From Pseudomonadota bacterium (GTDB taxonomy: Bacteria; Pseudomonadota; Gammaproteobacteria; Steroidobacterales; MnTg04): 64,000 bases of DNA. How positions within the stretch are numbered: the first letter of the stretch is position 1; each line of letters begins with the position of its first letter. Shown here in pieces: positions 1 to 64,000 of the stretch. The DNA lies in the NCBI GenBank assembly GCA_022572885.1, contig JACZVC010000019.1, positions 1 to 64,000 of the forward strand, written 5' to 3'. The notes below the pieces were generated by a model. It searched no databases and was not told the DNA's origin. It was given only the letters and a program-made list of their open reading frames with translations. Made by a program: the position numbers and the translations under genes.

Positions 1-2
1 GT

Positions 3-425
3 GCGGCGGCGATCGTCGGCTTTATCGCGTTCCAGGTCTGGAATGAGTACCAGGGAGGCGGCCAGCTGCATCCCGCGGGTACGGCGCCAGTCACGCGATC
101 CACGACCGCCGGCCCGGGTCTGCGTCCAACATTCGAACTGATATCACTCGAGGGCGTGCCGGTGTCATCGCGGCAATGGGAGGGAAAACCCCTGGTCGTC
201 AATTTCTGGGCAACCTGGTGCGCACCCTGCCGGCGGGAAATCCCGATGCTCATGGAAATGCAGGTGGAACACGCTGCCGCTGGCCCACGCCTGTGTGTTA
301 ACTTGACAGTACCGGAGCGGGACATAAGCCGAAACGCGAAGCAAGGTCAGCATATGACAGCCGCCGACAATGAATTGACGAACGCCCAGCGGTGGGCCGG
401 ATTTCGCCGGTACACCGGCACATAA
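3..425 (+). pseudogene. TlpA-type thioredoxin, 5' end outside window and 3' truncated
   Basis: The reading frame is open from the window edge. It shows a membrane-anchor-like stretch, then a thioredoxin core with FELISLEG, VVNFWATWCAPCRREIP and the WCAPC redox motif at about 205-225. TlpA/ResA domains normally run about 100 residues past the CxxC. Here the similarity stops about 20 residues later (near base 295) and a low-complexity tail leads to a stop at 423-425, one base before the next gene. The oxidoreductase fold therefore looks incomplete. The redox motif is seen directly; that the truncation arose by rearrangement is inferred. A short family variant is less likely. Confidence 0.55.
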
Positions 426-426
426 C

Positions 427-2841
427 ATGCTCAGACCATTGGTATACATACACGTCATCGTGGTGGTGTTGCTGCTGGCTCTGGCCACAGCAGCGTACGC
501 TGATGACCCGCCCGGCGTGGTTCATTCCACCTCGCTGAAACAACGCCTGCAGACGGCACTGGCGGCAAAAGGCCCGGACTACCCGCCGCGCACCAAACAT
601 CTCCATCTTGACGGGTCGCCGCTTTACACGAACCGTCTGATTCTGGAGGACTCTCCGTACCTGTTGCAGCATGCCCACAACCCGGTGGACTGGTACGCTT
701 GGGGACCGGCGGCCTTCGCCAAGGCGAGCCGCGAGAATAAACCTATTTTTCTCTCGATCGGCTACTCCACGTGTCACTGGTGCCACGTCATGGAGCGAGA
801 GAGTTTTGAGGACATGGCAGTCGCGTTAGTTCTGAACACGCACTTCGTTGCCATCAAGATAGATCGCGAACGCCGCCCTGACATCGACACCATCTACATG
901 ACCGCGGTGCAATTGATAGCTGGGAGAGGGGGCTGGCCCATGTCCAGCTTTCTTACTCCGGCGGGCCAGACCTTCTTCGGCGGCACCTATTATCCCAGAG
1001 ACACCTTCATGAATCTGCTGCGTCAGGTCACCACGGCGTGGCGCCGGAACCGCCCGGGCCTTGAGCAACAGGCTAGCCGGGTGGCCGGCGCGGTGCGTGC
1101 CGCCACCCGCAGCGCCGGCGCCGCCGGCAAAGTGGCCGTTGACACGGTGCAACGCGCGATAACCAACCTACAACAGGCCCATGACGAGCTGCGAGGCGGA
1201 TTTGGTCCCGCTCCAAAGTTTCCCAATGAACCGCGGTATCTGTTACTGCTCGACGAGGCCCTGCGCACGGGTGACGACCGGAGCCGCGACATCATAAGTT
1301 TCGACCTCCAAGCAATGGCCCGCGGCGGTATCTACGACCAAGTGGGTGGTGGCTTTCACCGCTATTCCACCGATAATGCCTGGCTGGTCCCGCACTTCGA
1401 GAAGATGCTCTATAACCAGGCGCAGCTGGCCCGCATCTATGCCGAGGCCTGGCGTCTCACAGGCGATTCCGCGTTCGCACGCATTGCCCGTCAGACAGCG
1501 GACTACGTGCTGCGGGATATGACCGCGCCGGAGGGTGGTTTCTATTCGGCCACCGACGCCGACAGTTCCGATGGTGAAGGGCGGTTCTTTCTCTGGACTC
1601 CAGAACAGATTCGTGCAGCGCTGGCCCCGGCAGACGCTGATTTGGCTGTCGATTTATACGGCTTGACCAGGCGTGGCAACTTCGAGGGCGCGAATATCCT
1701 ACACATGCCAGTGCCCTTGGCCGAATTCGCAACGCAGCGAGACATGTCCCTGTCGGACCTGCTTGCTCGCGTAGATGATATTCGTGCGGCACTTTATGTG
1801 AAGCGCGAGCAGCGCGAGCACCCTGGCCGGGATGAGAAGATCATTACCGCCTGGAACGGCATGATGATTGTGGCGCTGGCCGAGGTCGCCCAGATTCTGG
1901 ACGAACCGCGTTACCGCACGGCGGCACTACGCGCTGCCGAGTTCCTGTGGCGGACCAGCCGCCAGAACAACGGCGAGCTGTGGCGCTCGCGCTTTGACGG
2001 GCGCTCCTCGGTACCCGCGGTTCAGGAAGATTATGCCTGGCTCGCCGATGGGTTTATTCATCTCTATGACTTGACTCGAGATCCGCACTGGCTGGAGCGG
2101 GCGGAGGTGCTGGTCGCAACCATGAACCGGTTGTTCTGGGATGGAAAAGCGGGTGGCTATTTTATGAATACCGACGCCGTGGGCGTCGCCACCATGGCGC
2201 GACCCAAGGACAGCACCGACGGTGCCGTGCCCTCCGGTAACGCGGTGGCGTTGCATGTCCTGGCGAAACTGGCGCAACGCACGGGTGAGGAAGCCTACCG
2301 CAGGACCGCAAATACCTTGCTCGCCGCCTTCGCAAACTCCATCAACCAAAGCCCGACCGTCTACAGCTATCTGCTGCGCGGAGCGCAACAACTCGCCAAC
2401 GGCGCGGCCGGTCCACAACAATATGCGGCACGGGGGGCGATCAAGGTGAACGCCCAGATGCAGGCAAACACGCTGGTGGTGGACATCGCGATCCGCCCGG
2501 GTTGGCACATCAATGCGCACAAGACCCTGCAAGAAAAATTGATACCAACGGTAGTTGGTCTCGAAAAACCTGTTCCGGGGTGGCATTCTGGTGCGGTGTC
2601 CTACCCGACACCCGTCCTCAAGACCCTCGGCTTCCTACGTGAGGAGCTGGCTTTGTACGAAGGGCAAGTGCGCATCACGATGAATTTGCAGCAAACCGAT
2701 CCGGCCGTTGCCGGATCCTTGATCCCGGTTGCGCTGCGCCTGCAAGCCTGCGATGACAGCGTGTGTTTGCCGCCGGAACGGCGGGTCCTACAGGTGCCAG
2801 CGACCCGCCCGCCATCCACAGGGACCGAAGTTTCCAAATGA
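427..2841 (+). CDS. DUF255/YyaL thioredoxin-domain protein with C-terminal DsbD_N-like domain
   Basis: This 804-residue protein has an N-terminal hydrophobic signal (about 1-25, ending in AYA). The DUF255 (YyaL / SSP411) thioredoxin-like domain follows, with [14 protein letters not shown] and the CHWCH motif (about residues 118-122). Next is the alpha/alpha-barrel found in this family, with [12 protein letters not shown]. Standalone YyaL proteins end near residue 690. Here a further 120 or so residues carry PGWHIN, YPTP and [10 protein letters not shown], the pattern of the DsbD N-terminal periplasmic domain, including two cysteines four residues apart. The signal, thioredoxin and DsbD_N-like parts suggest periplasmic thiol-disulfide or metal-thiol chemistry, which is inferred. 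The start has no clear ribosome binding site and lies one base after the upstream stop. Confidence 0.85.
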
Positions 2842-3803
2842 ACGCAGCAACGCGAGCGCGCTCTTGACTTGGTAAAATGCTCCCGGTTCTTGTCCCAGAC
2901 CGGAAGAGAATGCCCATCGTGCGGCCCATTGGGCCGCGGGTTACTGTGAAGTGTACGTGAACTACTTGGACGACCCTTAGGCGTCTCGTAACTGTGCGAC
3001 GGAACCCGGCTTTGGAACCGACGTATTTTCGCCAAGCCGCTCTCAAGATGCGTGGGGGATCACTAACCTGGCCGCGAGGATGTACCCATGCTCATGCAGC
3101 GTCAGTTGAGTGAAGTAGAGGAACATTTCGACGACTTGCAATTGCGCAACGAATTACAACTGCTTCTTACATCTTTGCGACAACACCGAGGGCGGCTGCC
3201 CGATTATCGAAGACATTGATCAAAAAGACAGCCTGCCCAAGCAGACGAAACGCGATCGCCAATAAGGAAGCTGGGTCGAAGCATTTTTCTCACTGGAAGT
3301 CTAGTGGTCTCGTCTGTTAGGGAAGCCAAACGGCAAACCCCGTACCGATGCCGGTCGGTCGGATATCTAGGGCCGCGATTCACAGTGGCGGTAGAATTAT
3401 TGTCGGGAACTATACTTTTGTGGTGAGTGTCACAGGCAGTAAGGCAAATCGGACCGAAGCCGGCACGCAAAGCTCCGGGTCCTGGCTTCGGCTGCGACGA
3501 CTTCGCGCCGCGAAGGATTCTAAGATCGCCAAGCCTCCGCAGCCCACATGAACGCCGTGCAGATCGTGAACACTATGGAATTGAGATGGATGCCCTTGGG
3601 GAACGACTGGATGCCGTCTTCAGCGAGTTTGCAAATAGCCATCCTAGCGGCTAGCGTGTACACGTCGCTGGTCCATCCGAAAGCTTCCCCGGAAGGGCTC
3701 GTTGCTGAACTTGCCGGTCTACGCCTAAGCATCTGTTTTTCTGGCCCGGCATACGGGCTAGCCCACGTGAAATACAACCAAATATGATCGGAAGGAGAGG
3801 ATT
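2842..3803. other. Intergenic region with decayed coding fragments
   Basis: About 960 bases contain no intact gene of recognisable family. A frameshifted MerR-like tail lies at 3088-3265 (listed separately). A short open stretch at about 3562-3654 reads HYGIEMDALGERLDAVFSEF and may be another remnant. No clear terminator for the upstream gene was found. The region has the mosaic look of repeated insertion and decay, consistent with the broken thioredoxin, hemN and integrase around it. Confidence 0.5.
3088..3265 (+). pseudogene. Possible C-terminal remnant of a MerR-family regulator, frameshifted
   Basis: One frame from 3088 gives a coiled-coil-like stretch (SEVEEHFDDLQLRNELQLLL). A second frame, entered near 3176, continues CDNTEGGCPIIEDID and stops at 3263-3265. 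Together they resemble the dimerisation helix plus cysteine-bearing metal-binding loop (C-x6-C followed by PIIE) of MerR/CueR/CadR-type metalloregulators. One frameshift is needed and the DNA-binding domain is missing. A metal regulator would fit next to the copper-linked bufferin operon, but the assignment is by pattern only. Confidence 0.35.
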
Positions 3804-4088
3804 ATGAGAGACACAAAGACCCTGATGAAAGCGGCTTTGGCTGGTGTCGTTGCCTTGAGCATGGGTGCTGTGGTTGGTAGCGCGTCTGCTGCCAAGCCGG
3901 GTTTCGAGAAGTGTGCCGGTATTGTCAAGGCCGGTATGAACGACTGTGGCACAGCCACGCATGATTGCTCGGGCAAGGCCAAGGAGGATGGGGCTGAGGA
4001 GGAGTGGATCTACGTCCCCGAAGGGACTTGTGACAAGATTGTGGAGGCCACTCTTAAAGCGCCGGCGCCCAAGAAAGAGGAATCATAA
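3804..4088 (+). CDS. bufA1: Bufferin precursor peptide (DUF2282 family, BufA1 type)
   Basis: A 94-residue precursor of the DUF2282 family, known as bufferin: a long ribosomally made, modified peptide linked to copper tolerance. It has a Sec signal (about 1-29, cleavage near SASA-A) and four cysteines at residues 37, 48, 55 and 76 in the family pattern KCxGxxKAGxNDC...HxCxGxxK...WxYVPxGTC. In the family the MNIO enzyme modifies core cysteines to thiooxazole-type groups. The Lys/Glu-rich tail is variable. A strong ribosome binding site (GGAAGGAGAGG) ends five bases before the ATG. It is the first gene of a bufA-bufB-bufC operon, 45 bases before bufB. Confidence 0.9.
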   Translation: MRDTKTLMKAALAGVVALSMGAVVGSASAAKPGFEKCAGIVKAGMNDCGTATHDCSGKAKEDGAEEEWIYVPEGTCDKIVEATLKAPAPKKEES

Positions 4089-4133
4089 CCTCCGACATGT
4101 GCTCCGGGCGGCCACCGAGGAGCTTCCCGCTTC

Positions 4134-4979
4134 GTGGGCGATTGTCCTATGCCTCCGTTTAGTGACATGCCGGTAATCGGCGCCGGGATCGGCCTGCGCA
4201 CACAACATTATCAGGAAATCTTGGTCAACAGGCCGCCGGTGCGATGGTTCGAGGTGCTATCGGAAAACTATTTCGGTGCTGGTGGTCTGCCGCTCTATCA
4301 TCTGGAACAGGTGCGTGAAAGCTACCCCATCACCATGCACGGCGTGGGCATGTCCCTGGGGTCGACGGACCCTCTTGATTTTAACTATCTGGCCAAGCTG
4401 AAGGCTCTGGCCGAGCGCTTCGAACCGGTCTGGATCTCCGATCATCTTGCCTGGATATCCGTCAATCGCCGGTATACGCACGATCTGTTGCCGTTGCCGT
4501 ACACGGAAGAGGCGCTCAGTCATGTCGCGAGGCGTGTCATCCAGGCCGAGGACTTCCTGGGGCGTCGCCTCCTGATCGAGAACCCCGCCACCTACCTGAG
4601 CTTCAACCACTCGGAGATGACCGAGTGGGAATTCGTGCAGGGTCTTGTCGATCGGACGGACTGTGAACTGCTCATTGACGTGAACAATATCTACGTCAGC
4701 GCAACGAATCACGGCTTTGATCCCATGGACTACATCAAGGCGGTTCCGAAGGAGCGCGTGAGAGAGATCCATTTGGCCGGGTACGAGGAACGCGAGGACT
4801 ACCTGTTTGACACCCACGGCTGCCGGGTCCACCCACCGGTGTGGGAACTGTACCGGGCCGCCCTAGAGTATTTCGGGCCAGTGCCCACCCTCATTGAGTG
4901 GGATACGGATATTCCCCCGTTTAGCGTATTGGTGGAAGAGGCGGAGAAGGCACAGGCACAGTTGGATGTGGCGGCATGA
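4134..4979 (+). CDS. bufB: MNIO-family bufferin maturase (DUF692)
   Basis: A full-length 281-residue multinuclear non-haem iron oxygenase with a TIM-barrel fold, which modifies cysteines of the upstream precursor together with BufC. Metal-ligand candidates in family order are the His of MHGVGMSLG, Asp and His of WISDHLAW, Glu of LIENPATY, Asp/Asn of LIDVNNIYVSATNH, His of REIHLAGY, Asp/His of DTHGCRVH and Glu of LIEWDTDIP. The GTG at 4134 is preferred over ATG 4149 because a GAGGAG site lies 11 bases before it but 26 before the ATG. The stop overlaps the bufC start by four bases, so translation is probably coupled. Confidence 0.9.
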   Translation: MGDCPMPPFSDMPVIGAGIGLRTQHYQEILVNRPPVRWFEVLSENYFGAGGLPLYHLEQVRESYPITMHGVGMSLGSTDPLDFNYLAKLKALAERFEPVWISDHLAWISVNRRYTHDLLPLPYTEEALSHVARRVIQAEDFLGRRLLIENPATYLSFNHSEMTEWEFVQGLVDRTDCELLIDVNNIYVSATNHGFDPMDYIKAVPKERVREIHLAGYEEREDYLFDTHGCRVHPPVWELYRAALEYFGPVPTLIEWDTDIPPFSVLVEEAEKAQAQLDVAA

Positions 4980-5767
4980 TGTCTCTTCGCGAGCTGCAGG
5001 GTTTGTTCCAGGAGGCCGTGTTCGAAAGCGACACGAACGGGCCGGCGCTCGCTCGTGTGAGTGAGTATATCCACGCAAAGGAGGGTCTGTCATCCGCCGA
5101 ACTCCTGCGTATCTATGGCAGCAGTATCTTTGGCACGCTGACCCGGGCCCTGAGCGAGATATACCCCGTATGCCGCCGTCTGGTGGGACCGGCGTTCTTT
5201 GAGACCATGGCGCGGATCTTTATCCACCAGATGCCTTCGCACTCTGCCGACCTCGCCGATTATGGACAAGCCCTCGCCGACTTTGTGGCCGAGTTCGAAC
5301 CTGCTGCCGGTCTGACCTATCTCCCCGATGTAGCACGCCTGGAATGGCACTGGCACCGGGCCTTTCACGCAGCGGATGAACCAGGGCTGGACGTCACCGT
5401 CTTAGGCGAAATCGCGAAGTCGGACCGAAGCCGAATCCTGTTTCGACTTCCGGCGTCGGCAACGCTGCTGGCGTCCAATTTTCCCATCCACCGGATCTGG
5501 GAGGTCAATCAGGACAACTGGAAGGGTGAGCAACAGGTCAGTCTGGCAGAAGGCGGCGCGCGGCTCATGGTCTGGCGCCAGGACTATGACATGCGTATCG
5601 ATCCACTCGACGAACGGGCCTGGCAGCTCCTAATAGCTATCGAACGTCAAAGCCCCTTTGCCGTTCTGAGTGATCCGGAAACCATGCCGGATATCGCCAC
5701 GCTGCTGCCCCGTTGTATACAGTGCGGCTGGATCGCCGGATTTCAGCTGGCCGATCAGACATTATGA
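4976..5767 (+). CDS. bufC: MNIO partner protein (DUF2063, RiPP recognition)
   Basis: This 263-residue protein has the DUF2063 N-terminal domain (LRELQGLFQEAVF, YIHAKEGLSSAELLRIYGSSI, FIHQMPSHSADLADYG) and a C-terminal recognition-type domain ending GWIAGF. In bufferin systems this partner binds the precursor leader and presents it to the MNIO enzyme. ATG at 4976 overlaps the end of bufB (ATGA). The last residues (LADQTL) run into inverted hemN DNA, so the original C-terminus may have been slightly changed by that rearrangement. The DoxX-like bufD often found in these operons is absent. Confidence 0.88.
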   Translation: MMSLRELQGLFQEAVFESDTNGPALARVSEYIHAKEGLSSAELLRIYGSSIFGTLTRALSEIYPVCRRLVGPAFFETMARIFIHQMPSHSADLADYGQALADFVAEFEPAAGLTYLPDVARLEWHWHRAFHAADEPGLDVTVLGEIAKSDRSRILFRLPASATLLASNFPIHRIWEVNQDNWKGEQQVSLAEGGARLMVWRQDYDMRIDPLDERAWQLLIAIERQSPFAVLSDPETMPDIATLLPRCIQCGWIAGFQLADQTL

Positions 5768-6160
5768 AGTGCTGTGCGCCCATCAGATCGGTGAGCTGTA
5801 CGTGGTTCAGGAAAGTCGGAGTCGCCCCCCCACCCCAGTGAACTTGCTCCACGGTTCGTCCGTGATCATAGAGGCTAGCCACGATCTGAATCTCTTTGTG
5901 CAGTCGTTTGAGATAAGCATCTGCTTTTTCTGCGCTACTGATGATCTTTTTGGTGCAACCGAAGAAGTAGCAGAGTGATCGGCAGAAGGTTATGTGTACG
6001 TAAACCGATAACGAACGACGAAGTGAATTACCGTTACTGAGTGCCACTAAGCGCCGGTAGTCCAGCTCGTTGAAATCTTCAGTGAGTTCGGCGGCGGTTT
6101 GATAGGACGTATAGCGAGGCCCCGTCGCGTTATAACGCCGGGCAAGCTCGGGATCGAAAA
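5768..6160 (-). pseudogene. hemN: Fragment of oxygen-independent coproporphyrinogen III oxidase
   Basis: Reading leftward from about 6160, the frame encodes FDPELARRYNATGPRYTSY, then LSVYVHITFCRSLCYFFGC, then VEQVHWGGGATPTFL. These are the N-terminal 130 or so residues of HemN (normally about 455). The radical-SAM motif is normally CxxxCxxC followed by GC. Here the third cysteine is Phe (CYFFGC), and the conserved HIPFC is HITFC. Homology ends at the bufC stop on one side and the integrase fragment on the other. Both the truncation and the lost Fe-S ligand mark it as dead. It is presumably displaced from a genomic hemN elsewhere. Confidence 0.85.
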
Positions 6161-6497
6161 TCCGAAAGGCGGACGAAGTTTTGAGCTAGTGCTTTCTGAC
6201 TCGATAATCGAACACATGGAGCGGGTACGCTTCGATGACGAATGGGTCTTCTTCGGCATGAAAAGCCCGAATTCATACCGCGAGGCTTCAATGCCGGTGC
6301 CCGCAGGCAAGCTCAGAAACATCTACCAAGCCGTAGCGAAGTCGCTGCACGTGGATGATCTGTTTCTGAAGCTACTGGTCAACCACAAGGTAACTGACGT
6401 CACGCATGGCTACGCCGGGCAGCGGTCGATTCTGTTGGACACGTTGATTGCTGAGCAGGAGCGAATTAGCGAGGCACTATTGCCAGACGTCGGCTGA
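6159..6497 (+). pseudogene. C-terminal fragment of a tyrosine integrase
   Basis: About 112 residues match residues 265-377 of the intact integrase at 8895-10028, for example DDEWVF, SMPVPxGK, RNIYQAVAKS, HVDDLFLK and GYAGQRSILLDTLIAEQERISEAL. The match begins exactly where hemN similarity ends. The catalytic Arg of box I and the whole N-terminal domain are missing. The last 50 or so bases are nearly identical to the intact gene, while the rest is more diverged. It points right, toward the defence-like cassette, and its end overlaps the end of the convergent PLD-like gene by 21 bases. Confidence 0.85.
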
Positions 6498-7151
6498 GTC
6501 CCAGTGCTCGTTGAATCCGTGCAGCATTGTCGCACGAATGTCTTGACCGGCCCGTATCAAAAAGCATTGCTTCTTGCCGAACCCGTTCAAACTAGTCCCC
6601 AAGATAAGCATTGAGGTCTTGTCAATGATGTACCGGTCGTGCAACACATTTTTCTGCGTGGTCTTGATCTCGAGTGTCCGCCCCGGCTTCTGAAACGCCG
6701 CCAATGTCTGCCTTAGGCGTCCCGAGTCTTTCACGTTATGCGTTAAGTATTTTACGTTTCCAGTCAGGGAATCCAAATGTTCGATGCTCGACTCATCAAG
6801 GTAGGGGTCACAGACACGAACCAACCCGTTCATTCCGCCGAATAATTCATGCAACGTAACTACATTTTGGATTGACTTACTCGGATCAATGAAAAGTATG
6901 GGACCAGAGGCCCCATCAAGACGCTTTCGACCTGCCTCCAGTATGTGGTACCTCCACTTGTGCGCGCGCTTGCGTCGAGAAACCAAGTCCCTATTCCTCA
7001 ATAGCGACGCTTCGATCGTGCGCCAGTGCGTGTTGACGCCGTGCATGTCGTGCAACCTATGAGAAATCTCCGCAGGTGTCAGATCATCTTCGAATGCGAG
7101 CACATAAAGTGTCTGCTCGCAGGCGTCGCTCATTTCACTCAGCTGAATCAT
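6477..7151 (-). CDS. Winged-helix protein with PLD-like (HKD-type) domain, putative defence effector
   Basis: A 224-residue protein of unnamed family. Residues 1-80 look like a winged helix (DLTPAEISHRLHDM, NTHWRTIEASLLRNRDLVSRR). Residues 85-224 look like a single phospholipase D/nuclease domain with LFIDPSKS, VRVCDPYLDE and a motif HDRYIID followed by GTSLNGFGKK. This is the H-x-K/R-x(3)-D plus GxSxN arrangement, with Arg in place of Lys. Such domains act as nucleases, or as inactive sensors, in several anti-phage proteins. Its ATG overlaps the stop of the upstream gene by one base (TAATG), so the pair is translationally coupled. The 3' end overlaps the integrase fragment. Function is inferred. 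Confidence 0.6.
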   Translation of the reverse strand: MIQLSEMSDACEQTLYVLAFEDDLTPAEISHRLHDMHGVNTHWRTIEASLLRNRDLVSRRKRAHKWRYHILEAGRKRLDGASGPILFIDPSKSIQNVVTLHELFGGMNGLVRVCDPYLDESSIEHLDSLTGNVKYLTHNVKDSGRLRQTLAAFQKPGRTLEIKTTQKNVLHDRYIIDKTSMLILGTSLNGFGKKQCFLIRAGQDIRATMLHGFNEHWDSADVWQ

Positions 7152-7675
7152 TATTTAGCTGCCGAGCCCTTCTTCTTTTTAGGCACATACGTCGTCATGC
7201 CCTTTGTTTTCTGGACTACATCCTTCGAGAATTTCGCCGCAACCGCATCCCGACCAGTTTTCGTAACGTAATACGTGTCGTTAGCCCCGCTCCTGGGAGC
7301 GATCCAACCAGCCTTGACGGTCCAGTTGATATCACGGCTGAGATTTTTTGGGACAGGCTCAGAAGCGTTCTCGAATTGCCGAACTAAATCGTCACGCTTA
7401 ATATCCGCCTTAGACTCGTGGTCAGCCAGGTATATGCCGATAGCGGTGATTTTGTCGGGACCTCGAACTGCCGCGCATTCGTCCAAGAATTCACGAATCG
7501 AAAGCTCGCCATGATGCGTGGGAATATGGTGTTGCGCGGTCCCGCGCGCCGCTGCGGGCGCCTGGCCTGTCACCATGACCAATACTATCTGATCGGCTAA
7601 TGCCTTTGATATCTCACGGTCGATCTTTAAACCCGGTCCTTCTAGCTGGACCTTGTAGCCTTCCTCGTCTGCCAT
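7151..7675 (-). CDS. Small winged-helix-like protein, probable partner or autoregulator
   Basis: A 174-residue protein not recognised as a named family. The middle and C-terminal part (about 55-150) resembles a winged helix: LSIREFLDECAAV, DLVRQFENA, NLSRDINWTVKAGWIA, then a hairpin-like TYYVTKTGRDAVAAKF. The last 20 residues are Lys-rich. It is the first gene of a two-gene leftward operon with a good ribosome binding site (AGGAG). Its promoter has a 12-bp palindrome inside the -35/-10 spacer and a second related palindrome upstream, so self-repression is a natural guess. No catalytic motif was seen. Confidence 0.6.
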   Translation of the reverse strand: MADEEGYKVQLEGPGLKIDREISKALADQIVLVMVTGQAPAAARGTAQHHIPTHHGELSIREFLDECAAVRGPDKITAIGIYLADHESKADIKRDDLVRQFENASEPVPKNLSRDINWTVKAGWIAPRSGANDTYYVTKTGRDAVAAKFSKDVVQKTKGMTTYVPKKKKGSAAK

Positions 7676-7706
7676 ATCGAAACTCCTGAATCTATTGGTT
7701 CGACGA

Positions 7707-7750
7707 AGGATACACTAGTCGCGACTATTGTCAAGACATTTGTCGCGACA
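7707..7750 (-). promoter_or_regulatory. Promoter of the leftward operon with two GTCGCGAC palindromic operators
   Basis: On the minus strand TTGACA (7734-7729) and TATCCT (7712-7707) are 16 bases apart. The perfect palindrome TAGTCGCGACTA (7716-7727) sits wholly inside that spacer. A second palindrome, TGTCGCGACA (7741-7750), lies just upstream of the -35 box. The shared core GTCGCGAC repeats with 24-25 bp spacing. This is a textbook layout for a dimeric repressor; the winged-helix protein of the operon is the obvious candidate. Confidence 0.7.
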
Positions 7751-7780
7751 TTTGTATACCTATGTTGACGATCTTGAGGG

Positions 7781-7814
7781 AAAAAGCCCCCGCCTTCACG
7801 GGCGGGGGATTTTC
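7781..7814. terminator. GC-rich stem-loop flanked by A and T runs
   Basis: CCCCCGCC (7787-7794) pairs with GGCGGGGG (7801-7808) around a six-base loop, with AAAAAG before and ATTTT after. It lies between the two divergent promoters and would end transcription reading in either direction, insulating the HEPN gene from outside read-through. No gene converges on it, which is unusual for a plain terminator. Confidence 0.6.
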
Positions 7815-7818
7815 GCGG

Positions 7819-7847
7819 TTGGTTCACGGCGGTCTCATCCGTATAAT
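7819..7847 (+). promoter_or_regulatory. Promoter of the HEPN gene, predicted leaderless
   Basis: TTGGTT (7819-7824), a 17-base spacer and a perfect TATAAT (7842-7847). A start point 6-8 bases further places the 5' end at about 7853-7856, on or next to the ATG at 7856. No Shine-Dalgarno sequence precedes that ATG. The simplest reading is a leaderless transcript. Confidence 0.6.
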
Positions 7848-7855
7848 CTCGCATC

Positions 7856-8911
7856 ATGCTGACAGACATCTTTGCGTACCGTTATGCCGAAGTTCCCATG
7901 TGGGAAGCGTTCGAAGAACGTGACCGCAAATTCATCGTGCAGGCATATCGCATTATTACTGAGCAGCTCTATCCGCCGTACACCGATGGCAAGACAAACG
8001 ATTGGGCTCAAGCCAAGTGGAAGTTGATAAATGACCGCCTAGGCACAGAACTAGGCCTGCATGAACTTTCCCAGCGGGTCAACGGGTACTACGCTGATTT
8101 CGCCGGTAGAAAGCGATGGACGTCATACACAAAGTCGTGGCACACGGTTTGCAAAGACTTTGTATGCGTTGACTTCCCCGCTGACGCGTCGCCCGACGAG
8201 TTCGTCAAGGAGCGATTGAGTTTCATCGAACTCGCATTCCGTCAACGCGGCGAAGATGTGCAAGCAGCGAACAACAATCTTCCGCGTCAGATCCTCGTTG
8301 CGAAAAGCCAATTTGGTCAAAATTCTAGTGGGATTACTCTGCCTGGCGACCCGGCCGCAGGTGTGAAGGCCCACAACAAAGCTTTTAACGACGAATTCCG
8401 TAGTTCGGTCAATGAGCTCAACGAGCGACTGCGCCAAGCCCGCTACGGCCTGAACTACCACAATGGCTTTATACAGATTTCGTCTGATGCCGCAGTTGAG
8501 GAGCAAATCGAAACACCATTCTGGAACCTTGTAGCAGATCCGAAGTGGCAAAATGTTGACACGGATATGAAGGAGGCGCTTGATCTGCGAGACTCAGGCG
8601 GTCGTGATCCGGCGTGGTACGCCGCCAAAGCACTGGAAAGCACGATCAAGATAATATCGAAGGAAAAAGGCTGGACGCACGGAAAGGAGGGCGGGCCTCA
8701 CAACTTCATCGAGAATTTAGCTAAGGAGAAGAACGGTCGATTTATCGATGCGTGGGAAGCCACGTCGCTTAAAAACTTCTTCACCGATGTTCGACGTCCA
8801 TTCGGGCACGGAGCTGGGTCCGATGAGATGCCAGAGCTGACCGGCCAGCAAACCAACTGGGCAATCGAGTTTTGCATGTCGTGGGTCAAGAGCCTTATCG
8901 AGCGGATGTAG
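7856..8911 (+). CDS. AbiJ-like protein with C-terminal HEPN domain (abortive infection)
   Basis: This 351-residue protein begins DIFAYRYAEVPMWEAFEERDRKFIVQAY, resembling the N-terminal domains of the AbiJ/STM4504 families. Its C-terminal 110 residues (about 240-351) match the abortive-infection C-terminal/HEPN type, with WYAAKALESTIKII, FIENLAKEKN and RRPFGHG, the R-x4-H signature of HEPN ribonucleases. HEPN effectors of this kind cut RNA to stop growth during infection. The gene diverges from the two winged-helix genes. Its last 17 bases overlap the end of the convergent integrase. Domain assignment is by pattern; a defence role is inferred from family and mobile context. Confidence 0.72.
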   Translation: MLTDIFAYRYAEVPMWEAFEERDRKFIVQAYRIITEQLYPPYTDGKTNDWAQAKWKLINDRLGTELGLHELSQRVNGYYADFAGRKRWTSYTKSWHTVCKDFVCVDFPADASPDEFVKERLSFIELAFRQRGEDVQAANNNLPRQILVAKSQFGQNSSGITLPGDPAAGVKAHNKAFNDEFRSSVNELNERLRQARYGLNYHNGFIQISSDAAVEEQIETPFWNLVADPKWQNVDTDMKEALDLRDSGGRDPAWYAAKALESTIKIISKEKGWTHGKEGGPHNFIENLAKEKNGRFIDAWEATSLKNFFTDVRRPFGHGAGSDEMPELTGQQTNWAIEFCMSWVKSLIERM

Positions 8912-9236
8912 TCAGCGCCTCGCTAATCCGCTCCTGCTCAGCAATCAACGTGTCCAAGAGAATCGACCGTTGCCCAGCGTAACCGTGTGTGACGTCTGCG
9001 AGCCTATGGTTTACCAGCATCTTTAAGAACAGGTCATCAACATGAATGCTCTTTGCTACCGCTTGATAGATGTTGCGGAACTTGCCAATTGGCACAGGCA
9101 TTGATGGCACTCGGTAATCGCGCGATTGCTTAATGCCGGGGAATACCCACTCATCGTCATAGCGGGCTTCTTCGAGGTACTGAATAGCCGGTTGCGACAG
9201 GATATATTCAAATGGTCGCTTGCTCTTAGTGTGCTC
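8895..9236 (-). repeat. Inverted repeat partner of the integrase fragment at 6159-6497
   Basis: The 3' third of the intact integrase is repeated in opposite orientation at 6159-6497. Identity is near complete over the final 50 bases and lower before that. The two tails face each other and enclose 2.4 kb with three genes. Both outer cassette genes end by overlapping an integrase tail, by 21 and 17 bases. Two related integrase genes, one now broken, probably bracketed the cargo; homologous recombination could invert or swap it. Confidence 0.7.
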
Positions 9237-10028
9237 GATGCGGGCAGTCTGTCGAGCCAAATCGATGTTCTCCCATCGCAAACGCGATACCTCACCAGGT
9301 CGGCCGCCAGTCAGCAGCACAACGGCTGCCAGTGACTTTGTTATCGGGTTTGCAATCGCAGCGTGAGCTTCCCAGAGTTCAGGTAACACGTTGCCAACCT
9401 GGTAGCGTTCTTCCTTGTTAAAGCCGACCAGCGCCGTCGGAGGCGTCTCCGGCAGTCCATCGAAACCCTTTCGGGCATGACGGTAAACAGCTCGCAAAGT
9501 CTGCATGGCCCTGTTCGCCATGAACGGTCCGCGTTCTTCGGATTCTTTGATATGCCGCTTTTCCATTTCGTAGCGACCTATTTCCGATGCCAGTTTCTTC
9601 AGCGACACGTCGAGCAAATCGGGCAGCACGAGCTCCATCGCCTTTCGGTATGAGCGCAACGTTTCTGTCGCCAAGTTCGGGCCACGGCGTTTCAGAAAGA
9701 ACTCCCATGCGTCTCTGAGCGTAATCTCGCGCGGCTTGTCAACAACGGCGGTGAGGCCACTTTTTATCTTAGCGATTTCGAGCCGGGCCTCGTTGCGGGC
9801 GTCTTCCGCCTCGAACAACTGCACGTCGCCGATCTTCTTCCGCCTCGTCTTCTTCCTGCCCAATGAATCTTTGTAATCGGCATTGCAGTAATACGTCGCT
9901 GACATCGATCCTATGTACATATAGAAACCACGCAGTTGAGTATCACGCAATATTCTGTGTTTACCTGGCGGTTCGAACGGCTCCGATCTTGCCTGGTCGG
10001 TCTTGATGTATTTCCTCTTGGCGCCCAT
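8895..10028 (-). CDS. Tyrosine-type site-specific integrase
   Basis: A 377-residue recombinase that inserts and excises the element. The catalytic core shows Arg243 in LTGGRPGEVSRL, Lys268 in HTKSKRP, Arg318 in GKFRNI, His341 in LVNHRLADVT and the Tyr nucleophile at 350 in THGY. The usual box-II His of HxxR is Gly315, and the truncated relative also has Gly, so this is a family trait. The N-terminal arm-binding region (1-100) is Arg/Lys-rich. GAGG precedes the ATG. The 5' end faces the tRNA-end-like sequence at 10166-10188, the usual position of an integrase next to its attachment site. Confidence 0.88.
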   Translation of the reverse strand: MGAKRKYIKTDQARSEPFEPPGKHRILRDTQLRGFYMYIGSMSATYYCNADYKDSLGRKKTRRKKIGDVQLFEAEDARNEARLEIAKIKSGLTAVVDKPREITLRDAWEFFLKRRGPNLATETLRSYRKAMELVLPDLLDVSLKKLASEIGRYEMEKRHIKESEERGPFMANRAMQTLRAVYRHARKGFDGLPETPPTALVGFNKEERYQVGNVLPELWEAHAAIANPITKSLAAVVLLTGGRPGEVSRLRWENIDLARQTARIEHTKSKRPFEYILSQPAIQYLEEARYDDEWVFPGIKQSRDYRVPSMPVPIGKFRNIYQAVAKSIHVDDLFLKMLVNHRLADVTHGYAGQRSILLDTLIAEQERISEALTTSAR

Positions 10029-10165
10029 TTGTCGGTCCTCTTCAGTGTTTTATCACCAGCATTAGTGACTGTAGATAGCCTGAAGATAACTAGAATCTGA
10101 GGAAAAACAAATGGTTATGGCTGAATTAGTCAAAGAGAGGATATTACGAGTTATCGATTCAGTCC

Positions 10166-10188
10166 TTCAATTCCACCCATCACCACCA
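10166..10188 (+). other. tRNA 3'-end-like sequence, candidate attachment site of the element
   Basis: The 23 bases from TTCAATTCC to CACCACCA look like the T-loop, T-stem 3' strand (CCACC), acceptor 3' strand (CATCACC), discriminator A and CCA end of a tRNA or tmRNA. The five bases before the loop do not pair with CCACC, so no intact tRNA is present. That is expected if an integrase used this 3' end as its core and displaced it from its 5' part. A terminator follows within ten bases. The intact partner copy was not found to the left in this window. Confidence 0.4.
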
Positions 10189-10190
10189 TT

Positions 10191-10395
10191 TATCAGAAAG
10201 CCTTCTTAATCAATTGGTTGGGAAGGCTTTTTTGATTTCGCAGGTGAATGTGGTTGAGGCCGATACCACGACTTCGTTTTCTCTTCAGCACTGAAACTTC
10301 GGCGATATCCTTGTCTCATCCGCATACGCTCCACCTTTTCCGTTTAAGATAAAGCATTGCGTCGATCGGTTGAGACCGCCACCCAAAGCGGAAAT
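10191..10395 (+). repeat. Direct repeat copy A (partner at 10982-11190)
   Basis: About 205 bases match 10982-11190 with many point differences. Shared landmarks are TATCAGAAAGC, TTCTTAATC, TCTCATC, CGTTTAA and GAGACCGCC. Copy A begins right after the CCA-ended sequence and includes the terminator. Confidence 0.75.
10198..10233 (+). terminator. Rho-independent terminator after the tRNA-like end
   Basis: AAGCCTTC (10198-10205) pairs with GAAGGCTT (10222-10229) and is followed by a T run to 10233. Its place just after the CCA end fits the native terminator of a stable-RNA gene. The same stem is present but broken by mutations in repeat copy B near 10989-11025. Confidence 0.65.
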
Positions 10396-10443
10396 TTGGC
10401 GTCCCGGATGATGTGAATAGATTGCAGGTGCTGGGAGTATATC

Positions 10444-11061
10444 TTGAAAACCATCAACGATTTACACCGAAACCAGACCGGAAAATCAAGCGACAAGTGG
10501 GCATCCTATCTCCCGGTTTATGACAGAATATTCTTGCCATACATGGATGACTCTCTGAAATTGCTCGAGATAGGCGTACAGAATGGTGGTTCGCTCGAGG
10601 TGTGGGCAAAGTATTTCTCCAATGCGGAAAAAATTGTCGGGTGCGATATCGACCCACGGTGCGGGAGTCTCGTCTATGACGACAATCGTATAAGTGTCGT
10701 TGTGGGTGATGTGAATGCGGAAAGCACGTTCAATGAAATCAGGGCTCGCAGCAGCACCTTTGAAATCATCATTGACGACGGGTCGCACCGGTCAGATGAC
10801 ATTTTCAAGGCCTTTGTAAACTACTTTCAGATTCTGCGGCCCGGCGGAATTTATGTCGTTGAGGACACGCATGCCATGTACTGGGATGATTACCAGGGCG
10901 GCATACTGAAACAAACCACCGCGCACAGCTTCTTCAAGTTGTTTGTCGATGTCATAAATTATCAACATTGGAAAGACGATCTATCAGAAAGCATTCTTAA
11001 TCGATTGGTTAGGCAGGCATTTTTCGATCTTGCAAATACATGTCGTTGGGACCGAACCTAG
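10444..11061 (+). CDS. Class I SAM-dependent methyltransferase, 3' end replaced by repeat
   Basis: A 205-residue methyltransferase: DKWASYLPVYDRIF, then motif I LLEIGVQNGGSLEVW, the acidic strand-2 end VGCDIDP, IIDDGSH and the LRPGGIYVVED motif. It matches small sugar- or antibiotic-modifying methyltransferases of the DKW...EIGVxxGGS type; substrate unknown. The start is TTG at 10444 with GGGAG six bases upstream; an in-frame stop closes the frame just before. The last 26 residues (from LSESILN) are encoded by direct-repeat copy B, so the native C-terminus was probably lost. It may still fold, because the core is complete. Confidence 0.7.
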   Translation: MKTINDLHRNQTGKSSDKWASYLPVYDRIFLPYMDDSLKLLEIGVQNGGSLEVWAKYFSNAEKIVGCDIDPRCGSLVYDDNRISVVVGDVNAESTFNEIRARSSTFEIIIDDGSHRSDDIFKAFVNYFQILRPGGIYVVEDTHAMYWDDYQGGILKQTTAHSFFKLFVDVINYQHWKDDLSESILNRLVRQAFFDLANTCRWDRT

Positions 11062-11190
11062 CTGCTGTGCAGACGCGATTCGCACTGAATCCTCAACGAT
11101 ATAGTTGTCTCATCTGCAGACACTCCATCTTTTTCGTTTAAAATGAAGTGTTGCATTGATCACTGGAGACCGCCGTCAGGAGCGGACATT
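10982..11190 (+). repeat. Direct repeat copy B (partner at 10191-10395)
   Basis: This second, diverged copy of the 207-bp repeat overlaps the end of the methyltransferase gene and leads toward the aldo/keto reductase. Divergence is spread along the whole length, so the duplication is old. With copy A it brackets the methyltransferase, as expected for an inserted segment or a tandem duplication. Confidence 0.75.
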
Positions 11191-11332
11191 ATACGGATTG
11201 TCGGTGCAGACGATGGCGAATACCCGTTAGCGCTCGTGGGCCTGTCGGGCCGTGTCTGGACTGAACGTAACTTGACAGTATCAGCCAAGTGCCTGCAGGG
11301 TAGCAGTACAACGGTTGATAGAGCCTGTCCGC

Positions 11333-12349
11333 ATGTTAAAGGAATCGTTTTACCGGCCTTTAGGCCGCACTGGCCTCAAAGTTTCGCCGATCTGCCTGGG
11401 CACAGACAACTTCGCTAATCCGACTTCGGAAGATGAGGCTGTCAACATTATTAACTGTGCCATTGACAACGGTATCAATCTGATCGACACTGCCGACAGT
11501 TACGCTGCCGGCGAGAGCGAAAAAATAATTGGGCGGGCCCTCAAAGCCAATGGGCGACGTGACGATGTTATTTTGGCAACCAAGGTATATTACCGGGTTG
11601 GCAAAAAAGGCATCAACGACCGTGCCAACTCTCGCAGACACATCATCAAAGCTTGCGAAGATTCTCTTCGACGCCTGCAAACAGACTACATCGACATTTA
11701 TCAAACCCATCGTGTCTGCATGGAAACAGAGTTAGAAGAAACTCTGGGCGCACTCACTGATCTTCAACGGCAAGGCAAAATCAGATACTGCGGCTCGACT
11801 ACTTCCCCCTCCTGGAAGATTGTGCAATCGGCGTTACTGGCTGAATTCAAAAACCTCACTCTCATGGTTTCCGAGCAACTGCCCTACAACCTCCTCGACA
11901 GGAGAGTGGAAAATGAAATACTCCCCGCTTGTGAGTGGGCCGGACTGGCCGTTCTTGTTTGGTCGCCTTTGGCCATGGGCATTCTCGCCGGATGTTACAA
12001 TAATGACGACCCCGAAAGTTTTAACACAGCCCGATTTCAACGTGGTGGTATCTACGCTGAACGTATCACTCCTAAGGCGGTAGATGCTGGAAAACGATTT
12101 GCGCAACTCGCGCAGCAATTTGATATTCCCGCCGCCCAACTCGCTTTGTTGTGGGTCAAAGACCAACCCCATGTAACAGCCCCTCTCGCCGGCCCAAGAA
12201 CTCTGGACCAACTTAATGACCTTCTTCCGGTAATGGAAATGAGTTTGAGCGATGAAATTCGCCAAGCCTGCGACGAACTCGTCCCCCCAGGAAGCGCTGT
12301 GGCCGACTTTCTTAACTCAGCCCCCTGGTCAAAACAAAAACTGATCTAA
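11333..12349 (+). CDS. Aldo/keto reductase
   Basis: A 338-residue NADPH-dependent oxidoreductase of the AKR superfamily, close to the YajO/Tas-type subgroup by pattern. The catalytic tetrad can be placed at Asp and Tyr of IDTADSYAAGESE, Lys of ILATKVYY and His of YQTHRV. The start RPLGRTGLKVSPICLG and the cofactor region LLWVKDQPHVTAPLAGPRT are typical. ATG 11333 fits the family N-terminus better than the upstream TTG at 11315. It stands alone, downstream of repeat copy B, and converges on the FAD oxidase gene. Confidence 0.85.
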   Translation: MLKESFYRPLGRTGLKVSPICLGTDNFANPTSEDEAVNIINCAIDNGINLIDTADSYAAGESEKIIGRALKANGRRDDVILATKVYYRVGKKGINDRANSRRHIIKACEDSLRRLQTDYIDIYQTHRVCMETELEETLGALTDLQRQGKIRYCGSTTSPSWKIVQSALLAEFKNLTLMVSEQLPYNLLDRRVENEILPACEWAGLAVLVWSPLAMGILAGCYNNDDPESFNTARFQRGGIYAERITPKAVDAGKRFAQLAQQFDIPAAQLALLWVKDQPHVTAPLAGPRTLDQLNDLLPVMEMSLSDEIRQACDELVPPGSAVADFLNSAPWSKQKLI

Positions 12350-12362
12350 AAGATCGTCTTAT

Positions 12363-13754
12363 CTATAGAATTCCTTTGGATGGGGAATTTATAATCTCAG
12401 CCATCAGATTCTCGTCGTCGTATCTTGCCAGACTCAGTTGTTTCGCGTAGTCGGGCAAATCGCCATCCGCTATCCAGGCCGCACAAATTGCGCCGGCGGC
12501 ACAGGCCGCCATGCAACCGTAGCCAGATAGAGCACCGGTAACAAACGCCCCGTCGACGCCGAGCGGACCAACCAGCGGCCAGTTTTCATCTGTCATCGGG
12601 TAATAGCCCCCATAATGCGACCAGCGGCTTGGAAATGACTCAATATATCGCTTCAGCGAGGGATTGAGTCGCGCTGTAGCCCGCAGAATCAGTTCGGGAA
12701 ACTGCGGGTTAAAATGCGGATCGTCTGCCAATTCCTGCTGTGGTTCGCTCGATTCTCTATTAAATGCCCAACCAAGCTTCACCCAGGTTCCCTTTTCACC
12801 GCCTTCAGGCCGGCAGTGTGCGCCGCCGAGGATCGGTTTGGTCACCCAATCGAAGTTCGGATCATCGGCAAGCAAGTCTCGTTCTTCAGCGGTCCAGTCC
12901 AGTTCCTGATCGTCCAGATCGAGCGAAAACGGTAGCTGTCTGGATATTGCGCCGTACTGATCGTCAAATGCCAATTTCTGCTGAAACACATTCCTGAGCG
13001 GCAGATCGACCCCAATCATTGCTGCGATTTCTTTCGCGAAGGGCCCGGCGGCGTTAACGATCACATCGGCCTTAATTCGTTCGATGCCATCGGGTCCTTC
13101 GACTTCAAGCGCAAATCTCTGCCGCTGCTCAATACTTCTTAAATGAGCGGACAGTCGTTTGCCACCAGACTGCTTGATGCGTTGTAACATATACTGGCCC
13201 ATGTGTTGGCCATCGATGTCGCCCGCCCGGCGAATATGTAACACATTGGTTACTTCAGGGCTGAAAGAAGGAAACGTCCGTCGAATCAGCTCCTGATTGG
13301 ACAAGACATCAACACCGTTGGGCGCATTCGTCCAATCTGAGGAAACAGGCGGCTCGTACGATTTTGATGATGGCCTGTTTTGAATGCGAATCAGGTCAGA
13401 CTCTGCATCTCCGTAGCCGACATGCAATTCGGCTATTAAATCGTCGATATCTGTTCGCCGCGTCGTCAGCACGTACCCACGCCGCGTCATTTGCATGACA
13501 TCTGCTGATTCCAGTGCAATGCGTTCCATTAGATCAGTGCTGTAGTTGATAAAGTCGACCATGATCGGATGCGGCCACCAATTGCGATAATTGTCACCCG
13601 ATTGTGCGCTGGTAAAGCCCATCGGTTGCCTGCTGTCGATTAGAAGCACGGATGTCTTTTCGTATTCAGTGCACAAATAGAAAGCAGTAGCAATGCCGGC
13701 AAACCCCGCACCAATCACTGCAATTTCCACGTCGCGGCCAGTTGTCATTGGCAT
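12363..13754 (-). CDS. FAD-dependent amine/amino-acid oxidase (DAO family)
   Basis: A 463-residue flavoprotein with the dinucleotide-binding motif VIGAGFAGIATAFYL at the N-terminus and a C-terminal FAD-contact segment (YYPMTDENWPLVGPLGVDGAFVTGALSGYG). It resembles D-amino-acid, sarcosine and dimethylglycine oxidases/dehydrogenases, which oxidise a C-N bond. It is last in a reverse-strand group after symporter, enolase-like and ornithine cyclodeaminase-like genes, with a 212-base gap. It probably acts on the same imported amino compound, but the substrate cannot be read from sequence. Confidence 0.82.
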   Translation of the reverse strand: MPMTTGRDVEIAVIGAGFAGIATAFYLCTEYEKTSVLLIDSRQPMGFTSAQSGDNYRNWWPHPIMVDFINYSTDLMERIALESADVMQMTRRGYVLTTRRTDIDDLIAELHVGYGDAESDLIRIQNRPSSKSYEPPVSSDWTNAPNGVDVLSNQELIRRTFPSFSPEVTNVLHIRRAGDIDGQHMGQYMLQRIKQSGGKRLSAHLRSIEQRQRFALEVEGPDGIERIKADVIVNAAGPFAKEIAAMIGVDLPLRNVFQQKLAFDDQYGAISRQLPFSLDLDDQELDWTAEERDLLADDPNFDWVTKPILGGAHCRPEGGEKGTWVKLGWAFNRESSEPQQELADDPHFNPQFPELILRATARLNPSLKRYIESFPSRWSHYGGYYPMTDENWPLVGPLGVDGAFVTGALSGYGCMAACAAGAICAAWIADGDLPDYAKQLSLARYDDENLMAEIINSPSKGIL

Positions 13755-13966
13755 TCCCTATTCACTATCAAACAGTACCATAACGGAAATTTACCCTGCC
13801 TCTTACATTTGACCCTCTACCGGACTTCGTCTGAGTCAGTCCCGGCCAGGCTCGCTCGGGCCGATCTGGTAAGTGCAAATTATCCGATCCTGTACGGAAG
13901 AGCTATTGCTCAATCAGGATCGAACGGTATTTGGCTGATTTGAGCGAATCTCGTTCAGCAGCGGGG

Positions 13967-14965
13967 CTAGGGAGCGAGCCTGATGCCGATTCCTTTCTCG
14001 CTCGCCCGCCGCAGGATTTCCGCCGCGGTTGCCACGTCCTCCAGCGCGATTCCCAGATTAAATGCCAGAATCCGCTGCTGGTTGTTCCGCCTGCGCCCCT
14101 TGCCATGCGCGATCATTTCGGCATTGTCCGCATCGATCTGTGTGACTCCGAGAAACTTGCCTTCCCTCTCCCGAGCGTCCTGAATCTGCTCGTAGTCGTC
14201 AGTAAGAACGATGTCCATGGCGGCGATACACTCGTCGGTGACGTAGGAGTCGTAGTCGATGGTGATGATTAACGCGCCGGGCTTGATCCACTCGGAGACG
14301 ATGGTTGCATTGCGCTCGGTTTGGATTGGGCCGCCAGAAATCACAATATCGGCGCCTTTGACGGTGGACTTTGCACCGTTAGCTCCAATGACCTGGACCC
14401 CGTGGAACCGACCATCCATTTCTTCGATATAGGCTGCCTGACGCTCCGGGACAATATCGAAGACCTGGCAAAGCTTCAGGCTGGGCACTTCTGCGGCCAA
14501 TGCCTCCAGATGCGTTCGCCCTTGCACGCCACAGCCGAGCAGGGCCAATACCTCCGAACCCTTCTTAGCCTGATATCGGGCGACCAGTGCGGAGGCCGCT
14601 GCGGTTCGTTTACCGGTGATCCATCTGGCATCGATGATAGCTACCATCTGGCCGGTTTCGTTCTCGTTGAGGATAAATAACCCCTGGATGTAGGGCAGTC
14701 CGCGTGACGGATTCGCCGGGTCACCACTCTGCCACTTGCTGCCCGCATATCCCAGCGGTGGACAACAGCTCGCCATGGCGCTGTAGAAACGGTCTTCCTG
14801 CAAATGGAAGAAGATCTTCGGCGGCATTACGGTGTCACCGGCGGCCTTGTGGCGGAAAACGTCCTCGAGTACATCGACAATGCAGGACAAATTGAGATCC
14901 AGTGAATCCAGATGAGACTGGTTCAGATAAATGATCTCGCGCATGCTCTGGGGACCATCGATCAT
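13967..14965 (-). CDS. Ornithine cyclodeaminase / mu-crystallin family protein
   Basis: A 332-residue NAD(P)-dependent enzyme of the OCD/mu-crystallin family, with GKRTAAASALVARY, the cofactor loop LLGCGVQGRTHLEALA and ADIVISGGP. Members include ornithine cyclodeaminase, ketimine reductases, alanine dehydrogenase and iminosuccinate reductase BhcD. ATG 14965 overlaps the end of the upstream enolase-like gene (ATGA), showing tight coupling. A longer frame to 15181 lies inside the enolase-like gene and is rejected. Imine reduction of a product made by the enolase-like dehydratase is a plausible role, inferred from the pairing. Confidence 0.85.
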   Translation of the reverse strand: MIDGPQSMREIIYLNQSHLDSLDLNLSCIVDVLEDVFRHKAAGDTVMPPKIFFHLQEDRFYSAMASCCPPLGYAGSKWQSGDPANPSRGLPYIQGLFILNENETGQMVAIIDARWITGKRTAAASALVARYQAKKGSEVLALLGCGVQGRTHLEALAAEVPSLKLCQVFDIVPERQAAYIEEMDGRFHGVQVIGANGAKSTVKGADIVISGGPIQTERNATIVSEWIKPGALIITIDYDSYVTDECIAAMDIVLTDDYEQIQDAREREGKFLGVTQIDADNAEMIAHGKGRRRNNQQRILAFNLGIALEDVATAAEILRRASEKGIGIRLAP

Positions 14966-16251
14966 GGCTGAACCCCCGGGAAATTTACCAGGGTGGGAGT
15001 CGTCCCCAGCTCCTCGTCGATTCTGATGTAACGGTTGTACTTCGCCGCGTGCTCGCCCCCGGCGGGAGAACCGCACTTGTAAGCGTTGCAGCCCCAGCCG
15101 ACAATCAGGTCCGCCAGCGTGTCGTCCGGACTGTCGTAGGTCCGGCAGGATCCGATGGTGGCGAAGCCGTAGGCCTTGCATGTTTCCACAAACTGCCCGG
15201 TGCGTGTCACTGTACCCGCCATGTTCAGCTTGATCACGGCTGCGTTGACTGCGCCCCGCTCAGCCATCTCTTCCAGGCGGCGCAGATCACCGGCCAACAG
15301 ATCATCGCCTGCCACCAGAACATGCTTTCCGTACTGTTGCATCTGCTCCACGTAGAGATCGACATGATCCTCGAAAAACGAATCCTCCATGTAGAAAAGA
15401 TTGAAACGGTCCACCAGATCAGCCAGGTGGCGGGCATGCTCGGCTGGGGTTCGCTGTATGCCTTCCCGCACGTAGACGTAGACATGAGCTTCCTCGTCCC
15501 AAAGATCGGCCGCGCCCACATCCAGGCCAAGGCGAAACGAAATGTCCCGCGACTCGGCCACTTCATCGCAGGCCTGTTTGAGTACCTCCAGGCACGTGAT
15601 GTCGTCGAGTCCGGGCAACCAGCAATACTCCTCATCGCGACCGCCCGAATAGGCGGGATCGGCATCCTGCAGCAGCAATCCCACGCGGTGAAACACCTCG
15701 GACACGCGTTCCATTTCCTCGTAGGTCGATTGGCAGCCAACCGGCAAAATCACGTGGTCCTGAATGTCGGGGCAACGCCCTTTCCAACCCGCGTTCCCCA
15801 TGGTCGCTCCGCCGCCGATGATGTTGGGCATCTGGTGCGGAACCCCGATGACCCCATCACCGTGGATATGACGGTACAAGGGAATTCTAAGGCTTGCAGC
15901 AGCGGCCTTGGCCACCGCCATCGACGTCGCCTCGGCCGTATTACCGCCGATGTTGTCGAAACGGTCGCCGCCGTCAATTTGTAGAAAGAGATCATCGATT
16001 TCCTGCTGGGCAGCGGCGTCCATACTGATCAGGCGATCCCGTATCGTCGAATTGATCAGATCGATACTGCCCTGAACCCCGCCTTCGGGAAAATGCGTAA
16101 TCTCGTATTTTCCCGAACTCCTTGGATCGGAATACGACGGTGCCGCGCATACACAGGCCGCCTCAGTGGTAACGACGACTTCAAGTGAAGGTCGTGCACA
16201 GCCGTCAAAGATGCGCCTGGCTCGGATATCTTTAATGGTCGTCGCAGCCAT
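14962..16251 (-). CDS. Divergent enolase-family enzyme, probably not glycolytic
   Basis: A 429-residue protein with the full enolase fold, but changed at key positions. Metal ligands are kept (Asp of RLGLDVGAAD, Glu of YMEDSFFED, Asp of VAGDDLLAGD), as are the catalytic Lys of VIKLNMAGT and the Lys in NAYKCGSPAGGEHAAKYNR. However, the flexible loop GxSGASTG is replaced by APSYSDPRSSG, the His of GGEH is lost (IIGGGATM), DEGG becomes DEEY, and SHRSGE becomes SCRTYDS. These positions contact the substrate and its phosphate, so 2-phosphoglycerate is unlikely to be the substrate. Its neighbours suggest dehydration of an amino or hydroxy acid. Carboxyphosphonoenolpyruvate synthase is a precedent for a re-purposed enolase. 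Confidence 0.82.
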   Translation of the reverse strand: MAATTIKDIRARRIFDGCARPSLEVVVTTEAACVCAAPSYSDPRSSGKYEITHFPEGGVQGSIDLINSTIRDRLISMDAAAQQEIDDLFLQIDGGDRFDNIGGNTAEATSMAVAKAAAASLRIPLYRHIHGDGVIGVPHQMPNIIGGGATMGNAGWKGRCPDIQDHVILPVGCQSTYEEMERVSEVFHRVGLLLQDADPAYSGGRDEEYCWLPGLDDITCLEVLKQACDEVAESRDISFRLGLDVGAADLWDEEAHVYVYVREGIQRTPAEHARHLADLVDRFNLFYMEDSFFEDHVDLYVEQMQQYGKHVLVAGDDLLAGDLRRLEEMAERGAVNAAVIKLNMAGTVTRTGQFVETCKAYGFATIGSCRTYDSPDDTLADLIVGWGCNAYKCGSPAGGEHAAKYNRYIRIDEELGTTPTLVNFPGVQP

Positions 16252-16258
16252 TGCTTGC

Positions 16259-17587
16259 CTATCCGCGGGTCCTGACGCGATCGGTTTCCTCGCTCATATC
16301 CGGCTCACCCAATTGCCCCTCAGCGTGCGCCACCACGGTGGCAACTGTGGCGTCGCCGGTGACATTGGTGATCGTCCGTAGCATATCCAGAACCCGGTCC
16401 ACGCCCAGGATCAGGGCTATTCCGGCACTAGGTACGCCGACCGATTCCAGAATAATAACCAGCATAATAATGCCGGCGCCAGGAACCGCCGGTGTGCCAA
16501 TCGACGCCATGACGGCGGTAAGAACGATAGTCAACTGAGCGCCAAAACCCAGATCAATTCCCAGGCTTTGGGCGATGAAAACGGTGGCCACCGCCTGAAA
16601 CAGGGCAGTTCCATCCATGTTGACGGTGGCCCCCAGTGGCAGCACGAAGGCAGACACCTCTTCTGATACGCCAAGTTTTTGCTCGACCCGTTTCATCGTG
16701 ACCGGCAAAGTCGCGCCACTGGAACTGGTCGAGAACGCGACCAGTTGCGCCGGCGCGATTCCCTGTAAAAACGTTTTGAACCCGAGGGGCGTCCAGATTT
16801 TCAGCAAAATTCCGTAGATGACAGCGGTATGGAAAATCAGGCCACCGATGACCGCTATCATATAAAAACCCAATGCGCCAAGGAGTTGTGTGATTTGCGT
16901 GGGATCGTCACCCGCAACAGATGTGATGGTTCCCGCAAGCAACGCAAATACACCTAGCGGGGCTATCTTCATGATCAGTTCTACCAGCCGAATTACAACG
17001 TGGTTCAGACTGTCAAAGACATCGATCAGCGGTTTCGCCTTGTCGGGGGGCAACTGAATCAGACCAATACCAAAAAACAAGGCGATGATGACGACCTGCA
17101 GCATGTTGCGATTATTGGCTGCGGCAGCGAAAAAGTTCTCCGGGATGAGGTTGGCAAGCATAGCCAGGGGTCCGCGCTCGCGCACGGTCATGGCCGAGGC
17201 GTCGCGGTGCTCTATAACGACCGAATAGGTTTTTTGTAGCTCCAGTCGCATTTGCTCCGGTACCTGATCACCGGGCCGTATCAAATGCACTGCACCCAAG
17301 CCGATTATGGCTGCTATGGCTGTCGTCGCGATATATATCGCAATGGTCCTGCCACCGATCCGTGAAAGTTTCCCGATGTCGCCAAGAGAGGCGACTCCCG
17401 TCACCAGGGAACCGAGAATCAATGGAACGCCAATCAGCTTCAGAGCGTTTATGAAAATCGTGCCGAACGGGGTAATCCAGTCAGCCGTGAAATAACCCCA
17501 GCCGCTAGCGGCTGCAATCACTCCATAGATGATCCCCAGCACCAGGCCGATGATGATTTGCCAGTGCAACCTGTTGTACCAGGCCAT
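16259..17587 (-). CDS. Na+/H+-dicarboxylate or amino-acid symporter (DAACS family)
   Basis: A 442-residue inner-membrane transporter of the glutamate/dicarboxylate symporter family. Signature segments are the serine-rich hairpin FSTSSSGATLPVT, the MDGTA motif (ATVNMDGTALFQ) and DRVLDMLRTITNVTGD near the C-terminus. The start is ATG 17587 with GAGG seven bases upstream; a longer frame to 17755 only translates the upstream tandem repeat. It is first in the reverse-strand group and seven bases before the enolase-like gene, so it probably imports the substrate of that pathway. Confidence 0.88.
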   Translation of the reverse strand: MAWYNRLHWQIIIGLVLGIIYGVIAAASGWGYFTADWITPFGTIFINALKLIGVPLILGSLVTGVASLGDIGKLSRIGGRTIAIYIATTAIAAIIGLGAVHLIRPGDQVPEQMRLELQKTYSVVIEHRDASAMTVRERGPLAMLANLIPENFFAAAANNRNMLQVVIIALFFGIGLIQLPPDKAKPLIDVFDSLNHVVIRLVELIMKIAPLGVFALLAGTITSVAGDDPTQITQLLGALGFYMIAVIGGLIFHTAVIYGILLKIWTPLGFKTFLQGIAPAQLVAFSTSSSGATLPVTMKRVEQKLGVSEEVSAFVLPLGATVNMDGTALFQAVATVFIAQSLGIDLGFGAQLTIVLTAVMASIGTPAVPGAGIIMLVIILESVGVPSAGIALILGVDRVLDMLRTITNVTGDATVATVVAHAEGQLGEPDMSEETDRVRTRG

Positions 17588-17669
17588 CGGTCCTCGCCCC
17601 CCTGAATTTAGCAAACGGGGCCAAAGTAGCAAATAACTGACCTGTGCGATATGGCCAGCACCACTGGGC

Positions 17670-17723
17670 GGGAAAAACAAAGTGGGAAAAACAAAGTGGG
17701 AAAAACAAAGTGGGAAAAACAAA
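17670..17723. repeat. Four tandem copies of a 14-bp unit
   Basis: The unit GGGAAAAACAAAGT starts at 17670, 17684, 17698 and 17712; the last copy ends in GG instead of GT. The copies are otherwise identical, indicating recent slippage or selection. It lies 80 bases upstream of the symporter start, within its likely promoter or leader. Confidence 0.9.
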
Positions 17724-17819
17724 GGACATCCACCCAAAAGGAAAATAAAGGACATCCACAGACTTTCTGCATCGATGATGCAAAAAGACCGTTATTTTTG
17801 TCCTAGATTGTGGATGTCC
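17724..17819. repeat. REP-like palindromic element built on GGACATCCAC
   Basis: GGACATCCAC occurs directly at 17724-17733 and 17750-17759, and inverted (GTGGATGTCC) at 17810-17819. The inner pair forms an 11-bp stem enclosing a second hairpin, TGCATC-GAT-GATGCA (17768-17782). Such nested palindromes are typical of REP/BIME elements mobilised by RAYT transposases in gammaproteobacteria. No transposase is in this window. Confidence 0.6.
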
Positions 17820-17978
17820 TGGCTTTTTACTGGCTTTTTAGTGCTGAGGTAATTGCCAAGATAATGGTGCCGGCGCCGATTCGTGAGACCGTTTCGTGTT
17901 ACAAACGGCCGCCATTTAGGCTATAGATGTACGGTCGGATTGAAAGCCGGCCACCCCCTGTTTGCGGGAGACGGATCA

Positions 17979-19082
17979 ATGAAGCTACGTTACAAAGTCG
18001 CGGGAGGTATCCTGATTGTCCTGGCGGTCGCGATATCGTCACTGGCCCTTGTTCTGAGCCACAACTCCGCCTGCGGACCGGCGCCGGCGGTCTCCGATGA
18101 CACGGAGCTGATGAAAGCCATTGTCTATCGTTGCTATGGTTCACCCGATGTGCTCGAGTTTGAAGACGTCCAAAAACCGACGCCTGCGGACGATGAGGTT
18201 CTGGTAAAGATCCACGCAGCTGCCGTCAATCCACTTGACTGGCACTTCATGAGAGGCTCCCCATACATCATGCGGCTAATGTCCGGTCTGGGCGCACCAA
18301 ATAACACGAGCATGGGAGTCGACTTTGCGGGGACGGTCGAGGCAGTCGGCAGAAACGTCAAGCGGTTTAAGCCGGGAGATGAGGTATTTGGCGGCAGTAG
18401 CGGAGCTTTCGCCGAGTATGTAATTGTTCGTGAGGACCGGGCACTGGTTCTGAAACCGGCCAACATGACATTTGCGCAGTCGGCTACAGTAGCTATAGCG
18501 GGGATTACCGCACTTCAGGCTCTTCGTGACAAGGGAAGAATAAAGCCGGGTCAGAGAGTCTTGATTAACGGCGCGTCGGGCGGCGTGGGGACGTTCGCGG
18601 TGCAGATCGCCAAGTCATTCGGTGCCGAGGTGACCGGCGTATGCAGCACACGGAATGTGGAAATGGTTCGCTCGATCGGCGCCGATCATGTCATCGATTA
18701 CACCCGGGAGGACTACACCAAAAGTGGGCAACGTTACGACCTGATCATCGATAATGTTGGCAATCACTCGCTGTTAGCGAACAGGCGGGTTCTTGATCCC
18801 GACGGCATTTTCGTCATCGTCGGAGGACCAAAAGGTAATTGGCTAACGCCTTTTTTGAGTCCGATCAAGGCGCTTATGGTGTCACCGTTCGTGGGCCAGG
18901 AATTCGTCATGATTCTGGCGCAACTTCGCCAGGATGACCTAGCCATCCTGGCTGACCTCATGCAGGCCGGCAAAGTGACGCCAGTCATCGACCGACGTTA
19001 CCGATTGAGTGAGGTTCCGGCGGCGATCCGGTATTCGGAAGAAGGACACGCTCGAGGAAAAATAGTAATCGATTTGGAATAG
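17979..19082 (+). CDS. Membrane-anchored MDR-family NADPH:quinone-type oxidoreductase
   Basis: A 367-residue zinc-independent medium-chain reductase. After an N-terminal membrane anchor (about 8-28) come MKAIVYRCYGSPDVLEFEDV, AAAVNPLDW, MGVDFAGTVEAVG and the cofactor motif INGASGGVGTFAVQIAK. Most relatives are soluble; the anchor with ALVLSHNSACG is unusual and could place the enzyme at the membrane. ATG 17979 has GGGAG eight bases upstream; a longer frame to 17883 is not favoured. Substrate unknown. Confidence 0.82.
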   Translation: MKLRYKVAGGILIVLAVAISSLALVLSHNSACGPAPAVSDDTELMKAIVYRCYGSPDVLEFEDVQKPTPADDEVLVKIHAAAVNPLDWHFMRGSPYIMRLMSGLGAPNNTSMGVDFAGTVEAVGRNVKRFKPGDEVFGGSSGAFAEYVIVREDRALVLKPANMTFAQSATVAIAGITALQALRDKGRIKPGQRVLINGASGGVGTFAVQIAKSFGAEVTGVCSTRNVEMVRSIGADHVIDYTREDYTKSGQRYDLIIDNVGNHSLLANRRVLDPDGIFVIVGGPKGNWLTPFLSPIKALMVSPFVGQEFVMILAQLRQDDLAILADLMQAGKVTPVIDRRYRLSEVPAAIRYSEEGHARGKIVIDLE

Positions 19083-19184
19083 AACCGCGCCGAACAGCGG
19101 TCGCCATCCATCGACGCAGCGCTTTTTGCTCCAGGCATCTGTTGCGCATAAGCTGTTTCGAAATCATGCCAGGAGGACGCTAGA

Positions 19185-20570
19185 ATGGGACCCGTGGTCA
19201 AGACTCTTTTCGCAACACTCATCATCTTATCTGCCACCATATCTGGTGCCAATGCGCAGGACAGGACGGCTCTGGTAGGGGGTCGCCTGATCGATGGCTA
19301 TGGTCATGCGCCGATCCAGAACAGCGTTATCCTGATTGAAGATGATACGATCGTAAAGGTTGGGACGGTAGACACGCTGCCAGTGCCTGATGGCTATAAA
19401 ATCATCTCGACAGACGGCATGGATGTTTTGCCGGGCTTGTGGGAAAGCCACGCGCATCTCATGCTTAGCGGCCATGCCGACTATCCTCACTGGCAGGCAA
19501 CTTATCTTGATCGGTTGGCAGATGAAATCATGCCCGCTACGGCAAGCCATCTTTTATTGGCCGGCGTGACATCGGCCCGTGACCTGGGGGCGCCACTCGA
19601 GCCGTCAAAATCAGTCAAGGAGCGGATCGATCGCGGTGAAATACCGGGGCCGCGCCTTTTTATGTCTGGACCGTTCCTGCAGGCAGAAGTTGAGGACTGG
19701 CAAGACGCGTATCGCTGGTCGGTGCGCTCCGTGGCGGATGCGCGGGCAAAAGTTGCGAAGCTGGATGATGCCGGCATGGTCATCGTGAAGTTGATCGATC
19801 AGGACAAACTCCCGCGAAAGGTCGCCAAGGCAATTGTCGATGAAGCCCATGCTCGCGGAATGAAGGTTGTCGGGCATGCTCACCGCCCGAATGAAATCCG
19901 TGTCGGCTTGGAGATCGGCATCGATAATTTCGAACACACGGGGTTGACTACAGCGCCTGAATATCCGCCTGATATCATGGCGGCCCTGAAAGAGCGTACA
20001 GCCACGGGCCGTATCGCCGGGGGACCTCTCTACTGGACGCCGACGGTCGAAGGCCTGTGGAATTTCGACCGCACGGTCGCGAACCCGGAAAAACTTGATG
20101 ATGATTGTTGGGAGCGCGGCCTCAAGGAAGATACGATCGCCGATATTCGCGCATCCATCGCCAATCCGGGACAGCTCGGCTATACACGCCTGACGCCGTT
20201 GCGCAAACCAACACTGAAAAGAAAAATTGCCCAGCTACGCGAAGCAGGGGTGGTGTTCCTGGTGGGTACCGACAGCGGTATCCCAATGAAATTTCACTGT
20301 CAGTCTACGTGGAATGAGATGGATGTTCTGGTCCGCGTCATGGGCATGCCGGTCATGGATGTGATCCGCGCGGCGGTTTACTGGCCTGCCGTTATGATGG
20401 GCGTTGAAGATGAACTGGGTACCGTATCTGCGGGCAAGAAAGCTGACATCATTGCTGTGCGTGGAGACGTGTTGGAATATATCAATCTGCTCCAGCATGT
20501 GGAATTCGTGATGAAGGGCGGGGTGGTTTACAAACAGGACGGCAAGCCGGTTGAGGAAAACCTGAATTGA
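19185..20570 (+). CDS. Exported amidohydrolase-family protein
   Basis: A 461-residue metal-dependent hydrolase with a Sec signal (about 1-24, ending NANA/QD). Ligand motifs are WESHAHLML, the likely carboxylated Lys of MVIVKLID, HAH of VVGHAHRP, EHTG and Asp of VGTDSGIP. The C-terminal GKKADIIAVRGD is typical of the imidazolonepropionase/prolidase-like subgroup. Substrate unknown. The stop overlaps the start of the acyltransferase gene, so the pair is likely co-transcribed. Confidence 0.85.
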   Translation: MGPVVKTLFATLIILSATISGANAQDRTALVGGRLIDGYGHAPIQNSVILIEDDTIVKVGTVDTLPVPDGYKIISTDGMDVLPGLWESHAHLMLSGHADYPHWQATYLDRLADEIMPATASHLLLAGVTSARDLGAPLEPSKSVKERIDRGEIPGPRLFMSGPFLQAEVEDWQDAYRWSVRSVADARAKVAKLDDAGMVIVKLIDQDKLPRKVAKAIVDEAHARGMKVVGHAHRPNEIRVGLEIGIDNFEHTGLTTAPEYPPDIMAALKERTATGRIAGGPLYWTPTVEGLWNFDRTVANPEKLDDDCWERGLKEDTIADIRASIANPGQLGYTRLTPLRKPTLKRKIAQLREAGVVFLVGTDSGIPMKFHCQSTWNEMDVLVRVMGMPVMDVIRAAVYWPAVMMGVEDELGTVSAGKKADIIAVRGDVLEYINLLQHVEFVMKGGVVYKQDGKPVEENLN

Positions 20571-21868
20571 GCATCTGGTCACAGGCCCAAGACATGGCCG
20601 CGCAAACGCCTGACGAGCGAAATCGTTATGTCGATTTTCTTCGCGCCGTGTCGATCCTGGCGGTCATCACTGGCCATTGGTTGATCGTTGCTCTGTATTA
20701 CCAGGACGGTACGCTGACCCCGGGTACTCTCCTGACGATTCAACCGGAAACGCAGTGGCTGACCTGGTTGTTCCAGGTAATGCCGATATTTTTCATCGTC
20801 GGTGGTTACGCCAATGCCGTCTCGCTGGAAAGTGCGCGCCGGCGTGGGGTCGGTTATGCAGGCTGGCTGGCTGCGCGTCTGAATCGACTGGTTACCCCGC
20901 TGCTTGCCTTGTTGCTGGGCTGGGCAATATTCGCCGTACTCTTGTATTTCTGGGACGTCAGTGGTGGTGTCATTGCCCTGGCGTCGCGAGCCGCGCTGAT
21001 ACCGATTTGGTTTCTGGCCATCTACATCATGGTTGTCGTGCTCGCTCCGGCAACATACAAAGCGTGGCGGCGGTGGGGTTTCGCGTCGTTCTGGGTTTTC
21101 GCGGCTGGCGGGGCGCTGGTCGATATCGCTTTTTTTGCGGCGGACCTTCGTTGGGCGGGCTGGAGTAACTATTTCTGGATCTGGCTCTCTGTGCACCATC
21201 TGGGCTACGCATGGCGGGACGGCCGTATGGGAAGTCCGGCGCGGCTCATGTCTTACTCGGCGCTGGGCTTGCTGGCGCTCGTGTTGCTGGTTTTTGCGGG
21301 GCCATATCCTCTCGCCATGGTGGGATCGCCGGATGAAGGGCTGAGCAACACGGCCCCGCCGAAAATTACTTTGCTGGCGCTGGCTGTTTTTCAGTTTGGT
21401 TTGCTGTTGGCTGTCGAAAAACCGATGCGGCGCATGTTATCCGGTCTGCGTGTCTGGGCAGCGACGGTTTTGATCAACAGCATGATCATGACGATCTATC
21501 TCTGGCATCTGACGGTTATGGTGATCATTGTTTCGCTGGCCTACCTGGCCGGAGGCCTGGGATTGGGATTCGAACCCGGGAGTTCCGAGTGGTGGCTTAC
21601 CCGTCCGCTCTGGGTAGCCGTTCTTTATGCGGTGTTATTGCCGGTGGCCTTGCTGATGGCGCCATTGGAGAGGCGTGCGCGCCCGCCCGATGCTGCTGTC
21701 CCGGCTGCGGCGAGGCAGGTCGGTGGTGCGGTACTTATATGCCTGGGCGTCGCGCTGCTTGCTCTTTTCGGGTTCGGCAATGCTCCGTTGCCGGGGCTTG
21801 ATATCGCTGCGTTCCTAATGGTTGTTGCGGGTGCTTCGATCAGTGGTTTGTTGCCGGGGTTCAAGTGA
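20567..21868 (+). CDS. Acyltransferase family 3 membrane protein
   Basis: A 433-residue polytopic protein with RYVDFLRAVSILAVITGHW at the start and QVMPIFFIVGGYANA. This is the family-3 acyltransferase/OatA-type pattern with an R/H pair near the first helix, followed by about ten membrane spans. Such proteins O-acylate sugars, peptides or lipids. The TTG at 20567 overlaps the previous stop (TTGA) and is kept because of coupling; ATG 20594 is the alternative. Confidence 0.82.
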   Translation: MSIWSQAQDMAAQTPDERNRYVDFLRAVSILAVITGHWLIVALYYQDGTLTPGTLLTIQPETQWLTWLFQVMPIFFIVGGYANAVSLESARRRGVGYAGWLAARLNRLVTPLLALLLGWAIFAVLLYFWDVSGGVIALASRAALIPIWFLAIYIMVVVLAPATYKAWRRWGFASFWVFAAGGALVDIAFFAADLRWAGWSNYFWIWLSVHHLGYAWRDGRMGSPARLMSYSALGLLALVLLVFAGPYPLAMVGSPDEGLSNTAPPKITLLALAVFQFGLLLAVEKPMRRMLSGLRVWAATVLINSMIMTIYLWHLTVMVIIVSLAYLAGGLGLGFEPGSSEWWLTRPLWVAVLYAVLLPVALLMAPLERRARPPDAAVPAAARQVGGAVLICLGVALLALFGFGNAPLPGLDIAAFLMVVAGASISGLLPGFK

Positions 21869-21910
21869 AATCAAAATGATCGGGACGTCTTGGGCATCTT
21901 CGTAAACCGG

Positions 21911-23428
21911 CTACAAGATCGGGTCTATCGGGAGCAGCTTCAAAAGTCTCAGCTTGAATCGCGTGCCGCGACTAACTTCTTTGTCCGGATTAAAACTGGC
22001 CGTCGTTCTCCAGCTGTTCTCCGGCCTGATGTCTCTTTCGATACTTTTCGTCAGCTGCTCACCTAATTGTAGATTGTCGACCAGCACGCCAACTTCGGTG
22101 TTCAAATTTGCGGAACGCGGATCGAGATTGAAAGTACCGATAAACACCTTGCTATCGTCGATCACCATACTCTTGGCATGCAGCGCGAAAATGGGGTTCT
22201 TGTGCGCCAGTTGCGGATAGCGCTCGATCAATTCAACCTGGATTTGCGGGTGGGGTTTGTACTCGTATAACTCGATTCCTGCATCGAGCAATTTGTTTCT
22301 TTGCTTATGGTAGCCGCTGAAGGCTTCCAGGTTGTCGGTAGACGCCAGCGAGTTCGTAGAAATACGAATTCTTACGCCGCGCTCATGCAGGTCAGCAAAT
22401 AACTCGATGCCATCTTTAGGCAGGATCAGGTACGGGGATTGAATCAGTATTGAATGTCTTGCGTCTTTTATCGCGGCAATCAGCGCCTGCGTTGACGTAC
22501 CGCCACCCGCCAAGCCGGATTCTCCGGTATTTTTTCCCGGTTTGTCGCTGATGAATCTGGCCTCTTCCCAAACCATCGCCTGCAACATTTTGGGGAAATA
22601 TCTTGGCATCTCTTCAATCGCGGTTCGTATCGCAGGTTCAAAATTCCGCGGATCGCTGGCATATGCATGAAGTTCCTCGTACCAGAGATGCGCTTCCTCT
22701 GCAGATGGCAGGGCGTCCCGGTCTCCCAGTAGCTGTGCAACCGGCACCGCCAGGGAACTTTCCCAGAATTCATTGAAGTTGGCGCTCATATCCTGAACAG
22801 CGGGTCCCAGGAGCAAGATATCCCGATCACGAAAGTTGTACTCCTGATCGAAATCAAAATATTCGTCAGCCATGTTGCGGCCGCCGGTAATGCCAGCCAG
22901 GCCGTCAAATATCGCAGTCTTGTCATGCATGCGTTGGTTGGTTTCACGGAAATCAACGACTAAATTTGCGATGCGGCGGAAAAAGGAGATCCCGACCGTG
23001 TACTTCGGGTTGTAAATTCGAATGTGGACCTGCGGGTGAGCAGCAAGCAGCAGCAGTGTTTTGTCTTCAGCATCAATCAGAAAATCGTCGACCAGGACCC
23101 GTACCGTTACTCCGCGTTCAGCCGCTCGCAACAGCATTTCAGCCGCAAGTGTCCCGATATTGTCAGTGCTCCATATGAAGTACTGAATGTCGATCGTTTT
23201 TTCGGCATGCTGCGCCAGCCACGCACGGCCCATTAATGCTTCCTCGCCCTTTTCGAGTATATAAATACCCGTCTTTTCCCTCATCAGCTCGGTGCATGCT
23301 TCGCAGTTGACATCGACCCAGTCCCTTAACGGCTGACTTGAAACATTTACCGGGAAAAGCAACAGCAACGAGAAGCTCGCCACGCAGGCGCGAAGGTGCT
23401 GCAGAATGTAGAAAGCGGGTAACTTCAT
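21911..23428 (-). CDS. Phospholipase D-family protein, ClsC-type cardiolipin synthase
   Basis: A 505-residue protein with an N-terminal signal or anchor (about 12-31) and two HKD motifs: MHDKTAIFDGLAGITGGRN near residue 170, and LHAKSMVIDDSKVFIGTFNLDPRS near residue 415. The segment IDIQYFIWSTDNIG and the spacing fit ClsC/YmdC-type enzymes, which make cardiolipin from phosphatidylglycerol and phosphatidylethanolamine. It may act in the periplasm. AAGGAG lies 12 bases before the ATG. Confidence 0.85.
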   Translation of the reverse strand: MKLPAFYILQHLRACVASFSLLLLFPVNVSSQPLRDWVDVNCEACTELMREKTGIYILEKGEEALMGRAWLAQHAEKTIDIQYFIWSTDNIGTLAAEMLLRAAERGVTVRVLVDDFLIDAEDKTLLLLAAHPQVHIRIYNPKYTVGISFFRRIANLVVDFRETNQRMHDKTAIFDGLAGITGGRNMADEYFDFDQEYNFRDRDILLLGPAVQDMSANFNEFWESSLAVPVAQLLGDRDALPSAEEAHLWYEELHAYASDPRNFEPAIRTAIEEMPRYFPKMLQAMVWEEARFISDKPGKNTGESGLAGGGTSTQALIAAIKDARHSILIQSPYLILPKDGIELFADLHERGVRIRISTNSLASTDNLEAFSGYHKQRNKLLDAGIELYEYKPHPQIQVELIERYPQLAHKNPIFALHAKSMVIDDSKVFIGTFNLDPRSANLNTEVGVLVDNLQLGEQLTKSIERDIRPENSWRTTASFNPDKEVSRGTRFKLRLLKLLPIDPIL

Positions 23429-23640
23429 GGTAATGCGAGAGCTCCTTTTCGGTCAGGTCCGATATTACTGCAGTACGACCACCCGGTCGTGTGAAACCGA
23501 GTGTCGACATCGGTTGGTAACAGGTCTGACGCCAGCCCGCCAACAGGCAAAGTCCACGCCGTCTGCTATATTGAACAAATAAGCCGAAAAAAGAAAACTG
23601 CAATTAAATGCTCGGGCATCCTGTTTTGAGGGGGAGATAA

Positions 23641-24291
23641 ATGTCAGCAAGTGAAAAAATCTTCGCCGCGGTTACGGCAGACAATCGGGGCGGATTTCAG
23701 GCGCTGATAGCTAAAGACCCATCCCTTGTCCAGGTCAGGAACGAACAGGGCTTGTCCTTGCTGATGTGGATGCTTTATCAGCAAAGGGCCAACTGGCTGG
23801 ACGAGATCAGACCGCTGCTCGGGGAACTCGATTTTTTCGAAGCGGCAGCCATCGGCGATGTGGTACGGATAAAAAACCTGCTCGACGAGCAACCCGACCC
23901 GGTAAACACGGTTGCGCCGGATGGGTTTCAGGCTCTGGGGCTGGCCTCCTTTTTTGCTCAACCGGCAGTCGTCGCAGTACTGATTGCGGCGGGCGCCGAT
24001 GTCAATTACCAGGCGCCGGGTAACCGGCTTGCCGCACTGCATGGTGCCGTGGCCGGCAAATGCGCAGCCAGCGCCAGGCATCTGCTGGCCGCTGGCGCCA
24101 ACATCGATGCCCAACAGCAGGGTGGCTATACCGCCTTGATGGCCGCTGCGGCAAATGGCTTGATCGAAATACTCAAGCTGTTGCTCGAGCACGACGCCGA
24201 CCCCGCGATCACCGACGACCAGGGCAATACCGCCCGCGACCAGGCTTTGCAAAAAGGTCAGCATGGAATGGCGGATTTGCTGCCGGTCTGA
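23641..24291 (+). CDS. Ankyrin-repeat protein
   Basis: A 216-residue protein with no signal sequence and four or five ankyrin repeats. The clearest are GFQALGLASFFAQPAVVAVLIAAGADVN, LAALHGAVAGKCAASARHLLAAGANID and YTALMAAAANGLIEILKLLLEHDADP. It is probably a protein-binding adaptor; partner unknown. GGGGGAG lies about five bases before the ATG. It stands alone between the phospholipase D and RND genes. Confidence 0.85.
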   Translation: MSASEKIFAAVTADNRGGFQALIAKDPSLVQVRNEQGLSLLMWMLYQQRANWLDEIRPLLGELDFFEAAAIGDVVRIKNLLDEQPDPVNTVAPDGFQALGLASFFAQPAVVAVLIAAGADVNYQAPGNRLAALHGAVAGKCAASARHLLAAGANIDAQQQGGYTALMAAAANGLIEILKLLLEHDADPAITDDQGNTARDQALQKGQHGMADLLPV

Positions 24292-24551
24292 AATGTTCGA
24301 AAACCGTCATTTTCTTTTTTCAGTTCATCGCTTCGCCGCTGATGTTGTTGGCATCGGTACGACAGGACGTGCATGGTGATCGACAGTGCGTTTTCCTCTA
24401 CCCACATTCGCCCGAGCCTTTGCGACCAGTGGTTTTGTCACTGCGCCAACTCACACCAAAGCCTCGCCGGACTCAAGTAAGGTAACATCCAGGATCATGC
24501 CGCCGGCAACGGAACTTGAAAACCGGGAATCGAACAGAAACCAGACTACCC

Positions 24552-27500
24552 ATGACGATTACTGAAAAAAGCCTGAGAAACCCCGCTGCGATCGCCGTGG
24601 TCGTCGCCTTGATCGCGTTGTTTGGTGCGTTGGCAATTTACAAGCTACCGATCCAGTTACTGCCCGAAATTTCGCAACCACGAATAACGGTTTTCAATAA
24701 CTGGCGTCAGGCGGCGCCTGCGGAGGTCGAGGCCAATATCGTAGAGCCGCAGGAGAGAATCCTCAGGTTTATCCCGGGCGTGACGGAAATTACCAGCAAT
24801 GTCCGTCGCGGCTCCGGTCGTATCACGCTGACTTTCGATATCGACACCGATATGCAGGACGCGCTGATCCGGGTTATAAACGCGGTGAACCAGGCGCCCC
24901 CGTTACCGGTCGATGCCGGCGAGCCGTTTGTCTTTGGTGGGGCCGGTTTCAACTTACCGACGGTCGCTTCGCTGCTGATACGCCCGTTGCCGAGTAACCC
25001 AAATCAGGAAATGGCCAGCTACCAGAAACTGATCGAGGAGACGGTGCAGCCAAGACTGACCCGTATCCCGGGCGTTTCACAGGTCCACCTTAGAAGCCAG
25101 CGGGACAGGCAGATTCACATCAAGTTCGATCCATACAAGGCTGCGGCGCTCGGTATTCGCGTCGAAGATATCGCCGCGGCGATCGGACAGGCGGTTGACG
25201 TATCAGGCGGTTTCGCCGATGTGGGGCGTCGCCAGTACACAGTCCGTGTCGTCGGACAGCAACAAATTGATGAAATGGACGAGTTGATTATTGGCTGGAG
25301 CGGTAATCGCCCGTTGTATCTGCGTGAAGTCGCGGAGATCGAAGTTGATCTTGCGCCGGAGCAAGGGTTCACCTTGCGCAACGGCTATCCATCGTATTAC
25401 ATCCAGATTCAGCGAGAAAACGCTTCCAATACGGTTGATATTCTCGACCGGATCAACCTTGCGCTTGACGAACTCAACGCCGGTCCGTTACTGGAAGCCG
25501 GGCTGACCATGGATCTGAGTTTCGATTCCTCGGTCTACATTCGTCGCGCCATCTCGCTGGTGCGGACAAACCTGGGTCTTGGTGTGTTGCTGGCGCTCGG
25601 TGTTTTATGGTTTTTCCTGCGCAGTGTGCGCATGACGCTGCTGATTGCGATGGCGATTCCCGTGTCGCTGATGGGTGCATTTGTCGCGCTGGATATTTTT
25701 GGTCTCACCCTCAATGTAATTTCGCTGGCCGGCCTGGCATTTGCCGTCGGCTTGGTGCTGGATGCGGCGATTATCGTACAGGAGAATATCGTTCGTTACC
25801 GTCAGAGCGGCGAACAGGGCGATTATGCGGTTTTGCATGGCGCATCCCAGGTTTCCGGCGCATTATTTGCCTCGACGCTGACCAGTGTCGCGATTTTTCT
25901 GCCGATCCTGTTCATGAAGGGCATGGAAGGCCAGTTGTTTGCCGATCTGGCCCTGACCTTGTCGGTCGCGGTGCTCGCTTCGTGGGCCGTGGCCATGACC
26001 GTCTTGCCGGCAGCCAGTTCGCGCTGGCTGAGCAAGGAAGAAAGAAAGGATCCGATGTCCCATTGGTGGGATCGCGTCACCGGTCTGATGATGAGATTGA
26101 CCGATACCCGGTTTCAACGCAGCGCGTGGATCGGCGGACTGCTGGTCTCGGCGGTTGCGATTACTGTACTGCTGATGCCGAAAGCGGATTTCCTGCCATC
26201 GGCAAAGGCCGATGCAGTGCAGACCTTTTTCAGTTTGCCAGCCGGCAGCACCGTGAAAATGCTGGAAACGGAAATTGCCAGCGAGATCGTGCGGCGCCTG
26301 AAGCCATACATGGATCACGAGCAAAAGCCCTATATCAACGGATACAACCTGTCGATGTACGGCTCGTACAGTATGCTCTACCTGTATCCGGAAGAGCCGG
26401 ATGAAGTTGACGATTTTCTCGCCCTGCTTAGAGATGAGTTGTTGGTTGGTCTGCCGGATACACAAGCGTTCCCAACCCGTGCCTCGCTGCTCAGTTTTGG
26501 CTTCAGTGGCGGGCGCGCGATCAACGTGGATCTGCAGGGGCCGGATATCGGCGCACTGATGGCTGGCGCCAGGGTCGGCATGCAGGCAATCGACGAATTC
26601 CTTCCCGGCGCAGTGGCTCGTCCCGTGCCGGGACTGTCGATTTCGGAGCCGGAGCTTCAGATCGACCCAAACGAACGTCAGATTGCCCAGTCCGGGCTCA
26701 GCCAACGCAGCTTCGCCAGCGCCGTGCGGGCGATGACCGGTGGTCTTTTTGTCGGCGAATATTTCGATGGCAACGATCGCATGGACATGATTCTCAAGTC
26801 GGGTGAGTGGTCTTCGCCGGAAGCGTTGGCGGCCATGCCAATCAGTACGCCATTGTCTGGCGTGCAGACCATCGGCAGCCTGGCGACGATTACCCGTACG
26901 GTGGGACCGAGCCAGTTGCAACGGGTGGACGGGCAACGGACCGTCAGTTTGCAGGTCATACCGCCGGAGAACATGACTGTCGAAGAGGCGCTGGCCATAC
27001 TGCGTTCAGATGTCGGGCCGAAAATTCAGCAGGCTTTGCCCACTGACGCCAGCATTAGCTACCGGGGCAGTGCGGACCGGCTGGAAGGCGCGTTAAAGGA
27101 AATGAGGAACAATTTCCTGCTCGCGATCCTGATTCTGTTCATGATCATGGCGGCGATTTTCCGTTCGCTGCGTGACGGTTTCCTGGTGCTGCTGGTCATG
27201 CCACTGGCGTTGGCCGGCGGGGTGCTTGGCCTGCGCCTGCTCAATATTGTGACATACCAGTCCATGGATTTACTGACCATGATTGGCTTTATTATTTTGC
27301 TGGGTCTGGTGGTGAACAACGCCATTCTTTTGGTCAGCCAGACCCGCCATGCAGAGAAAAGCAAAGGCTATGACCGCCGCTCTGCCGTCGCCGAGGCAAT
27401 CAGGGTTCGTGCCCGGCCTGTTTATATGAGCACGCTGACCAGTATTTTTGGTATGTTGCCACTGGTCGTGATTCCAGGCGTCGGCTCGGATGTATACCGC

Positions 27501-27656
27501 GGACTGGCCGCGGTCATTGTTGGCGGTATGATGGTCAGCGCGTCTTTCACGCTGGTCTTGCTGCCCAGCCTGTTACGCCTCGGGGAGGAGCGGCGGACAA
27601 CCATCGTCGGCACCGGCAGCCCGGGTCAGGTCGCTGCCAGCCGGGAGACAGGCTGA
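24552..27656 (+). CDS. RND efflux transporter permease (AcrB-like)
   Basis: A 1034-residue inner-membrane pump subunit with the two-fold repeated RND architecture, two large periplasmic domains and 12 membrane helices. The N-terminus MTITEKSLRNPAAIAVVVALIALFGALAIYKLP is standard, supporting ATG 24552 over TTG 24516. In helix 4 the proton-relay motif reads AVGLVLDAAIIVQEN: one Asp is kept and the neighbouring Asp of the usual VDDA is Ala. It is followed 13 bases later by its adaptor. The outer-membrane channel is not in the cluster. Confidence 0.9.
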   Translation: MTITEKSLRNPAAIAVVVALIALFGALAIYKLPIQLLPEISQPRITVFNNWRQAAPAEVEANIVEPQERILRFIPGVTEITSNVRRGSGRITLTFDIDTDMQDALIRVINAVNQAPPLPVDAGEPFVFGGAGFNLPTVASLLIRPLPSNPNQEMASYQKLIEETVQPRLTRIPGVSQVHLRSQRDRQIHIKFDPYKAAALGIRVEDIAAAIGQAVDVSGGFADVGRRQYTVRVVGQQQIDEMDELIIGWSGNRPLYLREVAEIEVDLAPEQGFTLRNGYPSYYIQIQRENASNTVDILDRINLALDELNAGPLLEAGLTMDLSFDSSVYIRRAISLVRTNLGLGVLLALGVLWFFLRSVRMTLLIAMAIPVSLMGAFVALDIFGLTLNVISLAGLAFAVGLVLDAAIIVQENIVRYRQSGEQGDYAVLHGASQVSGALFASTLTSVAIFLPILFMKGMEGQLFADLALTLSVAVLASWAVAMTVLPAASSRWLSKEERKDPMSHWWDRVTGLMMRLTDTRFQRSAWIGGLLVSAVAITVLLMPKADFLPSAKADAVQTFFSLPAGSTVKMLETEIASEIVRRLKPYMDHEQKPYINGYNLSMYGSYSMLYLYPEEPDEVDDFLALLRDELLVGLPDTQAFPTRASLLSFGFSGGRAINVDLQGPDIGALMAGARVGMQAIDEFLPGAVARPVPGLSISEPELQIDPNERQIAQSGLSQRSFASAVRAMTGGLFVGEYFDGNDRMDMILKSGEWSSPEALAAMPISTPLSGVQTIGSLATITRTVGPSQLQRVDGQRTVSLQVIPPENMTVEEALAILRSDVGPKIQQALPTDASISYRGSADRLEGALKEMRNNFLLAILILFMIMAAIFRSLRDGFLVLLVMPLALAGGVLGLRLLNIVTYQSMDLLTMIGFIILLGLVVNNAILLVSQTRHAEKSKGYDRRSAVAEAIRVRARPVYMSTLTSIFGMLPLVVIPGVGSDVYRGLAAVIVGGMMVSASFTLVLLPSLLRLGEERRTTIVGTGSPGQVAASRETG

Positions 27657-27669
27657 GGATTTTACTGGG

Positions 27670-28779
27670 ATGAACATGATGAGTAATTCAAACATGATCT
27701 CCTTGCTTGCGGTCTTGATGAGCCTGGCGGGCAGCCCGCTCTATGCCCAGGGGCAGCAGATGCCGCCAAAACCCGTATCGGTGGCTGGCGTCACCAGCAC
27801 TCAGATCAGGCAGACGGTGCCGATAGCAGGGACCATCTATAGCCGCAACGATGTACAGATCACTGCCGCAATCAGCGGGCCATTGGTCTTTGTCGCAGAG
27901 CCGGGTACTTATGCCAAAGCCGGCGACGTCGTTGCTCGTATCGACGACACTGACCTTCGCTTGCAGAAACTGGAACAGAAAGCGCTGGCGCACAGGGCGA
28001 AAATCAGCCTGCGGTTTCTGAACAGTCAGCTCGAGCGTCAGCGCAGGCTGGCCCAAACGCTGGCGACATCGATCAACCAGCTCGAACAGACCGAGTCGGA
28101 CCGGGATGTTGCGGAGAGCGACTTGTCGATTGCTGCCTTGCGACTCGAGCGAATCCAGGAACAACTCGACAGGGCGGTAATTCGTGCGCCATTCAGTGGT
28201 GTCATTACCGATCGCCTGCGGCGTGAGGGTGAATATGTATCGCCCGGAAATGTGCTGGCGAGGCTGACCGACACGGAAAACCTCGAAGTCAGGGTGGAAG
28301 TCCCAGTCAATTACGCTGGCCGCGTGAATCGTGGCGACAGCCTGAAGATGTTTGGTTTCGAGTCCGAGTTTTCAGGAAATATTCGTTCGGTTATCCCATC
28401 GACGGATGTACGTTCGCAAACCTTTGAGATACGGGTGGAGCTTCCCGAGGATGCCGGGCGTGAATGGTCCATCGGCCAGCTGATCAGCGTAGCGGTGCCG
28501 ATGCGCAGTATGGAAGAAACACTGGTTGTTCCTCGCGATGCATTGGTACTCCGGCGCGAAGGAACCTATGTTTATCGCATCGACGAAGACAACACGGCGC
28601 ATCGGATCACGGTCGAAATCGGCGACGGTGATGGTGCGATGGTCGCGGTAAGCGGTGATTTGATGCCCGGCGACCGGGTTGCTATACGCGGTGCCGAGAC
28701 TTTGCAGGAAGGTTCTATAGTCAACATCGTCAATCAAGGTCAGGGAGCCGGTTCCACCGCCAACCCTGGTGGAGGGTAA
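27670..28779 (+). CDS. RND efflux periplasmic adaptor (membrane fusion protein)
   Basis: A 369-residue adaptor with a Sec signal ending near PLYAQ. It has the split biotinyl-lipoyl domain (VAEPGTYAKAGDVVARIDD and VIRAPFSGVITDRLRREGEYVSPGNVLARL) around an alpha-helical hairpin, then a beta-barrel and membrane-proximal domain. It links the preceding pump to an outer-membrane channel encoded elsewhere. Permease-then-adaptor is the reverse of the common acrA-acrB order. Several Met codons lie near the start; the first is used. Confidence 0.88.
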   Translation: MNMMSNSNMISLLAVLMSLAGSPLYAQGQQMPPKPVSVAGVTSTQIRQTVPIAGTIYSRNDVQITAAISGPLVFVAEPGTYAKAGDVVARIDDTDLRLQKLEQKALAHRAKISLRFLNSQLERQRRLAQTLATSINQLEQTESDRDVAESDLSIAALRLERIQEQLDRAVIRAPFSGVITDRLRREGEYVSPGNVLARLTDTENLEVRVEVPVNYAGRVNRGDSLKMFGFESEFSGNIRSVIPSTDVRSQTFEIRVELPEDAGREWSIGQLISVAVPMRSMEETLVVPRDALVLRREGTYVYRIDEDNTAHRITVEIGDGDGAMVAVSGDLMPGDRVAIRGAETLQEGSIVNIVNQGQGAGSTANPGGG

Positions 28780-28914
28780 TAATTTTCGCTCTGGACATTC
28801 ATAATTTGTCATTATTTGTGCCCACGCTGTCACTGTTTCGCCATGGTGGCGTTTTTTTTGTCCCTTGTAATTGGATCCATGACGCAATATCGCGTGACGA
28901 CAAGGGGAAGACAG

Positions 28915-29625
28915 ATGAAAAAGGCAAACATGATGGCAATTCTGGCAGCGGCATCGGTATTTTTTACGACCGCTGAGCTTAGGGCGGACGATGCGAAACA
29001 CGCGTCTGAGGGCAAGGGATTCGGAACCGGCGCCGTGGTCGGTGTCCTGGTCGGCGGACCGGTGGGCGCGGCAATCGGCGCAGGCGTCGGCGCCTGGCTG
29101 GGAAATCGCATCGCGGTCGCCAAACGCGTGGACCCGCTGGAACAGGAATTGGAGATCGCAAATTCCGCCGCTAACGGTCTCAAACAGGAACTCACAATAA
29201 TCCGCGATGAGCTACGCCAGCAAGAAAGTCTGAGCGCGGAACTGCAGCACCGGCAGTCGCGGCTTGCGGGCCTGAGCCTGCAGGTGCTGTTCAAAACCGG
29301 TAACGCAGATATAGATGCCGCTACTGGTGAGCGCATGGCCGAACTCGCGGAGATCATGACCACACAGCCCGGGTTTACGCTCGAAATAGACGGTTACGCA
29401 GACGAACGCGGTGACGAGTCGTTCAACCTCGAACTGTCACGCAAGCGTGCCGATACGATTGTCGCGGCCTTGATCGCGTATGGCGTGCCAGCGGAAAGAC
29501 TGCAGGTCCACGCGCACGGCGAGGTCACCGGCAGTACGGAAGGCGACCTGGATGCTTACGCACTGGAACGGCGTGTGACCATGCGTCTGGTCGAGTCCAA
29601 AGCGGGCAGGGTGGCAAGCAACTGA
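28915..29625 (+). CDS. OmpA-family protein with glycine-zipper segment
   Basis: A 236-residue exported protein: signal (about 1-24, ending LRA-DD), glycine-zipper stretch GTGAVVGVLVGGPVGAAIGAGVGAWLG (about 40-65), a coiled coil (ELEIANSAANGLKQELTIIRDELRQQ), and a C-terminal OmpA peptidoglycan-binding domain with DGYADERGDESFNLELSRKRAD. The arrangement resembles PdsO of the proteobacterial sortase system, but no sortase or PdsR/PdsS partner is nearby. ATG 28915 follows AGGGGAAG; a frame from 28816 is longer but has no matching site. Confidence 0.82.
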   Translation: MKKANMMAILAAASVFFTTAELRADDAKHASEGKGFGTGAVVGVLVGGPVGAAIGAGVGAWLGNRIAVAKRVDPLEQELEIANSAANGLKQELTIIRDELRQQESLSAELQHRQSRLAGLSLQVLFKTGNADIDAATGERMAELAEIMTTQPGFTLEIDGYADERGDESFNLELSRKRADTIVAALIAYGVPAERLQVHAHGEVTGSTEGDLDAYALERRVTMRLVESKAGRVASN

Positions 29626-29656
29626 TCCCGGGCTTGACGCAAAAATGTGGGGAGGC

Positions 29657-29691
29657 GGGGGCCGAATCGATGGGTTTGGCCCCCTTTTTTG
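29657..29691 (+). terminator. Rho-independent terminator after the OmpA-like gene
   Basis: GGGGGCC (29657-29663) pairs with GGCCCCC (29678-29684) and is followed by a run of six T, 30 bases after the stop codon. Confidence 0.8.
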
Positions 29692-29762
29692 TTGCGTGCC
29701 CGCTAATGAATTGCGACACTGACCGCCGTTTTTCCCGATAGTAGCGCTCCGGATCATCGGCT

Positions 29763-30806
29763 ATGAGCATCAATTTTCGCAGTGACAATGAAGCGCCAGC
29801 CGCGCCTGAAATTCTGGATGCGATCGCAGCGGTCAACCACGGCTTCGTGCATTCTTACGGCGAGGACCAACTAACCGCCGATCTTGAACAGAAATTCTCT
29901 GACGTATTTGCCACCGATGTGCAAGTTTGGCCGCTGGCAACCGGCACGGCCGCGAATTCCTTGGCGATGGCGCAGATTTGTGAGCCCATCGGTTCAATTT
30001 ATTGTCACGCACACGCTCACTTGAATACCGACGAATGTGGCGCACCGGAATTTTTTACCGGCGGAGCGAAACTGGTCGGTCTCAAGGGCGATCATGGCAA
30101 AATCCAGGCAGGAGATCTGGCTTCTGCGCTGGATGAGACCGGTTATCTGGACGATCACGAAGTCCTGCCATCGGGTCTCTCCCTCAGTCAGGCTACCGAG
30201 TTCGGAACGGTTTATACGCCCGACGAAGTGAAATCCTTGTGCGAGGTCGCCCGCGCCCGCAATCTCAAAGTACACATGGATGGCGCTCGTTTTGCCAACG
30301 CGGTTCAGTCGCTGGGCGTGGCACCCGCCGATCTGACCTGGAAGGCCGGTGTCGACCTGATGAGCTTCGGCGCGACAAAAAACGGTGCGCTGATGGCGGA
30401 GGCCCTGCTGGTGTTCGATCCTGCGCTGGCCGTGCAACTCGGACGCAAGCGCAAGAGAGCCGGACACCTGCTGAGCAAGATGCGCTATGTCTCGGCCCAA
30501 CTGGATGCTTGTTTGAGCGATGGCCGCTGGCTGGGATGGGCGGCCAATGCCAATCAGCAGGCCACGAGATTATCCGCGGGTCTGACCGGGCTGCCAGGCA
30601 TCGATTTGCTGCACCCTGTGCAGGCGAACGAGGTTTTCGTCCGCATGGATGAAAAAATATCAGGTGGTCTCTACGAGGCCGATTTTCAGTTTCATCTTTG
30701 GCCAGGGACCCAGGATATTTACCGCTTGGTCTGTGCCTGGTGTACCAAGGACGAAGAGGTTGATGCCTTGCTGAGCAAGGCGTCCCAACTGGCTGCCGAT
30801 AGCTGA
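29763..30806 (+). CDS. Threonine aldolase-like PLP enzyme
   Basis: A 347-residue fold-type I PLP enzyme of the beta-eliminating lyase/low-specificity threonine aldolase family. Landmarks are FRSDNEAPAAPEILDAI, the cofactor-phosphate segment ATGTAANSLAM, HMDGARFANAV (Asp and Arg) and the PLP lysine in MSFGATKNGALMAE. It cleaves beta-hydroxy amino acids to glycine and an aldehyde. The next gene starts on the base after this stop, so the two form one transcription unit. Confidence 0.88.
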   Translation: MSINFRSDNEAPAAPEILDAIAAVNHGFVHSYGEDQLTADLEQKFSDVFATDVQVWPLATGTAANSLAMAQICEPIGSIYCHAHAHLNTDECGAPEFFTGGAKLVGLKGDHGKIQAGDLASALDETGYLDDHEVLPSGLSLSQATEFGTVYTPDEVKSLCEVARARNLKVHMDGARFANAVQSLGVAPADLTWKAGVDLMSFGATKNGALMAEALLVFDPALAVQLGRKRKRAGHLLSKMRYVSAQLDACLSDGRWLGWAANANQQATRLSAGLTGLPGIDLLHPVQANEVFVRMDEKISGGLYEADFQFHLWPGTQDIYRLVCAWCTKDEEVDALLSKASQLAADS

Positions 30807-32258
30807 ATGACTGTCATTTTTTCCATAGCAGCCAAAAAGTGTCGGGTCCGGCTTTGGTTTTCTGCCTGCCTTTGCCTGGTTGCCGCCAGTACGGCATCTG
30901 CCGATGCACCCAGGAACCTGATTTTGATGATACCGGACGGGTTGGGCCCCGCAGCCGTTACGCTTGCGAGATCGTACTGGGGCGAGTTGGTCATGGACCA
31001 GATTTTGGTCGGCAGCGCGAGCGTCTCCTCGACCGATTATCGCATTCCTGACTCCGGCGCGGCAGCCACGGCGATTGCCACTGGCGTCAATACGCTTAAT
31101 CGCGCCATCGCGGTTGATGGCGAAGGACAGCCGTTGCTGACGCTGATCGAATCGGCGGAAAAAAATGGCATGCGGACCGGCCTCGTGGTCAGCAGCCCGA
31201 TTCAGCATGCGACGCCGGCCGCGTTTACCGCGCACGTAGATCATCGTGACAAGTACCGGCAGATTGCATCGCAACAACTGGAATTGGGTGTCGATCTGTT
31301 ACTCGGCGGCGGCGCGAGATATCTTGCGGCCGGGCCGGTGACCGATGAGGACATTGCAGACAATGACCTGGCGACCGCGATGCCGTTGCCCGAGCAGCCG
31401 GATATGCTGTGGTATCCCGATCTGTACCGGAAAGCGAAGGCAGCAGGCTACCAGCTCATTACGACTCGAGCGGAACTTGCGCAGGCAAAGTTGCCGGTAC
31501 TCGGCGTCTTTGCGAGCAACTGGCTGACCCCGACGCTCGACCGGCTTCATGGTGATGCGACCGATCAGCCGGACCTGGCGGAAATGACGCGCTTTGCGCT
31601 GGACCGGCTGGCTGATGCCGATCAAGGATTCGTCTTACTCATCGAAGGCAGCTCGATCGATAGTGCGGGACACTATTATGATCCAGGCTGGCTGGTTCAC
31701 GATATCCGTGAGTTTGACCGGGCGCTGTCGGTCGCGCTGAATTTTGCCAGGCAACGAGAGGATACGCTGCTGGTCGCATTGGCCGATCATGAAACCGGTG
31801 GTCTGACTCTGGGCCGCATGCTTCGTGACGAGCAGATCGGGGAGAAAAATTACTCGCGTGATTGGGATCTCGATATTTTAAGACAACAGAAGGCAACGGT
31901 CATGGCTATGCTGACCCTGATCAAAAATGGCGGCGACCCGGTCGCCGTGTTTGTCGAGAAAACCGGAATCGAGACCATTTACCCGAATCAGAAAAAAAGT
32001 CTGCTGGCGATTCCCGCTATGGATCTCGAAGACGAGGATATCGAGGAAGACGCGATGCGGGTGATCGGCGCGATACTTAGCAGCCATGTCAAAGTAGACT
32101 GGAGCACACGCTTCCATACGGCTGTCGATATAGGGGTCTATGCTTTTGGGCCCGGAGCGGAGCGCTTTGCTGGTTACCATCCGAACTGGCAGATCGGTCG
32201 CATGCTTGCCGAACTCATGGATCTGCCGGTAGCTGGCACGAACTCCAAGCGTGAGTAA
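30807..32258 (+). CDS. Alkaline phosphatase
   Basis: A 483-residue exported enzyme with a signal peptide ending near STASA-DA. It shows LILMIPDGLGPAAVTLA (first metal Asp), the nucleophile motif PDSGAAATAIATG, and metal-binding histidines in the region of LLIEGSSIDSAGH and LVALADHETGGLTLG. It belongs to the PhoA superfamily and should release phosphate from monoesters in the periplasm. It directly follows the threonine aldolase gene. Confidence 0.88.
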   Translation: MTVIFSIAAKKCRVRLWFSACLCLVAASTASADAPRNLILMIPDGLGPAAVTLARSYWGELVMDQILVGSASVSSTDYRIPDSGAAATAIATGVNTLNRAIAVDGEGQPLLTLIESAEKNGMRTGLVVSSPIQHATPAAFTAHVDHRDKYRQIASQQLELGVDLLLGGGARYLAAGPVTDEDIADNDLATAMPLPEQPDMLWYPDLYRKAKAAGYQLITTRAELAQAKLPVLGVFASNWLTPTLDRLHGDATDQPDLAEMTRFALDRLADADQGFVLLIEGSSIDSAGHYYDPGWLVHDIREFDRALSVALNFARQREDTLLVALADHETGGLTLGRMLRDEQIGEKNYSRDWDLDILRQQKATVMAMLTLIKNGGDPVAVFVEKTGIETIYPNQKKSLLAIPAMDLEDEDIEEDAMRVIGAILSSHVKVDWSTRFHTAVDIGVYAFGPGAERFAGYHPNWQIGRMLAELMDLPVAGTNSKRE

Positions 32259-32331
32259 TTTGCCATGGATCAAGGCGTCAAATTGTCAAAATTGCTCGAA
32301 TAATATCGGTAATTAATATCTGGAGAAAAAA

Positions 32332-32766
32332 ATGCAGGGATTTCCTCACCGTTACCCGGTCAGTGCAAGTGCAAAGAAGGACGGACTGGTTTTGCTTGAT
32401 TCACCCGGGGCGGCGCAACTCGCTTCGGCGCCGCCGATCGAGTTCGATGGTCCGGGCGACCAATGGTCCCCCGAATCGTTACTCACCGCGTCGGTGGCCG
32501 ATTGTGTAATCCTGACCTTCAGGGCCATCGCAAGAGCCTCGAAGCTGGAATGGAACGAAATCGAAATGCAAGTCGACGGAACGCTCGATCGGGTCGATCG
32601 GGTTACCCGGTTTACTCATTTTGATATCCAGGCACGTCTGCGTATTCCAGCAGGGACAGATGCCGACAAGGCGAAGCTATTGCTGGAAAAAGCCGAGAAA
32701 AACTGCCTGGTCAGCAACTCCCTGAATGCGGAAAAGTCCATGGCGGTTAGCGTGGAAATCGGCTGA
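32332..32766 (+). CDS. OsmC/Ohr-family protein
   Basis: A 144-residue OsmC-fold protein with the first redox Cys in TASVADCVILTFRAIA and the second in AEKNCLVSNSL, the pair that reduces organic peroxides. CTGGAG precedes the ATG by six bases. The N-terminal strand pattern is shorter than in Ohr, closer to YhfA/OsmC-like variants. Confidence 0.85.
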   Translation: MQGFPHRYPVSASAKKDGLVLLDSPGAAQLASAPPIEFDGPGDQWSPESLLTASVADCVILTFRAIARASKLEWNEIEMQVDGTLDRVDRVTRFTHFDIQARLRIPAGTDADKAKLLLEKAEKNCLVSNSLNAEKSMAVSVEIG

Positions 32767-32866
32767 CGCCACTCGAGCCGCGATGATTGTGGCAACATGG
32801 ATTTTGCCGTGGCTCAATCTTAGGCCCGGGGGCGTCCGCCATTTCGTGATAATTCCAACTGAATGA

Positions 32867-33121
32867 ATTCACAATCTTTTCACGGGCCCGCACCGTACAG
32901 CGCTGAAGGATTTTCTGATTTATGCACTGGCAACCGGGCTGATTGGCTACGGATTTTTGTACCCGCACGCCTGTTCCTTCAAATGGCGGCCCGCCGTTTT
33001 GCTGCAAAAGCTGGGCGTTGCCGCTCCTCCTTTGGTTGTGGCGCCTTATTTTGTGATAGCTGGCTATCTCGAGCGAAACGCAAAGTTGATGAACAGACAT
33101 AGGTCGCGTGGCAACAGCTAG
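32867..33121 (+). pseudogene. Open membrane-protein-like frame lacking a canonical start
   Basis: The frame from 32867 reads LKDFLIYALATGLIGYGFLYPHA, then PPLVVAPYFVIAGYLERNAKLMNRHR, and stops at 33119-33121. It looks like one or two membrane spans with a basic end, in line with a small inner-membrane protein. It contains no ATG, GTG or TTG before its middle; only ATT (32867) or CTG could start it. The overlapping ATG frame at 32863 gives a poor protein. It is either a frameshifted remnant or a non-canonical start; family not recognised. Confidence 0.35.
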
Positions 33122-33144
33122 GTTATCGACTGAAAACACCGGTA

Positions 33145-33567
33145 TTACTGGTCGCGGGGCGTCACCCTGGCGCGCAGGGTCTTGGTTTTTCCACGTCGTG
33201 TTTTGTCGTCCACACGTTTTTTTCTCGCATTCCTGCCAGGTCGCGTTTTCTTGCGCTTTTTCTTGATGGCGGTTGCACTGCGGATCAGGTCCCGCAACCG
33301 GTCCAGCGCTGCTTCGCGATTTTGTTCCTGGCGGCGATGCTGTTGCGCCTTGATCACCACGACGCCTTCTTTGTTGATGCGCTTGTCCTGAAAGCGCAAC
33401 AACGTTTCCTTCACTACATCGCTCAGCGATGAGCGCCGGATATCGAAACGCAGATGAACCGCGCTCGAAACTTTGTTGACATTCTGGCCGCCGGCACCCT
33501 GTGCGCGAATCGCGGTAAATTCGATCTCGCTGTCCGCTATCTGGATATTCTCGTTGACTGTCAGCAT
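33145..33567 (-). CDS. arfB: Alternative ribosome-rescue factor ArfB (YaeJ)
   Basis: A 140-residue peptidyl-tRNA hydrolase with the RF-1 catalytic motif AQGAGGQNVNKVSSAVHLRFD and a Lys/Arg-rich C-terminal tail (KKKRKKTRPGRNARKKR) that enters the mRNA channel of stalled ribosomes. ATG 33567 gives the family N-terminus (MLTVNENIQIADSEIEF). The longer frame overlaps the transporter gene and is rejected. Confidence 0.9.
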   Translation of the reverse strand: MLTVNENIQIADSEIEFTAIRAQGAGGQNVNKVSSAVHLRFDIRRSSLSDVVKETLLRFQDKRINKEGVVVIKAQQHRRQEQNREAALDRLRDLIRSATAIKKKRKKTRPGRNARKKRVDDKTRRGKTKTLRARVTPRDQ

Positions 33568-33592
33568 GAATGGGTTCCGCACAGACCTGCGC

Positions 33593-34447
33593 TCAGGATA
33601 CTCCTGCCTTGGCTGCATTGCGTGAGCCAAAAATAGCCAGACCAATGCCGCCCAGAATCAGGCCAGATGACAAACTCAGCCGCATAGTCAGGCTTTCGGC
33701 AAGAAATAGAACGCCGCCGAGGGCAGCTATTACCGGTACCGACAACTGCACAGTGGCCGCGCGCGTGGCACTCATCGCGCGCAGCGCTGCGTACCAGATG
33801 ACGTAACCCAGCCCGGAAGCAAGGGCGCCCGAGATGATCGCGAGGACGATGCCCTTCGGCGATAACCAGATGTCATCGGCAAACCATATGCTCACCGCAA
33901 GTGTCGCAGGCACACAGCGGAGGAAATTGGATGCCGTGTCGGTGAGCGGGCTACTCGCTTTTCGACTGCGCAGGGAATAAATACCCCAGCATACGCCAGC
34001 CAGGCACATCATCGCGGCAGCGCCCAGCGGCGGAGACGACAAGCCTGGCAGGAGCAGGTAAATCAGGCCCAGCAAAGCGAGGATCAGGCCTGCCCACTCC
34101 ATATGATGCGGGCGGTCGCCGGACCAAAGTGCAGTGCCGACCATGGTGACCTGTACCGCCGCAAAAAGGATCAAAGCGCCAGTACCGGCATCCAGGCTGA
34201 TATAAGCAAGAGAGAAGGGCAGTGCGTAGAAAAAAAGCATCGCCGCCGACATCCAGCTGCCTTCGCTTCGCAGCCGATCTTTCTTGGTGCTCGCCAAGAC
34301 GATCACCAGCAAAGTGGTTGCGCCGGATAGCAGGCGGATCGATGTGAAACTGATGGCGTCTATTGTTTCCGCGCCGAGCGCCATCCGGCAGAGTACCGAA
34401 TTGGCCGCGAAGGCCAGCAGGGCAAGCGTTGTCAGGGCGAAATTAAT
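33593..34447 (-). CDS. EamA/DMT-family transporter with non-canonical start
   Basis: This ten-span drug/metabolite transporter carries two EamA halves. The first ATG in frame is at 34384, but the frame continues upstream with NFALTTLALLAFAANSVLCR, the normal first helix of the family, before an in-frame stop near 34470. In that stretch there is no ATG, GTG or TTG; ATT at 34447 gives the expected length (284 residues). Either AUU is used, as in infC, or the true start was mutated and a shortened protein is made from 34384. Substrate unknown. Confidence 0.75.
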   Translation of the reverse strand: MNFALTTLALLAFAANSVLCRMALGAETIDAISFTSIRLLSGATTLLVIVLASTKKDRLRSEGSWMSAAMLFFYALPFSLAYISLDAGTGALILFAAVQVTMVGTALWSGDRPHHMEWAGLILALLGLIYLLLPGLSSPPLGAAAMMCLAGVCWGIYSLRSRKASSPLTDTASNFLRCVPATLAVSIWFADDIWLSPKGIVLAIISGALASGLGYVIWYAALRAMSATRAATVQLSVPVIAALGGVLFLAESLTMRLSLSSGLILGGIGLAIFGSRNAAKAGVS

Positions 34448-34461
34448 GGATATGCCGGTGG

Positions 34462-34875
34462 CTATTTGTCAGGGTATTTCGCAAAGTGCGGTGCGGACGA
34501 CATGTCGTCATACCAATGCGCCCGGTTGTCCCAGAAAATGATGTTGTCGGGGTGTATGCCTGGATCGTCGTCCAGCGTGCCCGCCGGAATAACGACAATA
34601 TTCCTTTCTGTGGATAACCTGGGCACCGGCGATCCACATTCAGCGCAGAAATTCCGGCCAAAACTTTTGGCGGAATCCAGTTTGAAATCGCGTATCAGGT
34701 CTTCACCCTCGGTCCAGCTCAAATTATCCGGTGTCGTGAAAATATTGCTGGCATGCGCCGAGCCCGTGGCTTTCCGGCATCTTGAACAGTGGCAGACAAA
34801 AAAGGATTTGAATGGGCCGCGTAATTCAAATTTTACTTTTCCGCAAAGACAGCTGCCGTTAATGACATCGCTCAT
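34462..34875 (-). CDS. GFA-family (glutathione-dependent formaldehyde-activating-like) zinc protein
   Basis: A 137-residue protein with the GFA/Mss4-like zinc motifs SCLCGKVKFEL, CHCSRCRKATGS and FCAECGSPVPRL. Family members bind zinc and are often called glutathione-dependent formaldehyde-activating or CENP-V-like; function is unproven for most. ATG 34875 follows GGAG. Its stop is 15 bases before the presumed EamA start. Confidence 0.88.
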   Translation of the reverse strand: MSDVINGSCLCGKVKFELRGPFKSFFVCHCSRCRKATGSAHASNIFTTPDNLSWTEGEDLIRDFKLDSAKSFGRNFCAECGSPVPRLSTERNIVVIPAGTLDDDPGIHPDNIIFWDNRAHWYDDMSSAPHFAKYPDK

Positions 34876-34910
34876 CGCTCGTTTCTCCACGCCAGGTTCA
34901 AGCAAACCTG

Positions 34911-35117
34911 TCAATAATGCGGCGGCCGCTCATCCCGATCGGCGTCACCTTCGATCATTTCCGCCAATCCCTTCTGCCGGTCAACAAGGTATTTGCAACT
35001 AACGCGCAGTTCTTCGATGTCCTTTTGCTGGCTGCTTACGATGTCGTTCAAAGTTTGCAGTGTGTCTTCCAGGTAGGCGATTTTTGTTTCGACAGAGTCG
35101 ATTCGATTATCGGCCAT
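34911..35117 (-). CDS. slyX: SlyX family protein
   Basis: A 68-residue coiled-coil protein (RIDSVETKIAYLEDTLQTLNDIVSSQQKDIEEL) ending in the conserved DERPPHY. SlyX is widespread in gammaproteobacteria, with no established activity. ATG 35117 follows GGAGT. Confidence 0.9.
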   Translation of the reverse strand: MADNRIDSVETKIAYLEDTLQTLNDIVSSQQKDIEELRVSCKYLVDRQKGLAEMIEGDADRDERPPHY

Positions 35118-35165
35118 ATCGGTCGGACTCCTTGCGCATTTTTCGGACGCCGGCATGGGCAAAAA

Positions 35166-37184
35166 TCAATCCGGTTTCCTGAATTTCAGCGTCATGCGGT
35201 CGCTTTCGCCAATCGCGAGATATTTATCCCGATCGACGTCTTTCAAACGCAGTGAAGGAGGCAGCGTCCACACCCCTTCCGGATGATCCCTGCTGTCATT
35301 CGGGTTGGCATTGATCTCGCCGCTTTCAACGAATTCGAAACCTGCCGATTCCGCGAGTTTTATGACGTAGTCCTGGCGAACATAACCGGAAACAACTTTC
35401 GGGTCCTGCTCGTTTCCAGGGTCGGCACGGTGCGCTACGACGCCCAGGATGCCGCCCGGCTTCAATGCGGCATACATGCCGGCGAGCGCTTCAGGGGCAA
35501 CACCTTCTCTCATCCAGTTATGGACGTTTCTAAAGGTCAAAACCATATCGGCGGAACCCGGCGGGGCGATAGCGAGCAACAATGGCGGGTCGAAAACCGT
35601 GACTTCGACTTTAGAATAACTGCCGGGGTCGGCCGCCAGTTTGGCATTAAACTTTTCCGCATTCGACCTGAAATAATTGCTTTCGGAATCGGGGTCGAAG
35701 CTTGCCGCGTATAACTTGCCGTTGTCCTTCAGATAGGGTGCAAGGATCTCGGTGTACCAGCCGCCCCCGCCAGGCGAAATTTCAACGATCGTCATGTCCG
35801 GTTTGATGCCAATAAATTCCAGCGTTTCGACCGGATGCCGGTAATGATTGCGCGCCCTGGAAGCTTCGCTGCGGTGATCGCCATCGGCGATTGCGGCCAG
35901 GCTTGCCGGCAGCGAACGGTCAAATTCGACGCCGTTGCGCCAGACCCTGGCAATCTGGCGGGAGTCGGTAATATCGCGGGTCGGATTGCCGTCGATCAAT
36001 ACCAGGTCGGCGAGCAGCCCCACCGCAATCCGCCCGCGGTCGGCAAGGGCAAACGCATCGGCCGCGTTGGCTGTCGCCGCCGACAGGGCTTCGACGGGAC
36101 TCAGACCCGCCTGGACCAGCAGTTCCAATTCACGGTGCATGCTGATTCCATGCATGACGCCCGCATTGGGAGGATCGGTACCGGCCACCAGCATGACACC
36201 GGCGTCGTGCAGCCCGCGAACCGCATCGAGAAACTGATCCAGATTTTCGAGATTTTGATTTTCATTGCCAGCCGTCAGATTGGCGATCATTTCATCGTCA
36301 AGATATGGCGTCACTGCCGGGTCTTTCGCAATCAGGGCGCGCGCACTTCCCATGACAAAGCCATCCGGAACGGACAGTGTTGCGGTGACAAACATGCCGT
36401 GTTCCGCCAGTAATTTCGACAATTCAGGCTCGGCGCCCGATGTACGCCAGATATGCGCCAATCCGTCCGCGCCCGCGTCAATGACTGTTCTGACGTCATC
36501 GGGCGTTTCGATGTGGGCGACAACTTTCAAGTTTCGCTTATGTGCGGCCTCGACCAGCGCCCGCGTGGTAGCGGCGCTCATGGTTGGCATGCCGTTCATT
36601 GCCCGCGCGCCGTTTAGCACGATTTTCTGGTAATCGGCGCCATTGGCAAGCCGTTCGGCGACGAAAGCGTCCGCCTGTAGTGGACCGTCTACAGTGGGAA
36701 TAACAATGTCGTATTCGGTGCCGTGGCCGCCCGGCGGAGTTGCCAGCATATCGGTGGACAGGAAGTCGGCAACATCGTCGCGAGTTTCCGCAGCCATTTT
36801 CAGAACGGGGAAAACCCCCGGCCAGGTCATCTGGTCGAGGTTGGTCGTTACCCCGAATCGCAACGCGGTCTGTAGCTGGGTCACGGATGAGGTGTGGGTA
36901 TGGGTATCGATCATGCCCGGCATCAAGGTCATGCCGCCGGCATCGATGATTTCCAGCCCCCCGGGGAGTTCACTGCTATCGCTGATTTCCGAGATCAGCC
37001 GGTCGCGGACCACCACATGAAATCCGTCCAGTACCCGGGTGCCATCGAAGACCCGGGCGTTGGCAATGACAAAACCGCTGTTGCCGGCGCTTTGCGCCAC
37101 GCTGGCGCAGCTCGCAATCAATAACAGGGGCAGTAACCAGGTGGCACGCGCGATGCGATGGATTTTGCTGTGTCTCGTATTCAC
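35166..37184 (-). CDS. Lipoprotein fusion: amidohydrolase domain plus COG4798-like SAM methyltransferase domain
   Basis: A 672-residue protein with a lipoprotein signal (lipobox LIASC, Cys near residue 26). Residues about 35-430 form a metal-dependent amidohydrolase: MIDTHTHTSS, YQKIVLNGAR, VVAHIET, AHIWR, AGTDPPNAG, LADLVLIDGNP. Residues about 450-672 form a class I methyltransferase-like domain of the COG4798 type: HPVETLEFIGIKPDMTIVEISPGGGGWYTEIL, FRNVHNWM, LKPGGILGVVAHR. COG4798 proteins are usually separate exported proteins. A methyltransferase fold outside the cytoplasm has no obvious SAM supply, so the domain may be repurposed. GTG 37184 follows AAGGA. Confidence 0.82.
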   Translation of the reverse strand: MNTRHSKIHRIARATWLLPLLLIASCASVAQSAGNSGFVIANARVFDGTRVLDGFHVVVRDRLISEISDSSELPGGLEIIDAGGMTLMPGMIDTHTHTSSVTQLQTALRFGVTTNLDQMTWPGVFPVLKMAAETRDDVADFLSTDMLATPPGGHGTEYDIVIPTVDGPLQADAFVAERLANGADYQKIVLNGARAMNGMPTMSAATTRALVEAAHKRNLKVVAHIETPDDVRTVIDAGADGLAHIWRTSGAEPELSKLLAEHGMFVTATLSVPDGFVMGSARALIAKDPAVTPYLDDEMIANLTAGNENQNLENLDQFLDAVRGLHDAGVMLVAGTDPPNAGVMHGISMHRELELLVQAGLSPVEALSAATANAADAFALADRGRIAVGLLADLVLIDGNPTRDITDSRQIARVWRNGVEFDRSLPASLAAIADGDHRSEASRARNHYRHPVETLEFIGIKPDMTIVEISPGGGGWYTEILAPYLKDNGKLYAASFDPDSESNYFRSNAEKFNAKLAADPGSYSKVEVTVFDPPLLLAIAPPGSADMVLTFRNVHNWMREGVAPEALAGMYAALKPGGILGVVAHRADPGNEQDPKVVSGYVRQDYVIKLAESAGFEFVESGEINANPNDSRDHPEGVWTLPPSLRLKDVDRDKYLAIGESDRMTLKFRKPD

Positions 37185-37290
37185 AAGTATTCCTTTTCCG
37201 TAGTGACTCCGCCGGGTAGCGGTGATTCTCAACCGATTTTAGCCTTAAAAGAAACCGGTCGCGACCGGACGACCTAACAATCGAGGAATA

Positions 37291-37347
37291 TGTAAAGGGT
37301 GCTTGACATCCAGGTCAAAAAGCGTAGTGTAAAGGTTGCTTTACACT
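37291..37347 (+). promoter_or_regulatory. Promoter with two TGTAAAG-N4-CTTTACA operators
   Basis: A perfect 9-bp inverted repeat, AGTGTAAAG-gttg-CTTTACACT, spans 37326-37347. A second copy, TGTAAAGGGTGCTTGACA (37291-37308), differs from the first core at two bases and contains the -35 hexamer TTGACA (37303-37308). The -10 region (about 37325-37331) falls inside the perfect copy. Both operators thus cover the promoter of the membrane-protein/Xre operon; the Xre protein is the likely repressor. Confidence 0.75.
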
Positions 37348-37361
37348 GAAAGGAGACCAGG

Positions 37362-37745
37362 ATGTCCGCCATGACTTTTAATCGATTCCGCCGCGAGTTC
37401 TTTTTCGCCGGAATTTCTGCTGTTGCGCTGATGGTTGTGATGTATCTGTTGAATTTAGATCGGGACGCAAACAAGGCCCTGATCATCGGCCTGATACCGG
37501 CATTGCCGGGTCTCGCCGCGGTGACCATCCTGATGCTGGCCCGGTCACGCATGGATGAACTCGAGCGCAAGATCCACGATGCTGCGCTGGCCTTCGCGTT
37601 TGCGGCCAGCCTTTTTCTACTCGTAGCCTATGGTGTCCTGCAAGCGTCGATAGGCGCACCTACCCTGAATTGGGCGCTGGCTGCGGCCTTGATGAGTTGC
37701 ACCTGGGGGACGGGGTGGATTGTCTTCGAGCGTCTTTACCGGTGA
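37362..37745 (+). CDS. Small membrane protein paired with an Xre regulator
   Basis: A 127-residue protein with four predicted membrane spans (about 14-28, 40-59, 75-95 and 100-120) and a charged middle loop (RSRMDELERKIHD). Family not named. AAAGGAG lies seven bases before the ATG. The stop overlaps the GTG of the downstream Xre gene. Similar membrane-protein/Xre pairs are common, and their role is unclear. Confidence 0.75.
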   Translation: MSAMTFNRFRREFFFAGISAVALMVVMYLLNLDRDANKALIIGLIPALPGLAAVTILMLARSRMDELERKIHDAALAFAFAASLFLLVAYGVLQASIGAPTLNWALAAALMSCTWGTGWIVFERLYR

Positions 37746-37933
37746 GAAACAAGGTCAGGGAGTTGCGCTCTGCGATGAACTGGACCCAGGCCGATCTGGC
37801 AAAGGCGCTCGATGTGTCACGCCAGACCGTCAATGCAATCGAAAGGGAGAAGTACGATCCCAGCCTGCCGCTGGCTTTTCGTATTGCGACGTTGTTTGAC
37901 AAGCGCGCGGAGGACGTCTTTATCGCTGATTGA
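37742..37933 (+). CDS. Small Xre-family transcriptional regulator
   Basis: A 63-residue protein that is almost only a helix-turn-helix: KVRELRSAMNWTQADLAKALDVSRQTVNAIEREKYDPSLPLAFRIATLF. The GTG at 37742 overlaps the upstream stop (GTGA), which fits the family N-terminus; the longer frame from 37670 lies inside the previous gene. It probably represses its own operon through the paired operators at 37291-37347. Confidence 0.85.
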   Translation: MRNKVRELRSAMNWTQADLAKALDVSRQTVNAIEREKYDPSLPLAFRIATLFDKRAEDVFIAD

Positions 37934-37947
37934 CCAAGCAGCGGTCA

Positions 37948-38118
37948 CTACCCGGAATTTTGACGCTTCCCGGGCAGGCGGCCGGCTTTTCGCAGCGCTT
38001 CGCGCAAGACAAATTCGATCTGCGCATTGAGACTGCGCAGATCGTCATTTGCCCAGGCCTGGGTTGCGGCCAGGATTCGTTCATCGACTCGAAGCGCGAA
38101 CGCTTTGCGTTTACTCAT
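37948..38118 (-). CDS. Arc-type ribbon-helix-helix DNA-binding protein
   Basis: A 56-residue protein: MSKRKAFALRVDERILAATQ, WANDDLRSLNAQIEFVLREALRKAG. The short strand followed by two helices with the LRSxNxQIE motif is typical of Arc/MetJ-fold repressors. It lies 46 bases after the SPFH gene on the same strand, a pairing common in gammaproteobacteria. It probably controls the SPFH operon by binding the phased repeats at 39049-39077. Confidence 0.8.
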   Translation of the reverse strand: MSKRKAFALRVDERILAATQAWANDDLRSLNAQIEFVLREALRKAGRLPGKRQNSG

Positions 38119-38164
38119 TGCCGGGAAGCCACCTCACAAGCCCGTTCATCCATGGGTCGCTGGT

Positions 38165-39034
38165 TCAGGTATATAGCGAACCGGTATTGAGCACGGGCTG
38201 CGCGTTTTCCTCACCGCAAAGTACGATCAGCAGATTGCTGACCATCGCGGCTTTGCGTTCCTCATCCAGATCGACAATCTTTTCCTCGCTGAGTTGTTCG
38301 AGCGCCATCCTCACCATGCCGACCGCACCGCGCACAATCTGGGTACGCGCAGCGATAATGGCGGATGCCTGTTGCCTGCGTAACATGGCATTGGCGATCT
38401 CCGGTGCATAGGCCAGGTGGCTGATTCTCGCCTCGATCACGTTGACGCCGGCTTTTTCCAAGCGTGCCTGGATTTCATCGCGCAAGGCATCGGCGATTAC
38501 CGCCGGGTGGCTGCGCAGTGCCGTGCCTTCACCTTCGTGGGGCTCGTAAGGATAGGTCGTCGACAGGTTTCTCAACGCGGATTCGCTTTGAATATGAACG
38601 AACTCCTTGTAGTCATCGACTTCGAAGATAGCCTCGGCCGTATCGAATACTTTCCAGACGACGACGGCCGCGATCTCGATGGGGCTGCCTCGCGAATCGT
38701 TGACCTTGAGCTGGCTGCTTTCAAAATTCCGCACCCGCGTCGAAACGGCGGTCTTGTTATAAAAAGGGCTGGCCCAGCGCAGGCCAGGCTCGCGGCTGGT
38801 GCCGACATATTTGCCGAATAACTGCAGGACCTTCGCTTCGTTCGGGTGGACCATGAAAAAGCCGAACCACAGAATGAAGGTCGCCAGTGAGACTATTATC
38901 AGGGCCACGCCCTGGCCGATCGAGCCTCTGCCGATGGCATTCACAAGCAGGTAACCGAACAGCAATTGCGCCGCCAGTATCAGCCCGATCATCGGGTATC
39001 CGGAAGGGACTTTTTTGACAATTTCCGTAATCAT
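38165..39034 (-). CDS. SPFH/band 7 domain membrane protein
   Basis: A 289-residue protein with two N-terminal membrane spans (about 15-33 and 40-62) and an SPFH domain ([90 protein letters not shown]). SPFH proteins form oligomeric cages or rafts in the inner membrane. The linked small Arc-type gene is downstream. Confidence 0.88.
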
Positions 39035-39048
39035 GGTTTTACCTCATA

Positions 39049-39077
39049 GATATCACAATGATATCATTCTGATAGTA
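39049..39077 (-). promoter_or_regulatory. Three 11-bp-phased GATATCA-type repeats upstream of the SPFH gene
   Basis: GATATCA at 39049 and 39060 and GATAGTA at 39071 recur every 11 bp, so they lie on the same face of the helix. The middle copy is inside the palindrome ATGATATCAT. They sit 15-45 bases upstream of the SPFH ATG. Arc-type ribbon-helix-helix dimers bind such phased half-sites, so the downstream Arc-like protein is the likely binder. Confidence 0.65.
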
Positions 39078-39293
39078 TAGGGTTCCAAAGTCAAGGCAGG
39101 CCATTCCCTGGCGAGCAAGTGATTGTTTTGATTGAGATAAATAAAACTGTCGCAGAGCTGAACTCCGATGGGGGAGGCGCGGATAGACCGGCCAGTTACT
39201 GGAAAACGACTTTTTTCTGGTAACCTGCAATACCAGCAAAGCAGGGTTGGAAACACAGATGCGCCACTTTTTTTCAGAAATCCCGGCTGAGCT

Positions 39294-40139
39294 GTGATCA
39301 GCGATTTACAACGTTTTTCCACAAAACGGGTCATGATTATCTCAGCGCCCAATGGTGCGCGGCGAACCACGGCCGATCATCCCGCGCTCCCGGTGACGCC
39401 AGGGCAACTCGCAGACACTGCCGCCGAGCTGGTGGAACAGCAGGTATCGGTATTGCACCTGCATGTCCGTGACCAGAATCAACAACACACACTGGATGTC
39501 GATTCATACCGGGCGGCGATTTCAGCGATACGCTCGCGAGTTGGAGCACGGTTGATCATCCAAGTTACAACCGAGGCAGTCGGCCTGTACACACCCGATC
39601 AACAGATGGATGTTATCAAGGCGCTACGCCCGGAAGCGGTGTCGCTTAGCCTGAGCGAGCTCTGCCCCGACGAAGCTGCGCAGGAATCGGCAGCAAATTT
39701 CTTTCACTGGCTGGTGCAGGAAAATATCTGGCCGCAGTTCATTTTGTATTCTCCCGGCGACCTGCTTCGATTCGATGAACTGAGAAAAAATGGAGTCTTA
39801 GCAAAGGACCATCCTTTTTGCCTTTTTGTACTCGGCCATTATGCGGACCAGACGGCAGGCGACACGTCCGACCTGGACGCATTCATGGCGACGGTCGATT
39901 GCACGGTGTTCCCGTGGGCGGTCTGCTGTTTTGGCGGCAAGGAAAACGAAGTGATGGTTGCCGCGACCGGCCGGGGTGGGCATGTCAGGATTGGTTTTGA
40001 GAATAATCTCTGCCTGACCGATGGTCGTGAAGCAAAGAATAACGGCGAACTAATCGTCCAGTACACAAGATCGAGCAAAGATTCGAATAGAAAACCGGCA
40101 TCAGCCGACGAGGTCAGAGAAGCTTTTGGTCTGAGCTAG
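39294..40139 (+). CDS. BKACE-family beta-keto acid cleavage enzyme (DUF849)
   Basis: A 281-residue TIM-barrel enzyme of the 3-keto-5-aminohexanoate cleavage family. Zinc ligands fit HLHVRD near the N-terminus and GGHVRIGFENN near the C-terminus. Members condense a beta-keto acid with acetyl-CoA, releasing acetoacetate and a CoA ester; specificity varies widely. GTG 39294 is used; ATG 39333 (MIISAPNGARR) gives the more usual family N-terminus and cannot be excluded. Confidence 0.85.
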   Translation: MISDLQRFSTKRVMIISAPNGARRTTADHPALPVTPGQLADTAAELVEQQVSVLHLHVRDQNQQHTLDVDSYRAAISAIRSRVGARLIIQVTTEAVGLYTPDQQMDVIKALRPEAVSLSLSELCPDEAAQESAANFFHWLVQENIWPQFILYSPGDLLRFDELRKNGVLAKDHPFCLFVLGHYADQTAGDTSDLDAFMATVDCTVFPWAVCCFGGKENEVMVAATGRGGHVRIGFENNLCLTDGREAKNNGELIVQYTRSSKDSNRKPASADEVREAFGLS

Positions 40140-40211
40140 TATTAGCTCGGATCAAGGGGTATCAAGATTGAGTTGTGTACAAAAACCAAGCGGGCTCTTC
40201 TGAAAAACCAT

Positions 40212-40976
40212 TTACTCGGTGCTCGCAAGGGGGTCATTTCCGGTTGTTGCACTAAATTTGCCATACGACAAAAAATGAATGGTCTGCTTAATAACGCTGG
40301 AGTTACTCATCATGAAAGGATGGGTCACCGCCATGGTGACAAATCCAGTCATGCCTTCGACCTTGGTGTTTTCCACGGAGACTTTGCCATCGTCTTCCCC
40401 GGGAATCAGCGATGACAGGATCAGGTTGATGCTTCTGGAGCCTGCGATTATGCCCAGCTCGAAATCGACCGGCCCCAACTGCGCAGGCAACGCCGTTTCC
40501 TCAGTGCCGAGCTGTTGTCCGGCAGGCCCATTGAGCAATTCAAAGCCCGGCAGGTCCTTCAGTTTGTCGACGGCCTCGCTGCCGGCATTCGGTGGTCCGA
40601 GCATGACGACGCGGCCCAATTGATCCAGATCGTTGGTTTGAAAATACTGGCGAACCAGGATCCCACCCAGCGAATGGGTAACGAAATGGATAGAATCGGC
40701 AGACTTTTCCCGGCATTGATCGATCCCGTTGGCAACAGCGGTTTTAGCAAGCGCTTCGATCGAATGTTCGCGAGAGGGGTAATCGATATTCGCCACGGTG
40801 AATTTCTGATCCTCCAGCGCCGTCTGGAGTTGCTGCATTGAGGCGGATGATCTGGTCAATCCGTGAAGCAAAATGACGCAGTCGCCTGCCGAAACGGAAC
40901 TGGATATCAATAAAAACAGTGTCGTTGCGCCTGCATTCTTCATCGGACGAAGCAAAATTCGACGGGATATGCTCAT
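40212..40976 (-). CDS. Exported alpha/beta-hydrolase (lipase-like)
   Basis: A 254-residue hydrolase with a signal peptide (from 40976, or shorter from ATG 40943: MKNAGATTLFLLISSSVSA), the oxyanion segment VILLHGLTRSS and the nucleophile motif VTHSLGGILVRQYF. The catalytic His is likely in MAVTHPFMM. It resembles small triacylglycerol lipases/palmitoyl thioesterase-like proteins. Confidence 0.82.
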   Translation of the reverse strand: MSISRRILLRPMKNAGATTLFLLISSSVSAGDCVILLHGLTRSSASMQQLQTALEDQKFTVANIDYPSREHSIEALAKTAVANGIDQCREKSADSIHFVTHSLGGILVRQYFQTNDLDQLGRVVMLGPPNAGSEAVDKLKDLPGFELLNGPAGQQLGTEETALPAQLGPVDFELGIIAGSRSINLILSSLIPGEDDGKVSVENTKVEGMTGFVTMAVTHPFMMSNSSVIKQTIHFLSYGKFSATTGNDPLASTE

Positions 40977-41047
40977 AATTGTCCGCTCGCTCGGCTCCTT
41001 ATCTCATGGCCAGAATATAAGACGCAAAATTACCGTGCAAGTTCGCG

Positions 41048-41599
41048 TTAGTTTATGTGCTGTGGAGAGACCAATATTTTGGGATATGATTCAGGGCGAT
41101 CAATTGATTCACAGTAAAACCCGGTTTTGCCTCCCGGTTTTCTGTCATGCCTGACAATCGTGTAAGTCAGGTTTGGGATCGTGTCTGCAGCACGTGCCGT
41201 TGAGACCCAGCTAAACCTTGGCTCGACCAGTTTGCGTAGCCTGCTGACCGGTTTGTTCCCCATGTAAAAACCTGGTGGCTGATGCAGCGTATTTTCCACG
41301 TAGTATGTCTGGCCGGCCTCAACTTCCAGTTCAAGGCAGGAGAAGTTGTGGACTCCAGGTTCGATATGAGCGAAAAAGAATGAACCCTCTTTGACGGCGC
41401 CCAAAAAACTGCCGTTCATGTATACGTGGTAATTTCTGGCGCGATTGTAGTAACTGCCGGCTTTAAAGAAATACACCAGTGCCGCATCGTCCCTGGCTTG
41501 TGGTACTTCGTACAGCACCGGGTATTCGACGATCAACTTTGCACACGCGGAAAGGGTGGCGATAAGCGGCGCGGCACAACAAAGAGTCAGTATTCGCAT
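41048..41599 (-). CDS. DUF2846-type lipoprotein, tandem copy 1
   Basis: A 183-residue lipoprotein (lipobox LSAC) with the DUF2846-like core AALVYFFKAGSYYNRARNYHVYMNGSFLGAVKEGSFFFAHIEPGVHNFSC. It is clearly paralogous to the gene just upstream; the first 90 residues are close and the C-termini differ. Function unknown. It starts five bases after the stop of copy 2. Confidence 0.8.
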   Translation of the reverse strand: MRILTLCCAAPLIATLSACAKLIVEYPVLYEVPQARDDAALVYFFKAGSYYNRARNYHVYMNGSFLGAVKEGSFFFAHIEPGVHNFSCLELEVEAGQTYYVENTLHQPPGFYMGNKPVSRLRKLVEPRFSWVSTARAADTIPNLTYTIVRHDRKPGGKTGFYCESIDRPESYPKILVSPQHIN

Positions 41600-41604
41600 T
41601 GGCG

Positions 41605-42072
41605 TCAATTTCTTTGTACGATCGTGTAGGTTAGATTCGCGATTATCGGTTTGGCAATTTCCGGCGACATCGGGAAAAATACTGAAGCACAAGGGCCAAA
41701 CGTGTACTCTGGTTCTGAGGCAGAATCGGGGTTCTTGCCAACCTGGTATTCGTAGCCATCACCGACAACCAGGTAGTATGTCTGGCCGGCACGGAGGCCC
41801 ATTTTCAGACAGCGAAAGTCGTGTATTCCTGGTGCTAGATGCGCGAAAAAGAACGAACCGTCTTTCACTGCGCCCAGGAACTCTCCATTATTGAATACGT
41901 GGTGATTTCTGGCGGTATTGTGATAGCTGCTGCGTTTAAAGAAATAGACCAATGCCGCATCGTCTCTGGCTTGTGGCATTTCGTTCAGTACCGGGTATTC
42001 GACGATCAATGGTGTACACGCAGAAAGGATGGCAAGAAACGGCGCGGCACATGACAGAGTCAGTAATCGCAT
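41605..42072 (-). CDS. DUF2846-type lipoprotein, tandem copy 2
   Basis: A 155-residue lipoprotein paralogue of the downstream gene, with LSAC lipobox, DDAALVYFFKRSSYHNTARNHHVFNNGEFLGAVKDGSFFFAHLAPG and a distinct C-terminus (EPEYTFGPCASVFFP). A GAGGGAG site precedes the ATG. The two copies share the IVEYPVLxExPQARDDAALVYFF segment, so duplication is certain; why both are kept is unknown. Confidence 0.8.
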   Translation of the reverse strand: MRLLTLSCAAPFLAILSACTPLIVEYPVLNEMPQARDDAALVYFFKRSSYHNTARNHHVFNNGEFLGAVKDGSFFFAHLAPGIHDFRCLKMGLRAGQTYYLVVGDGYEYQVGKNPDSASEPEYTFGPCASVFFPMSPEIAKPIIANLTYTIVQRN

Positions 42073-42253
42073 TGGCGTCGCTCCCTCGTTTCAACCGGCC
42101 GGCCGCGATGCCGGCCGACGATCCGATTATGGGATTAACCCAAATATAGTACAAGAAACACATTTACGCTACAAAATGGCCCGGATCCTATTTATCCGGC
42201 TCTTTGGATACACTTAGTCTTCGCTTCACACGGTAACGCCAGGAGAGAATCCT

Positions 42254-43549
42254 ATGCCGATCAGTAAACGCGAATTCCTGAAGATCAGCGGCCTGACCGC
42301 GGGTATCGCTGGCCTGTCCGCTGCGGGTCTGACTGCCTGCAGCAGTGCACCAGATGCCGATGATAGCGATGGGCGCGGTACAGGACTGGAATCCATAACC
42401 GGCGATGTCCGGCCGATTGGTGTCGGCGAAAGACTATCGAGGATCGCCAAGGCACAGATGCTGATGGTCGATGCGGGGATCGATGCAATCTTGCTTGAAC
42501 CGGGCTCCGCCATGCTTTATTTCAGTGGTGTCAACTGGCGGCGTAGCGAACGTCTGACCGCGGTGATCATTCCCAGGCGCGGGGAAATCGCGGTTGTCAC
42601 CCCCTATTTTGAGGAGCCGAGTGTGCGCGAGTCGATGGCTTTTGGCGATGATATCCGGACCTGGCACGAACACGAAAGCCCGTTCGCCCTCGTCGCGGGC
42701 ATACTCAAGGATCGGGGACTCAATCAAGGGGTGATCGGGCTCGAGGACACTGTGCGCTATTTTGTGGTCAAAGGGGTCAAAAAATCGGTGCGATCGTTCG
42801 CAATAACATCAGCGTTGCCGGTCACGCTGGGTTGTCGCATGTACAAATCTGATAATGAAATCGCGCTGATGAAAAAGGCCAGCGAGGTGACTTTGACGGC
42901 ATTTCGACATGTGTATTCGAGACTGGAGGCGGGGATGACGCCGACCGATGTCAACGCGATGATGTTTGATGCGCAGACGGCGTTGGGCGGGAATAACGTA
43001 AGGAACATGGCCTTGTTTGGCGAGGCCAGCGCTTATCCGCATGGCACGGACCAGCCGCAGGAAATCAAAGAAGGGCAGATCGTGCTGATGGATTGCGGTT
43101 GTACGGTAGAAGGTTATAAATCGGATATCTCACGCACTTTTGTATTTGGCAGGCCAACAAAACGACAAAGGGAAGTCTGGCAAACCGTTCGCAAGGGGCA
43201 GCAAATTGCGTTCGAAACCGCGACTTTGGGTACACCCGCCGGCGCGGTCGATGATGCCGTCCGGGCATACTATGAATCGCTCGGTTACGGCCCGGGTTAC
43301 CAGACGCCGGGTCTGAGTCATCGTACCGGTCACGGAATCGGCATGGATGGTCACGAAAGCGTCAACTTCGTGCACGGCGAAACCACGCCATTGATGTCCG
43401 GCATGTGTTTTTCCAATGAGCCGGGCATCTATATCTATGGCGAATTCGGTGTGCGCCTGGAGGACTGTCTGTACATGACTCTCCGGGGACCGGCATGGTT
43501 TACCGTGCCCCCGGACAGCCTCGATGATCCGATCGGCAGGATGGGGTAA
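42254..43549 (+). CDS. Exported M24-family Xaa-Pro-type peptidase
   Basis: A 431-residue pita-bread metallopeptidase. The N-terminus ISKREFLKISGLTAGIAGLSAAGLTACSS combines a Tat-like n-region (single Arg, KREFLK) with a lipobox. Metal ligands of the M24 family are all placed: Asp of VLMDCG, Asp of YKSDISRTF, His of SHRTGHGIGMD, Glu of FSNEPGIYIY and Glu of VRLEDC. It should cleave N-terminal Xaa-Pro bonds outside the cytoplasm. Confidence 0.88.
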   Translation: MPISKREFLKISGLTAGIAGLSAAGLTACSSAPDADDSDGRGTGLESITGDVRPIGVGERLSRIAKAQMLMVDAGIDAILLEPGSAMLYFSGVNWRRSERLTAVIIPRRGEIAVVTPYFEEPSVRESMAFGDDIRTWHEHESPFALVAGILKDRGLNQGVIGLEDTVRYFVVKGVKKSVRSFAITSALPVTLGCRMYKSDNEIALMKKASEVTLTAFRHVYSRLEAGMTPTDVNAMMFDAQTALGGNNVRNMALFGEASAYPHGTDQPQEIKEGQIVLMDCGCTVEGYKSDISRTFVFGRPTKRQREVWQTVRKGQQIAFETATLGTPAGAVDDAVRAYYESLGYGPGYQTPGLSHRTGHGIGMDGHESVNFVHGETTPLMSGMCFSNEPGIYIYGEFGVRLEDCLYMTLRGPAWFTVPPDSLDDPIGRMG

Positions 43550-43611
43550 AACACCAATCGGCGGTGACTGGCGAGACCCGGATTGTATTCAGTGAATACC
43601 CACCGGCATAG

Positions 43612-44097
43612 TCACGCCGCGCCTTTTTCCTGTTCCGGCGGTTCCTCGTTCCCAGCCAGTGGAAGGGGCTCACCCGTTTCCAGCAGCGATTTCAGACTGC
43701 AGATAATTGCGCTCCAGCCCTGGCTGACTTGCTCGTAGGTTTTGCTATCGGCGTCGAAGTCGTCGTGGACGATGCGCAGGCGGCACACGCCCGGCATTGC
43801 TTCGATTTCGAAAGTCACGCGCGAATGGGATTCAGCCGCCATATCCTCGTCATACAACGCTCTCCATGTGTACGACAGCAGCTTCGGTTTGTCTGCCGCG
43901 AGAATTTTGCCTTCGACGGCGGTACCTCCGTCATTGGCTCGTTTGAAAACAACCGGTGAACCCACCTCCCAATCGGAACTGATTTCCGTGTTGTGAAAAT
44001 AAAGGCGGGTAAATGCCGCGCTGGTCAGCCCCTCCCAAAGTTTTTCCGGTGTCGTGCGGATGAAGGTTTCATATATGTACTCGGGCTTGTTGCTCAT
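43612..44097 (-). CDS. AHSA1/SRPBCC-family protein
   Basis: A 161-residue START-like fold protein: YETFIRTTPEKLWEGLTSAAFTRLYF, YTWRALYDED and GWSAIICSLKSLLETG are typical of AHSA1 proteins encoded with ArsR regulators. It begins one base after the stop of the ArsR gene, so they share a transcript. Ligand unknown. Confidence 0.87.
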   Translation of the reverse strand: MSNKPEYIYETFIRTTPEKLWEGLTSAAFTRLYFHNTEISSDWEVGSPVVFKRANDGGTAVEGKILAADKPKLLSYTWRALYDEDMAAESHSRVTFEIEAMPGVCRLRIVHDDFDADSKTYEQVSQGWSAIICSLKSLLETGEPLPLAGNEEPPEQEKGAA

Positions 44098-44098
44098 C

Positions 44099-44404
44099 TT
44101 ATTTCTCCAGCTTTCGTTTCAGTGCGGATATGGCCGTCAATCGTCTGCGTGCGTATTTTTTCAGCCAGCGCTCGCTGATTTCATGTACCGGCGCAGGATT
44201 CAGGTAATGAAGTTTCTCCCGCCCGGACCAATGGATGACGATCAAGCCGGCGTCTTCAAGTATTTGCAGATGCCTGGAAACCGCCTGCCGGCTGAAGCTC
44301 GCAATCTCGCACAACTCATTCAATGTTTGGCCATCGTGTGCGAAAAGCTTATCCATAATTTCGCGGCGACTTTGGTTCGCCAGTGCTTTGAATATCTGAT
44401 CCAT
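44099..44404 (-). CDS. ArsR-family transcriptional regulator
   Basis: A 101-residue winged-helix repressor: FKALANQSRREIMDKLF, LNELCEIASFSRQAVSRHLQILEDAGLIV, EKLHYLNPAPVHEISERW. No metal-binding cysteine pair was seen, matching the non-metal ArsR group paired with AHSA1 proteins. ATG 44404 gives the family start; a longer frame to 44437 would cover the likely operator. Confidence 0.88.
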   Translation of the reverse strand: MDQIFKALANQSRREIMDKLFAHDGQTLNELCEIASFSRQAVSRHLQILEDAGLIVIHWSGREKLHYLNPAPVHEISERWLKKYARRRLTAISALKRKLEK

Positions 44405-44419
44405 CAGGGTCCATAATAG

Positions 44420-44435
44420 GCAACTAAAAGGTTGC
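44420..44435. promoter_or_regulatory. Candidate ArsR operator
   Basis: GCAAC (44420-44424) and GTTGC (44431-44435) form an inverted repeat with six bases between, 16 bases upstream of the ArsR ATG. Its location fits autorepression. Confidence 0.5.
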
Positions 44436-44568
44436 ATGTCAAGGCTTGGTCATTTGCCCGTGGGGACAGCCGATGGGCCCATAATGCTCGTGATACACTT
44501 TGGCTGGTTCTAGGACTGCAGCAGAGTAGGCCTGGCTTAATATCGCAGCCAGGTATAACGGTAAATAA

Positions 44569-46479
44569 ATGCCTGCCAGGAAGATTCGAAGGTCCGGTCT
44601 AAACATTGAAATCACCAGACGCGACTTCCTCGGTGGTGTGTTGATCGGCGCGGGCGCGGCCTTGCTGTCGGCGCCGGCACCGTTGTTCGCCGCCAGGAAC
44701 CGATCGCAGGGTGTATTCAGCGATCCGTGGACCGGTTATGGCGGTGTCGGGGACTATGCGCGTTCCAACGGCATCACGGCGTCGGTCAGACAGGCCGCGC
44801 ACTTGATCCGTGACGGCCATGGGCCGGCATTGGCGGGAACAGCCGCGGATACCGGCGAGATATTCGACATGGTCGTGATCGGCGGTGGCTTTGCCGGTCA
44901 CGCTGCGGCCTTTCAGTTCCACAAAAAATACGGTGCCGATGGCCGTTGCCTGATCCTCGACAACCACCCGATATTCGGCGGCGAGGCCAAACAGAATGAA
45001 TTCGATGTCGATGGTTACCGGCTATACGGACCGCAGGGTTCAAATGGTTTTATTTTACCCACTGGTCGTGACGGTCTGTCCGATGAGATATGGAAAACTA
45101 TCGGTATGCCTACCGAGTTTGAGTTCGCTCAACCGGCGTTCGGCAGTTCGGATGTAAAGGTTCCGCTGGACAGCTTCGAAACCATGTACTGGGCCGAACG
45201 CAGGTTCGATACCGGTTACTTTTTCAAAGACTCGGGCTGGGTGAAAAACCCGTGGCGCAACAAACTCAAAAATACGCCATGGCCGGAGATTTTCAGAAAG
45301 GACATGATTCGTGCGTATGAGGAGCGCAAAAAATATCATGAGGGCGATGGTTTCGATCGTTGGCTCGACAGCATGTCCTACAAGGACTTGCTGGAAAAAG
45401 AAATGGGCCTTGACCCGGGCGTTGCCAAATTTGTCGACCCGATCCTGGCGATCAGCAGCTATGGCCTGTCCAGCGATGTGATCTCCGCTTATGCCGCCTT
45501 TCTGCTGGCCATGCCGGGCACTACCGCCTATGGATCGTTCGATGTGCTCGATCAAACCCGGGAAGTCAGCCTCAGTTTCCCCGGGGGTAACGCGGGTTAT
45601 CTGCGGCACATCGTCAGGCACCTGATTCCCGATGTCATCGAAGGCGGCAGGTCATCCGAGGAGACTTTGAACAATGCCGTGAATTTTTCGGCTCTGGACC
45701 GGCCCGAAAACACGGTTAGTGAGCGCCTTGAAGCAACGGTGGTTGACGTTCGTCATGAAGGGCCCGTAGATAGCGCCGATTACGTCCGCGTTTGTTATTA
45801 CCAGGATGGTGAAGTTCGGAGTGTGCGCGCGAAGGCAGCTGTGTTATCTATCGGTGGCTGGGTCGCGCGTAACATCGTCAGCGATATGCCGGACGATATC
45901 GCCACGGCTTACGAAGATTTTCATCATGGCCCCGTGCTCGTGGTCAACGTGGCCTTAAGAAACTGGAAATTTCTTGACCGCCTTGGCATCTCCTCGGCGC
46001 GTTGGTTCGAAGGTTTTGGCACTTTCTGCTCGATACGCCGTCCGATGATCACCGGCAACAGCCAGCAACCTTTCGACCCGGCCAAACCCACGGTCATGAC
46101 CTTTTATGTTCCCTTTAATTACGCCGGCCACGGTATCAAGGAGCAGGGCGCATTAGCGCGCAATGAATTGTTGTCGAAGTCTTACTGCCAGTACGAAACC
46201 GAAATCCGGCAGCAAATGACCCGAATGTTTGGCTTGGCGGGCTTCGATGACCAGCGCGATATTGCCGGCATCATTCTCAATCGCTGGGGGCATGCTTTTG
46301 TTGCGCCGCAACCAGGGTTCTATTTCGGTAAAGACGGGAGGCCTGCACCGAAAGATGTTGTGAAGAAAGGCTTTGGCCGAATTCATTTCGGTCATTCGGA
46401 ACTGGGTGCGCGGATGAATTACCGCAATGCTATTTCGGAAGGTGGCAGGGCGGCGGACCAGGCGATGGCGGTATTATGA
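44569..46479 (+). CDS. Tat-exported FAD/NAD(P)-dependent oxidoreductase
   Basis: A 636-residue flavoprotein with a twin-arginine signal (ITRRDFLGGVLIGAGAALLSAPAPLFA, about 14-40) and an FAD-binding motif MVVIGGGFAGHAAAFQF near residue 103. It then has FGGEAKQNEFDVDGYRLYGPQGSNGF and a C-terminal HSELGARMNYRNAISEGGRAADQA. It is likely folded with cofactor before export to the periplasm. Substrate unknown; the family resembles exported amine-oxidase/protoporphyrinogen-oxidase-like enzymes. Confidence 0.82.
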   Translation: MPARKIRRSGLNIEITRRDFLGGVLIGAGAALLSAPAPLFAARNRSQGVFSDPWTGYGGVGDYARSNGITASVRQAAHLIRDGHGPALAGTAADTGEIFDMVVIGGGFAGHAAAFQFHKKYGADGRCLILDNHPIFGGEAKQNEFDVDGYRLYGPQGSNGFILPTGRDGLSDEIWKTIGMPTEFEFAQPAFGSSDVKVPLDSFETMYWAERRFDTGYFFKDSGWVKNPWRNKLKNTPWPEIFRKDMIRAYEERKKYHEGDGFDRWLDSMSYKDLLEKEMGLDPGVAKFVDPILAISSYGLSSDVISAYAAFLLAMPGTTAYGSFDVLDQTREVSLSFPGGNAGYLRHIVRHLIPDVIEGGRSSEETLNNAVNFSALDRPENTVSERLEATVVDVRHEGPVDSADYVRVCYYQDGEVRSVRAKAAVLSIGGWVARNIVSDMPDDIATAYEDFHHGPVLVVNVALRNWKFLDRLGISSARWFEGFGTFCSIRRPMITGNSQQPFDPAKPTVMTFYVPFNYAGHGIKEQGALARNELLSKSYCQYETEIRQQMTRMFGLAGFDDQRDIAGIILNRWGHAFVAPQPGFYFGKDGRPAPKDVVKKGFGRIHFGHSELGARMNYRNAISEGGRAADQAMAVL

Positions 46480-46495
46480 TACGCCGATAAAGCGT

Positions 46496-47029
46496 TTATT
46501 TTTCGACAGGTCTTTCGCTTTCGTACCAGACTTTGTCTTCGGAATACAGTTCATCTTCGCTTAGGCCGAGTTTCTTGAGGGTGCCGGCTTTCTCCGCGTG
46601 CTCCCGGACCAGCCGTTGGCAGACGTAGTCGAAGTAGGTGTCAGAACCATCGTATTCGTCGATGACTTCAGCGGTAGACCGGCGGTCGCGTTCATGTCTT
46701 TTTTCTTCGCCGCTCATCGACGGGATATTTGCCGCTCCCATTTCGGCGCCTCGCCGACGGCCACCGCGTCGGTCAGTGTGGTGTTCGTACCGGCAGTTAC
46801 AGGTTGCGACATCGCAGTCTTCCAGCGGCAGGGCCGGTGCCTCCTTCGATAGGAAACGAATGCCTTTCAGGGCTCTCGCGGTGACGCAGGAGCTGCGCGA
46901 CGATTTTATGGTCACGGAATGATATGGGCCGGCCGGCGCTCCCTGTTTCTTGCCTTCCTGGCGAGACTTATCCACCGTCTTGCCGCTGAGAACGGACTGG
47001 ATGATTCTGAAAACTCCGGTGCTACTCAT
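46496..47029 (-). CDS. Uncharacterised protein with cysteine/histidine cluster
   Basis: A 177-residue protein of no family recognised here. The middle carries PYHSVTIKSSRSSCVTARALKGIRFLSKEAPALPL and then CDVATCNCRYEHHTDRRGGRRR: three cysteines, two histidines and an Arg run that could bind zinc or nucleic acid. The C-terminus is acidic and helical (FDYVCQRLVREHAEKAGTLKKLGLSEDELYSEDKVWYE). No signal peptide. It converges on the Tat flavoprotein gene. Confidence 0.6.
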   Translation of the reverse strand: MSSTGVFRIIQSVLSGKTVDKSRQEGKKQGAPAGPYHSVTIKSSRSSCVTARALKGIRFLSKEAPALPLEDCDVATCNCRYEHHTDRRGGRRRGAEMGAANIPSMSGEEKRHERDRRSTAEVIDEYDGSDTYFDYVCQRLVREHAEKAGTLKKLGLSEDELYSEDKVWYESERPVEK

Positions 47030-47185
47030 AGAAAAACTCGATAGTGGATGCCGGGGCTATCCTACAAGACCTTCGACAACGGTCTTGGATGTATTTCACA
47101 CTTCCCGAACATTATGTAACAAAACCAGCCGACGAATAAAGTTGATTAGGGACAAATACCGGTTTTGATTGATTGTTTCGGACAC

Positions 47186-47213
47186 AAAAAAGCCCGCAAA
47201 AGCGGGCTTTTTT
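47186..47213. terminator. Bidirectional rho-independent terminator
   Basis: GCCCGC (47192-47197) pairs with GCGGGC (47202-47207) around AAAA, with six A before and six T after. It can end transcription of the barrel-protein gene on the minus strand, and rightward transcription as well. Confidence 0.85.
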
Positions 47214-47241
47214 GCGTCTTTCTGTCCTTCCTGAATTTCGA

Positions 47242-47898
47242 TCAGAAATTGAAGCTCAGGCCGATGGATACCACCGGATACGCTTTATAGTTGTCCAGCG
47301 CATTTTGCAGCTCCACCGTTTCCGCCGCGAGGTCGGCCTGGAAATTCGGGTCCATTGTAATCGGACCGCTGGCGGTCATGCCAACGACAGGTGTTCCTTG
47401 CCACAGCACGCCAAGGTCGAAATTCAAGCCGAGGGTATCGGCAATTCGAAAATCGGCGCCGACGCCCAGGTAAGGAGCGGTCTTTTCGAAGGTTACCGCT
47501 GCATTGAGCGTGCCAACCTCGGCCCCCGTATAGGTCATGCCACCGATATCATAAGTCGCACTCGACTGGCTGACCAGGTTGACCTCGTTCCCGTTGGAAA
47601 ATATTCCCGCGGTCAGCCGGAAGGGGCTCATCGGCGCCCGCAAGTTGGCGGTCGCGTAGAAAGTATTCAGGTCCAACTCGGTATCATAGTCGATGCCGGC
47701 TTCGGCGCTACTGGTGTCATAGGAATAGTTGTTCAGCCCGGCCCGAAAATCCAGTATCGGGGTCGGTCGCCAGGTCGCTTCGAACCCGATGCCCAACGTG
47801 CCGGCTTTCGCACCAAGCCATATGTTGTCGTCCGCTATGGCACTTTGTGTGCCCAGCAGGCCCAGCCCAATCAGGGCAAGCAATATCCGTATTTTCAC
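47242..47898 (-). CDS. Outer-membrane beta-barrel protein
   Basis: A 218-residue protein with a signal ending AIADD, alternating strand patterns (IWLGAKAGTLGIGFEATWRPTPILDFRAGLN, FYATANLRAPMS, YLGVGADFR) and a C-terminal Phe (VVSIGLSFNF), as required for Bam-dependent assembly. It probably is a small (about eight-strand) barrel; function unknown. GTG 47898 has GGAGG seven bases upstream. Confidence 0.8.
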   Translation of the reverse strand: MKIRILLALIGLGLLGTQSAIADDNIWLGAKAGTLGIGFEATWRPTPILDFRAGLNNYSYDTSSAEAGIDYDTELDLNTFYATANLRAPMSPFRLTAGIFSNGNEVNLVSQSSATYDIGGMTYTGAEVGTLNAAVTFEKTAPYLGVGADFRIADTLGLNFDLGVLWQGTPVVGMTASGPITMDPNFQADLAAETVELQNALDNYKAYPVVSIGLSFNF

Positions 47899-48075
47899 GC
47901 TCGTTCCTCCAGCGCCGCCATCAGGCTGTGCGCAATCGTCCATGACACGTGCAGCCTAGTCCGAGGTGTCGCGACAATATGTGAATCAGGTCACGGAAAT
48001 GTCTTCAGCGCAAAAAACGCCTGGATTTTGGGAATTCAGGCACCAAAACCGCAGCCAGGAACGCTGCCGGTTAGC

Positions 48076-48510
48076 CTAAAACGGGCATTCGATAACGGGC
48101 GTGAACAACTCCATGCGGCGTGAGACGCGGTCCTCCGCGGGTTCGTCGTCATACACGACAGGTTCGGCCTGACCGATATCCAGCGATGACAACCGCATAT
48201 TGAGCGTCGCGTATTTCTTCCCATCGCGGGTCAACACCGCACCCACATACACGCCGCACCGGCCGCAAAGCACGAAATCAGTGGTCTTCGTGCCAAAACG
48301 ATACAACGTCACAAGATCCGGATTGGCTGCCGTTATTTTCACCGTGCCATTTGGGTCTCTTGCGGTTGCGCCCCCATGAGCGGTGCAAAAACTGCACTGG
48401 CAATTACGAATGATTAACGATTCCGGCGTAAAGACGGTCCTGAATTGGTAGCTGATATTGCCGCAGTGGCAGGCGCCTTCGATGGTCGCGAGTTTTTGGT
48501 CCGTATTCAT
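48076..48510 (-). CDS. GFA-family zinc protein, second copy in window
   Basis: A 144-residue protein with GACHCGNISYQF, NCQCSFCTAHGG and LCGRCGVYVGA zinc motifs. It is not closely similar to the GFA protein at 34462-34875. ATG 48510 follows GGAGG. Confidence 0.85.
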   Translation of the reverse strand: MNTDQKLATIEGACHCGNISYQFRTVFTPESLIIRNCQCSFCTAHGGATARDPNGTVKITAANPDLVTLYRFGTKTTDFVLCGRCGVYVGAVLTRDGKKYATLNMRLSSLDIGQAEPVVYDDEPAEDRVSRRMELFTPVIECPF

Positions 48511-48659
48511 CGACCTCCAAATATAGCGTATGTGCCGAGGAAAGGCCTGCATGCGCCTGCCCGGGTTGCCTCGTTTTCTCGATTCTTGCGGTGCAGCTTG
48601 AACCGGCGAGGACCACGTTCTAGGGTATGTCCACCCATTCGATCCTGGGGAGAAAAACA

Positions 48660-49070
48660 ATGAATACGAAAAGGTTTTGGATGGCCTTTGTGGCTGCTTA
48701 CCTGGTTTATCATGCGCTTGGATTTCTGATACATGCCATCTGGCTTGATCCGATTTACCAGGACCTGGCGTCGGTCTTCAGGCCGAAAGAGCAAATGGAC
48801 CAGATGATGTGGATTATCTTCCTACCCAGCGCCGTCTTGACGTTGATGTTCTGTTATATCTTCACCCGTGGTTATGAGAATCGCGGGATCGGCGAGGGTG
48901 TTCGTTATGGCCTGTACATGGGGCTGTTTTTCATGGTCGTACAGGCCTATGACGCCTATGTTATTTATCCACTGCCGCATCACCTGGTATTCAAGTGGTT
49001 TGTTTCCGGAATAGTGGTGTTTGTCGCCATGGGCACAGTCGTTTCTTTGGTCTATAAGCGCGAAGCATAA
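48660..49070 (+). CDS. Small four-span membrane protein
   Basis: A 136-residue protein with four hydrophobic spans (about 7-24, 49-66, 80-100 and 108-130), a conserved-looking WLDPIYQDLASVFRP loop and a C-terminal KREA. Family not named; it resembles DUF1761-like proteins in size and layout only. GGGGAG lies six bases before the ATG; a strong terminator follows the stop. Confidence 0.75.
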   Translation: MNTKRFWMAFVAAYLVYHALGFLIHAIWLDPIYQDLASVFRPKEQMDQMMWIIFLPSAVLTLMFCYIFTRGYENRGIGEGVRYGLYMGLFFMVVQAYDAYVIYPLPHHLVFKWFVSGIVVFVAMGTVVSLVYKREA

Positions 49071-49080
49071 GGAAAATGGA

Positions 49081-49112
49081 GCCCGCCCGACACTCGGTCG
49101 GGCGGGCATTTT
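49081..49112 (+). terminator. Strong hairpin terminator
   Basis: GCCCGCCCGA (49081-49090) pairs with TCGGGCGGGC (49098-49107), followed by ATTTT. It begins ten bases after the stop of the four-span membrane protein. Confidence 0.8.
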
Positions 49113-49134
49113 CCGAGGGTATCCAGGCGAGGCA

Positions 49135-49608
49135 ATGGTGCTGTTTCTCAAAAACCTGGTTTTCACGATAGTCGCGCCGGGTACGGCCGCTTTCTTGATT
49201 CCATGGCTGATCGTTGGCGGCAAACGCACGGACCTTGGGTTCATGACCCTGGTATCGAGCTTGTTTTTTATCCTGGGTTCAGCGATCTATTTATGGTGTC
49301 TCTGGGATTTCGCGACCGTCGGCCGCGGTACACCTGCACCCATCGACGCTCCCAAAAAACTGGTCACCCGTGGCCTTTATCAGTATTCAAGGAACCCCAT
49401 GTATGTTGGCGTGCTCATCCTGATCCTGGCATGGGCGGCATCATTCAAGGCCATCATTTTGCTTGTCTATATGCTGATCGTCGGTCTGGCATTTCACAGC
49501 TTTGTGGTCCTCTATGAAGAACCCCATCTGCGAAAGCTGTTTGGCGAGTCCTATTTCAATTACTGTGCTCGCGTGCCGCGATGGTTGCCGCGCTTCAAGG
49601 CGAAATGA
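49135..49608 (+). CDS. Isoprenylcysteine/phospholipid methyltransferase-family membrane protein
   Basis: A 157-residue membrane protein with the C-terminal ICMT/PEMT signature: VTRGLYQYSRNPMYVGVLILILAWA, then EEPHLRKLFGESYFNYCARVPRWLP. Such enzymes methylate lipid or prenyl-cysteine groups using SAM; the bacterial substrate is unknown. ATG 49135 follows GCGAGG. Confidence 0.85.
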   Translation: MVLFLKNLVFTIVAPGTAAFLIPWLIVGGKRTDLGFMTLVSSLFFILGSAIYLWCLWDFATVGRGTPAPIDAPKKLVTRGLYQYSRNPMYVGVLILILAWAASFKAIILLVYMLIVGLAFHSFVVLYEEPHLRKLFGESYFNYCARVPRWLPRFKAK

Positions 49609-49657
49609 GCGGCTTTTCGCCTCGAATTCTGCACACTCAGCGCGATCATTAACAGGG

Positions 49658-52114
49658 TCAGGAGCCTGCCGATGGTGATCGAAAAAAGGCGCCGGTGTTG
49701 ACCACAACGGCTGCCGCCACATACAGCGCAAGGGCCAACAGGATCACTGCCGTAAAGCCAAGCTCAATCGCCAAAAGCGTCCCCAGCGATGCGCTCACGA
49801 CCGAAGCATAGCCATTGATGCCCCAGGCCCACGGGATAAAATCCGGTGCTTGACCGGCGACCTGGCCAAGACCGATCGGAAAAGGCATGCCCATGCAAAA
49901 TGCCAATGGCGCGATCATCAGCAGCGCAATCGGTATCTTGATTGCGTCCGGCTGCCCGATAAGACGGTCGAACAATTCAGGCAAGAAAAACAAATAAACC
50001 AGGGCAACGGACACGATTCCTGTCACGGCATAGACCACCAGAAAGAGCCTACGACCTCGGTAGCGCCGCACCAGCGTCTGCGAATAGCCGCTGCCCAGCC
50101 CGGCGAAGATCAGGAAACCGCTCAGCACAACAGCAACAGAGTAAAGGGGATGACCGAGAAACAGGATGAATTTTTGAATGAAAGCCATTTCCACGAACAA
50201 GAAAGCCAGGCCGAGGATAAAGAAATACGCACCCATGCGGGTACCGGCGCCTTTAGGCCAGCGGCGCTTTACGATCCAAAGCGGCAAAAGTATCAGGAGG
50301 GCGCCTGCCAGGATTGCCTGAATCAGCGTGGCAACCAGCACCAGATAACCCCATTCGATCAGCCCGGCGCCACCGCGCTTACGCAGCGACATCACTTCAG
50401 GCAATGTGCGCCATTTGAAAAAATGGAAAAAATAGGGCTTGTCGTCGGTGGCCGGTTCGATCCGAAATTTATAACGATCAAGATACTCAGCAGCTCCGTG
50501 ACCTGAAAGCGCCATCGCACCGTCAAACAAAAAAGGCTGATCCAGCAAGTTATAGCGATTTGCTTCGCTGGCGGTCATCGACGGATAAAAGGCGGTATCG
50601 AAAGAGTTGGTTTTGCAAAACTCCTTGATGATTTCGATTTCCCGAGCGGAAAAATTGCCGTTTTTCACCAGCATTGTGCTGGTATTCCAGCTCCGGATCA
50701 GGACGATACTCTGGGCGGGATCGGCCGCTCCTTCCTGCTTTAGCGCCTCGATCACCGTGGCGAATAACTTCAGGCTGTCTCGGGGTGGCACCTTCAACCA
50801 TCGCGTGATGGCGAGCATTCCTCCGGGCGCGACACGTTGCAGGAATTCTCCGATGGCCTCGACGGTGTAAAGATAACTTTCATTCAGCGCCTGGACACCC
50901 GCTCCGGATGCGGCGAAAGAGTCCAGTAGCGCTATGTGTATCAGATCGTACCGGGCGGCGCGCCTGGCAACGAAAGAGCGGGCCTCGTCGGTGTATACAT
51001 CGATACGCTCATCGTCGTATAAATGCCCGGCAAAATCGGCATAGGTGTCACCGACCAGCTTGGTCACCAGCGGATTCAGTTCGACAGCGTCAATAGCGCG
51101 GGCGCCGTGATAGACGGCAAACAACACGTCGGTACCGCCACCGGCGCCAAGGACCAGAACCCTGGGCCTGTCGAGCAAACGATATGGCAGCGCGGCGGTA
51201 ATATCATCCATGTACGCGAGTGAATTCAGGTTGCCGTCGAAGCGCGTAATTACGCTCATCGCGTCGCCGTCAGTAAATATCGCGAGTTGCGCGGGGGGTT
51301 CAGATTGCGTGTTCAGGCTCAGGCCCGGTGCGTCGCGAAATGGGATGGCCGGACTCTCGACGACGGTCAATAGACCCAGTGGGCTCGAATATTGCCCCAG
51401 CACGCGGGCATCGATAACTTGCAGGGCCTGGCTTTGGCCCTTGAACTCGGAGATCCGAAAAGCCGGCCAATTTTGCGGTAAGACCAACAAAAGGCCGATA
51501 AAGAAAACGCCCAGCGCAAGCATAAAGCGGTTGCGCGCCGGTGACGCGAGGGCGCGGCCCACCAATGCCGATGCAGCCAACGCGAATACCGCCAGCAGCC
51601 GCAGCGTGTTCTGCGGCGACAGCAGAAAAAGCGCCGCGACAACCACCAACGCCCCGGCTCCCGCGCCCAGGAGATCGAAAAAATAAATACGGCTGATGTG
51701 TTTCTTCAGGCAAGTGAAAGCGAGGCCGATACAACTGGCCGCGAAAAAAAACGGCACGAAGAACACCAGGTACATTAGCGACAGGTAGAGCAACTGACGC
51801 GGATCCCAGACAATCTCCAGCGCATTGAAAGGTACCAACTGCCCCAGCGCAAAACAAATAATCATGGTGACGCTGAAAAGCAAGGCGCTGACGCTGAATG
51901 CCAGGGCAAAATGAGGAACTAACAAGCGCTTGCTTAATGCGATAAAAGAGCCGCTCGCGCCATAGCCAAGGAGCGCCAGGCTAATGACCATGTATGCAAA
52001 ATGATGCCACTGCACGATCGACAGTAATCGCATCAATAGAATTTCATAGCCGATTGCGGCCACCGAAATAAGCGATACAGAGAAAAATACAAAGTGACGG
52101 TTGTGTGTTTTCAC
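49658..52114 (-). CDS. Polytopic membrane protein with spermidine-synthase-like domain
   Basis: An 818-residue protein with about six N-terminal spans, a central Rossmann domain (VLVLGAGGGTDVLFAVYHGARAIDAVELNP, YTDEARSFVARRAARYDLIHI, ESYLYTVEAIGEFLQRVAPGG) and about six further spans. The central domain is of the SpeE/class I methyltransferase type. Related membrane-bound spermidine-synthase-like proteins are widespread with no proven reaction; the usual polyamine-binding acidic motif is not obvious, so true aminopropyl transfer is doubtful. Confidence 0.8.
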   Translation of the reverse strand: MKTHNRHFVFFSVSLISVAAIGYEILLMRLLSIVQWHHFAYMVISLALLGYGASGSFIALSKRLLVPHFALAFSVSALLFSVTMIICFALGQLVPFNALEIVWDPRQLLYLSLMYLVFFVPFFFAASCIGLAFTCLKKHISRIYFFDLLGAGAGALVVVAALFLLSPQNTLRLLAVFALAASALVGRALASPARNRFMLALGVFFIGLLLVLPQNWPAFRISEFKGQSQALQVIDARVLGQYSSPLGLLTVVESPAIPFRDAPGLSLNTQSEPPAQLAIFTDGDAMSVITRFDGNLNSLAYMDDITAALPYRLLDRPRVLVLGAGGGTDVLFAVYHGARAIDAVELNPLVTKLVGDTYADFAGHLYDDERIDVYTDEARSFVARRAARYDLIHIALLDSFAASGAGVQALNESYLYTVEAIGEFLQRVAPGGMLAITRWLKVPPRDSLKLFATVIEALKQEGAADPAQSIVLIRSWNTSTMLVKNGNFSAREIEIIKEFCKTNSFDTAFYPSMTASEANRYNLLDQPFLFDGAMALSGHGAAEYLDRYKFRIEPATDDKPYFFHFFKWRTLPEVMSLRKRGGAGLIEWGYLVLVATLIQAILAGALLILLPLWIVKRRWPKGAGTRMGAYFFILGLAFLFVEMAFIQKFILFLGHPLYSVAVVLSGFLIFAGLGSGYSQTLVRRYRGRRLFLVVYAVTGIVSVALVYLFFLPELFDRLIGQPDAIKIPIALLMIAPLAFCMGMPFPIGLGQVAGQAPDFIPWAWGINGYASVVSASLGTLLAIELGFTAVILLALALYVAAAVVVNTGAFFRSPSAGS

Positions 52115-52155
52115 AAGGTTCGTCCCGGCCCGTGTTTTTCCCGGGTGACTGCCCC

Positions 52156-52893
52156 CTAATGCTCGCCGGTCAGCGGTACAAATCGGACGGGAATGATTTG
52201 CCGCGTTTTCACTTCCCCTGTCTCGGTTTTTTCGATCAACAACAGTTGTTGGGTCAGGAACCTGCCACCGACCGGGATGATCATTCGTCCCCCGCGGCGC
52301 AGTTGCCTGACCAGGTATGGCGGCACGTGACTCGCCGCAGCGGTCACCACGATCGCATCGAAGGGGGCATGTTCAGCCCAGCCGTAATACCCATCGCCCA
52401 GGCGGGTCGTGACGTTGTCAAAGCCAAGCAGTTGCAGGCGCGCTGCGGCCTGTTTTGCCAGTGGCTTGATTATTTCGATGCTGTAAACGTTTTTTACGAG
52501 CGGTGACAGGATTGCCGCCTGATACCCGGAACCGGTGCCGATCTCGAGAACTACATCGTCGCTGCCAGGTTTTATAAGGTCGGTCATCAATGCCACGATA
52601 TAAGGTTGCGATATGGTCTGGCCAAAACCGATCGGTAGCGGGCGATTTTCATACGCAAAACGTTTTTGTGCCTCGGGAACAAATTCATGACGTTGCACAC
52701 TGGCCATAGCCTGCATGACACGCTTGTCAAACGCCTGATCACCGGTAAGCCGCGCATATTCTTCGATCTCGGCAACCATGACGGCTCGATCGAGCGCATA
52801 CTGCGTATCATCTGCGGGTATCCCAAAAGATACGATCGATAGCAGGATGAAAACCGCGGCCTTACTGTGGTAGATTTTTTTGTACAAATTCAT
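52156..52893 (-). CDS. pcm: Exported protein-L-isoaspartate O-methyltransferase
   Basis: A 245-residue PIMT: RHEFVPEAQKRFAYENRPLPIGFGQTISQPYIVALMTDL, motif I VLEIGTGSGYQAAILSPLV, then AAASHVPPYLVRQLRRGGRMIIPVG. The 28-residue N-terminal extension reads as a signal sequence (AAVFILLSIVSFGIPADD), unlike cytoplasmic Pcm. If exported, SAM supply in the periplasm is a puzzle. The gene overlaps the end of the upstream hydrolase gene by 32 bases, and lies just downstream of it. Confidence 0.88.
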   Translation of the reverse strand: MNLYKKIYHSKAAVFILLSIVSFGIPADDTQYALDRAVMVAEIEEYARLTGDQAFDKRVMQAMASVQRHEFVPEAQKRFAYENRPLPIGFGQTISQPYIVALMTDLIKPGSDDVVLEIGTGSGYQAAILSPLVKNVYSIEIIKPLAKQAAARLQLLGFDNVTTRLGDGYYGWAEHAPFDAIVVTAAASHVPPYLVRQLRRGGRMIIPVGGRFLTQQLLLIEKTETGEVKTRQIIPVRFVPLTGEH

Positions 52894-53689
52894 TGATTCC
52901 GGACAAATAACGATCCCTGCTCAGCAGGAATCCATTGTTGTGGTCGCCCCAGATTTCCAGCAGCGACTTTGGCTCCATTGCCGAGTCGTAAATCGCTTCG
53001 GCCATGGTAAATGGAATGATCTCGTCGTCCCGGCTGTGGATCACGAGCAGCGGGCATTGCAGCTGGCTCACGTATAGGCTCACCGGGTATTCCAGCCTGG
53101 TGATCAAGCGCACCGGCATAAAAGGGTACAGTTTGCGCGCCATGTCCAGCGCCGAACTGAAGCTGGATTCGATCATCAAGGCCGCTGGCGTGTGTTGGTT
53201 TGCCAGCCAGGCAGCTACCGCGCCGCCGAGCGAGCGGCCAAAAACGATGATCCTGTCCGCTGCCACCCCACGGTCGTTGACCAGGTGATGCCAGGCAGCC
53301 TCGGCATCGAGATAAGTTCCTTGCTCAGAGGGTTTTCCCTGACTTTGTCCGTAACCACGATAGTCGATGATCAGCGTGTCCAGGCCCAGTTCGCGAAAGA
53401 TCGCAATGCTGTCGAGGCGGTGGGAAATATTGCCGGCGTTGCCATGCAAGAACAGGATGACCCCGCGGGCTTGTGCTGCCGGTACGTACCAACCGTGCAA
53501 TTTCAGTCCATCGCTGGTTTCCAGCGTGACATCTTCATAGTCGAATCCGGCATCTTTGGGAGTAGCGGTCAGGGCCCGACCCGGCATATTGGACAGAAAC
53601 ACCATCCTGTCCTGGAAAAAAAACAACATCAGCGCCAGCAAAACATAGAAACTGGCTGCGGCTATCAACAGTGTGAGAAAATCACGCAT
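52862..53689 (-). CDS. Membrane-anchored alpha/beta-hydrolase (BEM46/YfhR-like)
   Basis: A 275-residue hydrolase with an N-terminal anchor (about 4-25), VILFLHGNAGN, IDYRGYGQSQG, the nucleophile elbow FGRSLGGAVAAW, Asp of VIHSRDDEIIPF and a catalytic His in WGDHNNGF. The family is widespread; natural substrate is unknown. The start is ATG 53689; the frame extending to 53767 lacks the family pattern. Co-transcribed with pcm. Confidence 0.85.
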   Translation of the reverse strand: MRDFLTLLIAAASFYVLLALMLFFFQDRMVFLSNMPGRALTATPKDAGFDYEDVTLETSDGLKLHGWYVPAAQARGVILFLHGNAGNISHRLDSIAIFRELGLDTLIIDYRGYGQSQGKPSEQGTYLDAEAAWHHLVNDRGVAADRIIVFGRSLGGAVAAWLANQHTPAALMIESSFSSALDMARKLYPFMPVRLITRLEYPVSLYVSQLQCPLLVIHSRDDEIIPFTMAEAIYDSAMEPKSLLEIWGDHNNGFLLSRDRYLSGINEFVQKNLPQ

Positions 53690-53870
53690 GCTCGAAAAGG
53701 GTTTTGATCCAATTTTGTTCCCGCACGAATCTGGTCTTAGCCTAAATTCGGAATCATTTCTTTGCAACTAATGGCTGGCGCTGACCATTTGCGATTGCCG
53801 GGATGGCGACTCGCCCCCGGTCTGCTTTTTCGTGCGATGGAACAAGCTGGCCCGGTCTCGGCCGCGCTGT

Positions 53871-54008
53871 TCATACATTCCCGCGGTTTTTAAAAAGACC
53901 CGGGAACAGGTTGGCAACCAAGACAAAGCTACCGAGCAGAAATCCGCTGACACCGATAAAAACGAATAACTCCGTCAAAATATGGTCATGTGCCGCGCGA
54001 CGGCTCAT
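53871..54008 (-). CDS. Possible single-span small membrane protein
   Basis: A 45-codon frame: MSRRAAHDHILTELFVFIGVSGFLLGSFVLVANLFPGLFKNRGNV. A charged N-terminus, one hydrophobic helix and a basic end give a plausible small membrane protein. No good ribosome binding site precedes the ATG, and no family was recognised. Confidence 0.35.
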   Translation of the reverse strand: MSRRAAHDHILTELFVFIGVSGFLLGSFVLVANLFPGLFKNRGNV

Positions 54009-54149
54009 CGACGGCGCCAGCAAGCGGCATCCAGCCAGTCGAGCGTGACAGTGGCGAAAGGTGGTGGCTTGAGGCAGGATGACCGCCTGCGGTTTCCAAT
54101 TCGAATCCTGGAATGCGGGTGACAATAACAACCAATAGGAGGAGTCCAG

Positions 54150-54431
54150 ATGAACCTATATGCTATTTTGCGACGTGATGGTTTCACTGACGGCCCATCG
54201 CTTGAAGCAGCGGCCGCCCGTTCAACTGAAGTCGGGGATGACATGCCGGATGATATCCGCTGGATTCGTTCCTATGTGCTGGAGGAAACCAGTGGGGCAC
54301 TGGGAACCGTTTGTATCTACCAGGCCAGCAGTGAAGAAGCGATACGCCAGCACGCCCAGGCCGCCGGCCTGCCAGTGACCGAGATCATCCCCATTGCCGA
54401 CACGGTAATAGTCCGACCCGATCCTGAGTAG
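54150..54431 (+). CDS. DUF4242 protein
   Basis: A 93-residue ferredoxin-like-fold protein of the DUF4242 (SCO4226-like) family: MNLYAILRRDGF, WIRSYVLEETSGALGTVCIYQASSEEAIRQHAQAAGLPVTEIIPI. One member binds nickel; role here unknown. AGGAGG lies five bases before the ATG; a terminator follows. Confidence 0.82.
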   Translation: MNLYAILRRDGFTDGPSLEAAAARSTEVGDDMPDDIRWIRSYVLEETSGALGTVCIYQASSEEAIRQHAQAAGLPVTEIIPIADTVIVRPDPE

Positions 54432-54440
54432 GAATCGTAA

Positions 54441-54480
54441 AAGGCCGGTTGCAATGCCATCGCAACCGGCCTTGAGTTTT
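54441..54480. terminator. Terminator between DUF4242 and TonB-receptor genes
   Basis: AAGGCCGGTTGC (54441-54452) pairs with GCAACCGGCCTT (54462-54473), followed by GAGTTTT. It ends the DUF4242 transcript; the convergent receptor gene may use the same stem. Confidence 0.8.
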
Positions 54481-54517
54481 CAGGCTTTATCGATCGCCTG
54501 TATTCGTTAGCAATAAT

Positions 54518-56926
54518 CTAGAAGCTGTAAGTCCCGCGCAGATACCAGGAACCACCTTCGTAGTTCGCGGCGCTTCGACGTGGATATTGCAAGCCAACGC
54601 TAAGCCGATTCGAATTAGGCGGACCAATCGTATCGATGAACTCATCGAATATGTTGGAGGCGCCCAACATCAAGCGGACGTTATCATTGACCTGGTAACC
54701 CAACTCCATATCAACGTAGATCGTTGAATTTATCTTGGCGCTTGGGTTAACGGCCGCACCGATTCTGCCACGCTCATCCCAATGCTCGCCATAGAAATTC
54801 GCTCTGAACAAGTAATTCCACTTTTCGCCAAAATATGTATTGGCCGTCAGCACGAAGCGATTTTCGGGGTAGTTGTTTTCGATGTCTTCGACCAGGCCGT
54901 CATTGACCGGATTGACACCATTGATTTGCTTCTGACCCGTTACATCGGTTTTCGTATGCGTATACGCAAAGGTCAGATCGGTGGTGGTGTCGCCATTTGG
55001 CCACTCCAGCGCCGAGGTCAGCACCAAATCGATACCGGTATGTTCAACGTCCAGCGCGTTGGTGTAGAACGAAATGGTCTGGGTGGTCATGGGGTCTACC
55101 GAAATATCGCCCGTCCGGTAAATGCGGTCATCGACGTCAATCAGATACCAGTCCAGGGTCAGCGTCGTTGTGTCATTGAGGTCAGCGGTAAACCCGATGC
55201 TGAAATTAACCGATGTTTCTTCGGTGAGTGCGGTGCCGCCGACTGCTGCGACCAGGGGGTCAGTCGACCGTACCAGACCCTCTTCGACCTGCAATCCGGT
55301 CACGCCATCAAACGTAGTGATCGTGGTAGTCACATTGACCTGACCCGGCGTCGGAGCGTGAAACCCGGTCGATATAGAACCGCGGAAAGCGAGGGTATCC
55401 GAGGTCCTGTAGCGCGCTGCAATCTTGCCGTTGAGAGTGCTGCCAAAGTCCGAGAAGTCCTCATAACGCAAGGCATACTGCATCAGGAGGGCGTCACTGA
55501 CATCCTGCTCGACATCCGCATACACGGCAAAGTTGTCGCGAGAAAACTCACCGGCGTCCTCTGGCCTGATTCCCTTCAATCCATTGGCGCCTGCACCCAG
55601 GAATGAATTGGGCTCACCCACTTTCGCGGTATAGGTCTCTTCGCGCCATTCAGCGCCAAACCCCAGATTCACAGTATCGTTGAGCGGAATGGAAAAATCG
55701 GCGTTCAGATTCAGCTCTTCCTGCTCGTAACCACCCACATCGAAGTCGCGTTGTGGGATATTCAAGCTCGCATCCAGACCCAGATCCTGGTTAATGGTGT
55801 TATTCAGGAAATAGTCCAGTTCGTTCTTGCCGTAACCGACGCTGAAGTCATAGTACATACCGTTCGAGAATTCACCTTCTACGCCACCTACTAAACTGAG
55901 ATCCTTCTGAGCGCCATCGAGAAATGGCGTGTAGCCAGCGGGCAGTCCCACAAAGCCAAGAGCATTCAATGTCGTTATGGTTACATGATCAAAAGTTCGG
56001 TAGAAGAAACGATAGCGACCGTCAGTTTCCGCATATCCCAGGCGCGCGTAAACCTCGGCGTCGGTCGCGGTCGGAAATCCAGCATTCAGGAAGAAACGAG
56101 TGCCGTCAGAGTACGGGCGACCCCAGGTCTGCAAGAGGGGTGCGTCGCCAAACGGAGCATCCGCGCCAATTTGCGATAATGGAACGCCCATCGCGATCAG
56201 AGTGGCCTCATCATTTACGCGCTGGACACCACGCGAGAGAGCATCGTTCTCGAGGTACTCCAGGCTTACATTGACGAATCCATCGTTACCCGCGGGGAAT
56301 CCAACATTGGCAGAATATTTGACGCTGCTTTCGCCATCATAATATTCGCCGTATTGAACCGATGCCTCGCCGCCGTCTGAAGCGTCCTTCATTACGAAAT
56401 TGATAACGCCGGCGATCGCGTCAGATCCATACTGTGACGCAGCGCCATCACGCAATACTTCTACGCTCTTGACTGCGATACCGGGAATCATTCCGACATC
56501 GACGCCGTGTGCGCCGTTACCGGCAGCGGGCGCAAAAAAGTGCACCAGGGCAGAACGATGTCTGCGCTTGCCATTGACCAGGACCAAAACCTGGTCGGGT
56601 GCCGTACCGCGCAAGGAGGTTGGCCGCACGAACGCGCTGCCATCACCGGTTGCCGGGGTTGCCGTATAGGAAGGCACCACCATTCTCAGGTTGTCCGTGA
56701 GATCGGCCGCATTTCCCAGCGCGTTAAAATCTTCGCCTGAAATTACGTCGATGGGAACAGTTGAATCCGCTGCGGAACGTGGTTTGGTGCTACGCGTTCC
56801 GATGGAAACGACTTCCTCGATCTCGTCGTTGCCGGCCCCATCCTGTGCGACCGCCGTCTGCGTGAAAAACGCCGCACTGGCGAATACAGTTGCCAGGGCC
56901 GCAATATGCTGCCATTTAATGGTCAT
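54518..56926 (-). CDS. TonB-dependent outer-membrane receptor
   Basis: An 802-residue receptor with a signal ending TAVAQ, plug domain (IDVISGEDFNALGNAADLTDNLRMVVPSY, LRGTAPDQVLVLVNGKRRH, EVLRDGAASQYGSDAIAGVINFV) and a beta-barrel ending in Phe (GTYSF). The plug sequence is of the type found in receptors for peptides, carbohydrates and other organics rather than siderophores. It is divergent from an RpiR regulator and aminotransferase, suggesting import of an amino-compound they control. ATG 56926 follows AGGGG; the frame beyond it lacks a signal. Confidence 0.9.
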   Translation of the reverse strand: MTIKWQHIAALATVFASAAFFTQTAVAQDGAGNDEIEEVVSIGTRSTKPRSAADSTVPIDVISGEDFNALGNAADLTDNLRMVVPSYTATPATGDGSAFVRPTSLRGTAPDQVLVLVNGKRRHRSALVHFFAPAAGNGAHGVDVGMIPGIAVKSVEVLRDGAASQYGSDAIAGVINFVMKDASDGGEASVQYGEYYDGESSVKYSANVGFPAGNDGFVNVSLEYLENDALSRGVQRVNDEATLIAMGVPLSQIGADAPFGDAPLLQTWGRPYSDGTRFFLNAGFPTATDAEVYARLGYAETDGRYRFFYRTFDHVTITTLNALGFVGLPAGYTPFLDGAQKDLSLVGGVEGEFSNGMYYDFSVGYGKNELDYFLNNTINQDLGLDASLNIPQRDFDVGGYEQEELNLNADFSIPLNDTVNLGFGAEWREETYTAKVGEPNSFLGAGANGLKGIRPEDAGEFSRDNFAVYADVEQDVSDALLMQYALRYEDFSDFGSTLNGKIAARYRTSDTLAFRGSISTGFHAPTPGQVNVTTTITTFDGVTGLQVEEGLVRSTDPLVAAVGGTALTEETSVNFSIGFTADLNDTTTLTLDWYLIDVDDRIYRTGDISVDPMTTQTISFYTNALDVEHTGIDLVLTSALEWPNGDTTTDLTFAYTHTKTDVTGQKQINGVNPVNDGLVEDIENNYPENRFVLTANTYFGEKWNYLFRANFYGEHWDERGRIGAAVNPSAKINSTIYVDMELGYQVNDNVRLMLGASNIFDEFIDTIGPPNSNRLSVGLQYPRRSAANYEGGSWYLRGTYSF

Positions 56927-57046
56927 TTTGGTTTTCCCCTTATCGATATATGTCATTTTTATGAGTAACGGACTTATTATTCTACCGGCCATTTTGCCGG
57001 GGCAAATTTCTGACAACAAAGTTAACTGATCGCTTCCATTAATGCA

Positions 57047-57083
57047 ACAAATGATTCACTATTATCATCTATAATTCATTTGT
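57047..57083. promoter_or_regulatory. Inverted repeat in the TonB-receptor/RpiR divergent promoter region
   Basis: ACAAATGA (57047-57054) and TCATTTGT (57076-57083) are perfect arms 21 bases apart in an AT-rich stretch between the divergent genes. An RpiR dimer operator is the likely reading. Confidence 0.5.
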
Positions 57084-57140
57084 ATCAAGACATTGTGGTT
57101 TACCCGGGGAACCCGAACGATCAAAACTAAATCTCTACCC

Positions 57141-58007
57141 ATGGAACACACCTATTCAGACACAATACGGCGGCTGGTCGATGCGTTTTCCGATTTGACC
57201 CCACAACTGCAGACCGCGGCCCGGTATTTACTCGAGCACCCGGAAGACGTTGGCCTGAACTCGATGCGCACCATCGCCAGGGAAGCCGGCGTACAACCCG
57301 CAACCATCAGCCGATTGACCAAGGTATTGGGATTTTCCGAGTACAAGCAACTGCGCGAGCCTTTCAGGCAGCGCCTCAGATACCCTGAACCGGAATATGC
57401 ATCAGGCGTGCTCGATGTCCAGCGTCGGGGCATTGATGACACGCGGGCTTTATTTGAAGACGTCCGCGCCCAGGATCTCGAGAATATTCAACGCACTCTC
57501 GCCGATGACCAGTATCCGATCCTCGTGGAAGCGGTCGAAACCTTGCGAGCAAGCCGCCGGGTATATGTACTCGGTTTGCGTGGAGCCTTCTCGCCTGCAT
57601 TTCTGTTCCATTATGCCTACCAGTTATTCCGTGACAACAGTCAATTGCTGGACGCCAGCGCCGGAATTTTTGCGGACCAGTTGCGCGGCATCGGTGCCGA
57701 CGACAGCATGCTGGTTGTCTCGTTTCCACCCTACACGCGGTTGACGATCGACGCAGTCGGCTACGCGGCGGAAGCGGGCGCGAAGATTATCGCCATAACG
57801 GACAGCGACGTTTCGCCGGCCGCGCTGGCGGCGACGCATACGATTGTCAGCTACCACAATTCGCCGTCTTTCTATCAGTCGTTTACCGGTGCGCTCGCCG
57901 TCAGCCAGGCGCTTATTACACTGCTGGTCTCCAAGACGGGCGTCGATGCGCTGAAGATCGTCCAGGAAGCCGAGCAACAGTTGTCCCGGATTAGCGCTTA
58001 CTGGTGA
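57141..58007 (+). CDS. MurR/RpiR-family transcriptional regulator
   Basis: A 288-residue regulator with an N-terminal RpiR helix-turn-helix (TAARYLLEHPEDVGLNSMRTIAREAGVQPATISRLTKVLGFSEYKQLREPF) and a C-terminal SIS sugar-isomerase fold (RVYVLGLRGAFSPAFLFHYAYQLF, SMLVVSFPPYTRLTIDAVGYAAEAGAKIIAITDS). It likely senses a phosphosugar or related metabolite and controls the receptor and the aminotransferase downstream. ATG 57141 is chosen; no strong ribosome binding site is seen. Confidence 0.88.
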   Translation: MEHTYSDTIRRLVDAFSDLTPQLQTAARYLLEHPEDVGLNSMRTIAREAGVQPATISRLTKVLGFSEYKQLREPFRQRLRYPEPEYASGVLDVQRRGIDDTRALFEDVRAQDLENIQRTLADDQYPILVEAVETLRASRRVYVLGLRGAFSPAFLFHYAYQLFRDNSQLLDASAGIFADQLRGIGADDSMLVVSFPPYTRLTIDAVGYAAEAGAKIIAITDSDVSPAALAATHTIVSYHNSPSFYQSFTGALAVSQALITLLVSKTGVDALKIVQEAEQQLSRISAYW

Positions 58008-58042
58008 CCAACAAGGGCCAGTTACAGGAATAACAAGAATAA

Positions 58043-59365
58043 ATGAGTCACGTGCTACACAGAAGTTTGTTATGCGATCCGCCGCTCGCCGTTCGCGGTG
58101 ATGGCCTTTATATTATTGATGATACGGGTAGCCGGTATCTCGACGCCTGCGGCGGCGCGGCCGTCTCCATCCTGGGGCACAATAACGAAAAAGTCATCGA
58201 GGCGATTCGGCGACAAGCCGAAACGCTGCCGTACGCGCATACAGCGTTTTTCAGCACCGCGGTACTCGAAGAGCTGGCCGACACGCTGGTCGCGGATGCG
58301 CCCGGCATGGACAAAGTCCTGTTCGTGTCAGGCGGTTCGGAAGCCGTCGAAGCTGCCCTGAAACTGTCGCGCCAGTATTTTGTCGAGATTGGTGAAGCCA
58401 AGCGGCATCTCTTTATCGCGCGCGAACAAAGCTATCATGGCAATACGCTGGGGGCCCTTGGCGTGGGCGGTAATCAGTTGCGCCGACGCCTGTTTGCACC
58501 GTTGCTCAAACAAGGGAATTATATTTCACCGTGTTTTGAATATCGCGGGCGAAACGCCGATGAAAACCGCGAGGCATATGGGCTGCGGGTTGCCGATGAG
58601 CTTGAGGCGAAGATACTGGAGCTTGGCCCGGTCAATGTAGCGGGCTTTATCGTGGAAACAGTGGCGGGAGCTACAATCGGCGCCGTCCCCGCCGTTCCCG
58701 GTTACTTCGCCAGAATTCGCGAAATCTGCAATCGATATGGCATCCATCTGATTCTCGACGAGGTCATGTGCGGCACCGGGCGGACCGGCAGTTTGTTTGC
58801 CTATGAACAGGAAGGCATCGTGCCGGACATGGTCACGCTCGCCAAGGGTCTTGCCGCCGGCTATCAACCGATTGGCGCCTTATTGACCCAAGGCTACCTG
58901 AGCGAATCGATCAAGACCGGCAGCGGCTTTTTTCAGCATGGCCACACGTTTATGGGTCACGCGACAGCCGTCGCGGCAGCGCTGGCTACGCTACGCGTCA
59001 TCAACGATGATAAGTTGCTTGAAAATGTCACGGCTCGTGGCGCGTCATTGAAGAACAAATTGCAGACGGCACTCGGTGGCCATGCCCACGTTGGCGACAT
59101 TCGCGGCCGCGGGCTGTTAATCGGTATCGAACTGGTGAAAGATCGCGTTAGCAAGGAACCATTCGACCCCGATCTCAAATTACATCAACAGGTTCAGATG
59201 CAGGCCATGCGTGAGGGCTTGCTTTGCTATGGCATGGGCGGGACGGTTGATGGCCGGCTGGGCAACCATATACTGATCGCGCCGCCATATACGATTGAAG
59301 AGCGCCACGAAGACGAGATCGTCAGCCGGCTGGTGGCTGCCGTGGCGGCCGCGATGCCGATATAG
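58043..59365 (+). CDS. Class III (omega) aminotransferase
   Basis: A 440-residue PLP enzyme: YLDACGGAAVSILGHNN, FVSGGSEAVEAALKLSRQYF, SYHGNTLGALGVGG, ILDEVMCGTGRTGSLFAYE and the PLP lysine in MVTLAKGLAAGYQPIGALL. Class III enzymes move amino groups from omega-amino acids or amines to pyruvate or 2-oxoglutarate. It is 36 bases after the RpiR gene; with the divergent TonB receptor it forms a likely uptake-and-catabolism unit. Confidence 0.9.
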   Translation: MSHVLHRSLLCDPPLAVRGDGLYIIDDTGSRYLDACGGAAVSILGHNNEKVIEAIRRQAETLPYAHTAFFSTAVLEELADTLVADAPGMDKVLFVSGGSEAVEAALKLSRQYFVEIGEAKRHLFIAREQSYHGNTLGALGVGGNQLRRRLFAPLLKQGNYISPCFEYRGRNADENREAYGLRVADELEAKILELGPVNVAGFIVETVAGATIGAVPAVPGYFARIREICNRYGIHLILDEVMCGTGRTGSLFAYEQEGIVPDMVTLAKGLAAGYQPIGALLTQGYLSESIKTGSGFFQHGHTFMGHATAVAAALATLRVINDDKLLENVTARGASLKNKLQTALGGHAHVGDIRGRGLLIGIELVKDRVSKEPFDPDLKLHQQVQMQAMREGLLCYGMGGTVDGRLGNHILIAPPYTIEERHEDEIVSRLVAAVAAAMPI

Positions 59366-59378
59366 GAACCTGCCGGTC

Positions 59379-59759
59379 TTAGGGTTGCTTGTTCGACAGA
59401 AACCACTCTCGCGCTGCATCGATGTCACGGAAGATGCGCCGCTCGCGCGGAGCGATCTCTTCTGCGTACACTCCATACATCCGGGCCAGACCGTATTCAA
59501 GGTCGCGTTCGACGACCAGGCTGATGCGCTTCGCGAACCGGGGAAGGTGCGGAGCAAGAAAGCGAGCGATTGATTTCAAGTCTTCGGCACTAAGTTTGGA
59601 GAAATCGCACCGCCGGTAGTCAAAGATCGAATCCATGCCGTCGACGTAGTCGGGGTGTGCGAGCAGGGCCTCGATAGCGCTTTCAATTTCAGGAACGCTC
59701 GATGCTTCACCGACATCGACCACCGCTATCGCTGACTCGAGGTCTATTTGAATATCCAT
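59379..59759 (-). CDS. SpoIIAA/STAS-like protein
   Basis: A 126-residue protein with DLESAIAVVDVGEASSVPEIESAIEALLAHPDYVDGMDSIFDYRRCDFSKLSAEDLKSIA. The pattern matches short SpoIIAA-like/STAS-SEC14 proteins with a strand-helix repeat. No catalytic residue seen. It converges on the aminotransferase. Confidence 0.6.
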   Translation of the reverse strand: MDIQIDLESAIAVVDVGEASSVPEIESAIEALLAHPDYVDGMDSIFDYRRCDFSKLSAEDLKSIARFLAPHLPRFAKRISLVVERDLEYGLARMYGVYAEEIAPRERRIFRDIDAAREWFLSNKQP

Positions 59760-59778
59760 ACCTGCGGAAACGCGCCTT

Positions 59779-60699
59779 TCAATTGGATCGATTCAGGTAA
59801 CAACTTCGCCTGCAATCATGATTATAGTCCAGTTCCAGAACAACATCGGCGGTTTCAGGGAGGGCGACCAGGTTTTCTCTCGTCAAGCGCTCATAATGCT
59901 GCATAAAGCGGGCTACCTGTTCGCTGCCCATAATACCTTCGTCATCGGTGGGTGTAATCACGGCAAGTTTCCGTTCTTGCTCGAGACGCCAGCGGTATAC
60001 GGCGCCCAGATTCGGTGCGCGTAAAAAAATCAGCGCGTCCAGTTGCACGAACAAATCGGCATAACTTCCATGGAGTTGGTCATTGACATAGCGACGCCAT
60101 TCCCCAGACGTGTCTTCCTGGCGCTCCAGCAGATTGACCGGCTGGGATAAGGCGTCGTTCGATTGTGGTTTGCCGCCGACGCACCAGCCTTCGAGAATGA
60201 TCAGATCGACCGGTCCGGTGACAACGGGCCAGGCATCAGGGTTCGCGCGATCGTCCCGCGCCTTGTCGAAGCGCGGCAACGATAAGCTGGTTTCTGCATC
60301 AAGATTTCTGAGTTTCTCAACGCAGGCTGCAAGCATTGTCATATCATGAGTACCGGGAACGCCCCGGGTTGCCAGCAATGGGTGAATACGCTTGCCTAAT
60401 TCTCCGCGCTCTGCCTTGGTCAGATAAAAGTCATCGATCGACAAGACCGCCACGCGCCAGCCGGCATTCGATTCAAGCGCGAGTCGCAGGAAGGCCGCGA
60501 GCGTCGATTTTCCAGTGCCCTGTGCTCCATTGATTCCAAGAAACAGTGTCTTCCGAGGCCGGTGCTGTTGTATCACCCACCTCGCCAGGGGTGAATAGTG
60601 TGCGTCGATCAAGTCGCGAAACTTATCGGGTAGTCGATGCTCGGCAATAAATTTCTTCTGTTGCTGATTCGTCAGCACGCGGAAAACAGCTCTTTTCAA
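59779..60699 (-). CDS. P-loop kinase, glycerate-kinase (GLYK)-like
   Basis: A 306-residue P-loop protein with Walker A GINGAQGTGKSTLAAFL (about residue 55), AVLSIDDFYLTKAER and VDLIILEGWCVGGKP. It matches the YggC/GLYK family (D-glycerate 3-kinase and uridine-kinase-like). It starts with TTG 60699 overlapping the stop of the regulator gene (TTGA); GTG 60678 is the alternative. Tight coupling to a winged-helix/TPR regulator is unusual for this enzyme. Confidence 0.78.
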   Translation of the reverse strand: MKRAVFRVLTNQQQKKFIAEHRLPDKFRDLIDAHYSPLARWVIQQHRPRKTLFLGINGAQGTGKSTLAAFLRLALESNAGWRVAVLSIDDFYLTKAERGELGKRIHPLLATRGVPGTHDMTMLAACVEKLRNLDAETSLSLPRFDKARDDRANPDAWPVVTGPVDLIILEGWCVGGKPQSNDALSQPVNLLERQEDTSGEWRRYVNDQLHGSYADLFVQLDALIFLRAPNLGAVYRWRLEQERKLAVITPTDDEGIMGSEQVARFMQHYERLTRENLVALPETADVVLELDYNHDCRRSCYLNRSN

Positions 60700-62996
60700 T
60701 TCTCGGCCTCGGCCAGGCGAAGGCGCTCGCGCATCTCGTCGATGCGCCCTGTCATGTCGGCAATAATTTGCCTGAACTCGGGTGTATCGTGTAACGAGAC
60801 CAGGTTTGGATCCAGTTCGGTATACCACGCATGGATCCATCCGGCATTGACTGCCTGCCGAAGAGCGGTCAGGGACTGATCCGGGTCTCCCTCGATCGCG
60901 TGGATCGAAGCGAGAAGATAATAGATGCCCGCTGGTACGCGCTCGCGCTCTATTTCCTTGCTGACCAACGCGCGAAGTTGCTCGAGTAGCCCACGAGCCC
61001 GAACCACGTTGTTGTCTTTCAGGTATAGGTGCGCTGCGCTCACCACAGGCAAGACTGCAGATGCAAGTGCGCCAGGGACGTTCATGGCTTCGATGATTTC
61101 AGGTCCACAGCATTCCGCTGCAGACACATCTGCATTGCTTTTCGTGGCCAGCGTATGTACTTGTTCGTATGCGCGCAGGGCATGCGAGTCATGGCCGATG
61201 ACCATTTCATAAAGCGCGATGCGGGCGAGCCGCCCGGGGTGGTCGAGTTCTTCTTCCGCCCACGTGTGGAGCACCGTTCCAGCTAGGTCGTAGTCGCGCC
61301 GTGCAATCGATGAACCCGCGCGCTCGTGCATCAGTACCCAGGCAGGGGGTTTCGATTCAGCGAGACGCTCTACCCAGCGGTCCGCCGCTGCATGATCGTT
61401 CAGTGAGCGATAGCACGAGACGAGTAATTTGAGAGCGGACCAGTCCGCATCAGGACCTCTTCGATCGGCGTACTCCCTGAGCAGCAACACGGCACGATCC
61501 AGTTTTCCGGATTCTATGAGGTTGATGGAAAATACCAGATAGGCCAGATGAAAATCCGGATCGATGCCGATGGCCCTGCGAAAGTGCTCTTCAGCGGTCG
61601 CTTGGTCGGCACCTGCATAGTACTTGCCCAGGTTCATCTGGATGAGTGGCGATTGCGGATCCAGCTCGGCCGCCATTTTCACCATCGTTACGGCCTCCTC
61701 ATCACGCTCCATGCGCTGCAGCGTGGACCCATACCATTGGTATGCCATCGCATAGTTGGGATTTAGCTCGATGGCACGCAGGAACGCTGCTTCGGCTCTT
61801 TCCCAGTCCTCGTGCGACAAACGAGCCAGACCCATCGCAGCCCACACTTCTGCTTCCTGATCGTCAATAGCCAGCGCCTCCCTGGCGGCGGCTTGAGCCA
61901 GAGTTTTGAAATCCTGACCCGAGTACGAGGTCAGTAGGCTATAGGCCATGGCCAGGCCGGCATAGGCGCGAGTAAAATCCAGGTCGATCTCGATCGCCTG
62001 TTTGAAATGGGCGATCGATTGCTCCAGGTCGTCTGTCGTGCGATAGCGCTGGTAATACCGGCCCAGCAAATAGAACTCAAAGGCATCGATGTCCGCAGTG
62101 GCAGCCTCCAGGCCTTCGATGAAGCGGTCGCTGAGTGGCGGCGTCTGAAATACCTGGGCCACCGCCAATGCAATGTCCCGCTGGATGGCAATCAGATCCG
62201 TCGCGTCGCGATCAAAGGATTTCGACCAAAGATGAAAGCCGTCACTGACGCTGACCAATTGGGCTGTAATGTGTATGCGGCCGCCGAGCTTGCGCACGCT
62301 GCCTTCGAGCACCGTGTCAACATTAAGCTTTTCGCCAATGGTCTGGATGTCGACATCCTTGTCCGCGAAGCGGAACGCCGACGTGCGCGCGGCAACTTTC
62401 AAACCCGGGACGTTCGATAGCGCATGGATCAACTCTTCGGAAATGCCGTCGCCCAGGAATTTCTGGCTTTGATCGTCGCTCATATCGACGAAGGGCAGGA
62501 CCGCGATGGATTTGGGCACGATCTTTGCCGATGATGACTCCTGCTTGTCTTGCTGTTGCCAGGCCATAAAAGTCGCACCGACAAGCAAAACCGCGATTGT
62601 AAGCGCGGTGGCGAAGCCCGGCCGTCGGCGCCACACAGGTATCGATTCATTCTGCTCCTCGCCATGCAGAAACTCGACCGGTGCCAGGAGCCGATAGCCC
62701 TTCCTTGGAATGGTCTCGATATAGCGAGCGTGGTGGGGGTCGTCTTCCAGGACGGTGCGCAACCGGTGAATCCGCTGGTAAACCGCATCGTCCCCGACCA
62801 CGCGCTCGTTCCACACGGCTGCGGTCAGTTCGTTGCCTGAGATCACCTGACCGGCTCGGCGGGCCAGGTAAACCAGCACTGCCATGGCCTTCGGCTCGAT
62901 CGTGACGCTGTTGCCATTGCGCTCGAGGCGGTCGAGCGCGGGCGTCACCGTCCATTGACCGACGGTGAACTGATTCGCTTTGGCGCTTTGAACCAT
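60696..62996 (-). CDS. ToxR/CadC-type winged-helix and TPR membrane regulator
   Basis: A 766-residue protein. Residues 1-105 are an OmpR/ToxR-type winged helix (PKAMAVLVYLARRAGQVISGNELTAAVW, VYQRIHRLRTVLEDDPHHARYIETIPRKGYRL). One membrane span follows near residue 130. A TolB/adenylate-cyclase-like segment comes next (SIAVLPFVDMSDDQSQKFLGDGISEELIHALS), then many TPR repeats (AFLRAIELNPNYAMAYQWYGSTLQRMERD). It probably senses an extracytoplasmic signal. ATG 62996 follows GAGGG. Confidence 0.85.
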   Translation of the reverse strand: MVQSAKANQFTVGQWTVTPALDRLERNGNSVTIEPKAMAVLVYLARRAGQVISGNELTAAVWNERVVGDDAVYQRIHRLRTVLEDDPHHARYIETIPRKGYRLLAPVEFLHGEEQNESIPVWRRRPGFATALTIAVLLVGATFMAWQQQDKQESSSAKIVPKSIAVLPFVDMSDDQSQKFLGDGISEELIHALSNVPGLKVAARTSAFRFADKDVDIQTIGEKLNVDTVLEGSVRKLGGRIHITAQLVSVSDGFHLWSKSFDRDATDLIAIQRDIALAVAQVFQTPPLSDRFIEGLEAATADIDAFEFYLLGRYYQRYRTTDDLEQSIAHFKQAIEIDLDFTRAYAGLAMAYSLLTSYSGQDFKTLAQAAAREALAIDDQEAEVWAAMGLARLSHEDWERAEAAFLRAIELNPNYAMAYQWYGSTLQRMERDEEAVTMVKMAAELDPQSPLIQMNLGKYYAGADQATAEEHFRRAIGIDPDFHLAYLVFSINLIESGKLDRAVLLLREYADRRGPDADWSALKLLVSCYRSLNDHAAADRWVERLAESKPPAWVLMHERAGSSIARRDYDLAGTVLHTWAEEELDHPGRLARIALYEMVIGHDSHALRAYEQVHTLATKSNADVSAAECCGPEIIEAMNVPGALASAVLPVVSAAHLYLKDNNVVRARGLLEQLRALVSKEIERERVPAGIYYLLASIHAIEGDPDQSLTALRQAVNAGWIHAWYTELDPNLVSLHDTPEFRQIIADMTGRIDEMRERLRLAEAEN

Positions 62997-63299
62997 CACA
63001 AGCCCTCTTGCCCCATCTTCACAGTATAGACCCTCAGTCGACTCGTAAGTCATTGATTATGTGATATCAATTGGTCTGCTCCAGCGGTCCAGATTGCCAG
63101 GTCGATCAGCCTGTCAGACAAATTTAAGAAAAATTTAAGGTTTCCTTAAGGACTTCTTGACCTCACACGCAGTATTAAAGGGTGGACGGAATCCGCGCTC
63201 CTTCGCCGGCATCCATTAGGTGTTGCCGGAAGGTCAAGGGAATGAACGTTCGAAATCCGTCACGGCTGCCGATTTTTCTTGTAATGAGGGGTGAACTCC
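62997..63299. other. Divergent promoter region, AT-rich
   Basis: About 300 bases between the regulator and an exported protein. Centrally (63118-63150) lie short TTTAAG/CCTTAAGG inverted stretches that could bind a regulator. No confident -35/-10 pair was chosen. Confidence 0.4.
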
Positions 63300-64000
63300 A
63301 TGATCCACACAGATACGAAAATATTGAGCCTGGCTGCAGCGTTGTTGCTGTGTTTTGGCACCTACGCCCTGGCCGCTCCGCCGGAGGGTAAGGGCAAGCC
63401 TCCCAAGGGCAACCAGCCGGTTGATGCCACCGCGGAGTTTAGCGGAGACATCATGTCTAGTGGACTTGTGGACGGGCGCCTGCAGGGGGAACTTGTCGAT
63501 AACGGCGGCTTCGACACGATGAAAGGGCAATTACTCAGCGGTGAGGAGATTACCATTGGCGGTGATGCCGGTGGGGCTCTCCAGTATTTTGCAGGTATTC
63601 CTCCAGATGTTCTTCCAGCGGATCCACCGGTTCTTCCAGCGGCCGGTGTAGATGTCCAGTATCGAATGGTCACTTTTGACGTGGATAGCGGAGTCACCTG
63701 GACAATCCGTCTCGATCGCGACAAGGAGCCCCCGAATCGGGTGCAGTTCAAAATGAGATGGCTCAACGTAGATGGATTCGAACGCCATCTGCGGATCGGC
63801 TGGGTGGTCCAGGCCTACGAAGATGAAATATACCCGCTGCCCGACAGTGAATACGGAGAGGTTGCCGATGGCGATACTTCGCTGGAATCCGCGACGGTTA
63901 CGTTCGACGCGGATTTCTTCAGGATCGATGGGGACGTTGTAGTACCCAGCAAAGGGAAGAAGACGAAGACCGAGCAAGAGGTCTTCTCGCAATACGGCGA
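63300..64000 (+). CDS. Exported protein, cut by the window end
   Basis: The frame is open from ATG 63300 to the window end (233 residues seen). A signal peptide (LSLAAALLLCFGTYALAAPP) is followed by a basic GKGKPPKGNQP linker and then beta-rich sequence. Two DVLPADPP/PVLPAAG-like short repeats fall near residues 102-115. No family recognised. GAGGGG lies six bases before the ATG. Its place next to the divergent ToxR-type regulator suggests it may be a target, which is a guess. Confidence 0.7.
   Translation, partial: MIHTDTKILSLAAALLLCFGTYALAAPPEGKGKPPKGNQPVDATAEFSGDIMSSGLVDGRLQGELVDNGGFDTMKGQLLSGEEITIGGDAGGALQYFAGIPPDVLPADPPVLPAAGVDVQYRMVTFDVDSGVTWTIRLDRDKEPPNRVQFKMRWLNVDGFERHLRIGWVVQAYEDEIYPLPDSEYGEVADGDTSLESATVTFDADFFRIDGDVVVPSKGKKTKTEQEVFSQYG

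Follow-up and report, generated by a model that had tools for sequence, protein, structure and literature searches.

A predicted lipid-anchored amidohydrolase fused to an exported methyltransferase-fold domain that is probably not a canonical SAM-dependent methyltransferase

The window, that is, the whole stretch of 64,000 nucleotides analysed here, carries on its minus strand a gene whose product joins an amidohydrolase to a domain of predicted class I methyltransferase fold, and this second domain, like nearly all of the exported stand-alone proteins related to it, lacks the acidic residue that holds the ribose of S-adenosylmethionine (SAM). A methyltransferase fold is nearly always taken to mean SAM dependence, and we know of no supply of SAM to the periplasm. 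Our reading, held with about even confidence, is that the fusion protein is a bifunctional enzyme of the periplasm, tethered to the outer membrane, and that its second half is probably something other than a canonical SAM methyltransferase. The broader proposal, that a widespread exported methyltransferase-fold family gave up canonical SAM binding and constitutes an undescribed class of periplasmic enzymes with another ligand, coupled in this genus to a lipid-anchored hydrolase, is put forward tentatively and with distinctly less than even confidence.

The gene and its N-terminal signals are as follows.

35166-37184, minus strand: fusion gene, 672 codons for 672 amino acids, GTG start, stop codon at 35166-35168
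37191-37195, minus strand: ribosome-binding site AAGGA, seen in the sequence 6 bases 5' of the GTG of the fusion gene
37107-37184, minus strand: lipoprotein signal peptide, residues 1-26, LLIAS/C26 with A27 at +2; Cys26 is invariant in three species

The open reading frame contains no internal stop and its GTG start is kept in three species. The initial annotation was right to describe an amidohydrolase and a methyltransferase-like domain in one intact protein preceded by a lipobox. The N-end consists of a basic n-region followed by WLLPLLLIAS, Cys26 and Ala27, that is, the charged region, hydrophobic stretch and lipobox cysteine of a bacterial lipoprotein, and the lipobox of the orthologue in genome G002 reads LLVAG/C; signal peptides, here and below, were called from hydropathy and the lipobox pattern. 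Alanine directly after the lipobox cysteine predicts sorting to the outer membrane (the +2 rule), and the fusion protein is accordingly predicted to be lipidated at Cys26 and outer-membrane-sorted. It would be exported by the Sec system and, through the lipid on Cys26, anchored to the outer membrane facing the periplasm.

Intact orthologues of the fusion are present in G004 (89% identity) and G002 (82% identity), so the gene is intact in three species of the genus, and the genes downstream of it keep their order.

33145-35162, minus strand: slyX, a GFA-type gene, an EamA transporter gene and an ArfB/RF-1-like gene, in identical order in G004, G002 and G001

Among the intact fusions dN/dS is 0.11-0.14 for the amidohydrolase half and 0.09-0.19 for the second domain, showing purifying selection on both halves at the level of the sequences. 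These orthologues and the conserved gene order rule out the possibility, raised in the initial annotation as what would refute the fusion, that an assembly or frameshift error had merged two separate genes, and we give it a negligible probability. The one observation in its favour is that the draft of G001 carries the gene in two frames, but the break there lies within the hydrolase and away from the junction, the gene is intact in the three other species, and the neighbouring EamA gene of G001 is broken as well, which points to draft errors. The fusion was not found in G003, of which the assembly is incomplete. The EamA/DMT transporter gene (33593-34384, minus strand) belongs to the downstream row of all four fusion-bearing genomes.

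The N-terminal half shows the following features.

35922-37073, minus strand: amidohydrolase domain, residues 38-421 (PF01979 and NagA_N; PDB relatives 9kov, 2p9b, 3mkv and 3mtw)
36894-36902, minus strand: HxH metal motif His95-Thr-His97, kept in six stand-alone relatives
36624-36626, minus strand: Lys187, the expected carboxylated bridging lysine, which lines up with the lysine of solved relatives
36513-36515, minus strand: His224, metal ligand, kept in six stand-alone relatives
36453-36455, minus strand: His244, metal ligand, kept in six stand-alone relatives
36174-36176, minus strand: Asp337, catalytic or metal-binding aspartate, kept in six stand-alone relatives

The Pfam profile PF01979 matches residues 86-418 with E=4e-33 and 115.4 bits against a cut-off of 25, and the set of metal ligands (H95, H97, K187, H224, H244 and D337) is complete in the fusion as it is in six free relatives, bearing out the earlier description of a complete amidohydrolase. 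Among the solved structures closest to it in sequence are enzymes resembling dipeptidases and carboxypeptidases (2p9b, 3mkv, 3mtw). With this Xaa-Pro dipeptidase or arginine carboxypeptidase-like branch of PF01979, to which the NCBIfam equivalog NF051886 also belongs, the fusion has in common the ligands HxH, Lys, His, His and Asp, the order of the elements and a sequence similarity detectable over the whole domain; it differs in being a lipoprotein with a second domain, and in scoring only 107.8 with NF051886, the best equivalog, against a cut-off of 500, and therefore no substrate is assigned to this half. Its residues lead us to expect that the N-terminal half works as a binuclear metal hydrolase of the dipeptidase/carboxypeptidase-like branch and cleaves an amide bond.

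The C-terminal half shows the following features.

35895-35921, minus strand: junction, residues about 422-430, where the C-end of the hydrolase is followed directly by the second domain in its mature form, without a second signal peptide
35169-35906, minus strand: class I methyltransferase-fold domain, residues 427-672 (AlphaFold2 pLDDT 96.7; Z 19.1 to 3dh0)
35748-35783, minus strand: motif I loop, E468-ISPGGGGWYT-E479, with Glu468 and Pro471 in 78 of 78 family sequences
35700-35702, minus strand: Ser495, by residue alignments the position at the tip of strand beta2 that holds Asp or Glu in SAM enzymes, with Asp497 two residues on

By Pfam, the C-terminal domain alone is matched weakly (Methyltransf_12, E=0.0017, below the cut-off). 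The structure prediction that the initial annotation had proposed supplied what the profile did not: the AlphaFold2 model, which covers the second domain only and was built from 78 family sequences, has a pLDDT of 96.7 and a pTM of 0.93, its strands run in class I order and it shows the seven-stranded alpha/beta class I fold, and its structure matches reach Z 19.1 for 3dh0 and 18.4 for 1vl5. According to this model the C-terminal domain has the class I methyltransferase fold. With 3dh0, a SAM-dependent methyltransferase of Aquifex aeolicus, it shares the fold (rmsd 2.8 over 176 residues) and the motif I region, whereas the identity is 18% and the Asp at the beta2 tip of 3dh0 is absent from the exported family.

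The residues that would hold SAM are present in one part of the domain and missing in another. The acid and glycine loop of motif I are there (Glu468 in 78 of 78 sequences, Gly at position 475 in 77 of 78), but at the beta2 tip, where an SAM-dependent class I enzyme is expected to have Asp or Glu, the fusion has Ser495, and an acid stands at this place (domain position 72) in just two of the 78 family sequences, with His, Gly or Ser as the usual residues. To place this position we used two HMM alignments to 3dh0 together with the predicted strand; comparing profiles with the PIMT family gave a probability of 46%, too weak for a reliable mapping of beta2. As controls, the beta2 acid is kept by 21 of 22 other class I methyltransferases of this genome, by our own reading of the matched segments, and by all 26 PIMT sequences. 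The acid near the end of beta3, which contacts the base, is found in 27/78 and 18/78 sequences at two candidate positions. The contact between the beta2 acid and the ribose hydroxyls has been called completely conserved or essentially universal in SAM methyltransferases, and M.HaeIII mutated at the ribose contact lost its activity or had it reduced by up to 450-fold (PMC4777477), while another paper goes no further than "partially conserved" for the motif II acid (PMC1282579). Asp497 or its equivalent is Asp in the fusion and in 28 of 35 nearer relatives, and Asp or Glu in 33 of the 78 sequences of the wider set; being common in the nearer relatives though not in the wider set, it makes a shifted ribose contact possible, and Asp497 might take over the role of the beta2 acid. 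Meanwhile about 20 or more positions, mostly polar or glycine, never vary across the 78 sequences, which argues for an active enzyme; they include, in domain numbering, R15, R22, R26, E45, D123, R129, H132 and H162 as well as R163, Y178, N204, D207, W216, E237 and D239. We therefore file the second domain under the class I fold but not among the SAM-dependent methyltransferases, since on its residues it is probably not a canonical one. The suggestion in the initial annotation that the domain might have another role gains support from the family-wide lack of the ribose-binding acid.

The second domain is related over its whole length (about 53-66% identity, with the invariant residues in common) to a family of exported stand-alone proteins, each of which is made separately and has a signal peptide, unlike the fused domain. 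A signal peptide or lipobox was found throughout the first set of stand-alone relatives inspected, and hydropathy showed that 78 of 81 relatives have a strongly hydrophobic segment immediately N-terminal to the domain. A lipobox is present in 21 of the 81, and in the three relatives outside the 78 the hydrophobic stretch is weaker or the N-end is mis-started. Each of the 30 genomes sampled near the window has family members, at least 587 stand-alone relatives were confirmed in a scan of GTDB species, and the family is found in hundreds of proteobacteria including the cultured hosts Pseudoalteromonas, Janthinobacterium, Kangiella and Zhongshania. No Pfam or NCBIfam model specific to the stand-alone family scored above its cut-off, and no relatives were found in viral contigs. 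Around 80 stand-alone loci there is neither a conserved operon partner, the commonest neighbour family with a non-overlapping frame being present at 9 of the 80, nor a common transporter neighbour. A literature search for COG4798 or for exported or periplasmic methyltransferases found no paper; in a chlorite dismutase paper with a methyltransferase neighbour, nothing ties that neighbour to the exported family. This genome has a second, stand-alone member with a lipobox (locus L006, contig C9, 1339-2205), about 30% identical, which is likewise without the beta2 acid (VYAQNNQ).

By the signals in these proteins, export is the rule in the stand-alone family and is older than the fusion, which rules out that fusion accidentally exported a cytoplasmic enzyme. 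Therefore the fusion adds no new topological puzzle, as the puzzle is family-wide, and the question shifts to the role of a methyltransferase fold outside the cytoplasm in the family as a whole.

How the two halves came together can be read from their relatives. Outside the genus both halves were found as separate proteins, and the search for the same fusion in other genomes, a check named in the initial annotation, came back empty for more than 1,100 genomes (396 of the order, 369 of the class and 398 of the phylum, with the top candidates per genome scored). The long open frames of G084 and G189 were considered as fusions and rejected, since in both the reading frame stays open upstream of a stand-alone protein that has its own signal peptide. 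In a quick tree of 111 second domains the four fused copies form a single clade (SH-aLRT 99) among stand-alone exported proteins of the same order, showing, as far as sequences can, that the fusion arose once, in the ancestor of the genus. The C-end of the nearest free hydrolases (47-49% identity) coincides with that of the fused hydrolase and the fused second domain starts where the mature part of its free relatives starts, so the event would have attached an exported methyltransferase-fold protein, minus its signal peptide, to the C-end of an exported amidohydrolase. No hydrolase lies within 5 kb of the stand-alone genes at 80 loci. G002 and G004 also retain a separate, distant stand-alone copy of the methyltransferase-fold protein, and therefore the fusion did not replace it there.

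In the mechanism that we favour, the hydrolase half would cut an amide bond, and the second half would act on or bind a periplasmic small molecule without needing canonical SAM binding. It may work on the same or a related compound as the hydrolase or may merely be anchored by the fusion, so that the fusion would either let two steps take place on a single envelope compound or do no more than anchor a second enzyme. Against this stands the possibility that the second domain does transfer methyl groups from SAM in the periplasm, with the SAM being leaked, scavenged or exported and its ribose held by Asp497 or another side chain. Its class I fold, the best structure matches being SAM enzymes, the motif I (ExxPGGG) kept as in SAM enzymes and the Asp that most nearer relatives have two residues after the canonical site agree with this possibility, and so does the exported PIMT of the same genome (52156-52893, minus strand), whose canonical SAM residues suggest that SAM may exist outside the cytoplasm and keep this explanation alive. 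The rarity of the canonical beta2 acid tells against it, however, as does the +2 acid, which is not conserved family-wide; and the EamA transporter gene downstream of the fusion, which might be taken in its favour, is weakened by the commonness of EamA proteins, with four genes in this genome alone, and by the lack of a common transporter neighbour at the stand-alone loci. We consider a periplasmic SAM enzyme unlikely, though it is the strongest competitor of a second half that does not use SAM canonically.

A non-catalytic binding or scaffolding module aiding the hydrolase would fit the loss of the canonical cofactor residue and the fusion to an enzyme, but the domain stands alone in most relatives and its invariant polar residues are more numerous than a scaffold needs, making this quite improbable. 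The initial annotation had also considered incomplete export, in which the protein or a part of it would stay in the cytoplasm, where SAM is available. The sole merit of that explanation is to remove the supply problem; the signal and lipobox are kept across species and the free relatives are themselves exported as a rule, and we regard it as very improbable.

The initial annotation had counted two exported SAM enzymes as puzzles in this window. The exported PIMT is real: its signal peptide is conserved throughout the genus and also in several of the order's families, and it retains all canonical SAM residues examined. It poses a genuine SAM-supply puzzle, separate from the question of the fusion. 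The pairing with the fusion did not hold, as export is not peculiar to the fusion and the PIMT, with its canonical residues, differs in kind. A second PIMT, on contig C16, is 47% identical to it. Adjoining the exported PIMT is an open frame of 818 residues (49658-52114, minus strand) with no Pfam match at E 0.001.

An exported family with invariant active-site-like residues but without the ribose-holding acid makes the assumption of SAM dependence testable in proteins from cultured hosts. The fusion links this family to a defined partner activity in the envelope, amide hydrolysis, and if the family is indeed a class of periplasmic enzymes that do not bind SAM canonically, its fusion to a lipid-anchored hydrolase would be a first hint at the pathway in which it works.

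Beyond the start of the fusion gene lies a palindrome, AGTGTAAAG-CAAC-CTTTACACT, at 37326-37347, upstream of genes for a small membrane protein (37362) and an HTH regulator (37670), which run divergently from the fusion gene; the HTH regulator may use the palindrome as its operator.
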